Source: Methanolobus sp.
GTDB lineage: Archaea > Halobacteriota > Methanosarcinia > Methanosarcinales > Methanosarcinaceae
NCBI RefSeq assembly: GCF_016278365.1
Contig: NZ_JADQBZ010000008.1
Location: 124,001 to 188,000, forward strand
DNA length: 64,000 nucleotides
Reading direction: 5' to 3'
Below the pieces are notes generated by a model. That model saw nothing but the letters and a program-made list of their open reading frames with translations. It searched no databases and was not told the DNA's origin. Shown in pieces: positions 1 through 64,000 of this stretch. Every line of letters begins with the position of its first letter. Position 1 is the stretch's first letter. The translations under genes were made by a program, and so were the position numbers.

Positions 1-1
1 G

Positions 2-220
2 GCTGTGCGTCTTCATCTTACGGAAACAGGGGAACAGCTCATCCCGGAAGTAGTAAGAATAGACAGGGAATGGGAAGAAGCTGCATTTTCAGGACTTACA
101 GAAGACGAGAAGACACAGGCAAAACGACTGCTCCTTAAAATAACACAGAACAGTTACGAAACTGTTTACGAGAATGGTGATAAGAAATGGAAAGAGTTTC
201 CCCTGAAAGACATGCAATAA
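2..220 (+). CDS. MarR-family transcriptional regulator, C-terminal part only
   Basis: The reading frame is open from the first bases of the window, so the N-terminus and the start codon lie upstream. What remains is about 72 residues. It begins with the beta-wing end of a winged helix (the pattern LTETGEQLIPE) and continues into a long helix typical of the dimerisation region of MarR proteins. MarR proteins usually repress a neighbouring efflux gene and release DNA on ligand binding. The gene overlaps the following MFS transporter by 34 bases in another frame, which fits a regulator-exporter pair. The family assignment rests on the wing and on context only, since most of the DNA-binding domain is outside the window. 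Confidence 0.7.
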   Translation, partial: AVRLHLTETGEQLIPEVVRIDREWEEAAFSGLTEDEKTQAKRLLLKITQNSYETVYENGDKKWKEFPLKDMQ

Positions 221-1464
221 ATAGTCAAAATCAAAATTCAAAGCAAAAATATGAGCATTTAAAAATTATCGTGATATTATGTGCATCTATGCTGACTATT
301 ATGGGATCAGCTGCAGTTGCACCGGCACTGCCTGAAATGCTTGAATACTTTGCTGATGTGCCAAATGCAGGTCTGCTGGTATCCATGATAGTTACACTAC
401 CTGCACTTGGTATAATTATCAGTTCCCCTTTTATCGGTATCCTTGCTGACAGGTACAGCAGGAAGAAGATGCTCATGGCATCACTTGCCATATTCGCGCT
501 TGTAGGTGTCACCGGTGCATTCCTCAATACACTCTACATGATACTTGCCTTCAGGACATTACTTGGGGTAGGTATCGCAGGAATGACAATATGTGCCACG
601 GCACTTCTTGCCGATAACTATACTGGTGCCGAGCTGAAGAAAAAGATAGGACTTCAGGCAGCATGTATGGGTCTTGGGGCCGTGGTACTTGAAGTAGCAG
701 GGGGCGCCCTTGCTGACATAAGCTGGCATGCACCTTATTACATCTACCTGATAGCACTGCTGATAATTCCGGGAGTGATGATCTCAATAGGTGAATCAAA
801 AAACAGCAGCAATCATGACCACGGGAAGTTCGGAAATGTTATGGCAAAGAAGCAGATGCCCCTTAGAAGTATAGCTCTCATCTACATTGCTACATTCATA
901 CTCATGGTGCTGTTCTTCTCCGTACCCACAAAGCTTCCGTTCGTTCTGAGCGACATGGGCATCTCATCAGCACTAGTGATTGGAGCTTTAATTTCAATTA
1001 TCGGATTATTCGGCACAGTCGGAGGGCTGGCACACATAAGAGTATCAAGGTACCTGTCCGAGATAAATACGAATTTCGTCTCCTTTCTGGTATTTGGGGG
1101 AGGTATCTTTATCCTTTCCATAGCCCCGGATATTCGCACACTGATAATTGGATTGATAATAGGTGGCATTGGTTTTGGAGTCATAAACGCCACCAACATG
1201 AGCTGGCTTGGCAGGATCGCTCCGGAACACTCACGCGGCAGGATATTTTCCGGATTCACAACCGTACTCTTCCTCGGACAACTTGTCAGCCCTATAGTTA
1301 TTCAGCCCATACTCAAAACAGGTACACTCTACGATGCCTATGCATTCCTGGGAATTGCCGGAATCGTGCTGGGTCTTATCTTTGGCGTGGTCAGTAGCAT
1401 GAAAATCATCGAGCCTCCAGTCATAATTGCTGAACATCCTGTCAGAGTGGAATCAAGAGAATAA
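187..1464 (+). CDS. MFS transporter, probable multidrug or metabolite exporter
   Basis: This is a 425-residue polytopic membrane protein of the major facilitator superfamily, with about 12 hydrophobic segments beginning near residue 26. The loop signature GILADRYSRKK at residues 84-94 matches MFS motif A, between helices 2 and 3. The ATG at 187 lies inside the upstream MarR gene and is preceded by GGTGA a few bases before it; the next in-frame Met is already inside helix 1, so 187 is the best start. The coupled MarR gene suggests regulated efflux of a small toxic or signalling compound. The substrate cannot be read from the sequence. Confidence 0.88.
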   Translation: MERVSPERHAINSQNQNSKQKYEHLKIIVILCASMLTIMGSAAVAPALPEMLEYFADVPNAGLLVSMIVTLPALGIIISSPFIGILADRYSRKKMLMASLAIFALVGVTGAFLNTLYMILAFRTLLGVGIAGMTICATALLADNYTGAELKKKIGLQAACMGLGAVVLEVAGGALADISWHAPYYIYLIALLIIPGVMISIGESKNSSNHDHGKFGNVMAKKQMPLRSIALIYIATFILMVLFFSVPTKLPFVLSDMGISSALVIGALISIIGLFGTVGGLAHIRVSRYLSEINTNFVSFLVFGGGIFILSIAPDIRTLIIGLIIGGIGFGVINATNMSWLGRIAPEHSRGRIFSGFTTVLFLGQLVSPIVIQPILKTGTLYDAYAFLGIAGIVLGLIFGVVSSMKIIEPPVIIAEHPVRVESRE

Positions 1465-1551
1465 ATGCCAGACGGAATTCAGAGAACTATCTGCTGAACA
1501 ATGAAAGTTAATTAAACCACACTTACCATCACTCGTGTAAGAGAAAGAGAG

Positions 1552-1585
1552 TTGATGACCTCATGGTCATCAATGTATTATTTTT
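1552..1585 (+). terminator. Hairpin terminator of the MFS gene
   Basis: A perfect 9-base stem (TTGATGACC at 1552-1560, GGTCATCAA at 1565-1573) closes a TCAT loop and is followed by a T-rich run ending in TTTTT at 1581-1585. It lies 87 bases after the transporter stop and points with the gene. Archaeal terminators mostly need only the T tract, so the stem may instead stabilise the mRNA end. Confidence 0.55.
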
Positions 1586-1590
1586 AGCCG

Positions 1591-1626
1591 AAATCAAAAC
1601 AGTCGTGTGCCTTTCGGCACACGACT
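1591..1626 (-). terminator. Hairpin terminator of the carAB-argG operon
   Basis: An 11-base perfect inverted repeat at 1601-1611 and 1616-1626 directly abuts the argG stop codon. Read on the minus strand the loop is GAAA, a GNRA-type tetraloop, and the stem is followed by GTTTTGATTT. This is a strong terminator or 3'-end stabiliser for the operon that ends with argG, facing the transporter terminator from the other side. Confidence 0.65.
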
Positions 1627-2808
1627 TCACTTCTCAACAACTTTCTTATACAATCTCGCCTGGAAGCCATGGTACTTCGCGTAGCCTTCTGCGTCTTTCT
1701 GGTTGATGGTGGCGCTGTCGAAGGATACCATGTCCTCGGAGTAGAGGGCGCAGGGGGAGCCGCGGGCCAAGATCATGACGCTGCCTTTGTAGAGTTTGAC
1801 TGTGACGGTTCCTGTGACACGTTCCTGGGTCTTGTCTATGAAGGCGTTCAGGTCGTGGTAGAGGGGCTCGTCAACAAGGCCGGAGTATGCAAGCTCGGAC
1901 CACTGCTCGTCAACCATTTTCTTGAACTTGAGCTCGGCGCGGCTTAAGACCAGCTTTTCCAGATCCTTGTGGGCTGTGAGCAGCACTGTGGCTGCGGGGT
2001 GCTCGTAGTTCTCACGGGCTTTAAGACCAAGCACGCGATCCTCGATCATGTCCGTGCGGCCGACACCGTGGGAGCCTGCTATCTTGTTGAGCTTCACGAT
2101 GAGATCCACGCCGCCCATCTTCGTTCCGTCAAGAGAGACGGGGACACCTTTCTCGAAACCAATCACCAGGGTCTGTGCATCCGGTGCGTTTGCCGGGGAA
2201 ACCGTCCACTGGTAGATCTCCTCAGGGGGGATGAAGGCAGGGTCTTCCAGCTTACCGCCCTCGATACTGCGGCTCCATATGTTCTCGTCAACGCTCCATG
2301 GCTTTGCGGTCGTGACAGTCACGGGGATGCCGTGCTTCTTTGCATACTCTATTTCCCACTCACGGGTGAGGTTCATATCTCTCATGGGTGCGACAACGTC
2401 CAGGTCGGTGAGCCTGAAAACAGCCTCGAACCTGAGCTGGTCATTACCCTTGCCGGTGCAACCATGTGCCAGTGCAACAGCATTTTCCTTCCGGGCGATC
2501 TCAACGACCTTCCTGGCAATAAGCGGGCGGGCGATAGAAGTTCCCATCACATATCCCTCATAGTCGCCATTGGCCTTGATCAGGGGGAAGATGTAATCCT
2601 GCACGAACTCATCACGTGCATCAATTGTGAAGTGCTTGTTGCTGATCTTCTGCGCTTTCTCTTCGGCCTGCTTCACATCTTCTTCCGGCTGGCCCACGTT
2701 CACAGCTACAGTAATGACCTCATCGTAGCCGTATTCCTCTTTAAGCAGCGGGATACACACGGATGTGTCAAGCCCGCCCGAATAAGCAAGTACTACTTTC
2801 TTTGACAT
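1627..2808 (-). CDS. argG: Argininosuccinate synthase
   Basis: This 393-residue protein condenses citrulline and aspartate with ATP to argininosuccinate, the penultimate step of arginine synthesis in the cytoplasm. The N-terminus holds the ATP-pyrophosphatase P-loop AYSGGLDTS (about residues 8-16). GTSIARPL and [14 protein letters not shown] further on are the nucleotide- and substrate-binding signatures of the family, and the length is normal. The gene is the last of a minus-strand set carA-carB-argG; 35 bases separate it from carB, so carbamoyl phosphate production and its use in arginine synthesis appear co-transcribed. A strong hairpin follows the stop codon. Confidence 0.97.
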
Positions 2809-2843
2809 ATTATCTGGTCCTGAAATTCATTAAGAGCTAGCCA

Positions 2844-5800
2844 TCATTTAACTATCTCTTTATGGTATTCATTGATTGATTTTACAGTCCCCTCGCCCAA
2901 TTTCATCGAAGTTATCGCGGAGGCTGCTGCAAGTGCTGCCTGGATGGTCGTGATATAGGGTACCTTGAAGTCCACAGCCGCACGGCGTATCCTGGAACCG
3001 TCCTTACGCGCCTGCTTGTTAGTCGGCGTATTTATAACAAGAGCAACCTCGTCCCTGCGCATCATATCAATGACATTGGGGCTGCCGTCATGAACTTTCT
3101 TGACAATTCCCATCTCTATGCCATGCTGCTCAAGGAACTCGGCAGTGCCTTTGGTACCGACCAGATCGATCCCTGCAACCTTGAGCTTGCGTGCAACTTC
3201 CAGCAATTGTTCTTCATCCACATTCCTTATGGACATGAACACCTTGCCATTAAGAGGCAGTATGTTATCAGCGCTGAGCTGGGCCTTGAAGAAAGCACGC
3301 CCGTAATCATAGTCAATGCCCATTACCTCTCCGGTACTCTTCATCTCCGGCCCGAGCACAGGATCGGCACCTGGTAGTTTATCAAATGGTAAAAGTACTT
3401 CTTTTACAGCAACATGTTTTATCTTTGGCTCTCTCTCCAGGTTGTATCCGAGTTCCTTCAGGCTTTTGCCAATTATCACCTGTGCAGCTATCTTTGCCAG
3501 CGGTAGTCCTACAGCCTTGGATACGAAAGGTATTGTCCTGCTTGAGCGCGGATTAGCCTCAAGAATATAGACAACGTCTCCCTTTTTGGCCATCTGGAGG
3601 TTTACCAGGCCTTTCACATTCAGTGCAAGTGCTATCTTGCGTGTATAGTCGCGCACAATTTCCAGCGTTTCCTCGGAAAGGGACTGCGGTGGGATAACAC
3701 ATGCGGAATCACCTGAGTGGACACCTGCTTCTTCGATGTGTTCCATAATGGCACCAATAAGTACGTCTTTGCCATCACACACGGCGTCGACATCTATTTC
3801 CACCGCACTCTCAAGGAAATCGTCAATGAGTACCGGATGTTCAGGAGACACCTTTACAGCTTCGCGCATGTAGCGCTCCAGGTCATTCGTGTCATAGATT
3901 ATTTCCATGGCCCTGCCACCCAGTACGTAGGAAGGCCTGACAAGTACAGGATAACCGATTCGTGTAGCGATCTCGACCGCCTGGGCCTGTGACTTTGCAT
4001 AACCTGCATCCGGCTGCCTGATGTCCAGTTGCTGCATCAGATGGTTAAATTTCTCACGGTCCTCAGCTACGTCTATGTCTGTAGGAGAAGTACCGAGTAT
4101 AATGGTATTGAGGTCCTCACGCCTCTTAAGCTCCTTCTCAAGCGGCATTGCAAGATTGATGGATGTCTGGCCGCCAAACTGGACAAGCACACCGTAGGGC
4201 TTTTCTTTTTCAATTACATTCATCACATCTTCAAGAGTAAGCGGCTCAAAGAACAGCTTGTCGGAAGTATCGTAGTCAGTAGAAACAGTTTCAGGATTAT
4301 TATTAATGATCTGGGCCTCTATGCCCTGTTCCCTTATTGCCGTTACTGCGTGCACAGTACAGTAATCGAACTCTATACCCTGACCTATCCTTATGGGTCC
4401 CGAGCCCAGTATAATTATTTTCTTACGGTCAGTGGGCTGCGATTCACACATAGTCTCATAGCAGGAGTAATAATATGGAGTTGCAGCTGCAAATTCCGCA
4501 GAGCATGTATCTACCATCTTGTAGGTAGTGGTTATTCCTGCTTCCCGTCTCAGGTCGTTGATCTCTTCTCTGGTCCTGCCGGTATGATTTGCGATCTTGG
4601 AGTCAGTGAAACCCATACGCTTGCTGCGCCGTAGAAGATCTAAGGACAGTTCGCCTGACTTTGCATTCTCATGCAGGGCATTTTCCATGTCCACTATGTT
4701 CCTGATCTTCTTGATGAAGAAAACATCTATTCCTGTCAGATGGGAAACCTCTCCGACGGTGAACCCGTTTCGAAGAGCATAGTAAATAACGAATAGCCTT
4801 TCACTGGTAGGGGTCTGTAGCAGGGTCCTGACCTCGCTGCTGCTCCATTCATCGGAACCAAGATCCATCTTGATATCGAGGGAACGGATAGCTTTCTGCA
4901 GGGACTCTTCTATTGTACGACCGATAGCCATTACTTCGCCGGTGCTCTTCATCGCAGTTGTCAGCGTTTTGTCTGCGTTGACGAACTTATCGAAAGGCCA
5001 CCTGGGTATCTTGGTAACAACGTAGTCAATGGTCGGCTCAAAAGAAGCCGGTGTCTGTTTTGTAACGTTGTTGAGTATCTCGTCAAGCTTCATACCAAGT
5101 GCGATCTTTGCTGTAACTCTGGCTATCGGGTAGCCGGTTGCTTTTGAGGCAAGTGCGGATGAGCGGGAGACACGGGGATTGACTTCGACTATCCTGTAGT
5201 CGCCATCCTTGAGGGCGAACTGGATATTACAGCCCCCTTCAATAGCAAAAGTGCGTATGATCTTGATAGCTGCAGTCCTGAGCATCTGGTGCTCCTGGTC
5301 ATTGAGGGTCTGTGAAGGTGTTACCACAATGGACTCGCCTGTGTGGACTCCCATGGGATCCAGGTTCTCCATATTACAAATGACTATGCAGGTGTCATTT
5401 GCATCACGCATGACCTCATACTCGAACTCTTTCCATCCGAGTACGCTTTCCTCTATAAGCACCTGGTGGATCCGGCTGCGCCTGAGTCCCCTCTCACATA
5501 TCTCAAGGAGTTCCTCCCGGGTATGGGCAATACCGCCGCCTGCGCCTCCAAGGGTATATGCGGGACGGATGATGAGTGGAAGTCCAAGTTCATCAATGAC
5601 TTCCTCGGCTTCTTTCAGGGATGACACGGCCCTGCTGCGCGGGACCTTTTCTCCTATCCTCTGCATGGTCTGCTTGAACAGCTCACGATCCTCTGTGTTC
5701 TTTATAGCATCAAGGGATGTGCCCAGTAATTTCACCCCATACTTTTCCAGGATGCCATGCTCTGCAAGTTCACTGGTCAGATTAAGTCCGGTCTGCCCAC

Positions 5801-6071
5801 CGATACCCGCAATGATACCGTCAGGCCTTTCCTTCTCGATTATCTTCTCAATGGACCTGTAGTCAAGAGGCTCGATGTAAACGGCATCGGCCATCTCGGG
5901 ATCTGTCATGATGGTTGCCGGGTTAGAATTCACAAGCACGACCTTGATCCCTTCTTCCCTAAGGGACCTGCATGCCTGGCTGCCAGAGAAGTCAAACTCT
6001 GCCGCCTGGCCTATCATTATCGGCCCTGAGCCGATTAAAAGTACCTTTTTGATATCTTCACGTTTTGGCAT
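2844..6071 (-). CDS. carB: Carbamoyl-phosphate synthase large subunit
   Basis: This 1075-residue large subunit makes carbamoyl phosphate from bicarbonate, ammonia (from CarA) and two ATP, for pyrimidine and arginine synthesis. The two homologous halves are visible: each starts with a K-x-x-I/L-GSGP-type motif ([13 protein letters not shown] near residue 10 and [13 protein letters not shown] near residue 553) and contains an ATP-grasp domain. The linker between them is the oligomerisation domain, and the last about 140 residues form the MGS-like allosteric domain. Length is full and a single uninterrupted chain is encoded, unlike some methanogens where carB is split. Three bases separate it from carA upstream. 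Confidence 0.98.
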
Positions 6072-6074
6072 CGT

Positions 6075-7169
6075 TTACTTCCTCCCTGCAAGTTTCAAAA
6101 CCTTGTCAAAGAACGGCTTTTCGGTATCCATCGGGCCCGGATGTGCGTCAGGGTGATATTGCACGCTGAACATATCGAGATATTTGTGGGATATTCCCTC
6201 AACGGTCTTGTCGTTCGCGTTAACCTGGGTCACCTGGACATCTGCCTGCTCAAATGAGTTTGGATCCACCGCAAAACCATGGTTCTGGGATGTGATGTGC
6301 ACTATGCCTGTTTCGAAGTCCTTTACCGGCTGGTTCGCACCCCTGTGACCGAACTTCAGCTTGTAGGTATCTCCGCCAAGTGCCAGGGATATGATCTGGT
6401 GCCCCAGGCAGATACCAACTATTGGTAATTCGCCTGCAAGCTCTTTAACGGCTTTGATCCCGCCGGTCGCTGCCTGCGGGTCTCCGGGACCGTTGGAAAG
6501 GAAAAGCATATCAGGCTCATACGAACTGATCTGCGAAGGTGATGTGCTCGCCGGTACTACCGTGACATCCATGCCACGGGCCAGCAGGCTTTTTTCTATG
6601 CTCAGTTTCCTTCCGAAATCCATGAGCACTACATTTACCGGGTTATTGGGATCACGCAAAGGACTTTCTATCCTGAAAGGCTGTGGACAGGTAACTTTTG
6701 ATATAAGGTCAAGCTCTGAGATATTTGGCAGTTCCCTGGCAAGCCTTACAGCTTCTTCACCATCATCGCTGCCATTTATAAGAGCTGAGCGCATTGTACC
6801 ATATTCACGGCTCTTGATAGTGAGCATACGTGTATCCACGCCGGAGATGCCGGGTTTTCCCGCATCTTCCATTAACTTGAAGATCGTCTTCTTCGAAAGG
6901 TAATGGGACGGCTCCAGGCACTCTTCCCTTATAACAAGGCCCTCTGCCTTGACGCCGTCTGACTCAAAACAGCTTTCGCTGACACCGTAATTACCAATTA
7001 GTGGATAAGTGAACATGAGGATCTGACCCTTATATGACGGATCGGTCAAAGCCTCCTCATAACCTGTATATTGAGTGGTGAAAACAAGTTCCCCGGTAAC
7101 GATACCTTCGGCACCGAACCCGGTGCCTTTAATAATTGTCCCATCTTCTAAGCCTAGTACTGCATTCAT
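6075..7169 (-). CDS. carA: Carbamoyl-phosphate synthase small subunit (glutamine amidotransferase)
   Basis: This 364-residue small subunit hydrolyses glutamine and channels ammonia to CarB. The N-terminal CPSase domain starts with LGLEDGTIIKG. The C-terminal class I glutamine amidotransferase domain has the nucleophile elbow GICLGHQ with Cys near residue 254, and the catalytic His-Glu region QYHPDAHPGP near the C-terminus is modified only slightly from the usual QFHPE pattern. It is the first gene of carA-carB-argG. A TATA-like box about 33-41 bases upstream of the start supports transcription from here with a short leader. Confidence 0.97.
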   Translation of the reverse strand: MNAVLGLEDGTIIKGTGFGAEGIVTGELVFTTQYTGYEEALTDPSYKGQILMFTYPLIGNYGVSESCFESDGVKAEGLVIREECLEPSHYLSKKTIFKLMEDAGKPGISGVDTRMLTIKSREYGTMRSALINGSDDGEEAVRLARELPNISELDLISKVTCPQPFRIESPLRDPNNPVNVVLMDFGRKLSIEKSLLARGMDVTVVPASTSPSQISSYEPDMLFLSNGPGDPQAATGGIKAVKELAGELPIVGICLGHQIISLALGGDTYKLKFGHRGANQPVKDFETGIVHITSQNHGFAVDPNSFEQADVQVTQVNANDKTVEGISHKYLDMFSVQYHPDAHPGPMDTEKPFFDKVLKLAGRK

Positions 7170-7202
7170 TGTAAGAACCTGCGTCTACATGTAAGGAATA
7201 GG

Positions 7203-7210
7203 CTATAAGT
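7203..7210 (-). promoter_or_regulatory. TATA box for carA-carB-argG
   Basis: The minus strand reads ACTTATAG about 37 bases upstream of the carA ATG. With the usual archaeal spacing of about 25 bases, transcription would begin near 7181, giving a leader of roughly a dozen bases. This is inferred from sequence pattern and spacing. Confidence 0.5.
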
Positions 7211-7261
7211 ATTGCGATGGAATTACATGAGTAGCCATCATAATCTAAAAAAGTGAAGGAA

Positions 7262-8344
7262 TTACCTTATCTTTCTAATGAATGAATACACTATACCCGA
7301 TACTATAACAAAAGATATTAATAAGACTGATACTATAAACTTTTTAGGTTCATCTGTTGCAAAGGCTCTGACATTGTTTATATGAGGATTGATTTCTGCA
7401 TAATTCTCTTTTTCCATATATTCTACAGTGGAAACCTGTTCTGATTGCTCGATCCTGAGCTTTAATACCCATAGATTGTATGCATCAACTTCATTAGTAG
7501 ATACGTAAGCGATATGATGGCCATCAGGACTCCACACAGGCGCTCTCTCGCTTGACTTGTCCATTGTGAGCTTTTTCATTCCCGTACCATCTACGCGCAT
7601 GATCCACAGATCATAGCTGCCATCCCTGTCGGATGAAAATACAATCATATCGCCTTCCGGGCTGTATGCAGGCTCTATATTGTCGAATTCATCCTCATTC
7701 AGGCGAGTTGCTTTGACCGCATCCGGCTCCTTGGTGTATATGTCACCCTCAAGGGAATATAGCAGCCTGCTTCCATCCGGGCTCCAGGATGGGGAGTTCT
7801 CGTCACCCTTGTCATCGGTGATCTGCACGCTTTTCTTGCTGCTGATATCCATTACCCATATATCATAGTTCCCGGAAATTCTGGAAATGTAAGCCAGACT
7901 GCGACCGTCGGGGCTCACCACGGGGCTCCTTGAATCGGATGTTCCGGTCAGTTTCATATTATCGCTTCCATCAGCATTCATCACATGCAGGCTTATATAA
8001 CGTGCTGAGTATGCAGTCCTGCTTTCAGTGGCGTAATATATCTTAGTGCCATCATGATTGAATACCGGGTCTCCAGACCATGCAAGAGTGTCATAGAGTT
8101 TTTTTGTGCCCGAACCGTCCGCATTCATAACCCATATTCCCTGGTTATATGCATATGTCAACTTCTTGCCATCCGGGCTCCACGATGGATGATTATACCC
8201 TTTACCATCTGTCAGCCTGATGTCCTCGTCTACAATAATGGCTCCTGCTCCGCATGCAAGTGGTAGCAACAACAATAACGCCAGAAATATGAACAAAATA
8301 TCCAGACAATATCTTGTTTTAGTAAAAGATGAATGCATCTGCAT
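7262..8344 (-). CDS. TolB/WD40-like beta-propeller protein, membrane-anchored
   Basis: This 360-residue protein has an N-terminal hydrophobic segment ending in a lipobox-like LPLAC (about residues 27-31). At least five PD40-type propeller blades follow, each with a phrase like SPDGKKLTYA, SPDGRSLAYI or SPEGDMIVFS, then a C-terminal membrane helix (about residues 337-355) with a basic tail. It is therefore an extracytoplasmic six- or seven-bladed propeller held in the membrane at one or both ends. Such proteins usually bind partners rather than catalyse. It starts 10 bases after the gatE stop on the same strand and so is probably co-transcribed with gatE. No functional link to translation is obvious. 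Confidence 0.78.
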   Translation of the reverse strand: MQMHSSFTKTRYCLDILFIFLALLLLLPLACGAGAIIVDEDIRLTDGKGYNHPSWSPDGKKLTYAYNQGIWVMNADGSGTKKLYDTLAWSGDPVFNHDGTKIYYATESRTAYSARYISLHVMNADGSDNMKLTGTSDSRSPVVSPDGRSLAYISRISGNYDIWVMDISSKKSVQITDDKGDENSPSWSPDGSRLLYSLEGDIYTKEPDAVKATRLNEDEFDNIEPAYSPEGDMIVFSSDRDGSYDLWIMRVDGTGMKKLTMDKSSERAPVWSPDGHHIAYVSTNEVDAYNLWVLKLRIEQSEQVSTVEYMEKENYAEINPHINNVRAFATDEPKKFIVSVLLISFVIVSGIVYSFIRKIR

Positions 8345-8353
8345 TAAAATATA

Positions 8354-10255
8354 TTAAGTGGATATATATATATTAATCTTTTGTTGTAGGGTTTCACTTA
8401 ATATCTTGCCATCTACCTTGCCTCTGAACTCAGCCATTACCACACCCATCAACGGCCCGACTGCAGCAGGTCCTTTTTCCCTGACAAAGCTACTACGATC
8501 CTCTATTATCTGGTCTATGAACTTCTCGACGAGAGTGATGTCCATTCCTCCAATTCCAAGCTGTGAAGCCGCATCTTCAGCGCTAAGGCCAGGTTCCCTG
8601 GCAATCGCTCTTAATATACTATCTATGGCCTCCTTAGATATCCCGCCGTCAGCTACCAGACTAAATACATCCAGGAAATGACAGTCTTCCAGCTTGTCTA
8701 CCTCTACACCGTCACGCCTGAGTTCCGGAAGCATCCCTGTTAGTGTTCTAACTACAAGAGTGGCAGTGACAATGGTATTGCCTTCAAAGCGCTGCATCAG
8801 TTCCTCGAACAGAGGCAGGTGAGAGGAATAAACTATCTTCTCGGACAGTTCCCTGTGAAGGCCGTAATCCGACTCAAAACGCTTTGCACGCTCGGTCAGG
8901 ATTTCTGGTATTTCTATGGATCCAAAATAAGCTGGTGAGATTTCCACTTGCGGGACATCAGTCTCGGGATACATCCTTGCAGCCCCCGGGAGCGGCCGCA
9001 GGTAGGAACTATTCCCGTCCGGTAGCGCACGGCGGGTTTCTTCCGGCACTCCTTCAAGGGTTTCCCTTGCCCTGATAATTACACTTTCCATGGCGCCTCT
9101 TGCGCGCACTTCAAGATCAGCCACCATCACAACAGCATCATTCTCAGTTGCACCGACAGCGCGGCGCAGCATATTAACCTCTTCGGCTGTTATGCCGTAA
9201 TTGGGAAGCTCATCAGTGTGAAAGATGCCGCCAACGCCCGAGGTCTTGGCCCGGTCAGAGAACTCTGTCCCGATGCGCCTTCCGGGCTGCACTTCCCTGC
9301 CAGTGAAGCCGGCAAAGCCCGGCAGCAGGACTGCAAGCACTTTCCCCTTTTTCAGTGCATTCAGGAGAACCTTGGACTTCGTACCCCTGAAAACATCAGT
9401 AACATCGAAAACAGTATCACATACAGAAGCCCCTCTTGCGAGGAGTTCATCTCTGATGGCGAGCAGGCTGACCTGCCGTTGTACTTCGCGCTCGACGATC
9501 GTCTCTATCATATCCAGTGCCTGCACACCTTTAAGCTCAACACGGGCACCTTTTGCTATAGATATGTTGACATCCTGGCGTATGGTACCCAGACCACGCT
9601 TGACCTTTCCTGTGGAGCGCAGCAGCATCCCTATCTGCTGTGCAGTTTCCTTTGCGTGGGCAGGAGAGATTATATCCGGCTCCGTGCCTATTTCTACCAG
9701 CGGGATGCCAAGACGGTCAAGTGAGTAAATAATGGAATCACCCTTATCCTCTATCTTCTGGCATGCCTCCTCCTCAAGGCAAAGCACACCGACACCTACA
9801 GGCCCTACGGATGTATCAATAATACCATCCTTTGCCAGGAAGGCTGTCCGCTGGAAACCAGAAGTATTGGAACCATCCACCACTATCTTGCGCATAACAT
9901 GCACCTGATCCACCGGCCTCATACGCAGGAGCTTGGTGATGCAAAGCGCAATGTCAAGAGTCTCCTTGTTTATCTCTGTTGGCGGCTCATCATCATTCTC
10001 AACCAGGCAGGTGGTGTCATACCCTTTGTATATATATTTGCGCTTCAGTTTGGATTGTTCAAGAGCTGCCCTGTCAGTCTCACCCATCTCACTTTCTGTG
10101 GGGCGTAAGTAACGGAAGAATTCATAAGTTGATTCACCAAGGTCCCTTATAAGAGTGGGGCATCTGCAAAATAGCTTCTGTTTTGAATCAAGTTGCTGAT
10201 GGATCTCAAGACCGCATTTCAGACCCAGTCCGGCATAATCGAATTTATCGCTCAT
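8354..10255 (-). CDS. gatE: Glutamyl-tRNA(Gln) amidotransferase subunit E
   Basis: This 633-residue archaeal GatE works with GatD to convert Glu-tRNA(Gln) to Gln-tRNA(Gln) by amidation. The N-terminal half is a GatB-like kinase/amidotransferase core with [12 protein letters not shown] and zinc-type cysteines (FCRCPT). An inserted GAD domain (about residues 285-410), found in GatE and bacterial AspRS, follows, and the C-terminus is the YqeY-like tail domain that contacts the tRNA D-loop. Length is normal. GatD is not in the window. The gene is divergent from the hdrCB cluster across a 473-base gap. Confidence 0.97.
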
Positions 10256-10728
10256 GAATTATCTCACCAAATGATTTTCGCATACAAGTCGGTTCATTCA
10301 TCCAACAGCCTCAGAATGTATAAAGGTATTGTTCATCGACATGATTTTCAAAAGTCCGCGTATAAAGCCTGAACAAGAATAATCGAAAGGTTTATCATAT
10401 ACAATCATTTACAATCCATAGGTTATTCTGCTATGTACAAAGGTAGCGATAATTATTGCACTTATAGTATCAGTATCAATTCCTCACTACATGCATCAGT
10501 AGGCAGATGCATTAAAGGGGCCGGAGCATGGTGATATTTAGTGTAAATCTCCATAAGCCCTGCAAGTTGTTTTGCTCAGTTGGGCCATAGTGTCCTCACA
10601 TAATATGTTCTAAAGTGAAGAATTATAAGAATCATTCATGATAGATGCGAAGCGTTTATAAGGGATAATCATGTACAATATCTTGTTGAAAGACTAATTA
10701 TTAATCATTATGGATAGGAGTTTGCAAG
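10256..10728. other. Intergenic region between gatE and hdrC, promoters only
   Basis: No open reading frame or RNA gene is recognisable in these 473 bases. On the minus strand CTTTATAC near 10319-10327 could be the gatE TATA box. On the plus strand a TATA box serves hdrC at 10655-10662. A related AT-rich block at about 10390-10417 (GTTTATCATATACAATCA) resembles the hdrC promoter block at about 10654-10680 (GTTTATAAGGGATAATCA) in layout and may be a second promoter or an old duplicate. Confidence 0.5.
10655..10720 (+). promoter_or_regulatory. hdrC promoter and ribosome binding site
   Basis: TTTATAAG at 10655-10662 is a good archaeal TATA box and predicts a start near 10685. AGGAG at 10716-10720 lies 8 bases before the hdrC ATG at 10729, giving a leader of about 44 bases. 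Confidence 0.6.
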
Positions 10729-11196
10729 ATGTCATCAAATATCGAACGCTGCTACCAATGTGGTCAATGCACAGCCGCCTGCCCTATGGCTGAGCAGGAA
10801 CAGGCCTACAAGATCCGCAGATTCCTGCAGATGGAAAAGCTTGGCCTCAAAAGTGAGGAGCCAATGGACATTCCATTCATATTTTACTGCACGACCTGCT
10901 ACAAGTGTCAGGATAACTGTCCACAGGGCGTAAAGATAGTTGATGGACTGCTCAGTATCAGGGAAGCTGCAGTTCGTGATGGCAATATACTGCCTGCTCA
11001 CAGGAAGATCGGGCAGATGCTGATGGATAGCGGTCACGCAGTTCCAGGTAATGAGGATGGGAAAAAGAGGCGTCTGCAACTGGGCCTCGATGAAATGCCA
11101 CCAACAGTTGCAAGTTCTGAAAAACAACTCAACGATATAAAGATACTGTTGAATCTATCCGGTTTTGACCAGATAGTTGCTGAGGAGAAGGCATGA
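10729..11196 (+). CDS. hdrC: Heterodisulfide reductase subunit C, soluble type
   Basis: This 155-residue iron-sulfur protein carries two [4Fe-4S] motifs, CYQCGQCTAACP (residues 8-19) and CTTCYKCQDNCPQG (about residues 50-63). HdrC passes electrons from the [4Fe-4S] chain of HdrA to the catalytic HdrB subunit of the cytoplasmic heterodisulfide reductase, which reduces CoM-S-S-CoB. It overlaps hdrB by 4 bases, so the two are translationally coupled, and a TATA box and AGGAG precede it. It most resembles the hdrC2 form of Methanosarcina; that grouping is from memory of family traits, not an alignment. Confidence 0.93.
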   Translation: MSSNIERCYQCGQCTAACPMAEQEQAYKIRRFLQMEKLGLKSEEPMDIPFIFYCTTCYKCQDNCPQGVKIVDGLLSIREAAVRDGNILPAHRKIGQMLMDSGHAVPGNEDGKKRRLQLGLDEMPPTVASSEKQLNDIKILLNLSGFDQIVAEEKA

Positions 11197-12110
11197 GAGA
11201 ACTCTCCTTATTCCTGGGCTGTGTAGCTCCTAACAGATACCCGGGAATAGAAGTTGCTGCCAAGAAAGTATTCTCAACACTGGGTGTAGATCTCGCTGAC
11301 CTTGACGGTGCTTCATGCTGTCCCGCGCCGGGAGTATTCCGGTCTCTTGACAAGCTCACCTGGCTTACACTGGCCTCAAGGAATATCACACTATCCGAAA
11401 AAAAGAGCGATGACATCCTTACTATCTGCAATGGCTGTTTCAGCACGCTTAAAGATGCCAACGACATGCTCAAAGAAGATCCTGCTTTGAAAAAAGATGT
11501 CAACTCAAAGCTTGCAGAGATCGGACATGAATTCAGAGGCACTCAGGATGTAAGGCATGTTGTGGAATATCTCTATCAGGAGATAGGAGTCGACAAGGTA
11601 AGGGAAGCTGTTACAAAGCCCCTGCACCTCAGAGTCGCTGTACATTACGGCTGCCATCTTATTCACCCTCTAAAGGATTCAAAGCTCGGGCTCGCCGGCA
11701 AACCTACGTTCTTTGATGAACTTGTAGAAGCAACCGGGGCCACCAGTGTTGATTATGAAGATAAAATGAGCTGTTGCGGTGCCGGCGGAGGAGCCAGGAC
11801 TGCAATCCTTGATGCGACCCTGAAAATAGCAAACAAGAAACTTGAGCACATGACTGAGGCAGGTGCCGATTGTATCGTTGACGCATGCCCATTCTGTCAC
11901 CTTCAGTTCGATGCGGGGCAGGCAGAGATCAACCAGAAGTTCGCAAAGAACTATAACCTGCCGGTTTTGCATTATACGCAGCTCCTTGGACTTGCCATGG
12001 GCTTTTCACCCGAAGAGCTGGGAATAGCAATGAACACGGTGGATACTTCCAGGTTCATCGAAAAGGTAAAGATGGATACCTCCGGGAACGAAGTGTGCAC
12101 TATCGTGTGA
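11193..12110 (+). CDS. hdrB: Heterodisulfide reductase subunit B, catalytic
   Basis: This 305-residue subunit holds the two noncubane [4Fe-4S] clusters that cleave CoM-S-S-CoB. Two CCG-type domains are visible: the first with GC at residues 8-9, SCCPAPG near residue 42 and CNGC near residue 76; the second with HYGCH near residue 154, MSCCGAGGG near residue 193 and CPFCH near residue 232. These match the duplicated Cys-x31-39-CC-x35-36-CxxC signature. It overlaps hdrC by 4 bases. A 154-base gap with its own TATA-like stretch near 12210 separates it from the next hdrA, so hdrCB and hdrA may be separately as well as jointly transcribed. Confidence 0.95.
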   Translation: MRELSLFLGCVAPNRYPGIEVAAKKVFSTLGVDLADLDGASCCPAPGVFRSLDKLTWLTLASRNITLSEKKSDDILTICNGCFSTLKDANDMLKEDPALKKDVNSKLAEIGHEFRGTQDVRHVVEYLYQEIGVDKVREAVTKPLHLRVAVHYGCHLIHPLKDSKLGLAGKPTFFDELVEATGATSVDYEDKMSCCGAGGGARTAILDATLKIANKKLEHMTEAGADCIVDACPFCHLQFDAGQAEINQKFAKNYNLPVLHYTQLLGLAMGFSPEELGIAMNTVDTSRFIEKVKMDTSGNEVCTIV

Positions 12111-12264
12111 TATTGCAGGTACACGTTGCTTTTCGAACTGGTATATTTTCAATTCAAAATATTCTTAACTCATAGAGATATCTACAAAAACATAGCCTTG
12201 TGCCGGTAAACATGCTTTATGTGATTACCCAGGTTATGCTATCGGATCAGCCCGGAGAAGAAAT

Positions 12265-14250
12265 ATGGTCAAAGAAGTATCGGTCAAAGAAATTGAAACA
12301 GCAGACACTCCCAGAATAGGGGTTTTTGTATGCGAGTGCGGCGTGAATATAGGTGGTGTTGTGAACTGCCGGGCTGTGGCGGATTATGCTTCCACATTGC
12401 CCAATGTGGCCACCTCCGTGGTCAACAAGTACGCATGTAGCGATGCAGGGCAGTCGGAGATAAAACAGGCTATAAAGGACCATGATCTTAACCGTGTTCT
12501 TGTGGCCTCATGTACGCCCAAGACACATGAACCCATCTTCAGGGCATGTGTGGAGGAAGGCGGCCTGAACCCTTACCTGTTTGAATTTGTCAACATAAGG
12601 GAACATTGCAGCTGGATTCATATGCAGGACAAGGAGAATGCCACAAAGAAGGCGAGTGAGCTGGTGCGCATGGGCATTTCCAGGGCGCGGCTCCTCGAAC
12701 CTCTCCAGTCCACCGAGGTTCCTGTCACGAACAAGGCACTTGTTATCGGAGCAGGTGTTGCAGGTATGCAGGCAGCCCTGGATATTGCCGATATGGGTTA
12801 CAAGGTCTACTTGGTTGAAAAGAATCCATCTATCGGCGGCAAAATGGCACAGCTTGACAAGACCTTTCCCACAAATGATTGCAGTATATGCATACTTGGC
12901 CCGAAGATGGTGGAAGTTTCAAGGAACAGAAATATCCAGCTTATGACCTATTCCGAAGTGGAGGAAGTGGAAGGCTACGTAGGTAACTTCAGGGCGAGGG
13001 TCAGGCACAAGTCCCGTTTTGTCGATGTCACTACCTGCACTGGCTGTGGCTCATGTGTTCAGAAATGTCCGATAGAGGTACCAGACTTTGAATTCAATGA
13101 AGGTATAGGCACCCGCAAAGCCATCTATGTACCATTCCCCCAGGCAGTACCACTCCGGGCCGTTGTGGACAGGTCAGTCTGCATAGACTGCGGTGCCTGC
13201 ATCAAAGCCTGTGAGAGCCATTCTATCAATATGGAGCAGGAGGAAACATTCTCCGATCTGGAAGTAGGTGTGATAGTCGTAACCACCGGATACGATATAT
13301 ATGACCCGGAGCCAACAAATGACTTCGGGTATGGGATATATGATAATGTTATCACCGGGATGGAGCTTGAGCGCCTGCTCAACGCCAGCGGACCTACAAT
13401 GGGCAAGCTGGTGAGGCCCAGTGACGTCAGGCCTCCAAAGCGCGTAGGCTTTATCCAGTGCGTAGGCAGCAGGGACAAGAAGCGTAACAGGTATTGTTCC
13501 GGATTCTGTTGCATGTATGCATTGAAGGACGCCCAGCTTATAAAAGAAAAATATCCTGATTCTGAAGTATATATCATGTACATGGATATCCGGGCACCTT
13601 TCAGGAACTATGAAGAGTTCTATGACCGGGCCAGGGACATGGGTATCAAGTTCATCCGCGGAAAGCCCGGGAAGGTGAGCAAGGATACGGATAACAGTGT
13701 CATTGTCCGCGTTGAGGACACGCTGACGAACAATATTTACAATCTTGAGCTCGACCTGCTCGTGCTCAGTGTGGGAGCCGTGGCAAGTGAAAGTTCTGAG
13801 CGTGTCAGGCAGTTGCTTAAGGTTAGCAGGGCAGCCGACGGATTTATGATGGAAGCACATCCCAAGCTAAAACCCGTTGACACAACACTTGACGGTATAT
13901 TCATAGGCGGTGTGACCCAGGGACCTAAGGACATACCTTACTCAGTATCCCAGGGAAGTGCCTGTGCCGCCCGTGCAACGCGATATCTTGCCCAGGGTAA
14001 GGCAACCACTGAAGGCATCACTGTGGAAGTTGATGAGGATATCTGCGTCGGGTGCGGAATATGTGTGCCTATGTGTCCCTTCCAGGCGTTGTCGCTCGCA
14101 GATGGAAAATTGGCAATAATCAAGGCACTTTGCAAGGGGTGCGGAACCTGCGCCGTGGCATGCCCCACGGGAGCGCTGCAGCAGAGCCATTTCAAGAACC
14201 AGCAGCTGCTTGCCCAGGTCAGGAGTGTTTTCACATTTGAGGGAGAATAA
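12265..14250 (+). CDS. hdrA: Heterodisulfide reductase subunit A, flavin-containing
   Basis: This 661-residue HdrA is the flavin-bifurcating core of soluble Hdr complexes. An N-terminal HdrA domain with CECG and CTPKTHEP is followed by the FAD Rossmann motif [12 protein letters not shown] (about residues 158-169), the conserved cysteine loop [12 protein letters not shown], and four ferredoxin motifs: [36 protein letters not shown] and [12 protein letters not shown]. Unlike the second HdrA in this window (22774-25128), it has no fused MvhD domain; MvhD is the next gene, 2 bases away. GGAG at about 12252-12256 precedes the ATG. With hdrCB upstream and F420-type subunits downstream it likely forms a complete bifurcating or confurcating complex. 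Confidence 0.95.
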
Positions 14251-14252
14251 AA

Positions 14253-14681
14253 ATGGCAGAAACTGAATGGGAACCAAAGATAGTGGCTTTCTGCTGCAAC
14301 TGGTGCAGCTACGGAGGCGCGGATACGGCAGGCATGGGAAGGTTCCAGCAACCCTCTTCCCTGAGGATCATCAGGGTGATGTGTTCGGGACGTATTGACC
14401 CGATGCATGTTTTCAATGCTTTTCTTGAAGGAGCTGATGCCGTACTTGTGACCGGGTGTCACCTTGGAGACTGCCACTATGTTAACGGCAACTACAAAGC
14501 CCAGGTCAGATACCAGTTCCTCGAAGAGATGGTCAGGGAGCTTGGACTTGAGCCTGAAAGACTCCAGCTCAACTGGATAAGCGCCAGTGAAGGAGAAAAG
14601 TTCGCGAATTTCATAAGGGATGTCACTGCGCAGATAAAGCAACTGGGCCCGAGCCCTCTGAAGCCTGAAGGAGTGAACTAG
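14253..14681 (+). CDS. mvhD: MvhD/FlpD-type [2Fe-2S] electron transfer subunit
   Basis: This 142-residue protein is of the MvhD family, which bridges a hydrogenase, formate dehydrogenase or F420H2 oxidase module to HdrA through a [2Fe-2S] cluster. The cluster cysteines appear as [12 protein letters not shown] (residues 13-24), VMCSGRID near residue 44 and GCHLGDCHY near residues 70-78. It sits 2 bases after hdrA and its stop is directly followed by the fdhB-like start, so it is in the middle of a tight operon. Its place implies that the downstream subunits feed or drain electrons at HdrA. Confidence 0.92.
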
Positions 14682-15833
14682 ATGGTTGAAATTGGAGACA
14701 AACTGCTTGGCTATGCTACTAACCCGGATGTCCGCAACAGGGGCGCATCAGGAGGACTTGTCACTGCCGTACTGGCTGCAGCTCTTGAAAAAGGAATGGT
14801 TGAGGGCGTGGTCGTGCTAAAACGTATAGATGAATATGAAGCGATCCCGGTTATCACAGATGATGTACAGGAGGTACTTGCTTCCGGAGGCAGTATGCAT
14901 GCAGTGCCCGTGAACCTGGCTAAGTATGCAGTTGGCAGGAAGATAGCCATGCCCGGCAAACCCTGTGATGTCAGGGGTGTCATCGAACAGGCTAAACGCA
15001 ACGGAGTTGAACTCGAGGATACCTATATAGTGGGACTCAACTGCGGAGGAGCTATGCATCCGGTGGTCACCAGGGAGATGCTCATCAGGATGTATGAGAT
15101 AGATCCGGAAGATGTGGTTGGTGAGGAGATCGAGAAGGGCAAGCTCATTTTCAAAACAAAGGATGGAGAAGAGAAGGCCATATCCATTGATGAGCTCGAG
15201 GAAGCCGGATACGGAAGACGTGAGAACTGCCGCTACTGTACAATTAAGATACCAACGAATGCCGATCTGGCATGTGGTAACTGGGGTGTGATCGGGGAGC
15301 TGGCCGGAAGTGCCACCTTCTGCGAAGTAATGAACGAGAAGGGCAAGCGCCTTCTTGATAATGCTATTGAGGCCGGGTTTATTGAGGTGCAGCCTGCTGA
15401 TGAAAAATCCATAGCTATCCGGGAAAAGGTTAACAAAACTATGCTTAAGCTCGGAGATGAATGGAAAGGAAGGCTCCTTACTGAGATCCCTGACCAGGAG
15501 CGTCTTGCTTACTATATAGAGCAGTTCGCAGACTGTATCGATTGTGGCGCCTGCAGGGAAGTCTGTCCTGTATGCACGTGCGGTGAAGACTCAAAGTGCA
15601 CCATGTTCCACAGTCTCGCGGATAATTATAAGATGAGCATGTACCACATGGTGCGCCTTCTCCATTTATCTGACAGCTGTATCGGATGTGGACAGTGTTC
15701 TGATATCTGTCCAGTAGATATTCCTGTCACAACTATCTTCAGGCGCTTTGCAGACCCTGCCCAGAAGAAGCGGGATTATTCGCCTGGCATGGATCTCCAG
15801 AGACCGCCCTTCCTGGAGTTGATGTTGAAATGA
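14682..15833 (+). CDS. F420-binding FrhB/FdhB-family subunit
   Basis: This 383-residue protein combines an F420-reducing hydrogenase/formate dehydrogenase beta-type domain with two C-terminal ferredoxin motifs. The N-terminal part has [14 protein letters not shown] (about residues 19-32) and the FAD/F420 region with [11 protein letters not shown] near residue 89 and NCGGAMHP near residue 122. The central cysteines NCRYCTIK and DLACGNWGV are typical of FdhB. The C-terminal motifs are [12 protein letters not shown] and [12 protein letters not shown]. It probably oxidises F420H2 or reduces F420 through FAD and exchanges electrons with MvhD-HdrA. It overlaps the fdhA-like gene by 4 bases. Confidence 0.88.
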
Positions 15834-17290
15834 AGGAAACTATCTACCAGACTGTGTGCCCCGGCTGTGGCATTGGCTGCGGCCTCTACATCAGGGAAAA
15901 TGGTAATGGCTCCGTAAGCATCGACTTTTTGAAGAGTAGCCCGGTGAACCTGGGAAAACTCTGCAGATTCGGAATGAAGCTGCCTCATTACTACTCCGAC
16001 CCTTCCTCAGGCAAAGTTGAAGGCTTGGTATCCGGCGCTGAAGAAGCTGTCAAGGCAGCGGCTTCAAGGCTTAAGAATGCCGGGAAAATTGCCATGCTCT
16101 CTGCAGGCAACACTACCTGCGAAGAGCACATAGCATTCACAAGGATAGCAGAGACCCTGGGTACTGTGGTACACACCGGCATTCCGGTCTACCCGGAACT
16201 TCCTTCAGAGTGCCACCCCCATCTCGAAGGCATGCCATTGGCTGAAATAGAGAATGCGGAGAAGATTGTACTATTCATAGATCCCTATGTGCAATATCCA
16301 CTGCTTGTCAGGAGACTGCTGATTGCCAGGCGAAACGGTGCACACATCATATCAGCAGGCACAAAAGAACTGCATCTTGCGCATGAGAACAGGGACCTCT
16401 CACCGGAACAGTACGCAGGACTGGAACTTGACAGTAACTCGGTCATTATTGCTGATGTGCATCCGCACACAGATTCCTGTCATACGAAGCAGCTGCTCAA
16501 CCTTGCACTTGAGACCGGAGCAAGGATACACTTTATGAAACCTTTCATAAACAGCGAAGGCGCCAACAGGCTCGCAAGGGACAAGACCGGAATGATGGGT
16601 ATCTCACATATCATGGATGAGATTGAAAAAGGGGACATCAAGACCCTCTTCCTGCTTGATAGCGACCCTATTGAGCTGATGCCGGATTCTGACAGGACAG
16701 CAAATGCGCTGAGTAAACTTGACAATCTTATCGTGATAAGCTCAAGGGACAGCCCCGTCACTGAAATTGCAAATGTGGTGATAGCCACTGAATCTCTATA
16801 TCGCAAAAGAGGCACCTTCATCAACGCCGAAGGGAAACTCCGGGAGAACAGCGGGCAGGAGGTTACCGGCATAGATGCAATGTCCCTGCTGAGCAGAGAA
16901 CTGGGGTCAGAAGGCTTTGAGTACAGGCAGCTGCACGGACATCTGCATGAAAAGATGATAGAGACCCTGGCTAATGAGAACAGGAAGCCTGAGTATGGAA
17001 TAATGGAATGTGCCCCTGTACAGCACAATGGTGCCTGCACATTGAAATACCTGTTTAATCCCTTCATGTGGGCCAACCAGCCAGATGATAATGATTTCGT
17101 GCTCCTTAACATGAATATGGTCAGGAGTCTGAAACTCAGGAAAGGTGGCATGGTCAGGTTGGATTCAGAGAAAGGAAGCATGAAAATGCGGTATCGTGTG
17201 GAAAGGGTACCTGATGGCATGATTCTGACTGCCAGGAAACTGCAGGTAGCAACAGGAACGAACACAACTGTCAAAGTGGAGGGATGCTGA
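15830..17290 (+). CDS. Short formate dehydrogenase alpha-like molybdopterin oxidoreductase, probably without catalytic Cys/Sec
   Basis: This 486-residue member of the molybdopterin oxidoreductase superfamily starts with the N-terminal Fe-S domain CPGCGIGCGL (residues 10-19) and KLCRFG near residue 46, continues through a Rossmann-type core, and ends in a molybdopterin dinucleotide-binding-like barrel. True FdhA proteins are close to 680-700 residues and have a Cys or Sec in a short motif like ARLCHSP after the second domain begins; here that region reads TVVHTGIPVYPELPSE and contains no Cys. It is therefore about 200 residues short and may not bind or use Mo/W catalytically. It could be a structural or electron-wiring subunit, as NuoG is in complex I. 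It overlaps both neighbours. Confidence 0.75.
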   Translation: MKETIYQTVCPGCGIGCGLYIRENGNGSVSIDFLKSSPVNLGKLCRFGMKLPHYYSDPSSGKVEGLVSGAEEAVKAAASRLKNAGKIAMLSAGNTTCEEHIAFTRIAETLGTVVHTGIPVYPELPSECHPHLEGMPLAEIENAEKIVLFIDPYVQYPLLVRRLLIARRNGAHIISAGTKELHLAHENRDLSPEQYAGLELDSNSVIIADVHPHTDSCHTKQLLNLALETGARIHFMKPFINSEGANRLARDKTGMMGISHIMDEIEKGDIKTLFLLDSDPIELMPDSDRTANALSKLDNLIVISSRDSPVTEIANVVIATESLYRKRGTFINAEGKLRENSGQEVTGIDAMSLLSRELGSEGFEYRQLHGHLHEKMIETLANENRKPEYGIMECAPVQHNGACTLKYLFNPFMWANQPDDNDFVLLNMNMVRSLKLRKGGMVRLDSEKGSMKMRYRVERVPDGMILTARKLQVATGTNTTVKVEGC

Positions 17291-17478
17291 TGATCGAACT
17301 TGATAAGGAGCAGCAGAAAGCCTTTGTCGATGAGATGATGGAATCTAACAAACTCAAGGGTGCATCCAAGAAAAGGCTCATTGTATTCCTGGCCGAACGC
17401 TATAACTGGGACAAACAGAAAGTCCAGCACAGGCTAAGGAGAGCGACGCTGGCCCAGAGATATGCGGAAAGCCACTGA
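17290..17478 (+). CDS. Small basic helical protein of unknown function in the hdr cluster
   Basis: This encodes about 62 residues, rich in Lys, Arg, Glu and Gln, with no cysteines and mostly helical in character. An ATG at 17284 is also in frame, but GGAGGG at 17278-17283 is correctly spaced for the ATG at 17290, which overlaps the fdhA-like stop codon (TGATG). I do not recognise a family. Position and coupling make it the last gene of the hdrA-mvhD-fdhB-fdhA-like operon. The C-terminal half resembles a small nucleic-acid-binding or assembly helix bundle, but that is only an impression. Confidence 0.6.
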   Translation: MIELDKEQQKAFVDEMMESNKLKGASKKRLIVFLAERYNWDKQKVQHRLRRATLAQRYAESH

Positions 17479-17553
17479 TATTAAGTTTGTTATATATATA
17501 ATAGATATTAATATAAAAAAATTAAATTTATTACATCATTAAAAACTGAATAA

Positions 17554-17563
17554 CATATATATC
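17554..17563 (+). promoter_or_regulatory. TATA box of the rhodanese-EgtD operon, implying a leaderless start
   Basis: CATATATATC is centred about 26 bases before the ATG at 17584, with no Shine-Dalgarno sequence between them (the bases before the ATG are CTCTTTTCT). That is the spacing at which an archaeal TATA box would start transcription at the ATG itself, so the first gene is probably translated from a leaderless mRNA. A further TATATATATAAT run lies near 17490. Confidence 0.55.
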
Positions 17564-17583
17564 AATAAACCTATCTCTTTTCT

Positions 17584-18846
17584 ATGGGGGAAATTACGAC
17601 TGAAGAGTTATCTATGAATTTAGATAAATATAAATTAATTGATATAAGGTCCGTTGATGCTTATAACGGATGGAAAGAGGGCGGGGAAAAAAAAGGCGGA
17701 CACATCAAAGGTGCGAAATCACTACCTTATAAATGGTCACACTATATTGACTGGATAGAAATTGTCAGAAATAAAAAGATCCTGCCGGAAGACCCTCTGC
17801 TTATTTATGGTTATGACAGGGACAAGACAGAGGAAGTTGCAAAGCAGTTTGAAAAGGTAGGATACTCTGATGTGACTGTTTTCAACTCATTTTTAGACTG
17901 GGCGGGAAAGGACCTGCCCATGGAACATCTTGAAAGGTACAGGCAACTGATCTCAGCCGACTGGCTTAACCAGCTGATCACAACAAACAATGCTCCTGAA
18001 TATGACAATAATAAATTTGTGTTGTGTCACGCTCACTACAGGAATCCTTCGGATTATGATGAAGGTCACATTCCGGGTGCAATATCAATCGACACGAATT
18101 CCCTTGAGTCACCGGAGACCTGGAACCGCCGCTCGTCCGAAGAACTGAAAGAAGCACTGGAAAGTGCAGGAATATCACATGATACGACGGTTATCGTTTA
18201 CGGAAGGTTCTCCTATCCGAAGAACGAGGATCCTTTTCCGGGAAGCAGCGCAGGTCATCTGGGTGCAATGCGATGTGCGTTCATTATGCTCTATGCAGGC
18301 GTAGAGGATGTCCGCACACTTAATGGCGGTCTTCAGTCGTGGCTTGATTCGGGATATGATATAACAAAAGAGCCTGCCAGAAGCAACAGGGTATCTTTTG
18401 GTATCGGTATTCCACAGAAACCGGAGATAGCTGTCGATCTCGGGGAGGCGAAAGAGATACTTTCCTCCCCTGACAAAAACCTGGTGTGCGTCAGAAGCTG
18501 GAGAGAATATATCGGAGAGGTAAGCGGTTATAATTATATTGAGAAAAAAGGCCGGATACCGGGAGCGGTGTTCGGGGATTGTGGCTCAGACGCTTACCAT
18601 ATGGAAAACTACAGGAACCTGGACCATACCATGCGCGAATACGGAGAGGTTGTGGAAAACTGGAAGAAGGTGGGGATCACTCCTGAAAAGCGCAACGCTT
18701 TCTACTGCGGGACCGGCTGGAGAGGCAGTGAAGCCTTCTTTAACGCGTGGCTTATGGGCTGGGATAGATCCGCAGTCTATGATGGCGGATGGTTTGAGTG
18801 GAGTAACAATGATTTACCTTTTGAGACGGGTGTGCCGGAAGAATGA
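17584..18846 (+). CDS. eanB: Multi-domain rhodanese, probable EanB-type hercynine sulfurtransferase
   Basis: This 420-residue protein is made of three rhodanese-like domains (about residues 1-112, 120-258 and 285-418). Only the third has an active-site cysteine, Cys375 in YCGTGWRGSE; the corresponding loops of the first two read YGYDRDK and YGRFSYPKNED, with no Cys. The family of such proteins includes EanB of green sulfur bacteria, which in anaerobic ergothioneine synthesis puts sulfur from a cysteine persulfide or polysulfide onto hercynine. I recall Tyr353 and Cys412 as its key residues; the same 59-residue spacing back from Cys375 falls on Tyr316. The next gene encodes an EgtD-type histidine methyltransferase, overlapping by 4 bases, which is the decisive context. 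A generic thiosulfate sulfurtransferase is the alternative. Confidence 0.78.
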   Translation: MGEITTEELSMNLDKYKLIDIRSVDAYNGWKEGGEKKGGHIKGAKSLPYKWSHYIDWIEIVRNKKILPEDPLLIYGYDRDKTEEVAKQFEKVGYSDVTVFNSFLDWAGKDLPMEHLERYRQLISADWLNQLITTNNAPEYDNNKFVLCHAHYRNPSDYDEGHIPGAISIDTNSLESPETWNRRSSEELKEALESAGISHDTTVIVYGRFSYPKNEDPFPGSSAGHLGAMRCAFIMLYAGVEDVRTLNGGLQSWLDSGYDITKEPARSNRVSFGIGIPQKPEIAVDLGEAKEILSSPDKNLVCVRSWREYIGEVSGYNYIEKKGRIPGAVFGDCGSDAYHMENYRNLDHTMREYGEVVENWKKVGITPEKRNAFYCGTGWRGSEAFFNAWLMGWDRSAVYDGGWFEWSNNDLPFETGVPEE

Positions 18847-19805
18847 TCATAGAAGATTTCATGTCTGAGGTTGGAGAAACTTCGATCAGAGAAAAACTGG
18901 CAGCTTGCCTGAAGTCCAATCCTAAAACCCTTCCCTGTATGTTCTTCTACGATCAGGACGGCTCGGAACTGTTTGAGAAGATAACAAAACTTGAGGAATA
19001 TTATCCTCCGAAGATCGAGATTCCGTTGCTCAGATCAACAGCCCGGAAATTTAACGGGGAGCTTAAGGACTGCGATATCGTAGAGCTTGGTAGCGGGGAT
19101 TGTTCGAAGATTTCCGTGTTCCTTGATGAGGTTCCTGAAGAATCACGTCAGACCATAGTGTATTACCCAGTTGACGTTTCCAGAGAGGCTATAGAGAAAT
19201 CCGGCCGCATTCTCCGGAAGAAATATCCTGAAATGGGACTTCATGGAATCAATGCTGATTTTCTTGAGCATATTGAAAATATCCGGGGGAAAAGAAAGAG
19301 GCTCTTCTGTTTCTTCGGGAGCACGATAGGTAATCTGACTGAAGCAAAAGCCATGGAGTTTCTTAAAAACCTGAACAGTGTAATGAATAAAAAAGACAGG
19401 CTTCTTCTTGGAATGGATATGGTGAAGGATATCGATGTGATCGAGAGAGCCTACAATGACAGTCAGGGAATCACTGCCAGATTCAATAAGAATATACTGA
19501 AGGTCACAAATAGCCATCTCGGAACGGATTTCAATCCTGATGATTTCGAGCATGTCGCTTTCTTCAATAAAGAATATTCCCGGATCGAGATGCACCTGAG
19601 AGCGAAAAGGGATCTGGAAGTAACAAGTGCTCTGCTGAAAGAGAGTGTAATCTTAAAAAAAGGCGAGACAATCCATACGGAAAACTCGCATAAATATACT
19701 CCAGGCCATATAAGGAAAATGGCAGATGCTGCAGGGCTTTTTCTGGAGAATATATATACGGATGAGAAAAAGTGGTTCTCTATTGCTGAAATGGTGAAAA
19801 GATGA
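18843..19805 (+). CDS. eanA: EgtD/EanA-family histidine N-alpha-trimethyltransferase
   Basis: This 320-residue protein is an SAM-dependent methyltransferase of the EgtD family, which trimethylates the alpha-amino group of histidine to give hercynine. Visible signatures are FYDQDGSELFEKIT (about residues 35-48) and EEYYPPKIE, the SAM loop ELGSGDCSK (residues 81-89), PVDVS with Asp111, and FFGSTIGNL with Asn164, which lines up with the histidine-binding Asn166 I recall for mycobacterial EgtD. Length fits the family. It overlaps the rhodanese before it and the cysteine desulfurase after it by 4 bases each. No EgtB-type oxygen-dependent sulfoxide synthase is present, as expected for an anaerobe. 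Methylation of another amino acid cannot be excluded. Confidence 0.88.
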   Translation: MIIEDFMSEVGETSIREKLAACLKSNPKTLPCMFFYDQDGSELFEKITKLEEYYPPKIEIPLLRSTARKFNGELKDCDIVELGSGDCSKISVFLDEVPEESRQTIVYYPVDVSREAIEKSGRILRKKYPEMGLHGINADFLEHIENIRGKRKRLFCFFGSTIGNLTEAKAMEFLKNLNSVMNKKDRLLLGMDMVKDIDVIERAYNDSQGITARFNKNILKVTNSHLGTDFNPDDFEHVAFFNKEYSRIEMHLRAKRDLEVTSALLKESVILKKGETIHTENSHKYTPGHIRKMADAAGLFLENIYTDEKKWFSIAEMVKR

Positions 19806-20983
19806 CAGATTTCAAGAAAGATTTCCCGATACTTGAAAAAGAGATATATGGAAAAAAACTGGTTTACCTTGATAACGCGGCAACGAGCCAGAAACCAGGC
19901 TGTGTGATTGATATTATCTCTGAGTTCTACAGGTCGGATAACAGCAATATACATCGTGGAGCACATTACCTTAGTGAGGTCTCAAGTGAAAAGTATGAGA
20001 AAGCAAGGGAAAAGGTCAGTGACTTCATAGGCGCCCGTGACCCGGCGGAAGTGACATTCACTGCCGGGGCAACCGATTCAATCAACCAGGTTGCATGCTC
20101 GCTTGAACCGATCCTGAAGGGAAACGAGGTTCTGATTACTGGTGTTGAGCACCACTCAAATATCGTACCATGGCAGCTTGCAGGAGCAAAACTCAGGTCA
20201 ATCCCGATGGATGATGATTGTAATTTGCTGACGGATTCCATAGAGATCACGGATAAAACGAAACTGATAGCCATATCCCACGCCTCGAACGTCCTTGGTT
20301 CCGTTAATCCGATCAAAGAGATAACCAGGATAGCAAAAGAACACGATATCCCGGTCCTCGTGGATGCGGCCCAGTCGATACAGCATCTGCCAATTGATGT
20401 GAAGGATATAGATTGTGATTTCCTGGCATTCTCAGGCCATAAGATGTATGCAGCAACCGGAGTTGGCGTGCTCTACACAAGTGAGCGTTTCAGCGATATC
20501 GTGCCAGCAAGAGGCGGAGGAGGCATGGTTGACAAAGTAACCCTTGAAAGAACCACCTACCTGAATCCTCCTTTAAGGTACGAGGCAGGCACGCCTCACA
20601 TCGCGGGTGCAATAAGTGTTGCTGCTGCGATTGATTACATGCAAAATATAGGCATGGATAAGATTCGAAAGCATGAGCATGATGTATATTCCTATGCAAG
20701 GGAAAAACTGCTGGAAACGGATGGTGTGAAAGTTTACGGGAACACTGAGAATATGTGCGGTTCCATCTCCTTCAATCTTGACAATATCCATCAGTACGAC
20801 ACAGGAATGATACTGGATAAGATGGGGATCGCTGTCAGGACAGGACATCACTGCGCCCAGCCGTTGATGAGATCCCTCGGAACTGAAGGCACCGTGCGTG
20901 CAAGTTTTGCATTGTACAATACTAAAGAAGATGCCGACATGCTGATTGAAGGCATCGAAAAAGTAAGGATGATGTATACATGA
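19802..20983 (+). CDS. sufS: Cysteine desulfurase, SufS/CsdA type
   Basis: This 393-residue PLP enzyme removes sulfur from cysteine and carries it as a persulfide. The family signatures are LDNAATSQKP at residues 23-32, VEHHSN near 115-120, the PLP lysine Lys214 in SGHKMYAATG, and the catalytic Cys351 in RTGHHCAQP, the short-loop arrangement of group II (SufS-like) enzymes that depend on a SufE partner. A SufE gene follows with a 4-base overlap. No sufBCD scaffold genes are near, so in this operon the sulfur is more likely delivered to the rhodanese protein than to Fe-S assembly; that is inference from context. Confidence 0.93.
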   Translation: MTDFKKDFPILEKEIYGKKLVYLDNAATSQKPGCVIDIISEFYRSDNSNIHRGAHYLSEVSSEKYEKAREKVSDFIGARDPAEVTFTAGATDSINQVACSLEPILKGNEVLITGVEHHSNIVPWQLAGAKLRSIPMDDDCNLLTDSIEITDKTKLIAISHASNVLGSVNPIKEITRIAKEHDIPVLVDAAQSIQHLPIDVKDIDCDFLAFSGHKMYAATGVGVLYTSERFSDIVPARGGGGMVDKVTLERTTYLNPPLRYEAGTPHIAGAISVAAAIDYMQNIGMDKIRKHEHDVYSYAREKLLETDGVKVYGNTENMCGSISFNLDNIHQYDTGMILDKMGIAVRTGHHCAQPLMRSLGTEGTVRASFALYNTKEDADMLIEGIEKVRMMYT

Positions 20984-21387
20984 GGGATGCTGTCCAGGAC
21001 GAGATCATAAAACGATTCGATGGCCTTGAATGGCTTGATAGATACAGTCTTCTTATATCCTTTGCCAAAGAGCTTAAGCCCATGGATGATAAGTTCAAGA
21101 CCGAAGAGAACTCGATCAGCGGATGCCAGTCCAGGGTATGGATCAGGACTTATAGAGAGGACGGTAAAATGATCATCGATCTCGATAGTGATGCCATGAT
21201 CACCAGGGGTATCATTTCTATTCTACTAAAGGTTGTGAACAACCGCTCCCCTCAGGACATTCTAAACCTCGACCTGTACTTTATCGAAAAGATTGGCTTG
21301 AAGTCGAATTTGTCTCCTGCAAGGGCTGATGGGCTGGCGTCGATCATCAGGAGGATAAGGGAAGTGGCTGAGAGGGGGATAAATTGA
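20980..21387 (+). CDS. sufE: SufE-family sulfur acceptor
   Basis: This 135-residue SufE-like protein has its acceptor cysteine at Cys49 in ENSISGCQSRVW, the family's signature. SufE takes the persulfide from SufS and hands it to a downstream acceptor. It is the last gene of the four-gene set, joined to sufS by ATGA overlap. The downstream genes are convergent on the other strand 85 bases away. In archaea SufE is uncommon compared with SufBC, which makes its tight linkage to EanB- and EanA-type genes notable. Confidence 0.9.
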   Translation: MRDAVQDEIIKRFDGLEWLDRYSLLISFAKELKPMDDKFKTEENSISGCQSRVWIRTYREDGKMIIDLDSDAMITRGIISILLKVVNNRSPQDILNLDLYFIEKIGLKSNLSPARADGLASIIRRIREVAERGIN

Positions 21388-21472
21388 GACAATTCAAACA
21401 CCTGCTAGTTGTGAAGATGGGAAGCTTGGTGAGTTTGAAAATATAATCTAAATCTACTTCAGAAAAAAGACA

Positions 21473-22777
21473 TTATTCTTTTTCTCCGCCGGACTCACTG
21501 GCTTTCGCTTCCACACCTTTCCGATATTTAGCATTGCTAAGCATGGAACCTGCTTTTTCCAGGCGCTTTCTGGCAGCTTCCAGATGGGAAGGGTCAATAT
21601 CCGGCATTTCCACCTCAACATGCTCACGGGGAAGCTCTTTCTCAACTTCAAGGGTCCTTGAAATGTCAGGATAATTCCGTTCTCCAGTCTTTATGGAATC
21701 GACTGCATCACGCCATTGGCCGGCCCATGGAGAGTCAGGGATGGCAGTATGGGATACTTCAGAGCGAGAAACCTTCATTACATCCTTTGGACAAGCATTG
21801 ACACAGGCACCACAGTAGATGCAGTAGTCTTCTTTTATCGCAATGTTGTTTTTGCCGTCCTCCGGGACGTACCAGAGATGGGAAGGGCAGACATTGAAGC
21901 AGCCATGGCAGCCCTGAGGGTCGCACTTACTGATATTGGCATCTATAAGAGAGATCTCACCTTCAAAGGGCTTCTTAATATCGACGGCCTCATAAGGACA
22001 TACCACCTGGCACCATGTGCACCTGGTACACTTGTCATCATCCACTACCAGTCTTCCTTCGATCTTCGGGGCCTCACCACACCTTTCTCCCTTTACACGT
22101 ATTGCTTCCTCGGGACAGAGATCCTGGCAAAGTACGCAGTAATCGCATTTGTCCTCATCCACCAGCAAAAGCTCAAATGGTGACGGGTCATTGGGAGTCA
22201 GCTCTTTTTCGACGAGAAGGAAAGCATCACAGAACTGCGCGCAAAGGCCACAGAAATTGCACTTGTCCGTATCTATCTCTATCTCGCCTTCCACGTCTCC
22301 TCCTGACTTATCTTTGAGGGGCGCTATCTCTTCCTTTTTCTTAAAAGTAAACTCAACATCGATGGCATCTTCTGGACAGGCGGCCTTGCAGATTGCACAG
22401 GGAAGGCACTTGTCATTCATGCGGACATGTGCATCCAGTTCGGGGAAATTTTCATGTTCCGGAAAATCACCTTCTGAAGTAATCCTGAATGCGTCAACCG
22501 GGCAGAAGCTGGCACACATGGAGCAGAAGGTGCATTTATCCAGGTCCATCATCACCGGGGGCGCATCAAGCCCGGTAGCTATTTCTTTAATAGGCCCGAG
22601 CTCCAGTGCTTTTGTGGGGCAGAGCCCGACACATATGCCGCACCCGATACACCGTTTGTAATCGTAATCAAGGAGTTTTACGGACTTGTCAGTGATCAAT
22701 CGATATCTGAAACAGGAGCCATCTATATCCATTTCCCTGGTCACTGCCAATGACCTGTCTCCGGAGGGATCGCTCAT
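21473..22777 (-). CDS. Polyferredoxin with eight [4Fe-4S] motifs
   Basis: This encodes 434 residues from the ATG at 22777. A longer in-frame start exists upstream, but it would run 228 bases into hdrA, whereas ATG 22777 gives the usual ATGA overlap with the hdrA stop. Eight Cys-rich motifs follow in order: CIGCGICVGLCP, CTFCSMCASFCP, CLPCAICKAACP, CNFCGLCAQFCD, CDYCVLCQDLCP, CTRCTWCQVVCP, a variant CDPQGCHGCFNVCP, and CIYCGACVNACP. It is a soluble electron wire, likely between the adjacent HdrA-MvhD protein and ferredoxin-dependent partners, as with the polyferredoxin next to hdrA1 in Methanosarcina. The C-terminal about 90 residues are charged and cluster-free. Confidence 0.9.
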   Translation of the reverse strand: MSDPSGDRSLAVTREMDIDGSCFRYRLITDKSVKLLDYDYKRCIGCGICVGLCPTKALELGPIKEIATGLDAPPVMMDLDKCTFCSMCASFCPVDAFRITSEGDFPEHENFPELDAHVRMNDKCLPCAICKAACPEDAIDVEFTFKKKEEIAPLKDKSGGDVEGEIEIDTDKCNFCGLCAQFCDAFLLVEKELTPNDPSPFELLLVDEDKCDYCVLCQDLCPEEAIRVKGERCGEAPKIEGRLVVDDDKCTRCTWCQVVCPYEAVDIKKPFEGEISLIDANISKCDPQGCHGCFNVCPSHLWYVPEDGKNNIAIKEDYCIYCGACVNACPKDVMKVSRSEVSHTAIPDSPWAGQWRDAVDSIKTGERNYPDISRTLEVEKELPREHVEVEMPDIDPSHLEAARKRLEKAGSMLSNAKYRKGVEAKASESGGEKE

Positions 22778-25128
22778 TGAGGACCCTCCTGCAGTTCCGA
22801 ACCAATAGGACCTATCTTTTCCAGATATTCCACGAAACTTCGGATGGAGCCTGCAAACCTCTCGCCTTCGGCTGCGGATATCCACTCGACTCTGAGACGG
22901 CCTGAATCGATACCGATATCGCCGAGAACTTCCTGGAGTGCTTCCATCCTGTGCTTGGCATTGTAGTTCGCAAATATGTAATGGCATTCTCCCAGGCGGC
23001 ACCCGGCAACAAGCACCCCGTCGGCCCCGCGCTCGAAAGCCTCAAGCACGAAGGCAGGGTCCACACGTCCGGCACAGGCGACCCTTATAATTCTGATATT
23101 GGTTGGATACTGTATCCTTGATGTACCTGCGAGGTCCGCGCATGTGTAACTGCACCAGTTGCACAGGAATGCGATTATGAGCGGGAACTCGGACTTGATC
23201 TCCGTAGCCGCCTGTATCTGTGCAATTATCTGTTCATCGGTACTGTTGTGCATGGTTATTGCGTCTGACGGGCAGGAAGCACTGCATGCACCACAGCCCA
23301 TGCAGGATAACTCTTCCACTACAGCCTTGCGGTCAACCATGCTGATCTTGTTGAACTTACAAACATCAGCGCAGATGCCACATCCGATACACACATCGGC
23401 ATTCACATGGGCACTGAGAGGGTCAGCTTCAAGCTCACCTTTTGAGAGAAGCTGCATTACCTTGGAAGCAGCAGCACTGCCCTGTGCTATGGAAACCTGT
23501 ATCTCCTTAGGCCCGGAGGCACAGCCAGCTATGTAAATGCCCTTGACATGGGAATCAACAGGCTTCATCTTGGGATGGGCTATTGCAAAGAAGCGGTCCG
23601 GGCGCCTGGAAAGGTTGAACACCCGTGATATCCTGTCAGCATCAGGAACATTCTCCAGGCCCGTGGCAAGTACAACAAGGTCATACGGCTCTTCATGGAT
23701 CTCGCCTGCCAGAGTGTCCTCGTAACGCAGATACAATCTGCCCGTGGCATCCGGCATTATCTCTGCAACCCTGCCCCTTGTGAAGTCTATGCCCATGGAC
23801 TGGGTCCTTATATAATACTCCTCGTACATTTCTCCGGATGCGCGGATATCAATGTAATGGATGTTAATATCAATATCAGGATAGCGTTCCTTGAGTAGCT
23901 GGGCGTTCTTCATGCTGGCCATGCAGCAGACCCTGGAACAATATGGATTGCCGACCTTTTCGTCCCTTGAACCCACACACTGGATGAAGGCTACATTTTT
24001 GGGAACCTGCCCCGTGGACGGCACAACTACCTTTCCCCTGGTGGGGCCTGCAGCATTGAGCAAACGTTCTAGCTCCATGTTTGTGATCACATCTGGATAC
24101 AGGCCATAACCATATTCCTGTTTGCGTTTGGCATCAAAGAGGCTGTATCCTGTGGCAAGTACAATGGCGCCTACAGTGAACTCAAGTGTTTCCTCCTTCT
24201 GTCCGTAGTCGATAGCATCCGCAGGACATGCCTGTTTGCACAGTCCGCAGCCAACGCAGTATTTGCTATCTATATAGACTACCTGTGGCACTGCCTGGGG
24301 GATAGGCATGTTGATGGCTTTCGTTTTCCCAAGTCCGCAGTCGAAGATGTTGGATATCTCCACAGGACATACGCGCCCGCATTCATCCACGCAGCCTTTG
24401 CACTTGTTCTCATCAATATACCTTGGCCTGCGCTTTACGGTCACATTGAAATTGCCCACGGACCCTGTGACCTCGCTGACCTGTGCCATTGTGATAAGAT
24501 CGATATTCGGATGGTTGTGCACATCGGTCATCTTGGGCGCCAGCACACAGATAGAACAATCGTTTGTTGGAAATACCTCGTTGAGCAGGGCCATCTTGCC
24601 CCCGATCGTCGGCTCCTTCTCGACCATGATGACATGATAACCTGAGTCTGCAAGGGTCAGCGCAGCTTCGATGCCTGCCACCCCTCCCCCGATGACGAGA
24701 ACATCCTTTGTAACAGGAACTTTCTTCATCTGCAGCGGGTCAAGCAGTTTCAGCCTGGCGACACCCATCCTGATAAGGTCGAAGGCCTTCTGTGTGGCCA
24801 TCTGGGGTTCTTCCTGGTGCACCCATGAGCATTGCTCCCTGATGTTTGCCATCTCAAGCATGAAAGGGTTCAGCCCCGCTTTTGCAAGCACCCTCTTGAA
24901 GGTAGGCTCGTGCAGATGTGGTGAGCAAGCAGCCACAAGTATGCGGTCAAGCTTGTTCTCTCTTATGTCCTCTATTATAGCGTCCTGTCCTGAATCAGAG
25001 CACATGAACTGTATGTCCCTGACAACTGCAACATCATCTAAGCCGCTTGCTTTTTCCTGCAGGGAATTAACGTTAATAGTGTGGGCTATGTTCAGTCCGC
25101 AGTGACAGATATATACTCCGATACGCAT
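22774..25128 (-). CDS. hdrA: HdrA-MvhD fusion protein
   Basis: This 784-residue protein has an HdrA part of about 640 residues and a C-terminal MvhD domain of about 140. The HdrA part shows CHCG near residue 10, the FAD motif GGGVAGIEAALT near residue 148, NDCSICVLAPKM, and the Fe-S motifs CKGCVDECGRVCP, CVGCGLCKQACP, CIGCGICADVCK and CMGCGACSASCP. The MvhD part shows LCNWCSYTCADL, CAGRVDP and GCRLGECHY. The fusion means the [2Fe-2S] entry point is built in. The HdrA2 of Methanosarcina acetivorans, reported to work with F420H2 and ferredoxin, is fused in this way to my memory. No hdrCB is adjacent; the nearest pair is at 10.7-12.1 kb. Confidence 0.93.
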   Translation of the reverse strand: MRIGVYICHCGLNIAHTINVNSLQEKASGLDDVAVVRDIQFMCSDSGQDAIIEDIRENKLDRILVAACSPHLHEPTFKRVLAKAGLNPFMLEMANIREQCSWVHQEEPQMATQKAFDLIRMGVARLKLLDPLQMKKVPVTKDVLVIGGGVAGIEAALTLADSGYHVIMVEKEPTIGGKMALLNEVFPTNDCSICVLAPKMTDVHNHPNIDLITMAQVSEVTGSVGNFNVTVKRRPRYIDENKCKGCVDECGRVCPVEISNIFDCGLGKTKAINMPIPQAVPQVVYIDSKYCVGCGLCKQACPADAIDYGQKEETLEFTVGAIVLATGYSLFDAKRKQEYGYGLYPDVITNMELERLLNAAGPTRGKVVVPSTGQVPKNVAFIQCVGSRDEKVGNPYCSRVCCMASMKNAQLLKERYPDIDINIHYIDIRASGEMYEEYYIRTQSMGIDFTRGRVAEIMPDATGRLYLRYEDTLAGEIHEEPYDLVVLATGLENVPDADRISRVFNLSRRPDRFFAIAHPKMKPVDSHVKGIYIAGCASGPKEIQVSIAQGSAAASKVMQLLSKGELEADPLSAHVNADVCIGCGICADVCKFNKISMVDRKAVVEELSCMGCGACSASCPSDAITMHNSTDEQIIAQIQAATEIKSEFPLIIAFLCNWCSYTCADLAGTSRIQYPTNIRIIRVACAGRVDPAFVLEAFERGADGVLVAGCRLGECHYIFANYNAKHRMEALQEVLGDIGIDSGRLRVEWISAAEGERFAGSIRSFVEYLEKIGPIGSELQEGPQ

Positions 25129-25287
25129 TTTAGGGGCTCCCTTTTGCAGAAATGATGACCTTAGGAGAGATATAGTTTTGGATTTTTCTTTGATTACAAG
25201 GATAGAATCAATATCTTAACATTTTCAGATGAAAATCAAAACATTTAAGTTAGATTAACTAAATTTCGTATTACAAGGAAATATTGA

Positions 25288-25458
25288 ATGATTTTAAAAA
25301 ACAAAATATGGCGTGAGTTTATAGAGAACTTGCAGAAGGCAGATAATTTTCCAGATTCAGTAATCAAAGAACTGGAACAGCTTTTAGAAAACTCTCAAAC
25401 TATTTCCGAACAAGAAATATCCAAAGCTATTAATAAGGTATTTGAAGATGGCTCTTAA
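25288..25458 (+). CDS. 56-residue helical protein coupled to the ATPase gene
   Basis: A short open frame of 57 codons starts at ATG 25288, with AAGGAAAT a few bases before it. Its product is acidic-helical (for example ELEQLLENSQ and SEQEISKAINK). It overlaps the start of the following ATPase by 11 bases in another frame, so the two are probably co-translated. Base composition is as AT-rich as the ATPase and unlike the methanogen core genes on either side. It could be a small regulatory or antitoxin-like partner of the ATPase. I recognise no family. Confidence 0.55.
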   Translation: MILKNKIWREFIENLQKADNFPDSVIKELEQLLENSQTISEQEISKAINKVFEDGS

Positions 25459-27832
25459 GATTAAGAATATTAATATTCATGCTTTTAGAGGCATTCCTGA
25501 GCTTGAAATTCCACTTGAAGATAATAATTTATTAATATTAGGCGAAAACGGAACGGGAAAAAGTTCTATAATAGATGCAATTGAATTTTTTTTCACTGGA
25601 AAAGTATCTCACTTAGAAGGAACTCAAGGGTTATCATTAAGAGATCATGGACCACACATCAAATTTAACCCAAATGATGTAAAAGTCGAAATTACTTTTA
25701 ACCCAGGTAACATAGTTCTTAATAGAACTTTTCAGAATGACTTCAATATAAATGAAGGTTTATTAGATTATTTTGAAACTACTCAGAGAGGTACTTTTAT
25801 ACTTCGAAGAGCACAACTTCTTGCTTTCATCATAAAAAAACCAGCTGAGCGATTTTCAGCAATAGCTGACATTCTTGGAATTGAATCATTAGACGAAATT
25901 GAGCTTTCAATGAAAAGAGTAAGAGATCAATTGCAAGGACATAAAGATACAAAAAACAAAGAAATTACTAAATTATATAAAGAGTTGTCTATTCTCTTTA
26001 ATAAGAAAATAGATAGAAATGAAAATGTGGTTCCATTTTTAAATGAAATACTTACTAATAAAAATTGTTCACCTATACAATCAATACAGGAAATTGGGAA
26101 GCATGCAGAAGAAATGTTGAAAGGGCTAAAAGGAAAAAATATCGATAAAATTAATGTTTTGCATCAATTGAATAATGATTATTCAAACTTACCTGTGTTT
26201 GACTATTTAAATACTACTTTGGAGAAGTTTAATCAATCTCTTAAACCACTTCTTGACGAACAAGCCCAATTTAAACTTAAAACATTTGAATTACTTGATA
26301 TTGGTAAAAGCATTATTAGTGAGAATAGTGAAGATACTTGTCCTTTATGTGAACAAACGATTGTAAAAAACACACTATTAGCAGAAATAGAAAAGCGCTT
26401 ACATAATATCCAAAATCTTTCAGATTCAGCTTCAATAGCTAGATCATCATTGTCACAAATTGAATCTCAAATTGAACAACTTAATATAAAACTAAATATA
26501 TTATTATTAAAGATTGAAAGATTGCCTGAAATGAATAGCTCTTATTCGAGATTAAAGATTCTAATTGATTCTTTAACACAATATAAAGTAAAACTTAATA
26601 CTGCACTCGATTTAAAAAGTCTTCTGTCTACTGAAGAGTTCAATTTAATCCTTAATATGTATAAGGATACTATTGCTGAGAGTATTCAAGCTACCAATTC
26701 CTTACTTAAAATAACAGATTTATCAGCAGACGAAAAAAATGTACTATTTACAGTTAGATTTATGGAGAACGTAAAGTCCAAGTATGAAACATTATTACAA
26801 GCCCAAAAAGAAGAGATATTGACATCAAAAAAATTCGATATAGCAGATAAAGTGTATTTGACATTTTCACAAACCAAAAAAGAAAATATTCAAGAATTGT
26901 ATTCGTTGATTCAAGCAGATATTAGCAAATACTACGTTTATCTTCATCCAGGAGATCCTCATGGAGATATACAGCTTAAGGTAACAAGGAGAGCAAGTAC
27001 GGAACTCAAAATGAAGTGTTTTGGCCAAGATCATGTCCATCCTAAAGCACTAACAAGTGAAGGCCATTTAGATTCATTAGGATTATGTATATTTCTATCC
27101 TTTGCTAAAAAGTTTAATGAGGGGTGCTCACTTTTAATATTAGATGATATAGTCACAACAATCGACTCAACACATCGTCAAAGAATTTGTGAATTATTAT
27201 ACACTGAATTTTCCGACAAACAATTGATAATTACGACACACGATCGAATATGGTATGAACAATTGCGTTCTCAGCAACGTCATTGTCAGATTGAACATAA
27301 ATTCAAAAATGTTGTTATAAACAAATGGAATTTACAAAATGGACTGTCTTGGAGTCTATATAAACCGAGGTGGGAAAAAATAGAACACCTTTTACAAGAA
27401 GGTGACATAAATAGTGCTGCTAATAACGGCAGAGAATATTTAGAATGGCTCCTGAAAAAAGTTGCAGAATACACAAATGCACCTGTGCCTTTTAAGCCAT
27501 CTGGAATGTATACTGTATCTGATCTTTTTACTCCCACCAAAAAACGCGTCAATGACATGTTAAAAGACGGGGATTTTAAAAAAGATTGTATGGATGCATT
27601 TTCCTATCTTGAGTCTAGAACCATACTAGGTAATTTCCTCTCACATAATAATGAGTTTGCAGCAAATGTTTCCCTGAATGAAGTAGAGGACTTTTGCAAA
27701 GCAGTTTATGAATTACATCAACTATTTCTCTGCTCAACTTGTGGAAGTTTTATCAAGTATAATTCAGACTTCAAGATATTTAGATGTCCAAAAACTACCT
27801 GTGTAAGCCCTTTTGAAGAAAGAACAAGATAA
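25448..27832 (+). CDS. SMC/Rad50-like AAA ATPase with zinc hook and C-terminal zinc ribbon, possible defence protein
   Basis: The ATG at 25448 is preferred over the in-frame TTG at 25442. The 794-residue product has a split ABC-type ATPase: Walker A GENGTGKSS near residues 31-39 and Walker B SLLILDDI near residue 563, with helical coiled-coil-like arms between. Near residue 297 lies CPLCE, a Rad50-type zinc hook. A further C-terminal domain of about 180 residues follows, ending in a zinc ribbon CSTCG ... CPKTTC (about 761-784). The layout is that of RecF/Rad50-like ATPases that occur singly in defence loci. The gene and its small upstream partner are very AT-rich and sit between core redox genes, which suggests horizontal acquisition. 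A DNA-repair role is the alternative. Confidence 0.75.
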   Translation: MALKIKNINIHAFRGIPELEIPLEDNNLLILGENGTGKSSIIDAIEFFFTGKVSHLEGTQGLSLRDHGPHIKFNPNDVKVEITFNPGNIVLNRTFQNDFNINEGLLDYFETTQRGTFILRRAQLLAFIIKKPAERFSAIADILGIESLDEIELSMKRVRDQLQGHKDTKNKEITKLYKELSILFNKKIDRNENVVPFLNEILTNKNCSPIQSIQEIGKHAEEMLKGLKGKNIDKINVLHQLNNDYSNLPVFDYLNTTLEKFNQSLKPLLDEQAQFKLKTFELLDIGKSIISENSEDTCPLCEQTIVKNTLLAEIEKRLHNIQNLSDSASIARSSLSQIESQIEQLNIKLNILLLKIERLPEMNSSYSRLKILIDSLTQYKVKLNTALDLKSLLSTEEFNLILNMYKDTIAESIQATNSLLKITDLSADEKNVLFTVRFMENVKSKYETLLQAQKEEILTSKKFDIADKVYLTFSQTKKENIQELYSLIQADISKYYVYLHPGDPHGDIQLKVTRRASTELKMKCFGQDHVHPKALTSEGHLDSLGLCIFLSFAKKFNEGCSLLILDDIVTTIDSTHRQRICELLYTEFSDKQLIITTHDRIWYEQLRSQQRHCQIEHKFKNVVINKWNLQNGLSWSLYKPRWEKIEHLLQEGDINSAANNGREYLEWLLKKVAEYTNAPVPFKPSGMYTVSDLFTPTKKRVNDMLKDGDFKKDCMDAFSYLESRTILGNFLSHNNEFAANVSLNEVEDFCKAVYELHQLFLCSTCGSFIKYNSDFKIFRCPKTTCVSPFEERTR

Positions 27833-27971
27833 AAACCTGTAAAAATATATCCAAAGTTTTTCAAACATTGCCTTCTAGAACACTACATTTCTTTTAAATA
27901 GCTAAGTGATTGACAAGTTTTTGGATATACTCCATTAAATCACTTTATATTATTCTTTCAAGTATACAACC

Positions 27972-28043
27972 GGAAACTACCCCACTTATATGCAAGTACC
28001 TCCAATATTTCAGTATCAAAAAGATATTAGGATAAAAGGGGTG
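27972..28043 (+). promoter_or_regulatory. Promoter region of the first hybrid cluster protein gene, with shared elements
   Basis: GGAAACT at 27972, a TATA box CTTATATGCAA at about 27985-27995 and AGTATCAAAAAGATAT at 28012-28027 all recur, in the same order and with the same 40-base spacing between first and last, ahead of the second copy of the gene. The shared bases around the TATA box look like a BRE/TATA plus operator for a common regulator. Confidence 0.6.
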
Positions 28044-28049
28044 TAACCA

Positions 28050-29666
28050 ATGTACTGTTACCAGTGTGAAGAAACAGCTAACGCGCAGGCCTGCATGAAA
28101 GTGGGTGTCTGCGGGAAGAAGAGCGAGGTCGCCGAACTCCAGGACGACCTGATATATCTGTTAAAAAGCATCGCTTTCTATAACCTGAAAGCAAGAGAAC
28201 GTGATCTCAACGAGGAAAGAACCGACAGTTTCATCCTAGACGGGCTCTTTGCCACGCTCACGAATACAAATTTCAGCAAAGAGAATGCTGAAGAACTCCT
28301 CAGGGAAGGGTTTGCAATCCGGGACAGCATCAGGCAAAAGCTGGAAAAAGCGAATGTTTCCATGGGAGATGTGCCGGATGTTGCAAAAGTCACTCCGGAG
28401 AGTATTAAGGACGTGGATACAAGTTTCAACGCACCTGGAGATGAGGATATCCGCTCGCTCAGGTCGCTGCTCATCTTCGGCCTTAAAGGTATAGCAGCTT
28501 ACGCTCACCATGCCAATGTGCTTGGTTTCAGGGACGATGAGATATTCAAATTCATGGAAAGGGCTCTTGTGGCAACAACCGACGACAGCCTTGGGGCTGA
28601 CGAGCTTGTGGGTCTTGTCATGGAATGTGGCTCAAAGGGTGTTGATACACTTGCACTGCTTGATAAAGCCAATACCTCCACTTATGGAAACCCGGAGCCT
28701 ACAAAGGTAAATATCGGAGTGCGTGACAGGCCGGGGATACTCATAAGCGGGCATGACCTGCGTGACCTTGAACAGCTCCTTGAACAGACACAGGGTACAG
28801 GCGTGGACGTCTACACCCACGGAGAAATGCTCCCGGCAAACTGCTATCCGGCATTCAAGGGCTACGAGAACTTTGTGGGAAACTACGGTGGCTCCTGGTG
28901 GAAGCAAAAAGAGGAATTCGAGAAGTTCAACGGACCCATACTGATGACAACGAACTGTCTGGTACCTCCAAAGGCATCATACACAGACAGAATATACTCC
29001 ACAGGCATTGTCGGATGCGAGGGAGTCACCCATATCGAACCAAAAGAAGATGGTACAAAGGACTTCTCAGCCATAATCGAGCAGGCCAGGAAATCAAAAC
29101 CGCCTGAACAACTCGAGGAAGGCTCCATCGTTGGAGGATTCGCACACTCATCCGCTCTTTCAGTGGCGGATAAAATAGTAGATGCTGTTAAGACTGGCAA
29201 GATAAGCAAATTCGTTGTTATGGCAGGTTGTGACGGCAGGCACAAGGAAAGGGATTACTATACAGAATTTGCCAAAGCTCTTCCCAAGGACACAGTCATC
29301 CTCACGGCAGGCTGTGCTAAGTACCGCTACAACAAGCTTGATCTCGGGGAGATCGGCGGCATCCCGAGAGTACTGGATGCGGGCCAGTGCAACGACTCAT
29401 ATTCGCTGGTGGTCATCGCACAGAAGCTTGCAGAGGCGTTCGGACTTGAGGATATCAATGACCTGCCCATAGCGTACAACATAGCATGGTATGAGCAGAA
29501 AGCTGTCCTTGTCCTGCTGGCGCTGCTGAGCCTGGGTGTCAGGAACATAACCCTTGGCCCCACGTTGCCTGCATTTATCTCACCAAATGTCCTCAAAGTT
29601 CTGGTTGATAAATTCAACATCAGGCCACATACAACTGTCCAGGAGGACCTTCAGGTTCTTCTTTAA
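28050..29666 (+). CDS. hcp: Hybrid cluster protein (hydroxylamine/nitric oxide reductase family), copy 1
   Basis: This 538-residue Hcp has N-terminal [4Fe-4S] ligands Cys3, Cys6, Cys15 and Cys21 in a Cx2Cx8Cx5C pattern. The hybrid-cluster signatures GCAKYRYN and GQCNDSYS lie in the C-terminal third. Hcp enzymes reduce hydroxylamine and nitric oxide and can nitrosylate proteins; in anaerobes they protect against nitrosative and oxidative stress. The gene stands alone behind its own promoter, 197 bases before a second copy. ATG 28050 is well supported by AAAGGGGTG just upstream. Copy 1 lacks the short insertion of about 26 residues that copy 2 has near residue 105. Confidence 0.94.
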
Positions 29667-29791
29667 TCCTTTTTAATTTTACAGACTATTCAAGTTATTT
29701 ATTGTCTATTCTATCTCTAGCTATCGGTTTCTTGTCTTTTGGATTGACCATCTGCTTTGAGAACATCTGCTCACTTTAAAGGTATCCACTT

Positions 29792-29859
29792 GGAAACTGT
29801 CCCGTATATATGCAATGGTCCCTAATAACATAGTATCAAAAAGATATCGAATATAGGAA
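29792..29859 (+). promoter_or_regulatory. Promoter region of the second hybrid cluster protein gene, with shared elements
   Basis: This region has GGAAACT at 29792, GTATATATGCAA at about 29804-29815 and the identical 16-mer AGTATCAAAAAGATAT at 29832-29847, arranged as in the first copy. AGGAAG at about 29855 is the ribosome binding site. Sequence outside these blocks has diverged, so conservation of the blocks suggests function rather than recent duplication alone. Confidence 0.6.
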
Positions 29860-29863
29860 GCGT

Positions 29864-31558
29864 GTGTCAAAAATGTTATGTTACCAATGTGAAGAAACTT
29901 TGAATGGAAGCGGCTGTACAAAGAACGGTGTTTGTGGAAAGAAAGGCGAGGTTGCGGACCTTCAGGATGATCTCATCTATGTCCTGAAAAGTATTGCGTT
30001 CTACAACTCAAAAGCAAGGGCACACGATTTGAATGATCCGAAGACAGATGCATTTATGATCGACGGGCTTTTTGCCACTGTGACAAACACCAACTTCAGT
30101 AAGTCCGATTTTGAGAAACTAATTAGTGAAGGCTTTGAGATAAAGGGTGGCATCAAGAAAAAACTTGTCAGTGAAAAAGTACTTGATGAGAGATCCGGCT
30201 CATCCTTCCCCCAATGGATAAAAGAAAAGCTTCTGGGAGCATCTCCAAATACAGGCCAGGAGCTTCCTTTCATGGCAAAGGTAACACCGGAAAGCCTGGC
30301 TAATGTGAATACAGGTATACTTGCAACAGAGAACGAAGACATCCGTTCCTTGAGGGAATTGCTTACCTACGGGCTCAAAGGCATGGCTGCTTACGTCCAT
30401 CATGCAAATGTCCTGGGATACAGGGATGAAGATGTAATGGCTTTTGTCGAGAAGGCTCTCCTGGCCACGATGGATGACAGCATGGGTGTCAATGAACTCG
30501 TTCCCCTTGTACTTGAGTGTGGCTCAAAGGGTGTCGCAACACTTGCCCTGCTTGATAAGGCCAATACTACCACCTACGGGAACCCCGAGCCTACAGCAGT
30601 CAATATTGGTGTAAGGGGTAATCCTGGAATCCTTATAAGCGGACACGATCTGCGTGACCTTGAACAGCTCCTTGAGCAGACACAGGATACAGGCGTGGAT
30701 GTCTATACTCACGGAGAGATGCTGCCTGCAAACTCCTATCCCGCTTTCAAGGGCTATGAGAACTTTGTGGGTAACTATGGTGGTTCCTGGTGGAAGCAAA
30801 AAGAGGAATTCGAGAAGTTCAACGGTCCTATATTCATGACCACAAACTGTATCGTTCCTCCAAAGGAATCTTACATCAACAGGATATACACAACAGGTGT
30901 AGTCGGGTTTGATGGAGTGGCCCACATCAGGGCTGATAAGGATGGGAACAAGGATTTCTCCGCCATCATTGAGCAGGCAAAGAAATGTGAGTCTCCTGAA
31001 CAGCTTGAAGAAGGGACCATTATGGGAGGTTTCGCACATGTTTCGGCATTGTCAGTTGCTGATAAGATCGTCGAGGCTGTAAAAGGCGGGCAGATAAAGA
31101 AGTTTGTCGTCATGGCGGGATGCGACGGCAGGCACAAGGAAAGGGATTACTATACTGACTTTGCAGAAGCCCTTCCAAAGGATACTGTCATCCTCACAGC
31201 AGGATGTGCCAAATATCGTTACAATAAGCTTGACCTGGGAGACATCGGTGGCATCCCGAGAGTCATCGATGCTGGCCAGTGCAACGACTCATATTCACTG
31301 GTGGTCATTGCACAGAAGCTTGCAGAGGCCTTCGGGCTTGAGGATATCAATGATCTGCCGGTATCATACAACATAGCATGGTACGAGCAGAAAGCTGTGC
31401 TTGTCCTGCTTGCACTGCTGAGCCTTGGTGTTAAGAACATCATGCTGGGTCCCAAACTGCCAGCATTTATCTCGCCCAATGTACTTAATGTACTGGTTGA
31501 GAATTTCAACATCAGACCAAACTCTACTGTTGAAGAGGACCTCAAGGTCCTTCTTTAA
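29864..31558 (+). CDS. hcp: Hybrid cluster protein (hydroxylamine/nitric oxide reductase family), copy 2
   Basis: This 564-residue paralogue is close to the preceding gene, with long identical stretches in the C-terminal half and the same motifs GCAKYRYN and GQCNDSYS. Starting from GTG 29864 the product begins [13 protein letters not shown] 29873 would begin at the position where copy 1 begins. The AGGAAG upstream is spaced better for GTG. An extra segment (about residues 105-130) separates the N-terminal helical domain from the core. Two tandem Hcp genes with the same promoter elements may be differently tuned versions of one stress response, or act as a heterodimer. Confidence 0.94.
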
Positions 31559-31610
31559 TTATTTAACTATTTAGTATCTTAAAGGTAAACAAAAGCAGAG
31601 GAAGAAAGAA

Positions 31611-31949
31611 ATGAAGACCACATCTTTTAAGGATGAAGCAGACAAGGAAAACCCCCACGGGGTTTCCGTGAAGAAACTCTATGATACTGAACATGCACAA
31701 GTAATGCACATCGAGCTCAAGCCGGGAGAGAGCCTTAAGAAGCATTCAACACCGGTAGACGCATTTTTTTATATATTGGAAGGTGAAGGTATCGTAGAGA
31801 TTGGCGGGGAGCAGGAAAAAGCATCAAAAGACATGATAATTGAAAGTCCTGCAAAGATACCTCACCGGCTGATGAACGAAAGTGATAGTACTTTCCGCTT
31901 CCTTGTTGTAAAAGTTCCAAGGCAGACAGAGCAGACAAGGCTGCTTTGA
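31611..31949 (+). CDS. Small cupin-domain protein
   Basis: This 112-residue single-domain cupin has the first metal-binding motif around HSTPVDAFFYILEGEG and the second around PAKIPHRLMN, giving the usual His-rich beta-barrel that binds a divalent metal. The substrate is unknown; small cupins act as isomerases, dioxygenases or sensors. It follows the second hcp by 52 bases on the same strand with its own GAGGAAG ribosome site, so it may be co-expressed with it. Confidence 0.82.
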   Translation: MKTTSFKDEADKENPHGVSVKKLYDTEHAQVMHIELKPGESLKKHSTPVDAFFYILEGEGIVEIGGEQEKASKDMIIESPAKIPHRLMNESDSTFRFLVVKVPRQTEQTRLL

Positions 31950-32072
31950 GCGGGTACGGCAGAACAAGCCGTAACTCTCTTATTTGCAGTTTTATTCACT
32001 TTGTGGGGAAAATAGATTAATGGTATAAAGGATTATATTTGTCAATAGTCAAAGCTGATAACGGAGATACTT

Positions 32073-32351
32073 ATGACAAACCTTAAACCCATTATGGATA
32101 AGACGCATGCATGGGCGACCTCCTATGCGAAGAGAAGAGGTTACAAATTAAATCCTGATGATGAGATGGTTCAGCTTGTGGTAGAAGGTCTTGCTAAGAA
32201 CAAAGCGGAACTTGGGAAGCAGTATTGTCCGTGTCGTATAGTCAGCGGCAATGTCGAGCAGGACCGCAAGATCATATGCCCCTGTGTCTACCATCACGAT
32301 GAGATCAAAGAAAATGGCAGTTGCCACTGTTCACTGTTCTTTAAACACTAA
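32073..32351 (+). CDS. ftrB: Ferredoxin-thioredoxin reductase catalytic chain
   Basis: This 92-residue protein has the three Cys pairs of the FTR beta chain: CPCR (residues 52-55), CPC (about 70-72) and CHC (about 84-86). These hold a [4Fe-4S] cluster next to a redox-active disulfide, so the enzyme passes electrons from ferredoxin to thioredoxin. The plant-type variable chain is absent, as usual in archaea. GGAGATACTT precedes the start. In a methanogen this links ferredoxin to thiol redox control, and the neighbouring hcp and cupin genes suggest a stress-response setting. Confidence 0.92.
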   Translation: MTNLKPIMDKTHAWATSYAKRRGYKLNPDDEMVQLVVEGLAKNKAELGKQYCPCRIVSGNVEQDRKIICPCVYHHDEIKENGSCHCSLFFKH

Positions 32352-32409
32352 ACTGACTTACCGGCCGTGCAGTCTTTGAGCAGAAGGATTCTGCATGCAG
32401 GAGAGATAT

Positions 32410-32871
32410 ATGGCAAGTGTAATGGAAATATATCAGTTACTACCAAAAACCAACTGTAAGGAATGTGGTAAAAGCACATGCATGGCTTTTGCAGTTGACC
32501 TTCTGTCCCGCAAGGTCAAGGTCGGGGACTGCCCCCCTCTTGTAAGGGAAGATAAGTACAAGGCCAACTACGAGAAGCTCTCCGGTATGTTCACTCCTGT
32601 AGACAATGTCACCGAGACCGGGCTGATAGTGCATGCTGACAAGTGTATCGGGTGCGGGAATTGCGTTGTCGCATGCCCTGTTAATGTGGCAGCAGACCCC
32701 ATGGGTGCAGGTAGCGGAAAAGCTCCGACATGTGACAGGATAATCCTGAAAGTTGAGGATGGTATTGTTAAGGCCATGAATGTCCAGGAGTGCCGTCGCT
32801 TCGGGGAGAATAAGATTCTCTGTGTTGCTTGTATCGATACCTGTCCGACAAAGGCAATAGAATTTGTATGA
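32410..32871 (+). CDS. Fe-S protein of a formylmethanofuran dehydrogenase set
   Basis: The ATG at 32395 lies upstream, but AGGAG at 32398-32402 is placed for the ATG at 32410, giving 153 residues. The N-terminus has LPKTNCKECGKSTCMAFA, the four-cysteine domain also found at the N-terminus of CO dehydrogenase/acetyl-CoA synthase gamma subunits. Then come a ferredoxin motif CIGCGNCVVACP (around residue 78) and a second Cys set ending in CVACIDTCP. It lies 41 bases before fwdB and probably brings electrons from ferredoxin to FwdBD, the role FwdG or FwdF has in the complete complex. The combination with the CODH-type domain is unusual for fwdG. Confidence 0.78.
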   Translation: MASVMEIYQLLPKTNCKECGKSTCMAFAVDLLSRKVKVGDCPPLVREDKYKANYEKLSGMFTPVDNVTETGLIVHADKCIGCGNCVVACPVNVAADPMGAGSGKAPTCDRIILKVEDGIVKAMNVQECRRFGENKILCVACIDTCPTKAIEFV

Positions 32872-32912
32872 TGGGATGAATAATACTTCTCTAGGGATTT
32901 CTGCAAAGGGGG

Positions 32913-34166
32913 ATGAAGTTGGAAAATGATTATTACGTCTGCACAGGCTGCGCGCTCCTGTGTGATGATATCGGGGTGGAACTTGAAGGCGGAAAACTGA
33001 ACAAGGTCCATACTGCGTGCAGGAAAGGGTTTGCGTTCATGAAAGGATGCACCAATCCGATGGAATGTGCAGTGAATGGTGAGAGAACAGACATTGACTC
33101 CGCTATCAAAGAAGCTGCAAGCATTCTGAGGAATGCAGAAAGGCCACTCATCTTCGGCCATGCGAACTCAAGCTCCGGAGCTCAGAAGAAAGCTATCGAT
33201 ATTGCCAGGAAGACTAACGGATTTATCGATGATACATCATCGTTCTGCCAGGGACCTATGGTTGAGGCCATCATGGAAGGGAAACTGAAGACATGTACCC
33301 TTGATGATGTAAGGCATAAAGCCGATGTGATAATATACTGGGGTGCAGATCCTGCAAATTCGCATCCCAGGCATATGTCTCGCTATTCATACTTCCCAAG
33401 AGGTAAAGAGCGTCAGAGGGGCTGGGAAGAGGACCGCACCGCAATAACCATCGATGTCAGGAAATCCGACACTGCAGAGATATGTGGTCAAAATGGCTTT
33501 TACCAGATACCTGTCAAAGGAGACGCCGAGTTCATGGATGCTATGGTGAGCGCGCTTTCAGGCAAGATCCCCAAGACATCCTATGATCTTGACAAGAAAA
33601 AGTTGCTTGAACTTGCGAGCATACTCAAGAAAGCAAAATTCGGGGTTATATTCGCAGGTCTTGGAATGGTCTATGCACTTGATGATCGTGAACCTCTGTA
33701 CAAGCTCATGGATAAGCTTAACTCGGTCTCCAATTTCCATCTTATCCCGATGGCAGGACATTATAACATGAGAGGTTTCAATGAGAACCTGTTCGAAGAG
33801 ACAGGGTACATCAACCGGGTGAAGTTTAGTGGCGAGGAAGTGCTGCATGGCCCGGAGTACTCTGTAGTGGAGGCACTGAGGCAGAAGGCTGTCGATGCGG
33901 CACTGGTCATCGGTGCGGATCCACTCTCAAGCCTGCCACGCTCTGTTGTGAGATACCTTGAGGAAATACCCCTTATAGTCATTGACCCCTGCCATACCCT
34001 GACATCAGTAAAGGCAAATGTCACAATTCCATGCGGCCTTGTTGGCGTGGAAACCGGCGGGTCTGCAGTCCGCATGGATGGAATCGAGATCGAAGTAAAA
34101 CAGATAGTTGATACTGACCGCTTGTCAGATGAGGAGATAATGACGCGTATATCGGAGGCATTATAA
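32913..34166 (+). CDS. fwdB: Formylmethanofuran dehydrogenase subunit B
   Basis: This 417-residue Mo/W-pterin subunit reduces CO2 to formate (or the reverse) in formylmethanofuran dehydrogenase. The N-terminal Fe-S domain shows CTGCALLCDD (residues 9-18) and TACRKG near residue 34. The active-site loop DDTSSFCQGP keeps the metal-ligating Cys near residue 112; the usual following His is Gln here. The start is uncertain: GGGGGATGA at 32908-32916 looks like the ribosome site itself and would suit the in-frame TTG at 32919 better. It overlaps fwdD by one base. No fwdA or fwdC is nearby, so this is a partial or accessory set. Confidence 0.92.
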   Translation: MKLENDYYVCTGCALLCDDIGVELEGGKLNKVHTACRKGFAFMKGCTNPMECAVNGERTDIDSAIKEAASILRNAERPLIFGHANSSSGAQKKAIDIARKTNGFIDDTSSFCQGPMVEAIMEGKLKTCTLDDVRHKADVIIYWGADPANSHPRHMSRYSYFPRGKERQRGWEEDRTAITIDVRKSDTAEICGQNGFYQIPVKGDAEFMDAMVSALSGKIPKTSYDLDKKKLLELASILKKAKFGVIFAGLGMVYALDDREPLYKLMDKLNSVSNFHLIPMAGHYNMRGFNENLFEETGYINRVKFSGEEVLHGPEYSVVEALRQKAVDAALVIGADPLSSLPRSVVRYLEEIPLIVIDPCHTLTSVKANVTIPCGLVGVETGGSAVRMDGIEIEVKQIVDTDRLSDEEIMTRISEAL

Positions 34167-34570
34167 TGGGATTTGGACAATTCCTTTCAGCCCCGGAGAC
34201 AAAACTGAGGATAGTGACTTACAGGGATGTTTTCCAGGACTCTGCAAAAGTAGCATCTATTTTTGGGGAAGATTACGAAAAGCTCTCTGCCGTCATCAAG
34301 CTTGACCCACAGGATATCTCAAAGCTTTCCATAAAGGAGGGGGACACACTCATCCTGAAGAACAGCTTTGGCAAGGTAATCGTAAAAGCCCTGAATTCAG
34401 GATATGATCATTCACATACAGGGACCGCCTATATGGTGAACAGCCCCTGGTCCAACGCACTTGTACCCGAGGACTCAGGCGGAACCGGAGTGCCTGATTT
34501 CAAGGACTTCGAAGTGCTTGCGTCCAGCGCAAAGGGCGGAAAGGTTACAGGGATAAAGGAAATAATCTGA
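34166..34570 (+). CDS. fwdD: Formylmethanofuran dehydrogenase subunit D
   Basis: This 134-residue molybdopterin dinucleotide-binding barrel, split off from the FwdB polypeptide as in all Fwd enzymes, completes the pterin site. A central stretch of the family, ISKLSIKEGDTLILKN, and the loop GTAYMVNSPWSNAL are present. It shares one base with fwdB. The last gene of the set, it converges on a small membrane-protein gene 18 bases away. Confidence 0.92.
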   Translation: MGFGQFLSAPETKLRIVTYRDVFQDSAKVASIFGEDYEKLSAVIKLDPQDISKLSIKEGDTLILKNSFGKVIVKALNSGYDHSHTGTAYMVNSPWSNALVPEDSGGTGVPDFKDFEVLASSAKGGKVTGIKEII

Positions 34571-34588
34571 GAGTATGTGTTCCTCCTC

Positions 34589-34795
34589 TCAATTATTGTA
34601 AGCATCATATATCTGCCAGAGCCAGATAAGCGGCAGTAATATGAACCCTATCAGGATAAACTGGAGCAGCCAACTTATACCAAGGGCCAGCCATATGATT
34701 ATAGCCTTAAGTACCTGGCCTTTTACTACTTGTCCCAGACCCGGCACGAAAAATGAAAGCAACGCCGGGACACCGTATGTTCTCTTTTCACTCAT
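34589..34795 (-). CDS. Small membrane protein with two transmembrane helices
   Basis: This encodes 68 residues from ATG 34795, chosen because GGAGGG lies a few bases upstream (34801-34806 on the minus strand); a start at 34825 is possible but poorly placed. The N-terminal PALLSFFVPGLGQVVKGQ resembles the TM2-type domain (short amphipathic start, GxGQ turn), followed by two hydrophobic helices and a DAYN end, also typical of TM2 proteins. Function unknown. Confidence 0.75.
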   Translation of the reverse strand: MSEKRTYGVPALLSFFVPGLGQVVKGQVLKAIIIWLALGISWLLQFILIGFILLPLIWLWQIYDAYNN

Positions 34796-34933
34796 GATGT
34801 TCCCTCCGTTAATATTGGGAAACATGTTATAATAATAGTTCGAGCTCTGTAATCATTTGTTAATGCGGGGAGTATTTCAGGTGTAATGCAAATACTTTTA
34901 AAAAAGAATCCCCAATTCTATATGGGGGAGAAA

Positions 34934-35164
34934 ATGCCTTACGGAAATAGATCTGAACTACCGGAAACGGTCAGTGAGCACCTGCCGGAGCATGCACAGG
35001 ATATCTACATGAAAGCTTTCAACAATGCCTGGGAACAGTACAAGGACCCTTCAGAAAGGAGAGGTGACGCTTCCCGGGAAGAGACTGCACATAAGGTTGC
35101 CTGGAGTGCCGTAAAGAACGAATATGAAAAAGATTCTAAAGGGAACTGGGTCCGAAAAGATTGA
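34934..35164 (+). CDS. chaB: ChaB-family protein
   Basis: This encodes 76 residues from ATG 34934, which follows GGGGGAGAA; an upstream in-frame ATG at 34886 would place the ribosome site inside the gene. The product matches the ChaB fold: MPYGNRSELPETV at the start, then HLPEHAQDIYMKAFNNAWEQ, and a C-terminal HKVAWSAVKNEY followed by a basic tail. ChaB was named as a regulator of a cation antiporter in bacteria, but that role is poorly supported. In archaea it is found in stress-related settings. A single gene. Confidence 0.88.
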   Translation: MPYGNRSELPETVSEHLPEHAQDIYMKAFNNAWEQYKDPSERRGDASREETAHKVAWSAVKNEYEKDSKGNWVRKD

Positions 35165-35263
35165 TTCTGCATGCCGTCTCTAGTAGCTCATTTGCATAAG
35201 TGCAACCAGTGTAAATACTTAAGTACTGCACAAATCTGCCAAAAATGGAGGTACTTCCCAGTG

Positions 35264-35312
35264 TTTAAATACTGATACGTACTACATATGTAGTGTAGAG
35301 ACTACATATGCA
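35264..35312 (+). promoter_or_regulatory. TATA box with palindromic operator and half repeat
   Basis: TTTAAATA at 35264-35271 predicts transcription near 35294. ACTACATATGTAGT at 35281-35294 is a perfect 14-base palindrome, and ACTACATATGCAG at 35301-35313 repeats its left part exactly 20 bases further, two turns of the helix. The sites cover the predicted start, where a repressor would block RNA polymerase. The ArsR-family gene at 36177 in the same gene group is the obvious candidate. Confidence 0.7.
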
Positions 35313-35348
35313 GGCATAATAATTCCTGCAAACAAAGAGGTGTGAAAA

Positions 35349-35870
35349 GTGAAGAAAATAACAGCAATACTCCTTGCAGGAATGCTTATTGCAGTTACCG
35401 CGGGAGTAGGAGTAGTGGCCGCAGCGAATGGACAGGCAGGCAATGCAGGCTTTTACGGTTCCATGCACCAATGGGCAGCTAACAGAATGAATCAGTATGG
35501 AGATGGCAATTGGGCCGGTTATGCCGGATGTCCGTTCTTTGGTACGGATGCAAACAATGGCACAGTCAATAATATAGCAGTTGAACTTGAAGTCTCGACC
35601 ATTGAAGAAGCGATAAGCATCGCAGAAGCAGAGACAGGACAGAATATCACAGAGGACAATGTTTACCAGATGGGCAGATGGTGGGTCTTCAGCTACGCCG
35701 ATGAGGAAGGTATCATCAAGCAAGGACGTATCGATGCATATACAGGCGAAGTCATAGAGGATTTTTATGCAGATTCCGGATATCGGGGACAGTACTCTCA
35801 AAATGGACGTGGAATGATGCGTAGCGGTGGATATGGTGGCGGATACAACGGCGGATGTTACAATACCTAA
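35349..35870 (+). CDS. Secreted PepSY-like protein
   Basis: This encodes 173 residues from GTG 35349, with AGAGG 8 bases upstream. A signal peptide (basic MKK, hydrophobic to about residue 25, AAA-like cleavage site) is followed by an N-terminal Gly/Asn/Tyr-rich part with one Cys. A PepSY-like core contains STIEEAISIAEAETG and DAYTGEVIEDF (about residues 79-140), and the protein ends in a Gly-Tyr-rich tail with a Cys. It is probably anchored or soluble outside the membrane. PepSY domains inhibit peptidases or sense the envelope. It is the first gene of the PepSY - membrane protein - ArsR group. Confidence 0.72.
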   Translation: MKKITAILLAGMLIAVTAGVGVVAAANGQAGNAGFYGSMHQWAANRMNQYGDGNWAGYAGCPFFGTDANNGTVNNIAVELEVSTIEEAISIAEAETGQNITEDNVYQMGRWWVFSYADEEGIIKQGRIDAYTGEVIEDFYADSGYRGQYSQNGRGMMRSGGYGGGYNGGCYNT

Positions 35871-35964
35871 GGAATCAGAGTCTGGTTGTAACTTGATAGA
35901 AAACAATAATATGGACCTCTCCCATATATCTTTTTTAAAAATAATATCTGGCAGGTGAATAATT

Positions 35965-36180
35965 ATGATGGGCAGTGGTATGTATGGTGCATTTTCCATT
36001 TGGGGTGTACTTTTCAATATATTTATAATCCTTTTAATAGTAGGAATAGTTGTTTTATTGCTGAACAGGTCCGAGTTTGTTAGTTCCGGGAACAACGAAC
36101 GTCTGGCAAGGCTTGAGAAGGACGTAGACGAAATCAAGAGAACGGTACAGGCCATCAAGGAAAAACTTGATGAGATATGA
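35965..36180 (+). CDS. Small membrane protein with coiled-coil tail
   Basis: This 71-residue protein has a hydrophobic N-terminal helix (about residues 10-33) and a charged coiled-coil C-terminus rich in Glu, Lys and Arg (NERLARLEKDVDEIKRTVQA). This matches small proteins often found next to electron-transfer or heavy-metal regulators, but I do not recognise a function. The gene overlaps the ArsR gene by 4 bases. Confidence 0.68.
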   Translation: MMGSGMYGAFSIWGVLFNIFIILLIVGIVVLLLNRSEFVSSGNNERLARLEKDVDEIKRTVQAIKEKLDEI

Positions 36181-36506
36181 TTTGTCTTCAAAAGGTCCGG
36201 AAAAGTGACACGATGACAAAATCGCTTCAGCAGATCACAAATATAGGTGAGGCCATATCACATCCTGTCAGATTAAAGTTACTTTATCTGCTCTCTGAGC
36301 GGGAAAGATACATATACGACCTGGCAAAGGATCTCAACCTTTCACGCCAGGTGGTGCAACTTCACCTGAAGAGACTTGAAACTGCAGGATTTGTTGAGAG
36401 TGACCTCCGGCTTGAGGATAATGATATGAGGGCAAAGAAATTCTTCAAGCTGAAAGATTTTGACGTTAAGCTATGTATCGATGATCTCACGCAGATATTC
36501 GGATGA
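36177..36506 (+). CDS. ArsR-family transcriptional regulator
   Basis: This protein is up to 109 residues, with a winged helix-turn-helix (ISHPVRLKLLYLLSE, then LNLSRQVVQLHLKRLETAGFVE). ATG 36177 overlaps the previous stop; a second ATG at 36213 begins MTKSLQQI and may be the true start, giving 97 residues. Only one Cys lies in the body (near the C-terminus) plus one in the upstream extension, so it does not look like a metal sensor with the usual Cys pairs. The palindromic operator 0.9 kb upstream, ahead of the first gene of the group, is its likely target. Confidence 0.82.
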   Translation: MICLQKVRKSDTMTKSLQQITNIGEAISHPVRLKLLYLLSERERYIYDLAKDLNLSRQVVQLHLKRLETAGFVESDLRLEDNDMRAKKFFKLKDFDVKLCIDDLTQIFG

Positions 36507-36532
36507 ACATCCCGGATTAAAGGCCTTGACAT

Positions 36533-37132
36533 CTATGGCTTTGACCTTATCAGCCGGAACACATCCTTCATGGCAAGTTTCCTCTCTTCTATTCTCCGAA
36601 GACCCGCTTTTCTGATGTTCTCGACCGTTTCACGGTTGATATTTACTCCTGTGATACTTGCTGTAATTGGATTGAAGAGGTCTTCAACAAAGGCTATCGC
36701 TCTGTTGCTGCTTCTCATGTGCTCGAGATTGATGACCGAACCTTCCGGTTTGCATACACGCTTCATTTCTGTGAGGGCCGATACAGGGTCAGGGATGGAA
36801 CACAAAACAAATGTCGTGATGACATAGTCAAAACAGTCGTCAACGAACCCCATATGTTCCGCATCCATCACAAGAAGAGAAGTATTCTTCTTGCCTGCAG
36901 CTCTCTTTTTCGCGTGAGAGAGCATTTTTGCGCTGATGTCTATCCCTATCACTTCACAATCATCAGGATAGTAGGGGATGTTTTTCCCGGTCCCGACGCC
37001 CACTTCAAGCACTCTTCCTTTCAGGCCGGAGAAAACTTCTTTCCTCCACTTGCCATATCTCACCAGTTCCATGGGCGTTTCCATAAGGTCATACACACGG
37101 GAGAAACGATCATACTTTGAGATAATAGACAT
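36533..37132 (-). CDS. Class I SAM-dependent methyltransferase, UbiE-like
   Basis: This 199-residue single-domain methyltransferase has the SAM motif VLEVGVGTGKN (about residues 40-50), the acidic GIDIS at about 63-67 and the post-motif ITTFVLCSIPDP. It resembles UbiE- and phosphatidylethanolamine N-methyltransferase-type enzymes. The substrate is unknown; lipid or small-molecule methylation is likely. The gene converges on the ArsR gene. Confidence 0.82.
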   Translation of the reverse strand: MSIISKYDRFSRVYDLMETPMELVRYGKWRKEVFSGLKGRVLEVGVGTGKNIPYYPDDCEVIGIDISAKMLSHAKKRAAGKKNTSLLVMDAEHMGFVDDCFDYVITTFVLCSIPDPVSALTEMKRVCKPEGSVINLEHMRSSNRAIAFVEDLFNPITASITGVNINRETVENIRKAGLRRIEERKLAMKDVFRLIRSKP

Positions 37133-37275
37133 ATATTCATCTTTTACCTACTGATTTAAATCTATGCTGTCGTTTACCGGCTGGCTATTGGCACAATGGA
37201 CGGGTAGCATATTTAGAAAGTGATATAAACTAACAGATATTTGTTTTGTCTTACAGCAATCCAAAGAGGCAAAGC

Positions 37276-37704
37276 ATGGTTACCAAACAGGAAGAGTACT
37301 GGGAAAAAGACAACTTTGTGGTCGTTACGGACGACACAAAACCTGCAATGAAATGGACCATTGAAGAACTTGGTAAGCGAGGTAAGAATGTACACGTCGT
37401 TGACCTTTCAGGCAAGTCTGTTCAAAATGCACTCACCGATATATCTCAGGTCCCAAAGGGCATCGAGAATGCCATTATAGGTATTACAAAGACGGAGCCT
37501 GCAAGAGTTATAGAGAAGTTGGCTTCAAAGGGAATAACTAACTTCTGGGTACACTGGAAGACCGACACCTGTGATGTGGAGCATCTGACAGGTGACCCCA
37601 AGCTGAGTATAATCACCGGTCGTTGTCCGATGATGTATCTTGGAAAAGGTGCCAGCATGCACGGCTTCCATAGGTTCATTGCCCGGTCGATGGGCAAATA
37701 CTAA
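37276..37704 (+). CDS. CoA-binding domain protein
   Basis: This encodes 142 residues from ATG 37276, which has AAAGAGG at the right distance; a TTG at 37246 upstream is less likely. It is a single Rossmann-like CoA-binding domain (related to YccU-type proteins), with NFVVVTDDTKPAMKWTIEEL near the start and FWVHWKTDT later. A CPMMYLG stretch near the end may bind a metal. It could bind CoA or a nucleotide. Function unknown. Confidence 0.72.
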   Translation: MVTKQEEYWEKDNFVVVTDDTKPAMKWTIEELGKRGKNVHVVDLSGKSVQNALTDISQVPKGIENAIIGITKTEPARVIEKLASKGITNFWVHWKTDTCDVEHLTGDPKLSIITGRCPMMYLGKGASMHGFHRFIARSMGKY

Positions 37705-38054
37705 TAATTACAAGAGCAGGATCGTCCACTCAGGTCCGGAGTTCCCGTAGAAAAGCCTTAATCAATAAATTGCTCTAATTTAATAGGTGAGTGGATAGTA
37801 AATACTCTTTCCCGTTGAGGGACAGGACTGCTTATAGATTCTTTTGCAGGACTGACAGGCAGGAAACGGGCAATTGTAGCCTTTATGGCAGCATTGCCGG
37901 ACCTGGACTTCTGATGTCCCACATAATGGCCATAAATCCTTTGTTTATACGCATGAAATGAAATAACATGTACATATTTTGGAGAATCAACACAGATTGC
38001 TTATATACGTGTTCACTCTTACTATGTATTAGAGTCAGATACAAGGAGATAGTT
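37705..38054. other. 350-base gap with one promoter
   Basis: No gene is seen between the CoA-binding protein and the TTG start at 38055. TTATATAC at 38001-38008 is a TATA box predicting transcription near 38030. AGGAG at 38044-38048 precedes the TTG start. The rest shows no repeat or RNA fold I can support. Confidence 0.45.
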
Positions 38055-38402
38055 TTGAAAGACACTGATAGCAGCCTGGTGATGAATATTATGGTCCATG
38101 AATTCCTAAACAAGGATACATGGGAATTACACCTTACGCTGCAGGTAAATAATACCCTTGTAGGTATTGCATCAGCAAAGACCGGAAGATCAAGTCGCGA
38201 CTACGAAACAGTTGTCGCTGCACTGCAAAGCCTTAAAAATGATTATTATGTTGCCATCGGATCCCCTATGAGGTATTCAGAAGGGAAACTGGTCTACTTG
38301 CCAGCGGATGAAGGACTTGTGTCAAAAAGGACAAATACTGCACCTTTGATATCCGCGAACCGCGTTCAGACATCTGACCAGATGATGGCTTTATCCCATT
38401 AA
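38055..38402 (+). CDS. Conserved-looking small protein of unknown function
   Basis: This encodes about 115 residues from TTG 38055, selected because AGGAG (38044-38048) and the TATA box upstream would leave any earlier start outside the transcript. The product begins KDTDSSLVMNIMVHEF and continues with alternating beta-type segments (WELHLTLQVNNTLVGIA). No motif, membrane segment or Cys is seen after the start. I do not recognise the family. Confidence 0.55.
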   Translation: MKDTDSSLVMNIMVHEFLNKDTWELHLTLQVNNTLVGIASAKTGRSSRDYETVVAALQSLKNDYYVAIGSPMRYSEGKLVYLPADEGLVSKRTNTAPLISANRVQTSDQMMALSH

Positions 38403-38404
38403 TG

Positions 38405-38493
38405 TAAATGTTGGCATACAATACTCCCCTCAGATAAATGTACAACAATCCTATCAAGCGATAATAAGTTTGCTTTCACAATGCCAACATTTA
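38405..38493. repeat. 89-base element with 13-base perfect inverted ends
   Basis: TAAATGTTGGCAT at 38405-38417 and its exact reverse complement at 38481-38493 frame 63 bases of unrelated sequence immediately after the stop codon of the preceding gene. It may be a pair of binding sites for the winged-helix protein encoded next, or a small MITE-like element. No flanking target duplication is clear. Confidence 0.5.
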
Positions 38494-38612
38494 TATTATT
38501 TCTCCAACTCCTTTTTTCCAGCATCATTTCTACGATGCCTGTTGGATAATCTTTTTAAGAAAGATGTCCATATATTGTATATCAACATGCAGCAATAGCG
38601 AAGGAGTGGAAA

Positions 38613-38912
38613 ATGCTGGAAAATGATGACCTTGATGATTTGCTTACGGGAGAGACATCCGAGCGCGAACGTGTGAAAATGGAGCACGAGTACATGCATA
38701 AGGCTGCGTCTCATCCAATTCGCCGGCAGCTTGTCAGAGAGATAGGGGTGTTCGGCGCAACAAAAGAGGAGATCATGGGGGCTGTTGACATTGATGATAA
38801 GGTGTTCAAGTACCACACGGAATATCTTATCAATGGCAATCTTCTGATCATACTTAACGGCAAGTACTCCCTAACAGAAAAAGGACTCGAAATACTTGCT
38901 AACATTAAATGA
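38613..38912 (+). CDS. Winged-helix DNA-binding protein
   Basis: This 99-residue protein has an acidic N-terminus and then a winged helix of ArsR/MarR type: AASHPIRRQLVREI, EEIMGAVDIDDKVFKYHTEYLI, and the wing LLIILNGKYSLTEKG. AAGGAGTGG precedes the ATG. It is a probable transcriptional regulator of unknown target; the inverted repeat just upstream (38405-38493) would be a sensible site for autoregulation. Confidence 0.72.
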   Translation: MLENDDLDDLLTGETSERERVKMEHEYMHKAASHPIRRQLVREIGVFGATKEEIMGAVDIDDKVFKYHTEYLINGNLLIILNGKYSLTEKGLEILANIK

Positions 38913-39150
38913 AGAATGAGTAATTCTTACTTCAGTTTCCTTTTGCCTTCATAACATCCATTTTTGGCATAACTGAGAGATATCTTTTTTTAATGACAGA
39001 ATCCTACCGTTGACAGGAGTGGAATTCATATTTACATTATTCTTTTAATTTTTATCTCTCATCAGAACAAAATAGCAATGTTTAAATATCAAATTTACTT
39101 TTTCTTTTCAATTCTGGGTGAAGTAGATCGATTAAAGCAGAGGTATTGTC

Positions 39151-42100
39151 ATGAGGCAAAAAACAGTAATGCATGTTCATTCTTTTATTCATGATACCCG
39201 CGCATACATTCCCTTCGCTGTCATCGGCATCTTCGTGCTCCTCTTTTCTATAACATCTTCCTTCTACCTCATGAAAATGGACTACGAGCTCGCTGAGACC
39301 ATATACCAGACCGATGGCATCAGTATGGAGAAAGCCGCAGAGGATATCGCTTCAGCAGACCTTGCACGATGCCTGAACTATGCCGGCATGGAAGCTCTCA
39401 AATGGCAGGGAGAGCATCCCATAATCAAGTCAGAGGGAACCATATATGAAGAATGGGGAGAGGACAGGTTCTCAGTATTCTCAAAAAGCAAGGAGGCAGA
39501 ACCTGGCGAAACGATAGAAGTGAATGTGAAACTACCAGCCAATATACTGGAAGCCATAGTAAACATATTCTCTACAAAACCGAGAACCCTTATTGTGAAA
39601 GGATCATCAGGAACGATCTATGAAATAATCGTGTATGATGAAACCCACTCCTTCTGGAGCAAGTCCGAGTTCAATGAAATGATCACTATACCGGAGAATG
39701 CTACCGATGAGTATGGCTATCTTATCCTGATGTATGGAAACGATACTAAAGCAACGAACTGGTTCCATATGGGTGCAAATCCTGTCAAGGATATTACGGC
39801 CCATCACTTCAACCGTTTACTGCAGAGCAATTACCAAAAGAACGTACACACATTCAACAATTATGCGATAAACGTAGCTCCTGATGTGCAACCCTCAAAG
39901 ATAGAAATAGGCAAGATCAACGGTACGCTTTCACGCCAGCTCGAAAGGTCGCAGGGAGAAGATTACACTATTTACTATACTCTGACCATAAAGGACCTTG
40001 ATTACACGCTTGTGGATCTGTCCACTGGTACAAGTGTGAACCGAAGTATGGATATCTCGACCCTGGTAACCTCCAGGGAGCCGCTGCTGGCCCAGCTGAC
40101 TACCGAGTACGAGCAGGCCCTGAGCAGCAGAACCACCTCCGACATCGTGCTCGGTGCAACTAATGTCAGAACCTTCACTTATGGCCCCTGGCAATATTAC
40201 CTGAACGGCCCACTCAACATCGTCACCGGTCCGGCCCTGACATCATCCGTAAACGCTGGTACGCTGTATACACAAAAGCGTGTGTTCGACTCCGTGGACC
40301 CATGGGCTACAGCCTACACTACCTATTACAACGGAAAAGTTCTCTACAGTGACATTTCCAGAGACAGTTCCGGCTATGAGGATGAGAAGCAAAGTAACAT
40401 CAACACATCCTACGCCAACCTGTCTTCAACCGGCTCTTTCAATGTCGATATCGATAAAGGCATCAACGAGTCGATGTCAGACGCCAGTACAAGCAGGGAA
40501 GAAGTTGCAAACAACTCCAAACTGATAGTCTCGGTCTCCAACTATACCGACAGTGTTTACTACGGCTGGATCTACAATGATGGCGAATGGAGCAGTAATC
40601 ATCCTGACCTGCTGCATGATGTGACCCGTGAGGTATACAGTGCAACTATTCAGGGCCAGGTATTCAGGGACGGGTTCGATGATCCACAGATGATCAGCGA
40701 CTATGGCGGATACGGCAGTCATGGTTCCAAATCTGCCTCAGGACACACTGTAACATGGAAAGGCTACTATCCTGTCCTTGTAACCCATATAAGGGCTCTT
40801 GGGGACAATTTCACTTATGCAGGTACCATTCCTATCGATCATTCTGCAAAGATTTCCACGGGCAAAAGCAGCTGGAGCCTGACAGATGCATCAGTTTCCC
40901 ACCTTGGCACGGATGTGACATGCACTGGCATTCTTGCCACCTATAGTTACATCGGAAATGATGCTCTTTTGAACGAAACCCGCATTGATGGCTATCTCGA
41001 AAATGAGAGTCGCAGTTTTGACTGGATGGTAACATACATAATGGACTTTGAAGTTATATCGGACTGGAAGATCGATTATTCTTATGACTATTCGTCTACT
41101 TGCTACGAAAATGTAAATGGCACTTTAGTCCCCTACTCGTGTACAAAATCATCTTCTGGAAGCACTACATTAACTCTCGTGAACTCAGGTAAAGCATCCC
41201 ACACCCAAACAGAGACCGAGAACATCACTATCATCTACCACCAGTATCTCCCGTCAGGCGGCTATTCTGGTGTCACCCGCAACTACAGTCCCGGAAGTTC
41301 CCATGATTACAGGAATAAACTCGTATCTGTCGACGGCCTGGAAAGGCCCGATACGGACTGTTCGGACGCCGCCGATAAATATCGCGGCCAGTACATTATT
41401 CCCAACATGCTGAGCATCCAGAGCCAGTATCTCATTTATCCCGATGGGAAGGAATTCTCCGCTGAAAAGGTCTATTGCGACATTCCAGTTTGGTTGCACA
41501 AGGTCATGGGCGGGGAAATGAAAACCATGTTTGATTCTATCAACGGGGAGAATCCTACCCGTGAAATTCCCCTGCTTGGCGAGAACCTTGGCAAGGACCC
41601 CACTCTCCTCATTCAGGATGCAGCTCTTGATATCGTTGCAGAGATGGACGATCCCATCAAGAAGGAATCCTTTGCACGGCAGGATCAGCACCTCACCGGC
41701 ACCATGTACACAACAAGCAGTGACGCCGCCCGCGCCATAGCCAGAAGCGAAGCCTACGACCAGCTTCTGAGGTACATTATAGAGCGCAACCAGGACGATA
41801 CCGCAGCTTTCGGAAGTTATATCGAAACCTCCTTTTCAGAAAAGCAAGGCTCTTCCCTATTATCATTGCTAGGCGGCGATTCTTCTCTCCTCTTCAATAA
41901 CCCCGCCATGCAGAAAGCCTCCACTGCCCTTGCCAGGGAAATGGGCGTTATCGGCACCATGACCATCACAGGCAACCCCCACAGCAAGTACAACTGGACC
42001 GAGAACATGACACTGCTCATCGACCAGTATCCCGACTATCTTTACCATGATGAGGATTTTGATCTGCAGGGACAGTATAAGTGGGAAGATGAAGGTACTG

Positions 42101-43182
42101 GATTGGTGGTCTATCCTCTCGGAGTGCGCAATGTGTGTGTATTCTCTACCGGCATAGGTGCTGATATCGCAGAAATACTGGAAAGTAGCAGTGAACCTCT
42201 GAAAGATTCCATCTCCCAATCCATGAGCCAGAGTATTTCCGAGATGAACACAGAGGTAAATTCACTGATAGAGGATATTGGTTCAGAGAGCGCGGCACTT
42301 ATCACAAATGGCACCTCCGCAGATACTACTCTTATTCAGGAGAACCGCACAAGGCTGATGACTAATTACAGCGCCAGCATCCGAAGCCAGGTTCCGGACA
42401 TGGTTGCTGATGAAGTTGCGAATGACCCTGTGCTGAGCACACTGATCAGTAAATCCGAGGTAAGAACAATATCCGACTCTTACATTTCCACCTTATCCGA
42501 TGATGAGCTTGTCAGCATGGTTGCCAATAATACTCTTCAGGAAGAGATACTTTTCAGAATCCACACGAATATAGTTTCAGAGAATCCTTCGATTAGCACT
42601 GACGAAATGGAAGCTGTCATGTACCGCCTCGAGGCCGACATGAGGATAGGTGTTGCAAATGGAGTGTCCGAGGCGATAATCCTAAGCCAGGCTGTCATTG
42701 ACGAGTGTTTCGCAAATATTAACGGTGAATTGCAAAAAATGCTTGACGATTCCACTGAGAAACTCACTGGACAGCTAGCCGAGAAGATGGAGCAGAGGCT
42801 GCAGAGAGCTATGAAGTATGTACCGTGTGGTCTGCCGGTGCTGCCGCCAAATTGGGTATGTACTGTGAATGTGTGGGAATACGATGTTAAAGGAGCTTAT
42901 ATGACATTCAAGGTTATTGATAATGACAATGAGTGTATGTTCAATCCATATCTTGGGCATGAGCCACAAGTGTATGTGAGAAAAGACGAAAGAGTTGTTC
43001 ATCCTATAAATACAGATCAAAATGGTGGTTTGATTGTTATTGGTCTTAATCAACCAGTCTTATTTGAATTTTCGGGGTATGCAGCAACTATAGTAGGACC
43101 AGGTCCAAAAGGAGTTGGGGATAAAGTAGGAGAAAGGGATGAAAGATCAACTGGTTATAACGATTTTGAATCACAATTTTGA
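39151..43182 (+). CDS. Very large membrane-anchored surface protein
   Basis: This 1343-residue protein has a short basic N-terminus, one transmembrane segment at about residues 21-42 (IPFAVIGIFVLLFSITSSF) and then a long extracytoplasmic body rich in Ser, Thr, Asn and Tyr, with many N-glycosylation sequons. The N-terminal pattern IPFAVIG plus hydrophobic run recalls haloarchaeal surface proteins encoded near type IV pilus or secretion genes (DUF7286-like); that is from memory. Helical, Ser/Glu-rich coiled segments fill roughly residues 1000-1220. The sarcinarray gene follows 9 bases later. Possibly a structural part of the cell envelope. Confidence 0.7.
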   Translation: MRQKTVMHVHSFIHDTRAYIPFAVIGIFVLLFSITSSFYLMKMDYELAETIYQTDGISMEKAAEDIASADLARCLNYAGMEALKWQGEHPIIKSEGTIYEEWGEDRFSVFSKSKEAEPGETIEVNVKLPANILEAIVNIFSTKPRTLIVKGSSGTIYEIIVYDETHSFWSKSEFNEMITIPENATDEYGYLILMYGNDTKATNWFHMGANPVKDITAHHFNRLLQSNYQKNVHTFNNYAINVAPDVQPSKIEIGKINGTLSRQLERSQGEDYTIYYTLTIKDLDYTLVDLSTGTSVNRSMDISTLVTSREPLLAQLTTEYEQALSSRTTSDIVLGATNVRTFTYGPWQYYLNGPLNIVTGPALTSSVNAGTLYTQKRVFDSVDPWATAYTTYYNGKVLYSDISRDSSGYEDEKQSNINTSYANLSSTGSFNVDIDKGINESMSDASTSREEVANNSKLIVSVSNYTDSVYYGWIYNDGEWSSNHPDLLHDVTREVYSATIQGQVFRDGFDDPQMISDYGGYGSHGSKSASGHTVTWKGYYPVLVTHIRALGDNFTYAGTIPIDHSAKISTGKSSWSLTDASVSHLGTDVTCTGILATYSYIGNDALLNETRIDGYLENESRSFDWMVTYIMDFEVISDWKIDYSYDYSSTCYENVNGTLVPYSCTKSSSGSTTLTLVNSGKASHTQTETENITIIYHQYLPSGGYSGVTRNYSPGSSHDYRNKLVSVDGLERPDTDCSDAADKYRGQYIIPNMLSIQSQYLIYPDGKEFSAEKVYCDIPVWLHKVMGGEMKTMFDSINGENPTREIPLLGENLGKDPTLLIQDAALDIVAEMDDPIKKESFARQDQHLTGTMYTTSSDAARAIARSEAYDQLLRYIIERNQDDTAAFGSYIETSFSEKQGSSLLSLLGGDSSLLFNNPAMQKASTALAREMGVIGTMTITGNPHSKYNWTENMTLLIDQYPDYLYHDEDFDLQGQYKWEDEGTGLVVYPLGVRNVCVFSTGIGADIAEILESSSEPLKDSISQSMSQSISEMNTEVNSLIEDIGSESAALITNGTSADTTLIQENRTRLMTNYSASIRSQVPDMVADEVANDPVLSTLISKSEVRTISDSYISTLSDDELVSMVANNTLQEEILFRIHTNIVSENPSISTDEMEAVMYRLEADMRIGVANGVSEAIILSQAVIDECFANINGELQKMLDDSTEKLTGQLAEKMEQRLQRAMKYVPCGLPVLPPNWVCTVNVWEYDVKGAYMTFKVIDNDNECMFNPYLGHEPQVYVRKDERVVHPINTDQNGGLIVIGLNQPVLFEFSGYAATIVGPGPKGVGDKVGERDERSTGYNDFESQF

Positions 43183-43191
43183 GGAATCAAT

Positions 43192-43797
43192 ATGAATTAT
43201 AAATTTGCTTTAGTATGCCTTATGTGTTTAATTATGCTGTTGTCAACTCCAGCATCATCAAAAAGCCAACATGTCAATATTGAATACTATTACAATGGAT
43301 ATTTAATTACGGATTCAGATTCACCTAAAACTCCAAAACCACTCTTGAAAATTGGAGAACCGTTCAAACTGAGATTTGAAGTGACCTGTTACAAAAGGAA
43401 CTTTTTGTCTGTAATGTTAACTTCGATTGGTGAAAATGATTTTGATATTATTGAAGGACCAACATCAGCGTTAGGAAATTTCATAGATGAAACAATCGAA
43501 GCAAATGAAACAAGAGTTTTTGAATGGACAGTGGCCCCGAATGAAGAATGGGCAGGTGGAAGTGCACCTATTGACTTTTACTATCAGATGACAGACTTGA
43601 ATACCAAAAGGACAATTATTAGTAGTAAATTCACCGCCGCCTACGTCACCATTTCTAACGAACACTACGAGCCACCAGCAACCACCAACCCAGGCGCGCA
43701 GTCTTCCGATGACACTTCATCGTTCGCTCTTCCGGCATTCACACTACTCGGAGCATTAATAGCGATTTATATGGTGTATGTGCTGAAGACAAAGTAA
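43192..43797 (+). CDS. Sarcinarray-family surface protein
   Basis: This 201-residue protein has a signal peptide (residues 1-22) and a beta-rich domain with KIGEPFKLRFEVTCYK, IIEGPTSALG and FEWTVAPNEEWAGGSAPI. A Thr/Ser/Pro linker and a C-terminal membrane helix with basic end (about residues 178-201) follow. The sequence phrases match the sarcinarray family, known from Methanosarcina relatives, as I recall it. The short gap to the large surface protein suggests co-transcription and a shared place in the envelope. Confidence 0.78.
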   Translation: MNYKFALVCLMCLIMLLSTPASSKSQHVNIEYYYNGYLITDSDSPKTPKPLLKIGEPFKLRFEVTCYKRNFLSVMLTSIGENDFDIIEGPTSALGNFIDETIEANETRVFEWTVAPNEEWAGGSAPIDFYYQMTDLNTKRTIISSKFTAAYVTISNEHYEPPATTNPGAQSSDDTSSFALPAFTLLGALIAIYMVYVLKTK

Positions 43798-43874
43798 ACA
43801 CTTTAAGGGGGGACCCTCGAAAACAGGTTGTTCCAGGGTCCTTCTGGCTTATGATGGAAAGTGGCTGAAGAGTG

Positions 43875-45047
43875 TCATTTTCCGTAAGATACAATGCCTT
43901 CCTGCTCTTCAAAGAGTCTTGAGTTCCAGAGACCGTAATAGTTGCTGACCTCATCCATGATGTCCCTTGATATCAGTACGTGATCTTCCTCGAGTTTCCA
44001 GGAGTCCCATTGTCTTTCTATGGAGATCTCTTCGGAATCGCATTTTCGGGCTTCAGTGGGCTTGATCTTTCCGTCGGTCAAAAAAGAGTTGGTGCAGTTG
44101 AAGACTTTCACCATTATCTTAACTTTACCCATATAGCTGATCTTTGAATAGAAGGATGCTGTGAACCTGATGGTCTGCAATAGGTTGCATGCAAGCGAAT
44201 CATCATCCAGTTCCTTACTACCTTCGGGATTATAGGAACCGCATCTTTTCATCGAATGGACGAGCCCGTTCCTGTGAATTTCTACCTTGTTGACGGAGTC
44301 CTTGTTCTGCAGATAGTGCTCGTCGTCCCATTTGATGCCGAACTTTGAAGGCATGACAGGGCCGCTCAGATAATCTGTACAGCCACTCGTCCTGTTGGAG
44401 TGCAGGTCGGTGAGCTCATGTCCAAAATCAGGGGAGGGGTCAAACATCTGGCCATCTATCTTCAGGGGGGTTATGATCACATGTCCCTCCATCCCGTTGA
44501 GTTGGATCTCATGGGGAATCCTGTTCTGGCTAAGGAATATGGCTTCCTCCACATACCGGTCTAGCTTGCTCATGCCAAAAAAGCGTGATTGGTACAGCCA
44601 TTCGATTTCATTCTCATCCATGGGAGTGGCAGAGAAGTTGTACCTCTTGTAGTATTTCTTGTCGTGGTTGTTGTAGTAGGGCTTGTTCTGCCCCTCCGGT
44701 ATCTGGACTACGAGTATTATCCTGTCGGTATCCGGGATAGGTATCTTCTTCATCTGGACGCTGACCCTTGGCACGATATTGCTCAGGATTATCTGCTCCA
44801 GCCTTTCAGTATTTGTGTCCATTTCGATGCCTATGATGTATTCGGGATGTCCACCTTTACCGGTTTCTGCAATCCCGTAGACAAGGTAGCCTCCCTTGGT
44901 GTTTGAGAAGGCGGTGACCTGCTTAATGATACCGGTATCATTGAGTTCCTGTTTGTAGTCCAGGAGCATGGATTCATCTATCTTTTCATAACTCAGTTCC
45001 TGAATATCATTATAGGTGACATCAGAAAGTAATTTATCAAACAACAT
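43875..45047 (-). CDS. AlbA_2/Schlafen-type ATP-binding domain protein
   Basis: This 390-residue protein's N-terminal half is an AlbA_2 domain: LDYKQELNDTGIIKQVTAFSN (residues 29-49, with the conserved acidic K/E and the N-terminal helix) and GGYLVYGIAET, followed by VVQIPEGQNKPYY. The C-terminal half has no recognised domain. AlbA_2 domains appear in predicted regulators and in defence-related proteins. The gene is single, convergent with the sarcinarray gene. Confidence 0.75.
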   Translation of the reverse strand: MLFDKLLSDVTYNDIQELSYEKIDESMLLDYKQELNDTGIIKQVTAFSNTKGGYLVYGIAETGKGGHPEYIIGIEMDTNTERLEQIILSNIVPRVSVQMKKIPIPDTDRIILVVQIPEGQNKPYYNNHDKKYYKRYNFSATPMDENEIEWLYQSRFFGMSKLDRYVEEAIFLSQNRIPHEIQLNGMEGHVIITPLKIDGQMFDPSPDFGHELTDLHSNRTSGCTDYLSGPVMPSKFGIKWDDEHYLQNKDSVNKVEIHRNGLVHSMKRCGSYNPEGSKELDDDSLACNLLQTIRFTASFYSKISYMGKVKIMVKVFNCTNSFLTDGKIKPTEARKCDSEEISIERQWDSWKLEEDHVLISRDIMDEVSNYYGLWNSRLFEEQEGIVSYGK

Positions 45048-45159
45048 ATTGCATCAGCAGGTTCCGTGATTCATCAAACTTGTTAGTTTAAAGTGAATCA
45101 GCAACCTGATAAACCTTTTGGATTTTTCATGATGCTTGAGACTCTTAAAGGAAGGATGA

Positions 45160-46308
45160 TCATAACATGCTGGCATTCACCCTGATTATTCTATCGTCTC
45201 CGCTGACAGGAAGCCCCCTGCCATCCTGATTGCTCGTGAGGATATACAGGTTGCCGTCAGGCCCGGCCACGACATCCCTCAGTCTTCCGAAATCCCCATT
45301 GAAATGTTCCTGCAGCTCTACGGAGTCCAAATCGTCACCCGAGCCGAGGGAGACTTCATAGAGACTCTGACCCCGGAGTCCTGCAAAGAAAACAGAGCCA
45401 TTAAGATACGCGGCCCCGGATGGAGCCCAGGTCTGACTGCCACTGTGAATGACAGGTGATTCCATGTCCGAAGCTGTATCATCACCGGTTATTTCAGGCC
45501 ATCCATAATTACTCCCGGCTTCGATCAGGTTCAACTCGTCCCTGGCGCTGGGACCATGTTCTGTAGCCCATAACCTTCCCTGTTCGTCCCATGCAAGTCC
45601 CTGTGGATTGCGGTGGCCAAGGGTATAGACAGGAGAATTCTGGAATGGGTTATCTTCCGGGATATCGCCTTCATCAGTCACACGCAGTATCTTTCCTGCG
45701 AGGGAGCTAAGATTCTGGGAAAGGGACGATTCTCCGGCATCTCCTGTGGTGATGTACAGAAGACCATCAGGCCCGAAGCTGATTCTGCCACCGTTGTGAT
45801 TGCGACCTCCTGGGATACTGTCTATGATCACCTGGGCATCGGTCAGCTGCCTGTTCTCTTCAATGTACCTAACCACTTTGTTGTATATGATGCCGTCTTC
45901 CCTGTATGTATAATATACATAGATGAAATGATTATCTTCAAAATCCGGATGCGCAGTTATGCCAAGCAGCCCTCCCTCGCCGTTATGTGCCACTTCATCT
46001 ATCGTTAACAGAGGCTCGGGGAGCAGACCTTCTTCAGCATCTATGAGGCGAACTCTCCCGGGCCTTTCTGTGAAAATGATATCGCCGTCTGGAAGGAAAT
46101 CCAGTGACCATGGAATTTCAAGCTCATCTGCAACAAGCGATGCCAAAGGATAATCCCCAACGGGCCCGGAGGAAAAGTTATTGGCCTGGGGAAGGTCCGT
46201 TTCTCTCTGGGCACCAATGCACCCACAAGCAAGTATGATGACAAACAAAAGAGCAGCAGCACGCAATATGAAAGATGAAAAAGCTTTGCTTGATGACCTG
46301 ACCTTCAA
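45160..46308 (-). CDS. PQQ-dependent-type sugar dehydrogenase (GSDH family), lipoprotein
   Basis: This encodes about 382 residues from TTG 46308 (or 404 from ATG 46374). The N-terminal hydrophobic segment ends in LACGCIG, a lipobox-like site, so the enzyme is probably anchored outside the membrane. Six-bladed propeller signatures include SLDFLPDGDIIFTERPG, HNGEGGLLGITAHPDF, NHNGGRISFGPDGLLY and GHRNPQGLAWDEQGRLWATE, matching the soluble glucose/sorbosone dehydrogenase family. PQQ is not known in methanogens, so it may bind another ligand or act non-catalytically. The TATA box at 46341-46350 would start transcription near 46320, downstream of ATG 46374, which supports the TTG start. Confidence 0.83.
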   Translation of the reverse strand: MKVRSSSKAFSSFILRAAALLFVIILACGCIGAQRETDLPQANNFSSGPVGDYPLASLVADELEIPWSLDFLPDGDIIFTERPGRVRLIDAEEGLLPEPLLTIDEVAHNGEGGLLGITAHPDFEDNHFIYVYYTYREDGIIYNKVVRYIEENRQLTDAQVIIDSIPGGRNHNGGRISFGPDGLLYITTGDAGESSLSQNLSSLAGKILRVTDEGDIPEDNPFQNSPVYTLGHRNPQGLAWDEQGRLWATEHGPSARDELNLIEAGSNYGWPEITGDDTASDMESPVIHSGSQTWAPSGAAYLNGSVFFAGLRGQSLYEVSLGSGDDLDSVELQEHFNGDFGRLRDVVAGPDGNLYILTSNQDGRGLPVSGDDRIIRVNASML

Positions 46309-46340
46309 TACAATTCCCCATATAAAAAAAGTCGTCACCA

Positions 46341-46350
46341 TATATAAAAT
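46341..46350 (-). promoter_or_regulatory. TATA box of the sugar dehydrogenase gene
   Basis: ATTTTATATA on the minus strand predicts transcription near 46318-46322. This is downstream of the first in-frame ATG (46374) but upstream of the TTG at 46308, and so decides the start. Confidence 0.5.
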
Positions 46351-46511
46351 ATCTACATCGGCATAATGAATCAAGGGTGAGCAAAAGGTTTTTGTGACAT
46401 AACGGCAAGGTCTTGCCGGATATAAAAGCGGGCCTGCTGGCTTTTAATCAGCTGAAGGCAAGTGCAACTCATCTATCAATTTTATATCCTGAACAACGGA
46501 GCTTTTTCATA

Positions 46512-49313
46512 ATGGATATCCCTGAACTCATCAACAGACTCAAAGCATCAGGAAGATATGAAGGACAGATAGTGCATGTAGAGGATATACCTGCAAGGGA
46601 GCCTGTTCACAGTTCCCTTGAACTAAAACCCCTGGTAAGTTCTGCATTGTGCGAGAAGGGAATCAGGCAACTCTATTCACATCAGGCCGAAGCTGTGACC
46701 AAGGTGCGTGAAGGGAGGAACATTGTACTGTCCACCAGCACGGCCAGTGGTAAGTCTCTGTGTTATATGCTTCCGATATTTGAAACGCTGCTTGATGACC
46801 CGAAGGCAACTGCGCTGTACCTTTCTCCGCTCAACGCCTTGGTGAACGACCAGCTTCAGGCATTCAGGGATTTCAGTGATATGATGGGACTGGACATCAG
46901 GATAGACAAGTTCATAGGCAGTATGTCCCAGACAGAGAAGAGTTCCGTGAAATATGGGAATCCTCGCATACTACTTACCAATCCGGATATGCTTCACATG
47001 AGTTTCCTTGCATGGAAGCACCAGTGGAGGGGATTCCTGTCAAACCTGAAGTTCATAGTCCTGGATGAAAGTCATTCATATAGCGGGGTGATGGGCAGCC
47101 ACATGGCAAACCTGCTCAGAAGGCTTAACAGGGTATGTGAGCTGTATGGGTCAAGTCCTCAGTATATCTGCTGCACTGCGACCATCGGGAATCCTGTAGA
47201 GCACACATCGGCTCTCATAGGAAAGGAGGTATGTCTTGTAGACAGCGACAGCTCCGGCAGGGGAGCGCAGAGTTTCATCTTCTGGAATCCTCCCATGTAC
47301 GAGAAATCACGTAACTTCACTATCCGTAAGTCCAGTTTTGGTGATACGGTGGATCTTTTTACTAACTTTGTCCAGAGTGGCTTCCAGACGATTGCATTTG
47401 CCAGGTCCCGGCAGAAAGTGGAAAGGATGTATGTAGAGTCCAGGAATATACTTGCCGGCAGAGGGGTCAGGAAGACCATTAGTTCCTACAGGGGCGGTTA
47501 TCAGGGACATGAGCGCGAGGCTATTGAAAAAGGGCTTTCCGGAGGAGAGATCGATGGCGTGATCTCCACGAATGCCCTTGAAATGGGTATCGACATTGGT
47601 GGGCTTGATGCCTGCATAATGGACGGTTTTCCGGGCACTATAATGAGTGCCAGACAGCAGGCGGGCAGAGCGGGCCGCGGGAGCCGGGAAAGCATTGTGG
47701 TACTTGTAGCGGACTCGAATGCTCTTGACCAGTACTATATGCGTAATCCTACGGACTTCTTCAGAAGGAACTGTGAAGAGGCAGTCATCAACGTATCCAA
47801 CCGCTATATCCAGGCCGGACATCTGTTATGCGCTGCCATGGAAGTTCCTCTCAAGGCTGAAGATGCCCTGCATTTTGGCAGTGAGTATGAAACTATTGTA
47901 AGGGTGCTTGAAGAGGAAGGACTGCTTGGTGGCCTGGACGCTAAACAATGTCTTGATCCTGATCCTCACAGGAATGTTTCCATCCGCAATATAGACAATG
48001 ACTCTTATAACATGGTAGATAAAGCTACCAGAAAGCCTCTGGAAAGGGATATGACCAGGCTGCAGGCTTACAGGGAGGCTTTTGAAGGTGCGGTCTACAT
48101 CAATAAGGGAGTGCCTTATTGTGTAACAAAACTGGACCATGAGAAAAAGCAGATCCTTGTGGAGCAGGCAGATGACGGATATTACACGCGTTCTATGGTG
48201 TCCTCGGATATCGTGATCAAAGGTACTGTTCACAACAAGATCCTCTCCACCTGTAAGGATGTTAAGGTTGGTTTCGGGGATGTGGATGTAACACAGCAGG
48301 TAACCGGGTATAAAAAGGTCCGGCAGCGCACCGATGATGATCTTGGCCAGTATTCCCTGCAGATGCCAAAGTTCACCTTGAGCACGGAAGCTCTATGGCT
48401 GGAGATGCCTGTTATGTTTGCTCAGGCAGTGGAAACGCATGACTGTGACTTTGCAGGCGGTATCCATGCCATCGAGCACGCAATTATCGGGATGTATCCC
48501 TTGCACCTGCTTGCCGATAGGAACGACGTTGGTGGAGTGTCAGCCACCGAACACCCCGACCTTGCAGGTAAAAGTGGGATATTCGTGTATGATGGGCACC
48601 AGGGTGGAGTAGGTTATGCTGAGAGCGGATATGGGAAGATCGTGGAGATGCTTGAGGTCACACTGCGGTCTATCGAGGGATGTCCATGCTCCGAAGGCTG
48701 CCCTTCTTGTATCCAGTCCCCAAAATGCGGGAACAATAACAATCCACTGGACAAGGATGCTGCCATCATTATGCTCAGGAAGATGCTTGGGAAGCCCGAG
48801 TATATCCCGCAGAAGAAAAAGACGAATCTCAAGCCCAGAGAGCATCAGGCGCCAGCAGCCATCGAGAGATCGAGGGAAAAACCCTTCGATACCGTAAGCG
48901 CTCTTGAGAGAGCAAGAAGGAAGCTCCGGCAAAGGGGTAACAGGAGCGCAGCAGAATGGATCAATGAAGGGATCACAGCAGGAAAGGAAAAGAAAGATCA
49001 TGTTGCTGCCTATGAATGTTTTGAAGCCGCTTTGCAGCTTGAGCCTGATAACGGTCTTGCTTTAATGAACAAGGGCATAACATGCATTTACCTGCGAAGG
49101 TACCAGATCGCCCTTGACTGCTTTAACAGACTTATTGCCACGGGACGCCGGCAGAGTTCGGTCTGGGTGCAGAAGGGTATCTCTCTGTATTATCTTGGAG
49201 ACTATAAGAACGCTATTGCAGCTTATGATGAAGGCCTTAAGTTAAAATCAGGAGATCCTAGGATACTGGACTTGAAAAAAAGGGCCGAGCAGAAGATGCC
49301 TGACCACAAATAA
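46512..49313 (+). CDS. DEAD/DEAH-box helicase of the MrfA/Hrq1 type with C-terminal TPR repeats
   Basis: The product is 933 residues from ATG 46512; a TTG at 46413 is in frame, but a TATA-like TTTATATCC at about 46481 would start transcription just before 46512. Motifs in order: LSTSTASGKS (Walker A), LDESHSY (DExH), CTATIGNP, and QQAGRAGRGSRES (motif VI). They are followed by the DUF1998-like C-terminal domain with HAIEHAIIG and the four-cysteine Zn site CPCSEGCPSCIQSPKC. This is the plan of MrfA/Hrq1 DNA-repair helicases. The last about 100 residues carry two to three TPR repeats (AAYECFEAALQLEPDNGLAL and similar), an unusual addition. Likely role: repair of mitomycin-type damage or crosslinks. 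Confidence 0.87.
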   Translation: MDIPELINRLKASGRYEGQIVHVEDIPAREPVHSSLELKPLVSSALCEKGIRQLYSHQAEAVTKVREGRNIVLSTSTASGKSLCYMLPIFETLLDDPKATALYLSPLNALVNDQLQAFRDFSDMMGLDIRIDKFIGSMSQTEKSSVKYGNPRILLTNPDMLHMSFLAWKHQWRGFLSNLKFIVLDESHSYSGVMGSHMANLLRRLNRVCELYGSSPQYICCTATIGNPVEHTSALIGKEVCLVDSDSSGRGAQSFIFWNPPMYEKSRNFTIRKSSFGDTVDLFTNFVQSGFQTIAFARSRQKVERMYVESRNILAGRGVRKTISSYRGGYQGHEREAIEKGLSGGEIDGVISTNALEMGIDIGGLDACIMDGFPGTIMSARQQAGRAGRGSRESIVVLVADSNALDQYYMRNPTDFFRRNCEEAVINVSNRYIQAGHLLCAAMEVPLKAEDALHFGSEYETIVRVLEEEGLLGGLDAKQCLDPDPHRNVSIRNIDNDSYNMVDKATRKPLERDMTRLQAYREAFEGAVYINKGVPYCVTKLDHEKKQILVEQADDGYYTRSMVSSDIVIKGTVHNKILSTCKDVKVGFGDVDVTQQVTGYKKVRQRTDDDLGQYSLQMPKFTLSTEALWLEMPVMFAQAVETHDCDFAGGIHAIEHAIIGMYPLHLLADRNDVGGVSATEHPDLAGKSGIFVYDGHQGGVGYAESGYGKIVEMLEVTLRSIEGCPCSEGCPSCIQSPKCGNNNNPLDKDAAIIMLRKMLGKPEYIPQKKKTNLKPREHQAPAAIERSREKPFDTVSALERARRKLRQRGNRSAAEWINEGITAGKEKKDHVAAYECFEAALQLEPDNGLALMNKGITCIYLRRYQIALDCFNRLIATGRRQSSVWVQKGISLYYLGDYKNAIAAYDEGLKLKSGDPRILDLKKRAEQKMPDHK

Positions 49314-49342
49314 ATTTCCTTTTTCCTTTAAACTTAAAGAAT

Positions 49343-49380
49343 ACCCGGAGCCTGTAGTCATAACACCGGGTTTTCTCGTT
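49343..49380 (+). terminator. Hairpin terminator after the helicase gene
   Basis: ACCCGG at 49343-49348 pairs with CCGGGT at 49366-49371 around a 17-base loop, followed by TTTCTCGTTT. It lies between the convergent helicase and FKBP genes and could serve both. Confidence 0.4.
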
Positions 49381-49802
49381 TATGCCTCGACAATCTTTAT
49401 ATTGAAATTCAAGGCCTTACCGGCAAGGGGATGATTCATATCAAGTGTGACCTGTTCATCGCCCACTTCAGCTACTTTTGCAGGTATTTCCTGCCCATCG
49501 GGGGTTTTCACCAATAACATCATTCCCTCTTCGATTTCCATGTCTGAGCTGATAACCGTTTTGGGAATCTTTTGGGTCAGATCTTCATTGTACTCACCAT
49601 AAGCTTCTGATGGTTCTATCCTGAACTTTTTCTCTTCCCCTTCTTCCATGCCCCTGACGGCTTCTTCAAAACCGGGTATGACCTGGCCCGCACCTACCGT
49701 AAACTGGAGAGGTTCACGGTCATCTGAACAGTCGAACACAGAACCATCATCCAAGGTCCCTGTGTAATCTAGTTTTATTGTATCTCCATCACTTATTGAC
49801 AA
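49380..49802 (-). CDS. slyD: FKBP-type peptidyl-prolyl cis-trans isomerase, SlyD-like
   Basis: This 140-residue protein carries GDTIKLDYTGTLDDGSVFD near the N-terminus and VGAGQVIPGFEEAVRGMEEGE, both FKBP signatures, with an IF-type insert (KIPKTVISSDMEIEEGM...) that gives SlyD-like chaperone activity, and it ends HPLAGKALNFNIKI. The length and lack of a His-rich metal tail fit the short archaeal FKBP class. It acts as a folding helper in the cytoplasm. Confidence 0.95.
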   Translation of the reverse strand: MSISDGDTIKLDYTGTLDDGSVFDCSDDREPLQFTVGAGQVIPGFEEAVRGMEEGEEKKFRIEPSEAYGEYNEDLTQKIPKTVISSDMEIEEGMMLLVKTPDGQEIPAKVAEVGDEQVTLDMNHPLAGKALNFNIKIVEA

Positions 49803-50284
49803 TTTATCATCTCTATTATCTCTATTTGTTTAAAAACAAGCCTTAACTCATTCCATTATTCAGGAGGTCGCCCACTTTACTTAGGTTTTTTGCTTATGCC
49901 CTGGGTCTCTGCTGCTATAACAGAAGGCTGCGGGGATGTTTCTATCCATATACTATTCGCAAAGAGTTTTTGCACTTTGGAAGTGGCTCCGGTGAAGGAA
50001 TATAAGGAGTGGCAAGCAAGAAAACCGCTTCTATTCCTATCGTAAAACTTTTATCTTATTGGAATACCTGTGGGACGGGTGCTTATGACTTAAGCGGGCG
50101 TAGTCAAGTATAAGTACCTGAAAATAAAATCTATTTCGTGATGACTATAGTAATGGCTGCTGTTGTATAAAGTGGAGGCTAGAAAGAAATAATCTGATAA
50201 TATTTTACAACAGCCGGCTTCACAATATTGAGAGTATATTTAGAGTGATATTTAGAGTAATATTTGATAATTTAGAGTGATAAT
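49803..50284. other. 482-base gap with a short direct repeat only
   Basis: No gene or RNA is recognised. It begins with the FKBP promoter region and ends with three 12-base direct repeats (see next entry). The stretch between has several T-rich runs and no convincing stem-loop. Confidence 0.4.
50238..50281. repeat. Three 12-base direct repeats before a PfpI-family gene
   Basis: ATTTAGAGTGAT occurs at 50238-50249 and 50270-50281, with ATTTAGAGTAAT at 50250-50261 between. They abut each other and end 3 bases before the ATG at 50285. They occupy the 5' untranslated region or start site, so could be operator sites or a tandem duplication of the ribosome site. Confidence 0.5.
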
Positions 50285-50827
50285 ATGACAGGATCAGATA
50301 TAGCAGACAAGAAAATACTAATGGTCATAGCACAAAAGAATTTCAGGGATGAGGAGTTCTTTGAACCCAGGGAGATATTTGAGGATGCAGGAGTGGATAT
50401 AACAGTTGCAAGTAATAGTATGGATGAGGCTGTAGGTATCCTTGGCAGGAAGGTGAGACCTGATATTAGTATTGATAACGTCAATATTGCGGAGTTCGAT
50501 GCTGTGGTTATTGCCGGTGGTGGGGGTTCAAGGGAATACCTCTGGTCCAATAAGAAATTGCACAAACTTGTCAGGGATGCACATGAGCATGAAAAAGTAG
50601 TTGCTGCGATATGTATCTCTCCCGTGGTCCTTGCCAGGGCAGGTGTGCTTGAGGACAGGAGGGCTACTGTATTCAAAGATTCCGCATGCATTAAGGAACT
50701 TGAGAAGGGCGGCGCTTCCTACGAGGATGAGGATGTTGTCATCATGGACAATGTGGTGACCGCCGCCGGACCAAAGGCTGCGGAAGAGTTCGGTGAGGCT
50801 GTTATCGAGGTTCTGGGAAAACTCTAG
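50285..50827 (+). CDS. DJ-1/PfpI-family protein
   Basis: This 180-residue Rossmann-like protein of the DJ-1/PfpI family has Glu in EEFFEPREIF near residue 20, the AVVIAGGGGSREYLW core and the nucleophile elbow AAICISPVVLA (Cys near residue 118). The usual His after the nucleophile is absent (Ile-Ser here), so protease activity is doubtful and a glyoxalase- or chaperone-like role fits better. A terminator hairpin follows. Confidence 0.86.
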   Translation: MTGSDIADKKILMVIAQKNFRDEEFFEPREIFEDAGVDITVASNSMDEAVGILGRKVRPDISIDNVNIAEFDAVVIAGGGGSREYLWSNKKLHKLVRDAHEHEKVVAAICISPVVLARAGVLEDRRATVFKDSACIKELEKGGASYEDEDVVIMDNVVTAAGPKAAEEFGEAVIEVLGKL

Positions 50828-50897
50828 AAACTGCCGATGTCAAATTCCAGTCCTGTACTTTTTATCTGTAAAGGTCAAAATTAATAAGACCAACTTT

Positions 50898-50940
50898 CAG
50901 GGCAGCGGTGCTGGTGCACCGCGCCCCTGTGGGTATTTTT
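50898..50940. terminator. Bidirectional hairpin terminator
   Basis: CAGGG and GCGGTGC at 50898-50911 pair with GCACCGC and CCCTG at 50916-50929 around a TGGT loop, with one 2x2 mismatch inside the stem. TATTTTT follows on the plus side (50934-50940). The convergent DJ-1 and metallo-beta-lactamase genes meet here. Confidence 0.6.
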
Positions 50941-50953
50941 GAGGCCGGATGGA

Positions 50954-51730
50954 CTATACCTCGATCTTCATCAGGTCAGAAGCAATGGTGATGTTGCCTT
51001 TAAAGTAGTTTATTATATGTTCTACAGCTTCTGCTTCACGTCCCTGCATGTGCGGGTAAAGATGTACAAGATAAAGATGCCCGACTTCGAGAGGATACTT
51101 TTGCATCATGCCGGTGAGCATATCCGGTGTGGCGTGATTCGTTGTCTCAAAGCCCAGAGGAAAGGAGCATTCATGGATAAATGCATCCGCACCGTCTGCG
51201 AACCTGAAGAGCATCTCCGAGGGCTCGGTGTCGCCGGTATAGACCACTGCCTTGCTCTTACTCTCCACCCGGTAAGCCAGTGAGGGAACACTATGGACCG
51301 TAGGCGTGCAGGTGATGATGCTGTCATCCCCTGTGTCTTCACCCCTGCCTTCCGGAGAGAATGCTTCTCCTCCGCGCAGCTCGGTTATCTCTACCTTGAA
51401 CTTGTCCTGAAGATAGTCATAGGGCGCCATGACCTTGCCGAACCACTCCTGCGTTCCCTGTGGCCCGTAGATATGCACGGCATTTGTCGCGCCCGAGAGC
51501 CACCTGGCCTTGAGCAGCGCCAGCACGTCCCCCACGTGATCAAGGTGCAGGTGAGTCAAAATCACTGTATCGATGTCCGTATGCCCGTACCCCGCTTCCA
51601 CGATCCTCCCAAGGACCCCGCAGCCGCAATCGAAAAGCACCGGCCTGTCGCCAATTTCCATGATCAGCCCTGACTGCACTCTTCCAACCTGCGGAATCCC
51701 GACACCTGTTCCAAGAAATGTTACCTTCAT
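50954..51730 (-). CDS. Metallo-beta-lactamase fold hydrolase, RNase Z-like
   Basis: This 258-residue MBL-fold protein has the motif THLHLDHVGD (about residues 59-68), PTVHSVPSLAYR near residue 142, YTGDTEP near residue 165 and HECSF near residue 187, with further His in NHATP, HLYLVHLYPH. This matches the ElaC/RNase Z-like or arylsulfatase-like branch without the long flexible arm of tRNA-processing RNase Z. The nearby tRNA is probably coincidental. The start at 51730 lies inside a short inverted-repeat promoter. Confidence 0.85.
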   Translation of the reverse strand: MKVTFLGTGVGIPQVGRVQSGLIMEIGDRPVLFDCGCGVLGRIVEAGYGHTDIDTVILTHLHLDHVGDVLALLKARWLSGATNAVHIYGPQGTQEWFGKVMAPYDYLQDKFKVEITELRGGEAFSPEGRGEDTGDDSIITCTPTVHSVPSLAYRVESKSKAVVYTGDTEPSEMLFRFADGADAFIHECSFPLGFETTNHATPDMLTGMMQKYPLEVGHLYLVHLYPHMQGREAEAVEHIINYFKGNITIASDLMKIEV

Positions 51731-51739
51731 ACTTATTAG

Positions 51740-51768
51740 AATAAGGGTTAAATAACTTAACTCTTATT
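51740..51768 (-). promoter_or_regulatory. Inverted repeat over the metallo-beta-lactamase promoter
   Basis: AATAAGGGTTAA at 51740-51751 and TTAACTCTTATT at 51757-51768 match in 11 of 12 positions as inverted arms with a 5-base spacer. They begin 10 bases before the gene's ATG on the minus strand. The TATA-like TTATTTAACC sits between or within the arms, so a regulator bound here would hide the promoter. Confidence 0.45.
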
Positions 51769-51811
51769 AGTGGCTTACACTTCCAGAGCCAGTAACTCTG
51801 TTCTTCTCAAT

Positions 51812-51896
51812 GCGAGGGTCGCCCAGCCAGGTCAAAGGCGCTGGACTTAAGATCCAGTATCGAAGGATTTCGAGGGTTCGAATCCCTCCCCTCGCA
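51812..51896 (+). tRNA. tRNA-Leu (anticodon UAA)
   Basis: The cloverleaf is complete. Acceptor stem GCGAGGG (51812-51818) pairs with CCCTCGC (51889-51895). The anticodon stem CTGGA/TCCAG closes the loop CTTAAGA with TAA at 51848-51850. A long variable arm (TATCGAAGGATTTCG) makes it class II, as tRNA-Leu should be. The T arm is GAGGG TTCGAAT CCCTC. The discriminator is A. The CCA is not encoded. The 3' end touches the casposon-like region, a known casposon integration site in Methanosarcina. Confidence 0.93.
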
Positions 51897-52077
51897 TCTT
51901 GTTTTTGGGTAATAGGTATCCTGAAAAACAGATACTCAAAATTTTATGAAGTGTTGTTGAATAAAACTTGTTTATTTTGTGCGAAAACACTTAATAACAT
52001 ATTTGAAACAAGATTAAATTCATTAAAAAAGTTAAAATTTAGCGTATAACTATAATTACAATTATGTAAATATCCTA

Positions 52078-53148
52078 CTAAAAAGTATTAGATTCGAAAT
52101 CTTTTACACATTTGATTATGATATCAGCTAATTCCTTTTGCTCTTGCCTATTTGAACTAAAATGTTCTGAGGTTAGTTCTTTGTTTTGATTTTTAAGTTC
52201 ATATTTAAGTTTTTCAAAAATTTCTGTAAAGAAATTAATTGACAGAGTCCCTTTCTTCTTACCTAATGAATATAATGGCTCGAAAGCAGTAAGAATTGCA
52301 CCATATCCAAGTGTTTTTGAAAGGATATATTCATCAGGGTTATTCCATTCTTTTTCAAATACATTTTTGACAGCCGTAAATAGATTAAATAATATTTTAT
52401 AAATTACTTCATCTTTATCATCTATAAAATAAGATCGCAATGGAACATTTTCATCAGGATCAAAAGGTATATCTTGCTTAGAACACCTCAAATCTTTATC
52501 TGGAGTCTTAGAAATTAAAGGTAGTAAATACTCTATGAAACTGCCTTGAGAAAGTGATTCCATTTCACTTTCTTTTCTACCTAGAACTTTTAATCTTCTA
52601 TAAAATGGAGAATTGTAATCACTGTTTAAAAGTTTAGCAATTACGTGACATGTTTTCTGAGGACTCCTGTATGAACTCAATTCAAATAAATCATATATCA
52701 GCGATTTGGAAACTGGCCTCTGTGTGCTATTAATTATTGAAAAAACTTCGGCTTTTTCTTGATCGGTTAACCCGAACATGAAGATTATTGGAATATTAAA
52801 TTTTACACGATACTCTGATCTCTTAAGACCTAAAAGTCTATGTTGACCATCAATAACTTCGCCTATAATATCTTCATCACAAAATTCAAAAACACTTTCA
52901 TTTATTTTTAATCCTTTACTTTTATCTTTGTCAACAGCAATTATTATTGGAGTTGGAAAAGTTGCATTTGGATCAGAAGAATATTCTTTAATTTCTTTAA
53001 TTCTTGGAGAGACTTCTTTTCGCTGAATTCCTTCATAGGAATCTGATTTTTCGTCGAACTTTCGTTGTCTAATTCTGGTACAATTTAGAATAGTTTCCAC
53101 AGGTAACACGCTCATATAAAATGTACCAATTGGTTGCTCAACAGGCAA
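52078..53148 (-). CDS. DGQHR-domain protein
   Basis: This 356-residue protein has the defining motif EVIDGQHRLLGL (about residue 95) and the ParB/DndB-like continuation SIINSTQRPVSKSLIYDLFEL. DGQHR proteins are related to DndB, a regulator of DNA phosphorothioation, and occur in defence islands. TTG 53148 starts the frame; no good ribosome site is seen. It follows the membrane-protein gene by 11 bases and likely forms an operon with it. Function unknown. Confidence 0.78.
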   Translation of the reverse strand: MPVEQPIGTFYMSVLPVETILNCTRIRQRKFDEKSDSYEGIQRKEVSPRIKEIKEYSSDPNATFPTPIIIAVDKDKSKGLKINESVFEFCDEDIIGEVIDGQHRLLGLKRSEYRVKFNIPIIFMFGLTDQEKAEVFSIINSTQRPVSKSLIYDLFELSSYRSPQKTCHVIAKLLNSDYNSPFYRRLKVLGRKESEMESLSQGSFIEYLLPLISKTPDKDLRCSKQDIPFDPDENVPLRSYFIDDKDEVIYKILFNLFTAVKNVFEKEWNNPDEYILSKTLGYGAILTAFEPLYSLGKKKGTLSINFFTEIFEKLKYELKNQNKELTSEHFSSNRQEQKELADIIIKCVKDFESNTF

Positions 53149-53159
53149 CAGTGGTGCTT

Positions 53160-53780
53160 CTATTCTAATAAAATCCCCTCCCCATCATCCTCTACAGTGT
53201 CAACTTTATCCATTAACGCCTCTGTATCCGCGTCTGAGTCTATTTGATCATCTAATTTGTTATAACTAGGATAATCCAAATCCAAGTAAGATAAACAAAA
53301 CAGATAAATCACCAATATTATAGAAAGAGTATGTACTGTAATTTGTATGAAATCTATACTTGAAGCTTCGTCTGTTCCTTTAGTAGCATACTCCACGAAA
53401 GTTGACATATACAATAAACTTAAGACAATTAAATCAACTACCGCAATTGAAATTGAAGAGAATTTATATGACATGAATGTAATTCTTTTTGCTTCCCTAT
53501 TTCTAAGAATCATATCTATAAAAATTATTGATAAATAAGAAGCGCATAGAACTATCGAAATACTATAGAAGATACCCTGTTGAAAAATTAGTATTAATAT
53601 TTCAGTAGGCTCCGACTGATTCTTGTAAGCTAAAAACACTGCTAGAACACCAATATGACTAACAATAACTGACAAAAACCAAATTATAAAAATTGAAGGT
53701 ACTTTGAATACTACAGAGAAAGGCTTTAGAATTGAACCAAAGCATTCTATCAAAGATTTAGCCCAACTATGAGTACTCAT
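53160..53780 (-). CDS. Four-helix membrane protein of unknown function
   Basis: This 206-residue protein has four hydrophobic helices (about residues 25-48, 62-84, 100-122 and 143-163) and an acidic C-terminal tail. It has no recognisable motif. The next gene downstream is the DGQHR gene, and the pair lies next to the type I restriction system on the opposite strand. A membrane effector role is possible but not supported by sequence. Confidence 0.6.
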   Translation of the reverse strand: MSTHSWAKSLIECFGSILKPFSVVFKVPSIFIIWFLSVIVSHIGVLAVFLAYKNQSEPTEILILIFQQGIFYSISIVLCASYLSIIFIDMILRNREAKRITFMSYKFSSISIAVVDLIVLSLLYMSTFVEYATKGTDEASSIDFIQITVHTLSIILVIYLFCLSYLDLDYPSYNKLDDQIDSDADTEALMDKVDTVEDDGEGILLE

Positions 53781-53914
53781 AAGCTACATAAAATGTTTGA
53801 TAGTTTATATCCTTTTTGTAATTTATTAAAGCTGAAAATAAATCTCTAATGAAAATAGAAAACATAACACATTTATAATTTATTGTACAATGCATACTAC
53901 ACAATAATTTATTG

Positions 53915-56284
53915 ATGGTAAAAATGGGATATAACGAAGCAGATACCAGAGCAAAACTTATTGATCCAAAGCTTCATTCAATCGGTTGGAAAGAAGATCT
54001 AATAAGACGTGAAACTACTGCTGGTGCTGTTGAAATTATAAACGGCAAAACAAAAAGAAAAAGTGGTAAAGCTGATTACCTCTTATGCTTACCAACCACT
54101 AAAGGCCAAAATCCGTTGCCTGTAGCAGTTATTGAAGCTAAAAAGGAAGATGAGTTTGCTGGCTTTGGTATTGATCAGGCCAAGGAATATGCAAAGTATC
54201 TAAATGTTCCTTATGTGTTTTCAACCAATGGGCATTCCTTCGTATCCTATGATGCTTTTAATAAACTCTTTAGTGACGAGCTTCCTCTAAATCAGTTTCC
54301 TACGCCTGATATATTAAAATCTCATTATGAAACGGGAAAGGGTTTGTGCCTTGAAGATGAAATGGCAAAACCCTTACTTGTGCCCTATAAAGGTGGTCAA
54401 TCAGAAAGGCGCTATTATCAGGATGCAGCCATTAGAGCTACATTTGAAAAGATAGCTTCAAAAAGGGAGAAATGGAACAGAGTTTTATTGTCTCTGGCTA
54501 CTGGATCTGGTAAAACAAGAATAGCCTCTCAGATACTTTACAAGCTTGCTGAAACAGGACAACTCAGAAAGGCATTGTTTGTCTGTGACAGAAACGAGTT
54601 GAGAAAACAAGGCTTTGGCCGGATGTTTGCTGTATTTGGAGATAATGCTGATTTTGTTGAAAATAAAGATCCAAAGAAGAATGCTCGTATTATTGTTTCT
54701 ACTTATCAGGCTCTTGGTATTGACGAAGACGGAGATGAATCGTTTTTCCTTGAGCATTTCCCGAAGAACTACTTTAGCCACATTATTATTGATGAGTGCC
54801 ACAGGAGTGCTTGGAACAAGTGGAGCATTGTTCTGAAGAACAACACTGATGCAGTCCAGATAGGCTTAACGGCCACGCCAAGGCAGATTAGTGGAGGCAA
54901 TGCAGATGAGAGAGGCACAGATGAGAAAATCAGCCAAAATAACATAGAGTACTTTGGTGAGCCTGTTTATGAATATCCATATCACAAAGGATGGGAAGAT
55001 GGTTATCTGGCAGCCTGCGAGATTGTAAAAAGGCATCCTGATATTGATGATAGATTACTTAGTGGACAAGAGATCGTTAATATGGGTGCTAGGGATGCAA
55101 AGACAGGTAATCTACTGACAATTCATGATACAAGAGAAGCTTACGGCAAGAAAAACTATGAAAGAGATCTCATCTTGCCTGACAGAGTTAAAGCCATGTG
55201 TGAAGATCTGATGAATATGTTTGAAGAGACAGGCAGTCTCAAGCAGAAAACAATAATTTTCTGTGTAAACGACAAGCATGCTGGTGATGTGGCTAATACA
55301 TTGAACAATCTCTACATTGAAAGAGGATTACCTGAATGTGAAAAGTTTGCTTTTAAGTGTACTCAAAAAGGAATCTCAGCAGGAATTCTTGGTGAATCTC
55401 AGGAAGTGCTTATAGCAAACATGAGAGGAAGCCAAAATTCTCATTTCATTGCAACAACTGTTGACTTACTAACAACAGGCGTTGATATTCCATGTATTGA
55501 AAATATTGTTTTCTTCAATTATGTAAATTCACCTATCCAATTCTACCAGATGGTAGGCCGTGGAACGAGAATTGATGAAGGCTTTAACAAGTATATGTTC
55601 CGGATTTATGATTATACAAATGTCACAAGGCTATTTGGTGAAGACTTCATTTCAAGTCCAAGACCTACACCTTCAAAGCCTTCAAAGAAAAACGAAGATG
55701 AGAAAAGAAAGATAGCAAAGGTTCAGGGCTATGAAGTAGAGATCAAAGACGAAGGGACCTTTATCCTGATGCGTGATGATGCCACAGGAAAAGAAAAGCC
55801 TGTCACCATAGAAGAGTACAAGGAACAGTTAGCAGCTTCTCTTGTGGATCAGGCCAAGGATATAGACCTTTTAAGAGAAATGTGGATAAATTCTGAAGAC
55901 CGTAAACACCTTATTTCAGCTCTACCAGGCGGCAATCAAGGTGCATATTTATTGAGAGAATTGCTTGAACTAGATGATTGTGATCTTTTCGACCTGTTTG
56001 CTGAGATTGGATTTGGAGTTCCTGCCAAAACAAGAGATGAAAGGGTTGAAGCCTTTGATTACAAAAATAAGGACTGGCTTATGAGCTTACCTTCTGACTC
56101 CTCAGAAGTTATCAAGGCACTAGCAGACCAGTTTAGAGAGAATGGTATTGAAGAACTGGAAAGCAAGGATGTTTTCAATATTCCTTCTGTAAAAGTTGCT
56201 GGTGGTATAAGGGCACTTGGCAAGATTGGTGTGAAGGTTAGTACTCTGATTAGTGCTGTTAAGGAAAGATTGTTGGCTGCTTGA
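53915..56284 (+). CDS. hsdR: Type I restriction enzyme R subunit
   Basis: The product is about 789 residues; starts at 53912 (TTG), 53915 and 53924 are in frame and no ribosome site clearly decides. The N-terminal nuclease domain has VIEAKKE near residue 75 (PD-(D/E)xK). The SF2 translocase motor has Walker A ATGSGKTRIA near residue 199, DECHRS near residue 297 and QMVGRGTRID near residue 548. This is a short-form HsdR. It translocates DNA and cleaves unmethylated DNA together with HsdM and HsdS. The order hsdR-hsdS-hsdM follows on the same strand. Confidence 0.94.
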   Translation: MVKMGYNEADTRAKLIDPKLHSIGWKEDLIRRETTAGAVEIINGKTKRKSGKADYLLCLPTTKGQNPLPVAVIEAKKEDEFAGFGIDQAKEYAKYLNVPYVFSTNGHSFVSYDAFNKLFSDELPLNQFPTPDILKSHYETGKGLCLEDEMAKPLLVPYKGGQSERRYYQDAAIRATFEKIASKREKWNRVLLSLATGSGKTRIASQILYKLAETGQLRKALFVCDRNELRKQGFGRMFAVFGDNADFVENKDPKKNARIIVSTYQALGIDEDGDESFFLEHFPKNYFSHIIIDECHRSAWNKWSIVLKNNTDAVQIGLTATPRQISGGNADERGTDEKISQNNIEYFGEPVYEYPYHKGWEDGYLAACEIVKRHPDIDDRLLSGQEIVNMGARDAKTGNLLTIHDTREAYGKKNYERDLILPDRVKAMCEDLMNMFEETGSLKQKTIIFCVNDKHAGDVANTLNNLYIERGLPECEKFAFKCTQKGISAGILGESQEVLIANMRGSQNSHFIATTVDLLTTGVDIPCIENIVFFNYVNSPIQFYQMVGRGTRIDEGFNKYMFRIYDYTNVTRLFGEDFISSPRPTPSKPSKKNEDEKRKIAKVQGYEVEIKDEGTFILMRDDATGKEKPVTIEEYKEQLAASLVDQAKDIDLLREMWINSEDRKHLISALPGGNQGAYLLRELLELDDCDLFDLFAEIGFGVPAKTRDERVEAFDYKNKDWLMSLPSDSSEVIKALADQFRENGIEELESKDVFNIPSVKVAGGIRALGKIGVKVSTLISAVKERLLAA

Positions 56285-56387
56285 AACTTTTGAGCAGGTT
56301 TCTCGCAAACTGTTTTATTCTTCCATGTTATATTGAAGTCAAATTAAATATCTGTTTAAAGCATGAAATAACTGGAAGTTCTGAAAA

Positions 56388-57623
56388 ATGGGAAAGGAAA
56401 AATTACCAGATGGATGGAGATGGAGCACCTTAAAAAAAGAATGTATCATTAATCCTAGAAAACCACAGTTACAAGTAGATGATCATCAAGGAACATCTTT
56501 TGTTCCTATGGAAGCTGTAGATGGTGATCGAGGAATAATTAGTGAGATAAAAGTTGTGCCCTTTCAAAAGGTAAAAAAAGGATATACTTATTTTGAAGAA
56601 AATGATGTCCTCTTTGCTAAAATAACACCTTGCATGCAAAATAAGAAAAGTGTTATTGCAAGAGGCCTAATTAATAAGTTTGGGTTTGGTAGTACTGAAT
56701 TTCATGTGTTAAGGTGTAAACAGCATGTCATACCTGAATGGATATATTATTTTGTAAGAAACCAACAATTTATAAATGAAGCAGAAGGTAATTTTACAGG
56801 AGCTGTAGGCCAACAAAGAGTTCCAAAATCATTTCTTGAAGATTATCCGTTCATAGTACCACCCATAAGCTTTCAACAAAAAATTGTTGATCATATTGAC
56901 AAGGAAATATTTCACTGTGGTCAGATGAAGAGAGAAATTAGGAAGGAACTAGAAACATTTGAAGATTTGATTACTAGCGTTTACAAAACGTCGTTTGAAA
57001 ATGGATCGTTTCAAAAATATCCAATTGCATCAATCGGTGATGTGTGTATGAAAGTAACTGATGGTACTCATCACACTCCCAAATATACAAATCATGGTAT
57101 CCCCTTCATATCGGTGAAAGATATTCGGCCGGATAAAATATCATTTGAAGGTACTAGATTCATAAGTGAAGATGAGCATAAACAACTGATAAAAAGATGC
57201 AATCCTAAAAAAGGTGATGTTCTTTATACTAAAGTCGGTACTACAGGTATTGCAAAACAGATTGATACTGATAGAGAGTTCTCTATATTTGTCAGTGTAG
57301 CTTTGCTAAAAGTAGATAATAATAAAATCAAACCAGAATATCTCGAAAAAGTCTTAAATTCTCCAATATGCAGGCAACAGGCAGTACATTATACAGAAGG
57401 AGCCGGTAACAAAAATTTAGTTATTAGAAATTTGGTCAAGATTAAGCTCCCACTCCCTCCACTTGATGAACAAACCATCACAATAGATCGATTGAACGAA
57501 AAGTTGAACATTTTATATGATGTAAGGGGAAAGCTTATCGAAAAAGAGACAGCAATAACCCTGCTACCTGCATCAATCCTAAATGAAGTGTTCGGAAAAT
57601 ACGAAATCCCAGAGAAGGTGTAA
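56388..57623 (+). CDS. hsdS: Type I restriction enzyme specificity subunit
   Basis: This 411-residue HsdS has two target-recognition domains (starting LPDGWRWSTLKKECIIN at about residue 6 and YPIASIGDVCMKVTDGTHH at about residue 206), separated and followed by conserved helices. Each recognises half of a bipartite DNA site. It is 103 bases after hsdR and 3 before hsdM. Confidence 0.94.
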   Translation: MGKEKLPDGWRWSTLKKECIINPRKPQLQVDDHQGTSFVPMEAVDGDRGIISEIKVVPFQKVKKGYTYFEENDVLFAKITPCMQNKKSVIARGLINKFGFGSTEFHVLRCKQHVIPEWIYYFVRNQQFINEAEGNFTGAVGQQRVPKSFLEDYPFIVPPISFQQKIVDHIDKEIFHCGQMKREIRKELETFEDLITSVYKTSFENGSFQKYPIASIGDVCMKVTDGTHHTPKYTNHGIPFISVKDIRPDKISFEGTRFISEDEHKQLIKRCNPKKGDVLYTKVGTTGIAKQIDTDREFSIFVSVALLKVDNNKIKPEYLEKVLNSPICRQQAVHYTEGAGNKNLVIRNLVKIKLPLPPLDEQTITIDRLNEKLNILYDVRGKLIEKETAITLLPASILNEVFGKYEIPEKV

Positions 57624-57626
57624 ATC

Positions 57627-59180
57627 GTGGCTAAAAACAATGGAAGAAACGTTTCTGATCAGTCAAGCATGAACGCTTACATTAAATCAATATGTAATAT
57701 CATGCGTAGGGACAATACTAAGGGTGCCATGGAGTATATTCCCGAACTTACTTGGATGATGTTTTTGAGGATTCTAGATGAGAAGGAAGAAGAAGAACAG
57801 CTACAAAGTGAGGCAGTAGGTGATAACTTTGAGCCGTCTCTAGAATATCCCTACAGGTGGAGAGACTGGGGAAGTCCTGATGGCAAAAAGAGAAAGGAAC
57901 TTCAGGCAAGCCATATGAATGCTTTTCTTGATTTTGTCAATGAAGATTTAATTCCTCACCTGAAAGCTTTCGATGATCATGAAGAGAATCCAAACGCTAC
58001 TAAGAGACAGAAGATAATCTCTCAAATATTCAGGAATCTCAATCATACAAGATTGGGTAGTGAAAAGAATCTACTGGATGTTCTGGACAAAGTTGAATAT
58101 CTGACATCTGAAAACATAGATGATACACACCAGTTCCCTCTGTCACAAGTCTATGAAGGTTTGCTTCTCAAAATGGGTGAAATGAACAATGATGGTGGAC
58201 AGTTCTTTACACCAAGAGAAGTTATAAGAGCAATGATAAAGGCTGTTAAACCTGATGTCAAACACAATGGTGAGTATGCAACCTTCTATGATCCTGGCTG
58301 TGGCACAGGTGGCTTTCTGGCTGAAAACTACACCTACTTAACCAATCCTGAACTATCCGACTTAAAACTTACTGCTTCAGATTACAGCCATCTCAAACAT
58401 GATGCTTTCTGGGGTTTGGATAGCAGCTTTACAGCTTTCCCTATATCTCTTGCAAACCTTGTGTTACACGGAATTGACCAGCCACATATTGGCCTTAAGA
58501 ATACTCTCAGTGGTAGAGTAACATACATGGACCTTTTTGAAGGAGCACCATACAAATTCAATTATATCTTTACCAATCCACCCTTTGGAGGAAAAGAAGG
58601 AGACGATGCAAAGGCCCACTTTGCTTTCAAGACAGGTAATACTCAAATATTGTTCATACAACACATTATTGACCATTTAACTGATGATGGAACCTGTGCA
58701 ATGGTTATTGATGAAGGTGTGTTGTTCAGAACCAATGAGGCTGCCTTTGTACAAACAAAAAGAAAACTCCTTGATGAATGTAGCCTCTGGTGTATTCTGA
58801 GCCTTCCACAAAATGTATTCTTAAATGCAGGAGCAGGAGTTAAGACCAATCTTTTGTTCTTCACAAAGGGCAAGAGCACTGAGAAAGTTTGGTATTATGA
58901 CATGTCTGATATTAAAATACTCAAGAAAAGTCCTCTAACACTTGATAAGTTTGATGATTTTCTTATGAGGCTCCATTCAGACAAGGAAGAAGACAAGATC
59001 AGTGAGAAAAGCTGGTATATGGATATTGATACCGTCAAGAAAAAAGAATATAATCTCAAGGCAGTCAATCCTAATATCACTGAAAAGGAAATACCAAAAC
59101 CGGCTGAATTGATAAGGATAATTGAAGAATCTCAGGCAAAGATTAATGAAAGCTTACAGAAGCTCAAGGAATTAACTTGA
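57627..59180 (+). CDS. hsdM: Type I restriction enzyme methyltransferase subunit
   Basis: The product is 517 residues starting at GTG 57627. The N-terminal helical domain is followed by the N6-adenine methyltransferase core with YDPGCGTGGFLAENY (SAM motif, about residue 221) and TNPPFGG (catalytic NPPF motif, about residue 314). It modifies the same site that HsdR cuts. It is the last gene of the hsd set. Confidence 0.95.
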   Translation: MAKNNGRNVSDQSSMNAYIKSICNIMRRDNTKGAMEYIPELTWMMFLRILDEKEEEEQLQSEAVGDNFEPSLEYPYRWRDWGSPDGKKRKELQASHMNAFLDFVNEDLIPHLKAFDDHEENPNATKRQKIISQIFRNLNHTRLGSEKNLLDVLDKVEYLTSENIDDTHQFPLSQVYEGLLLKMGEMNNDGGQFFTPREVIRAMIKAVKPDVKHNGEYATFYDPGCGTGGFLAENYTYLTNPELSDLKLTASDYSHLKHDAFWGLDSSFTAFPISLANLVLHGIDQPHIGLKNTLSGRVTYMDLFEGAPYKFNYIFTNPPFGGKEGDDAKAHFAFKTGNTQILFIQHIIDHLTDDGTCAMVIDEGVLFRTNEAAFVQTKRKLLDECSLWCILSLPQNVFLNAGAGVKTNLLFFTKGKSTEKVWYYDMSDIKILKKSPLTLDKFDDFLMRLHSDKEEDKISEKSWYMDIDTVKKKEYNLKAVNPNITEKEIPKPAELIRIIEESQAKINESLQKLKELT

Positions 59181-59254
59181 GTTTCAATCATTTTTGTCTG
59201 TTCCTAGTCTCTCGTTTATGTATCTTGAAATTGTCTACAAGTAGTTATCTTTTC

Positions 59255-59314
59255 TGTCTCCTAGATTTGTCTCCCGAATTCCTATAACAAGCGACAAAAG
59301 AGACATCATGTCTC
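59255..59314. repeat. Cluster of TGTCTC sites between hsdM and cas1
   Basis: TGTCTC occurs at 59255-59260, 59268-59273 and 59309-59314, and in reverse as GAGACA at 59300-59305; the last two form the 15-base palindrome GAGACATCATGTCTC. It lies between the convergent ends of hsdM and cas1, so it could be a terminator or a site used by the element. Confidence 0.45.
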
Positions 59315-59322
59315 CTCCAAAA

Positions 59323-60537
59323 TTAGGTAGTTGCAATAAGTTTCTCCCATTGCTCCAAGCGTTCTCTCACATGAGCATTAAGTGTAAAAGGCTTATCTGC
59401 CTTCGCATTTTGTTTCATGTAATGCAATGTTCCTTTTGAAAAACCTAGTTTTTTCCAATCAGAATATGAAATACTGAGTATCTTCTGTCGTATGTCGCTT
59501 GAGTCCTGTCGTTTTGTCTCATATTGTGGTTCTATGAAATCAATGTCCTTTCTTTTGTCACTTAAATATTGAGCCAATTCCCTAGTTTTCAGGAACATAA
59601 CATAACTCCACATTGTCATATTCTCTTTGTAACTGACTCTCTTGTTGAACCATAAATTAATCTCTTCAGTTAGCTTCTTAGCTCCACTTGGTCTTAGCCT
59701 CAGTGAATAACTCTCAGTCCTAATGAAATCCTTGATTTCCATTCTCTCAGATTCTATCAGGCTAATTACTGCAAAATCAACAAGGAAGCGGTAAGGCTCT
59801 TGCAGATCATAAGCTAAACTGTTCTTGCTAGGTGTCATTTCGTGCAAAAAACCCACGTGAGGGTCTAGGCCCACAGCGTTAATGGCCCTTAGGCCCTCTG
59901 CCTCTAGCAAAGCGTAGCCGTAGTTAAGCATAGCGTTTACCATGTCCCCTGCGCCTGTGGCTCTTCGGCTCGAATCAATCCTTGATTCAAAATCGTATTT
60001 CTCAGGAATGGCTTTTGCAAATTCATTCCAGTATTTGTAGGCAACACCACCCTCTACACCCATTATTTCTTTGATGGTCTTAGCCTTCTTTAGTTTCTCA
60101 AAATCCTCTGTTAAATCATACTCGATTTCAGGATACCTTTGTTTGAGGTAATCAAGTACTACAAGAGTTTTGTCAAACTTAGCTTCGATGAAGTTCTTTG
60201 CTATGGTGACTCTTGCTTTTTCATCCTCAAAAGCATGATATTGAGCAAACTTTGTTTTGACGTTAGTGCTTTCAGGAGGAAGCATTGTTGTCAATAACTT
60301 GCCATCCCAGTTGAGAACTGATATCTGGACATTATGCTTTATCAGCCATCTGATTGCGTCAATTGTAAGGTTCCCGTTCTGACCATAAATGATAATGCTA
60401 TCAATATCAATTCTTTTTGGAGAGAACACATATTCCTGAAGTTCATCAGTTGTCGAGAATCTTCCATCTTTGACACGTAATTTGGCATTATTTACACGGA
60501 TATCTATGCCATTTCCATTCAACAGTAAAAATCTCAT
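59323..60537 (-). CDS. cas1: Casposase: solo Cas1 integrase with C-terminal HTH
   Basis: This 404-residue Cas1-family protein has catalytic residues Glu162 in GVEGGVAYKYW, His232 in GFLHEMTPSKNSLAYDL and Glu247 in DLQEPYR, with the Cas1 signature GLDPHVGFLH before the His. After the normal Cas1 end (about residue 330) an extra helix-turn-helix domain begins (SDWKKLGFSKGTLHYMKQN). This tail, the absence of Cas2, CRISPR arrays and effectors, and the presence of a DNA polymerase B gene mark it as a casposon integrase rather than a CRISPR adaptation protein. ATGA overlap joins it to the upstream HTH gene. Confidence 0.94.
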   Translation of the reverse strand: MRFLLLNGNGIDIRVNNAKLRVKDGRFSTTDELQEYVFSPKRIDIDSIIIYGQNGNLTIDAIRWLIKHNVQISVLNWDGKLLTTMLPPESTNVKTKFAQYHAFEDEKARVTIAKNFIEAKFDKTLVVLDYLKQRYPEIEYDLTEDFEKLKKAKTIKEIMGVEGGVAYKYWNEFAKAIPEKYDFESRIDSSRRATGAGDMVNAMLNYGYALLEAEGLRAINAVGLDPHVGFLHEMTPSKNSLAYDLQEPYRFLVDFAVISLIESERMEIKDFIRTESYSLRLRPSGAKKLTEEINLWFNKRVSYKENMTMWSYVMFLKTRELAQYLSDKRKDIDFIEPQYETKRQDSSDIRQKILSISYSDWKKLGFSKGTLHYMKQNAKADKPFTLNAHVRERLEQWEKLIATT

Positions 60538-61394
60538 TTAAGATCACTCCTCAGAGTATTAACATTTCCATCAAGCAACGCTATATCTATACCCTTTCTT
60601 GCCTGATCTCTTATTTGAGAAAGAACCTTGACATTTTTGTGCTTACCTTTATTTCTCAACTCAATTTCAAGATTGAAAAGCTTCGTCCTATTCTTTTCGA
60701 TTAACTTAGCAGCATATAGTTTATCATACTCATCTTTTACATCTGCAAAGTTTTCCATTGTTTCAGCATCTTTGATAAGTTGTTCAACTACAACTTCATC
60801 ATCATACATGCAAAGTAAAGCAATAATATTCCCTCGAAGAACAGGACGTTGTTCAGACAGAGGTGGTATATTTCTCAAAAGCGATCTCAACTTGGTAAGC
60901 AGTAAGTTGGTGTCACTTGGTTTAATCTTTTTATCCACAATATAGTGATGAATAACTACCATTAGTTGATATGATAATTCAATGTCTTTTTCACTAAGAT
61001 TTTTAACCAGAATATCTAATTGCAAAGGTTCTAGAATATAATAATTTTTATAAGTATCCATTTCCCCTAAAGCAGCTATTTTAGCTTCAGAATTACTATC
61101 ATCAAATAGTTTAAAGACAGCATCAACATGCTTTTTTATTTCCGTATTCTCCTTTAGCAAAAAGTACTTTTCACGATAATCTGTTGGATTAATGCCATAT
61201 TTTGTGACTTGTTTGGCAGACAATTTTTCTATGAATCCAGCTTCTTTCAAGTCCTCTAAGTGTCGAACAATTGCTCTAACACTGCGCTCACCTTTAAAGG
61301 CATCTAAAATATCTGCCCTCTTTACAATTCCATAGCTAGAGAGGTATTCTTTCAACTTTCCATCTAAGTCTTTGCTTTTCCCTTGTTTACTCAC
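60534..61394 (-). CDS. Casposon helix-turn-helix and helical-repeat protein
   Basis: This 286-residue protein has an N-terminal winged-helix part (IVKRADILDAFKGERSVRAIVRHL, with EDLKEAGFIEKL) and a long helical C-terminal region that resembles HEAT-like repeats. It lies directly upstream of cas1 with a 4-base overlap and is likely co-expressed. Its role in transposition or in regulation of cas1 is inferred from position. Confidence 0.7.
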   Translation of the reverse strand: MSKQGKSKDLDGKLKEYLSSYGIVKRADILDAFKGERSVRAIVRHLEDLKEAGFIEKLSAKQVTKYGINPTDYREKYFLLKENTEIKKHVDAVFKLFDDSNSEAKIAALGEMDTYKNYYILEPLQLDILVKNLSEKDIELSYQLMVVIHHYIVDKKIKPSDTNLLLTKLRSLLRNIPPLSEQRPVLRGNIIALLCMYDDEVVVEQLIKDAETMENFADVKDEYDKLYAAKLIEKNRTKLFNLEIELRNKGKHKNVKVLSQIRDQARKGIDIALLDGNVNTLRSDLK

Positions 61395-61477
61395 CCAAAC
61401 ACCTCTTTTTTTACAAATGTAATATTTTCTAAATATAAGCCAAATACATCTAAATAGTCATTATTTTTTTCTTAATT

Positions 61478-61510
61478 ATATGACAAATAACATCAAATTA
61501 GATGTCATAT
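61478..61510. promoter_or_regulatory. Inverted repeat in the divergent casposon promoter
   Basis: ATATGACA at 61478-61485 and TGTCATAT at 61503-61510 are perfect 8-base arms, 17 bases apart. They sit in the 171-base AT-rich gap between the two divergent gene sets. The ribbon-helix-helix protein encoded next is a plausible binder. Confidence 0.5.
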
Positions 61511-61565
61511 TATAGGTCAAATTTGAATATAAACCATGCGGTTATTTTAGGTATTGATGAGAAAA

Positions 61566-61706
61566 ATGTCACCAATAAACCGCTTAACAATAACATTATC
61601 TCCCTATTACAGGGAGAAACTCGAATTGATGTCGGACTTCTTTGGATGTTCCCAAGCTGAAGTTGTAAGAATTGCCTTGATGAAGCTCTGGGAGGAGGAG
61701 AGATGA
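61566..61706 (+). CDS. Ribbon-helix-helix protein, 46 residues
   Basis: A short open frame from ATG 61566 to TGA 61706 encodes MSPINRLTITLSPYYREKLE and ends with the helical part ending LMKLWEEER. The beta strand RLTITLS followed by helices is the ribbon-helix-helix (CopG/Arc) fold. It overlaps the next gene by 4 bases. It is probably the repressor of the casposon's divergent operons. Confidence 0.7.
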   Translation: MSPINRLTITLSPYYREKLELMSDFFGCSQAEVVRIALMKLWEEER

Positions 61707-62347
61707 GCAGACCAAGATTCTCTAAGGAGTATAGGACCTATGGTGAATGGCTCAAATCTATGCCAAGAGATACCAGGTATGCAAAAGAGATCATCAGGAA
61801 ACACAAGCTCAACCCTTCAGCTACACTCAACACTCTTCGCAAAATCAGGGTATCGGATGTATCTCCAGCTCTGAAAGCGTACGCTATGCTTTCTCCTGAA
61901 GAAGCCGACATGAGAACGAGAGCCCTTTTAGCTTTAAGCAATCTAAGGAAAGGAAAGAACTTCACTTTAGCTGCAAAGGAGCAAGGAATCAGTGTAAAGG
62001 ATGCTCTCAGACACCTTGGTAATGCTGTCTTTAAAAAGAGTGGCAAGTGGGTTGCCACAAAAACAGACAGCATTGAAAGGAATAGATGGATTTTCTCGAA
62101 TGGTAAAAGAATCAGTGTTGTAGTCAATAGCTCAAGGGATGGATCTCTTATCAGCAGATATCTGAATGTTGTCAGGATTGCTCTGAATAAAACAAATAAA
62201 ACTCTACTTGAACCTTTCAAAGATGTCAGGATAAAGGGAGTAGATGGTAAAGAATATCCACTTGAGACTGATCTTGACAAGCTATACGAGCTTAAGGAAC
62301 AGATAGAAGATTCTGAATCATTGCCAGTATACGACAACAGAATCTGA
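61703..62347 (+). CDS. Casposon-associated protein with HTH-like region, function unknown
   Basis: This 214-residue basic protein has a region resembling a helix-turn-helix (NFTLAAKEQGISVKDALRHL, about residues 86-105). The N-terminal third is very basic and the C-terminal third beta-rich. It overlaps the RHH gene and lies 25 bases before the HNH gene, which is the order in other family 2 casposons, to my recollection. Confidence 0.62.
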   Translation: MSRPRFSKEYRTYGEWLKSMPRDTRYAKEIIRKHKLNPSATLNTLRKIRVSDVSPALKAYAMLSPEEADMRTRALLALSNLRKGKNFTLAAKEQGISVKDALRHLGNAVFKKSGKWVATKTDSIERNRWIFSNGKRISVVVNSSRDGSLISRYLNVVRIALNKTNKTLLEPFKDVRIKGVDGKEYPLETDLDKLYELKEQIEDSESLPVYDNRI

Positions 62348-62372
62348 ACTTTTTGATAATTGAGGGTTAGGT

Positions 62373-62723
62373 TTGTCCAACGAAGATTTCATTTTACAGA
62401 TAAAACAGCAAGCTAAGGATGAACAGCTTGTTAAAAATGGTATCTGTGAAATTTGTGGAGAAACCAACCCTTATGCACTGAAAATCTACGAAAATCACCA
62501 TATTTCTACAAGAGCCTTTTCGAATGAAACAAGGGTTCTGTGTCTGAACTGTCATGCTGCTGTAACGCATTTTCAGAATGAACTGCCACCCAAGTTTAGG
62601 TCAAGTAAATTACCTTTAGAGAAGAGACTAAACTACATTTTGCTTACACACGCAGCATTAAGAAAACGTATGGATGAAGTTGAAATTGATCTTTTAAAAC
62701 GAAGTTATGAGGGAATTGAATGA
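62373..62723 (+). CDS. HNH endonuclease of the casposon
   Basis: This 116-residue HNH nuclease has the zinc cysteines CEICG (about residues 25-29) and CLNCH (about residues 55-59), the catalytic His in ENHHIST and the last His in AAVTHFQ. The start is TTG at 62373. It overlaps polB by 4 bases. HNH nucleases are standard in family 2 casposons, possibly helping excision. Confidence 0.88.
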   Translation: MSNEDFILQIKQQAKDEQLVKNGICEICGETNPYALKIYENHHISTRAFSNETRVLCLNCHAAVTHFQNELPPKFRSSKLPLEKRLNYILLTHAALRKRMDEVEIDLLKRSYEGIE

Positions 62724-64000
62724 ATAAAGTAGCTTTGCGAATATACCCTACGAAAAAAGAAAGTAACAAGAAAAAGAAGACTAACTTTAGATATGAGAAG
62801 GAAGTTCCTGAATTTACTAGAGTTTTTACTTTTGATACAGAAACAACGGCTGATGAATATCTTAACTTAAAATTTGGTTACTTTGATGTACATGAGAATG
62901 ATGTTTTTCATTATGGTGGCCTCTTCTGGGATGAGAGACATGTTTCAGAGAAAGAATACAAGATACTAGAAAAATTCTCTAAAAAGCATAACATACGCTT
63001 GTTTTCTCTTAAGCAGTTTATCACGATATTCTATCTGGAAGTCTATGAAAGAAAAGCTCTCTGTATTGGATTCAATCTCAATTTTGATCTCTCAAGAATC
63101 ATTCTTGATTATGGTCATGGAAGGTACTCAGGCAAAGACGGTTTTTCTTTTTTGCTCACTGAGGATACAACATACCCTAGAATACGCATAAAACATCTTA
63201 CAGGGAGATCATACAATGTCGAGTTTACAAGAGCGAAGGGTAAGTACAGGAAGGAGAGGACGTTCAAAGGTCATTTTCTGGATATCTGTAATCTAGCATG
63301 CATTTTGACAGATAGCAAATCTCTTACTCTTGAAAAGGCATGTGACATATTTGATACACCAATAAAGAAGCAAAAAACAAAGAAGCACGGTGTGATCACT
63401 CCAAAATATATTGCTTATAACATTACAGATGTAAAATCCACTTATGAGGTATTCAAAAAAGTAAGGCAGGAATATGAAAGATACCAGTTAAATATTTCAA
63501 TGACTGATGTCTACTCTGCTGCTTCTCTTGGAAAACAAGCCCTCAAACAATGCAATATCACACCTTTCATGGATCAAAATCCCGATTTTCCTCCAGAGGT
63601 TCTTGGAAAAATAATGAGTGGATACTATGGAGGGCGATGTGAATGCAGGATAAGAAAAACACCTACAAAGGTTACAGTACTTGACTTTTTCAGTATGTAC
63701 CCAACTGTAACACTACTTCTTGATCTCTGGAAATTTGTTGTCGCAAAAAGTATACAATACACCGATGATACAGAAAATGTTCGTAGATTGATAGAGTCAT
63801 TCACTTTAGAAGATGCACTAAATCCTGATATATGGAAGGATTTAGTTGTCCTTGTTGAAATTGAGCCTGAAGAAGACATTTTTCCAGTTAGGTCAAAGTA
63901 TAGTGAAAAGGATGCGACCTTCAATATTGGAGTTAATAAAATAACATGGGACAAAAGACTGTTTTACTTCCTACCCGATGTTTTAGCCTCAAAGTTGCTT
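62720..64000 (+). CDS. polB: Family B DNA polymerase of the casposon (partial, cut by window end)
   Basis: The open frame starts at ATG 62720 and continues without a stop to the end of the window (427 residues seen). The 3'-5' exonuclease has FTFDTETT with Asp39 and Glu41 (ExoI), GFNLNFDLSRI (ExoII) and YNITDVKSTY (ExoIII). Polymerase motif A, DFFSMYPT, lies near residue 321. The polymerase gives the element its self-synthesising nature. The start overlaps the HNH stop (ATGA). The C-terminal palm and thumb are outside the window. Confidence 0.92.
   Translation, partial: MNKVALRIYPTKKESNKKKKTNFRYEKEVPEFTRVFTFDTETTADEYLNLKFGYFDVHENDVFHYGGLFWDERHVSEKEYKILEKFSKKHNIRLFSLKQFITIFYLEVYERKALCIGFNLNFDLSRIILDYGHGRYSGKDGFSFLLTEDTTYPRIRIKHLTGRSYNVEFTRAKGKYRKERTFKGHFLDICNLACILTDSKSLTLEKACDIFDTPIKKQKTKKHGVITPKYIAYNITDVKSTYEVFKKVRQEYERYQLNISMTDVYSAASLGKQALKQCNITPFMDQNPDFPPEVLGKIMSGYYGGRCECRIRKTPTKVTVLDFFSMYPTVTLLLDLWKFVVAKSIQYTDDTENVRRLIESFTLEDALNPDIWKDLVVLVEIEPEEDIFPVRSKYSEKDATFNIGVNKITWDKRLFYFLPDVLASKLL

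What the first reader, a model, noticed from the sequence alone, without database searches (positions are those of the whole stretch)
17584..21387. Probable anaerobic ergothioneine operon with dedicated cysteine desulfurase and SufE in a methanogen
Seen: four genes joined by 4-base overlaps encode a three-domain rhodanese with one catalytic Cys (Cys375), an EgtD-type methyltransferase, SufS and SufE. Known: in green sulfur bacteria EanA methylates histidine to hercynine and EanB, a multi-rhodanese protein, adds sulfur without oxygen. Inference: SufS-SufE supply the persulfide, making this a complete cysteine-to-ergothioneine sulfur route in a strict anaerobe. The Tyr316-Cys375 spacing of 59 matches what I recall for EanB Tyr353-Cys412. 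Archaeal EanAB homologues may be known; the SufSE linkage is the part I have not seen described.
Basis: partly seen in the sequence, partly recalled or inferred. Interest (0 to 1): 0.9.

Follow-up and report, generated by a model that had tools for sequence, protein, structure and literature searches.

The report
Ergothioneine operon with own sulfur supply
This methanogen carries a four-gene operon that should make the sulfur antioxidant ergothioneine without oxygen; besides the two known enzymes it encodes its own machinery to take sulfur from cysteine, a pairing conserved across many anaerobic bacteria and archaea for which I found no description in the literature I could search.

Summary
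Window 17584-21387 encodes EanB, EanA, SufS and SufE, joined by 4-nt overlaps. EanB is 62% identical to the crystallised Chlorobium limicola ergothioneine synthase and keeps Tyr353, Cys412, Thr414 and Arg417. EanA passes the curated EgtD cut-off and keeps the histidine-binding residues. One correction: Tyr316/Cys375 are not diagnostic, because E. coli YnjE has them too. Overall identity and a 15-residue insert absent from YnjE are better evidence. EanAB in methanogens was already published (PMC7278568).

The SufS-SufE link is real and much wider than this window. In 112 Methanosarcinaceae genomes, SufE occurs only where EanB does (30 genomes, four genera). The same four-gene order occurs in Thermoplasmata and at least five bacterial phyla; EanB-SufE pairs occur in others. 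EanB-linked SufS (98/92*) and SufE (99*) each form a clade apart from housekeeping copies. SufBD and two IscS/NifS-IscU/NifU pairs exist independently.

Best explanation: SufS takes sulfane sulfur from cysteine, SufE passes it to EanB (directly or through a small polysulfide), and EanB sulfurates trimethylhistidine. No ergothioneine has been measured; sulfur transfer is inferred. A new variant of the known anaerobic Ean pathway.

The parts
17555..17562 (+). Probable TATA box (ATATATAT, -29 to -22 from the ATG), implying a leaderless transcript that starts at or next to the eanB start codon
   Evidence: Read from the sequence. Similar AT-rich boxes sit at the same place in several Methanolobus and Methanococcoides orthologues, and no Shine-Dalgarno is visible. 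Inference, not tested.
17584..18846 (+). eanB: three-domain rhodanese, O2-independent ergothioneine synthase; catalytic Cys375, Tyr316, Thr377, Arg380; EanB-specific insert at about residues 212-226
   Evidence: 62% identity to C. limicola EanB and E = 4.9e-179 to 6ktv. AlphaFold2 model TM 0.89 to the EanB-hercynine-persulfide complex against 0.80 to YnjE.
18843..19805 (+). eanA: SAM-dependent histidine N-alpha-methyltransferase (histidine to hercynine/TMH)
   Evidence: TIGR03438 above cut-off. Residues equivalent to EgtD Y39, F47, Y56, G161, N166, Y206, M252, E282 and S284 all present (ligand contacts in PMC8593015).
19802..20983 (+). sufS-type cysteine desulfurase, EanB-linked subfamily; PLP Lys214, catalytic Cys351, subfamily residues A217 and S272
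   Evidence: TIGR01979 above cut-off. In one clade with all EanB-linked SufS, support 98/92*. A217 and S272 in 18/18 and 29/29 linked copies and in almost no other copy compared.
20980..21387 (+). sufE-type sulfur acceptor, EanB-linked subfamily; Cys49 equals E. coli SufE Cys51
   Evidence: PF02657 138 bits; aligned to E. coli SufE 1mzg. EanB-linked SufE clade, SH-aLRT 99*. It is the only SufE in this genome.

Best explanation
An operon for oxygen-independent ergothioneine synthesis with its own sulfur supply. EanA trimethylates histidine with SAM (inferred from homology and conserved histidine-site residues). SufS takes sulfur from L-cysteine as a Cys351 persulfide, and SufE Cys49 accepts it (inferred from family chemistry and conserved residues). 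SufE then loads EanB Cys375 with sulfane sulfur, either directly or through a short polysulfide released near the tunnel. EanB, with Tyr316 as the acid/base, puts the sulfur on C2 of hercynine (chemistry shown for C. limicola EanB, inferred here). Cysteine desulfuration gives sulfur at the S0 level, which sulfide alone cannot, so the operon would free the pathway from environmental polysulfide. The SufS and SufE are a specialised subfamily that travels with EanB, not the cell's Fe-S machinery.
For: Gene order and overlaps. EanB and EanA family assignment and residues. In 112 Methanosarcinaceae genomes all 30 with SufE have EanB, and EanB, EanA, SufS and SufE come and go together in four genera (16/27, 7/11, 5/8, 2/3). 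Same four-gene order in Thermoplasmata, Aminicenantes, Omnitrophota, Phycisphaerae, Elusimicrobia and Fibrobacter, and EanB-SufS-SufE in Chitinivibrionales. EanB is followed by SufE with no SufS at the locus in Calditrichota, Gemmatimonadota and Ignavibacteriota. In all 16 genomes examined outside Methanosarcinaceae that have EanB-linked SufE it is the only strong SufE. EanB-linked SufS and SufE each form one clade. SufBD is present in 106/112 genomes whether or not SufE is, and two desulfurase-IscU/NifU pairs exist elsewhere in this genome. Precedents: IscS supplies EanB in vitro (PMC9103826, PMC11767532); MES fuses its own desulfurase (PMC9516567); IscS feeds YnjE (PMC8931425); M. tuberculosis SufE binds and activates its neighbouring rhodanese SseA (PMC12375888).
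Against: No metabolite or enzyme data for any methanogen; the 2020 review states ergothioneine had not been detected in archaea (PMC7278568). C. limicola EanB works with polysulfide, and its tunnel was argued to exclude a desulfurase, so direct SufE-EanB transfer is unproven. Most Bacteroidota EanB loci, and the characterised C. limicola EanB, sit in the branch without linked SufSE, so SufSE is not needed for EanB chemistry as such. Co-occurrence counts are not phylogenetically independent.
Confidence: 0.83

Rival explanations
1. Indirect supply (a variant of the best explanation, differing in the last step): SufS-SufE are dedicated to the pathway but do not touch EanB. SufE persulfide is reduced or captured as short polysulfide (HSS-), which diffuses into the EanB tunnel, as with potassium polysulfide in vitro.
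For: C. limicola EanB uses polysulfide directly, and its Cys412 is at the end of a 13 A tunnel (PMC9103826).
Against: A SufE subfamily that tracks EanB, and loci where SufE follows EanB without SufS, suggest a specific partner; the M. tuberculosis SufE-SseA complex shows SufE can bind a rhodanese (PMC12375888).
Confidence: 0.35
2. SufS-SufE serve Fe-S cluster assembly (SufBC) and are only co-transcribed with eanBA.
For: In bacteria SufS-SufE feed SufBCD; this genome has a SufB/D-type protein.
Against: SufBD is in 106/112 family genomes but SufE in only the 30 with EanB. This genome keeps two IscS/NifS-IscU/NifU pairs. EanB-linked SufS and SufE form their own clades.
Confidence: 0.06
3. The rhodanese is a YnjE-like general sulfurtransferase (e.g. 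for molybdopterin), not an ergothioneine synthase.
For: YnjE has the same three-domain fold, the same Tyr and the same CGTGWR loop.
Against: 62% identity to EanB against 39% to YnjE; it has the EanB insert and C333, Y338, N342 and Y343 that YnjE lacks; it overlaps a histidine methyltransferase gene.
Confidence: 0.03
4. The pathway stops at, or mainly serves, another product: hercynine as an osmolyte, or selenoneine through selenocysteine lyase activity of the SufS.
For: The named carriers belong to Methanolobus, Methanococcoides, Methanohalophilus and Methanosalsum, largely marine or halophilic genera (general knowledge), and group II desulfurases can act on selenocysteine (general knowledge).
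Against: EanB retains every catalytic residue tested; an attempt to make selenoneine with EanB failed (PMC9103826).
Confidence: 0.07

Closest known systems
EanA-EanB anaerobic ergothioneine pathway of Chlorobium limicola (Clim_1148/Clim_1149)
   Same: EanA and EanB orthologues, same catalytic residues, adjacent genes
   Different: The C. limicola EanB falls in the branch without linked SufSE in this tree (its own locus was not inspected) and is assayed with polysulfide or E. coli IscS; here a specialised SufS-SufE pair is part of the operon
EanAB homologues of Methanococcoides vulcani (PMC7278568)
   Same: Same family of methanogens, adjacent eanA and eanB
   Different: The passage read mentions only eanA and eanB, not the desulfurase pair; Methanococcoides loci L010 and L011 here carry all four genes
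MES, metallopterin-dependent ergothioneine synthase of Caldithrix abyssi (PMC9516567)
   Same: Anaerobic, and dedicates a cysteine desulfurase to sulfuration of trimethylhistidine
   Different: Unrelated synthase (molybdopterin enzyme) fused to a NifS/IscS-type desulfurase; here a rhodanese with a separate SufS and SufE
E. coli YnjE with IscS
   Same: Three-rhodanese-domain homologue loaded by a cysteine desulfurase (PMC8931425); same Tyr and Cys loop
   Different: 39% identity, no EanB insert, molybdopterin role, no methyltransferase partner
M. tuberculosis SseA-SufE(Rv3284) (PMC12375888)
   Same: A SufE encoded next to a rhodanese, binding and activating it
   Different: A thiosulfate sulfurtransferase of another rhodanese family, with no SufS in the pair and no ergothioneine link

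Membership tests
EanB (rhodanese ergothioneine synthase) | Full-length homology to characterised EanB, closer than to other rhodaneses | tested here: met
   62% identity over the whole protein, 598.8 bits against 273 to YnjE; TM 0.89 against 0.80
EanB (rhodanese ergothioneine synthase) | Catalytic residues Tyr353, Cys412, Thr414, Arg417 | tested here: met
   Tyr316, Cys375, Thr377, Arg380, invariant in 83 sequences; shared with YnjE, so necessary but not diagnostic
EanB (rhodanese ergothioneine synthase) | EanB-type second-domain insert absent from YnjE | tested here: met
   PKNEDPFPGSSAGHLG in the window, conserved in the 27 EanB relatives aligned, gap in YnjE
EanB (rhodanese ergothioneine synthase) | Turns hercynine into ergothioneine | not testable with these tools
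   Needs enzyme assay or LC-MS
EanA/EgtD histidine methyltransferase | EgtD equivalog score | tested here: met
   TIGR03438 346.7 bits, cut-off 290.9
EanA/EgtD histidine methyltransferase | Histidine-site residues (Y39, Y56, N166, Y206, E282, S284 in EgtD) | tested here: met
   Y36, Y53, N164, Y204, E280, S282; role of these residues from PMC8593015
SufS group II cysteine desulfurase | Family score, PLP lysine, catalytic cysteine in the RTGHHC loop | tested here: met
   TIGR01979 512.2 bits against 475.1; K214 and C351 invariant
SufE sulfur acceptor | Family score and acceptor cysteine (E. coli Cys51) | tested here: met
   PF02657 138 bits; Cys49 conserved in the linked copies (28 of 29 rows, one gap) and aligned to E. 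coli SufE
Housekeeping SUF Fe-S system | SufS-SufE encoded with SufBCD and distributed with the SufB/D scaffold | tested here: not met
   No SufBCD gene at the locus; SufBD in 106/112 genomes while SufE tracks EanB only
MES metallopterin ergothioneine synthase | Metallopterin domain fused to a cysteine desulfurase | tested here: not met
   SufS here is a 393-aa single-domain protein; the upstream molybdopterin ORF 15830-17290 is unfused and is not seen next to eanB in the relatives inspected

The most novel reading that the evidence does not exclude
EanB-linked SufS and SufE are a distinct sulfur-relay subfamily, found in Methanosarcinaceae, Thermoplasmata and at least seven bacterial phyla, that loads EanB by specific protein contact. 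Transferred with eanAB as a unit, it lets strict anaerobes in sulfide-rich, polysulfide-poor settings make ergothioneine from cysteine alone.
Probability: 0.5. Interest if true: 0.68.

Novelty: new variant of a known kind. Interest (0 to 1): 0.58.

Why it matters
The natural sulfur donor of the oxygen-independent ergothioneine synthase is unsettled: IscS was used in vitro, then polysulfide was argued to be the direct source. A conserved, co-transferred SufS-SufE pair names a physiological donor that can be tested with purified proteins. It also names cultured genera (Methanolobus, Methanococcoides, Methanohalophilus, Methanosalsum) in which to look for ergothioneine in archaea; each of the four carrier genera in the genome survey includes both carriers and genomes without an intact operon. 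A SufE specialised for one rhodanese would widen the role of SufE beyond Fe-S assembly, and the subfamily residues give a way to annotate it.

Tried and rejected
Tyr/Cys spacing as an EanB test: rejected, because YnjE has both residues and the whole CGTGWR loop. Upstream Hdr/FlpD/FrhB/molybdopterin genes as part of the operon: rejected, because a 293-bp gap with its own TATA-like box separates them and the relatives inspected have other upstream genes. MES-type system from the upstream molybdopterin ORF: rejected (no fusion, FdhA-like). Housekeeping role of SufSE: disfavoured. Apparent exceptions to co-occurrence were assembly breaks (G022, with sufS cut between contigs; G051, with eanB seen only as 46 residues on a separate contig) or operon remnants (G018, G020); G072 holds only the eanB start at a contig end. 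The primary EanB papers (Burn 2017, Leisinger 2019, Cheng 2020/2021) are not held, so I could not check whether they mention the SufSE linkage. A simple SufE sequence signature was sought and not found.
Full report
WHAT IS THERE. Four + strand ORFs at 17584-18846, 18843-19805, 19802-20983 and 20980-21387 overlap by 4 nt each. Pfam and NCBIfam identify three rhodanese domains, a histidine-specific methyltransferase (TIGR03438, 346.7 bits, cut-off 290.9), SufS (TIGR01979, 512.2, cut-off 475.1) and SufE (PF02657, 138.3, cut-off 27). A 293-bp gap separates eanB from the preceding ORF, with an ATATATAT box 22-29 nt before the ATG and no visible ribosome-binding site, which suggests a leaderless transcript (inference). 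The host genome is 2.87 Mb in 19 contigs; its nearest relatives are Methanolobus.

EANB. The best solved relatives are the C. limicola EanB structures (E = 4.9e-179; 62% identity). Tyr316, Cys375, Thr377 and Arg380 align with Tyr353, Cys412, Thr414 and Arg417, which are reported as catalytic (PMC10903977, PMC9103826). PDB titles name Y353F, T414A/V and C412S variants. What YnjE lacks is a 15-residue second-domain insert (PKNEDPFPGSSAGHLG here) and residues C333, Y338, N342 and Y343, all conserved in the EanB set. An AlphaFold2 model (mean pLDDT 84.3, pTM 0.84, residues 335-350 poorly modelled) matches the EanB-hercynine-persulfide complex at TM 0.89 and YnjE at 0.80.

EANA. It is 39% identical to mycobacterial EgtD. 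The residues that hold histidine (EgtD Tyr39, Tyr56, Asn166, Tyr206, Glu282, Ser284; contacts in PMC8593015) are Y36, Y53, N164, Y204, E280 and S282, conserved in the EanA set.

SUFS AND SUFE. Catalytic Cys351 and PLP Lys214 of SufS and acceptor Cys49 of SufE are conserved. The closest solved proteins are bacterial SufS (5vpr, then 5j8q) and E. coli SufE (1mzg).

LINKAGE IN THE FAMILY. Among 112 Methanosarcinaceae genomes SufE reaches the cut-off in 30, and all 30 carry EanB and EanA. TIGR01979-grade SufS occurs in 29 of them; the thirtieth, G022, has sufS cut by a contig break. In G051 eanB is seen only as a 46-residue piece on another contig. The genes come and go together in four genera: 16/27, 7/11, 5/8 and 2/3 genomes (Fisher p = 6e-28, not corrected for kinship). 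Two further genomes hold only fragments of the operon, one the eanB start in a single-contig genome and one the sufE end, as block loss would leave. SufBD is in 106 of 112 genomes, so the Fe-S scaffold does not follow SufE. This genome also has two IscS/NifS-type desulfurases next to IscU/NifU-type genes, plus two SufS-like genes beside FdhD and beside YcaO-TfuA. It has one SufE.

LINKAGE BEYOND THE FAMILY. Of 80 EanB loci fetched (Methanosarcinaceae included), 21 have SufS and 26 have SufE next to the ean genes; several others end at a contig edge. The order EanB-EanA-SufS-SufE recurs in Aminicenantes, Omnitrophota, Phycisphaerae, Elusimicrobia, Fibrobacter and Thermoplasmata, and EanB-SufS-SufE in Chitinivibrionales. 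EanB followed by SufE without SufS at the locus occurs in Calditrichota, Gemmatimonadota, Ignavibacteriota, a Bacteroidetes MAG and an unassigned MAG (L014, L020, L037, L040, L042, L049, L051). In all 16 genomes outside Methanosarcinaceae with linked SufE that were searched, it is the only strong SufE (one has a second weak match). Most Bacteroidota have EanB, often with EanA, and no linked SufSE; in four of six such Bacteroidota/Ignavibacteriota genomes SufE sits beside the housekeeping SufS.

PHYLOGENY. The 18 linked SufS rows form one side of a branch at 98/92 (ultrafast bootstrap / SH-aLRT) against 17 housekeeping and 7 native archaeal-type SufS. The 24 linked SufE rows are one clade at 99 (SH-aLRT). 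A217 and S272 of SufS are present in 18/18 linked copies and in 29/29 Methanosarcinaceae copies, against 1/17 and 0/17 housekeeping copies and none of the ten other archaeal and bacterial SufS-like copies compared. EanB with linked SufSE lies outside the large branch that holds most Bacteroidota and C. limicola; methanogen EanB is next to Caldithrix EanB. Because linked SufS lies inside the bacterial SufS radiation, transfer from bacteria into archaea is the simpler reading (inference). MAG contamination could affect single bacterial bins, but not the pattern.

HOW IT LIKELY WORKS. Shown elsewhere: EanB puts a sulfane sulfur, held as a Cys412 persulfide, on C2 of trimethylhistidine; IscS can supply it in vitro, and polysulfide can act directly (PMC9103826, PMC11767532). 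Shown here: all required residues, and strict association of SufS and SufE with EanB in this family. Inferred: SufS (Cys351) to SufE (Cys49) to EanB (Cys375). Hydrogen sulfide cannot replace this because the reaction needs sulfur at the S0 level; a desulfurase supplies that from cysteine without oxygen (general chemistry). Direct SufE-EanB contact is plausible given SufE-SseA in M. tuberculosis (PMC12375888) and IscS-YnjE (PMC8931425), but the 13 A tunnel leaves a polysulfide relay open. The confidence of 0.83 is for the dedicated cysteine-to-ergothioneine route whichever way the last hand-over goes; within it I put direct transfer slightly ahead of a polysulfide relay.

KNOWN AND NEW. EanAB in methanogens: known (PMC7278568). 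A desulfurase tied to anaerobic ergothioneine synthesis: known as a fusion in the unrelated MES (PMC9516567). A SufS-SufE branch that belongs to EanB: not found in the open-access literature searched; the primary EanB papers were not readable, so prior mention there cannot be excluded. Verdict: a new variant of a known pathway, well supported by comparative genomics, with function untested.

Noticed in passing
L126:3425-4606 (G000:C3, SufS-like) beside L126:1064-3057: A divergent SufS-like desulfurase lies next to YcaO and TfuA on the other strand, the pair known (general knowledge) to make thioglycine in methyl-CoM reductase; it could be the sulfur donor. Not tested in relatives.
   Followed up: partly
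L125:3351-5370 (G000:C6): Another SufS-like desulfurase sits directly before FdhD, as if supplying sulfur for formate dehydrogenase maturation; a ThiF-family gene is nearby.
   Followed up: partly
L014, L020, L037, L040, L042, L049, L051: EanB is followed by SufE with no SufS at the locus. The genomes of L040 and L042 show no Methyltransf_33 gene at all, so these EanB may act on another substrate, or the MAGs are incomplete.
   Followed up: partly
Methanosarcinaceae genera g4, g5 and g13 (Methanosarcina acetivorans also rings in the control): A divergent Methyltransf_33 protein (about 64-97 bits in intact copies) occurs without EanB, SufE or TIGR01979-grade SufS; substrate unknown.
   Followed up: no
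G020:C1:2109123-2109287, G018:C7:269-364: Remnants of the operon (EanB N-terminus, SufE C-terminus) in genomes that have lost it, as block loss would leave.
   Followed up: yes
window 12265-17290: HdrA-FlpD-FrhB/FdhB-FdhA-like gene set with a short (486 aa) molybdopterin oxidoreductase; a second HdrA-type ORF fused to a FlpD-like end lies at 22774-25128 on the - strand, with a ferredoxin-rich ORF at 21473-23002.
   Followed up: no
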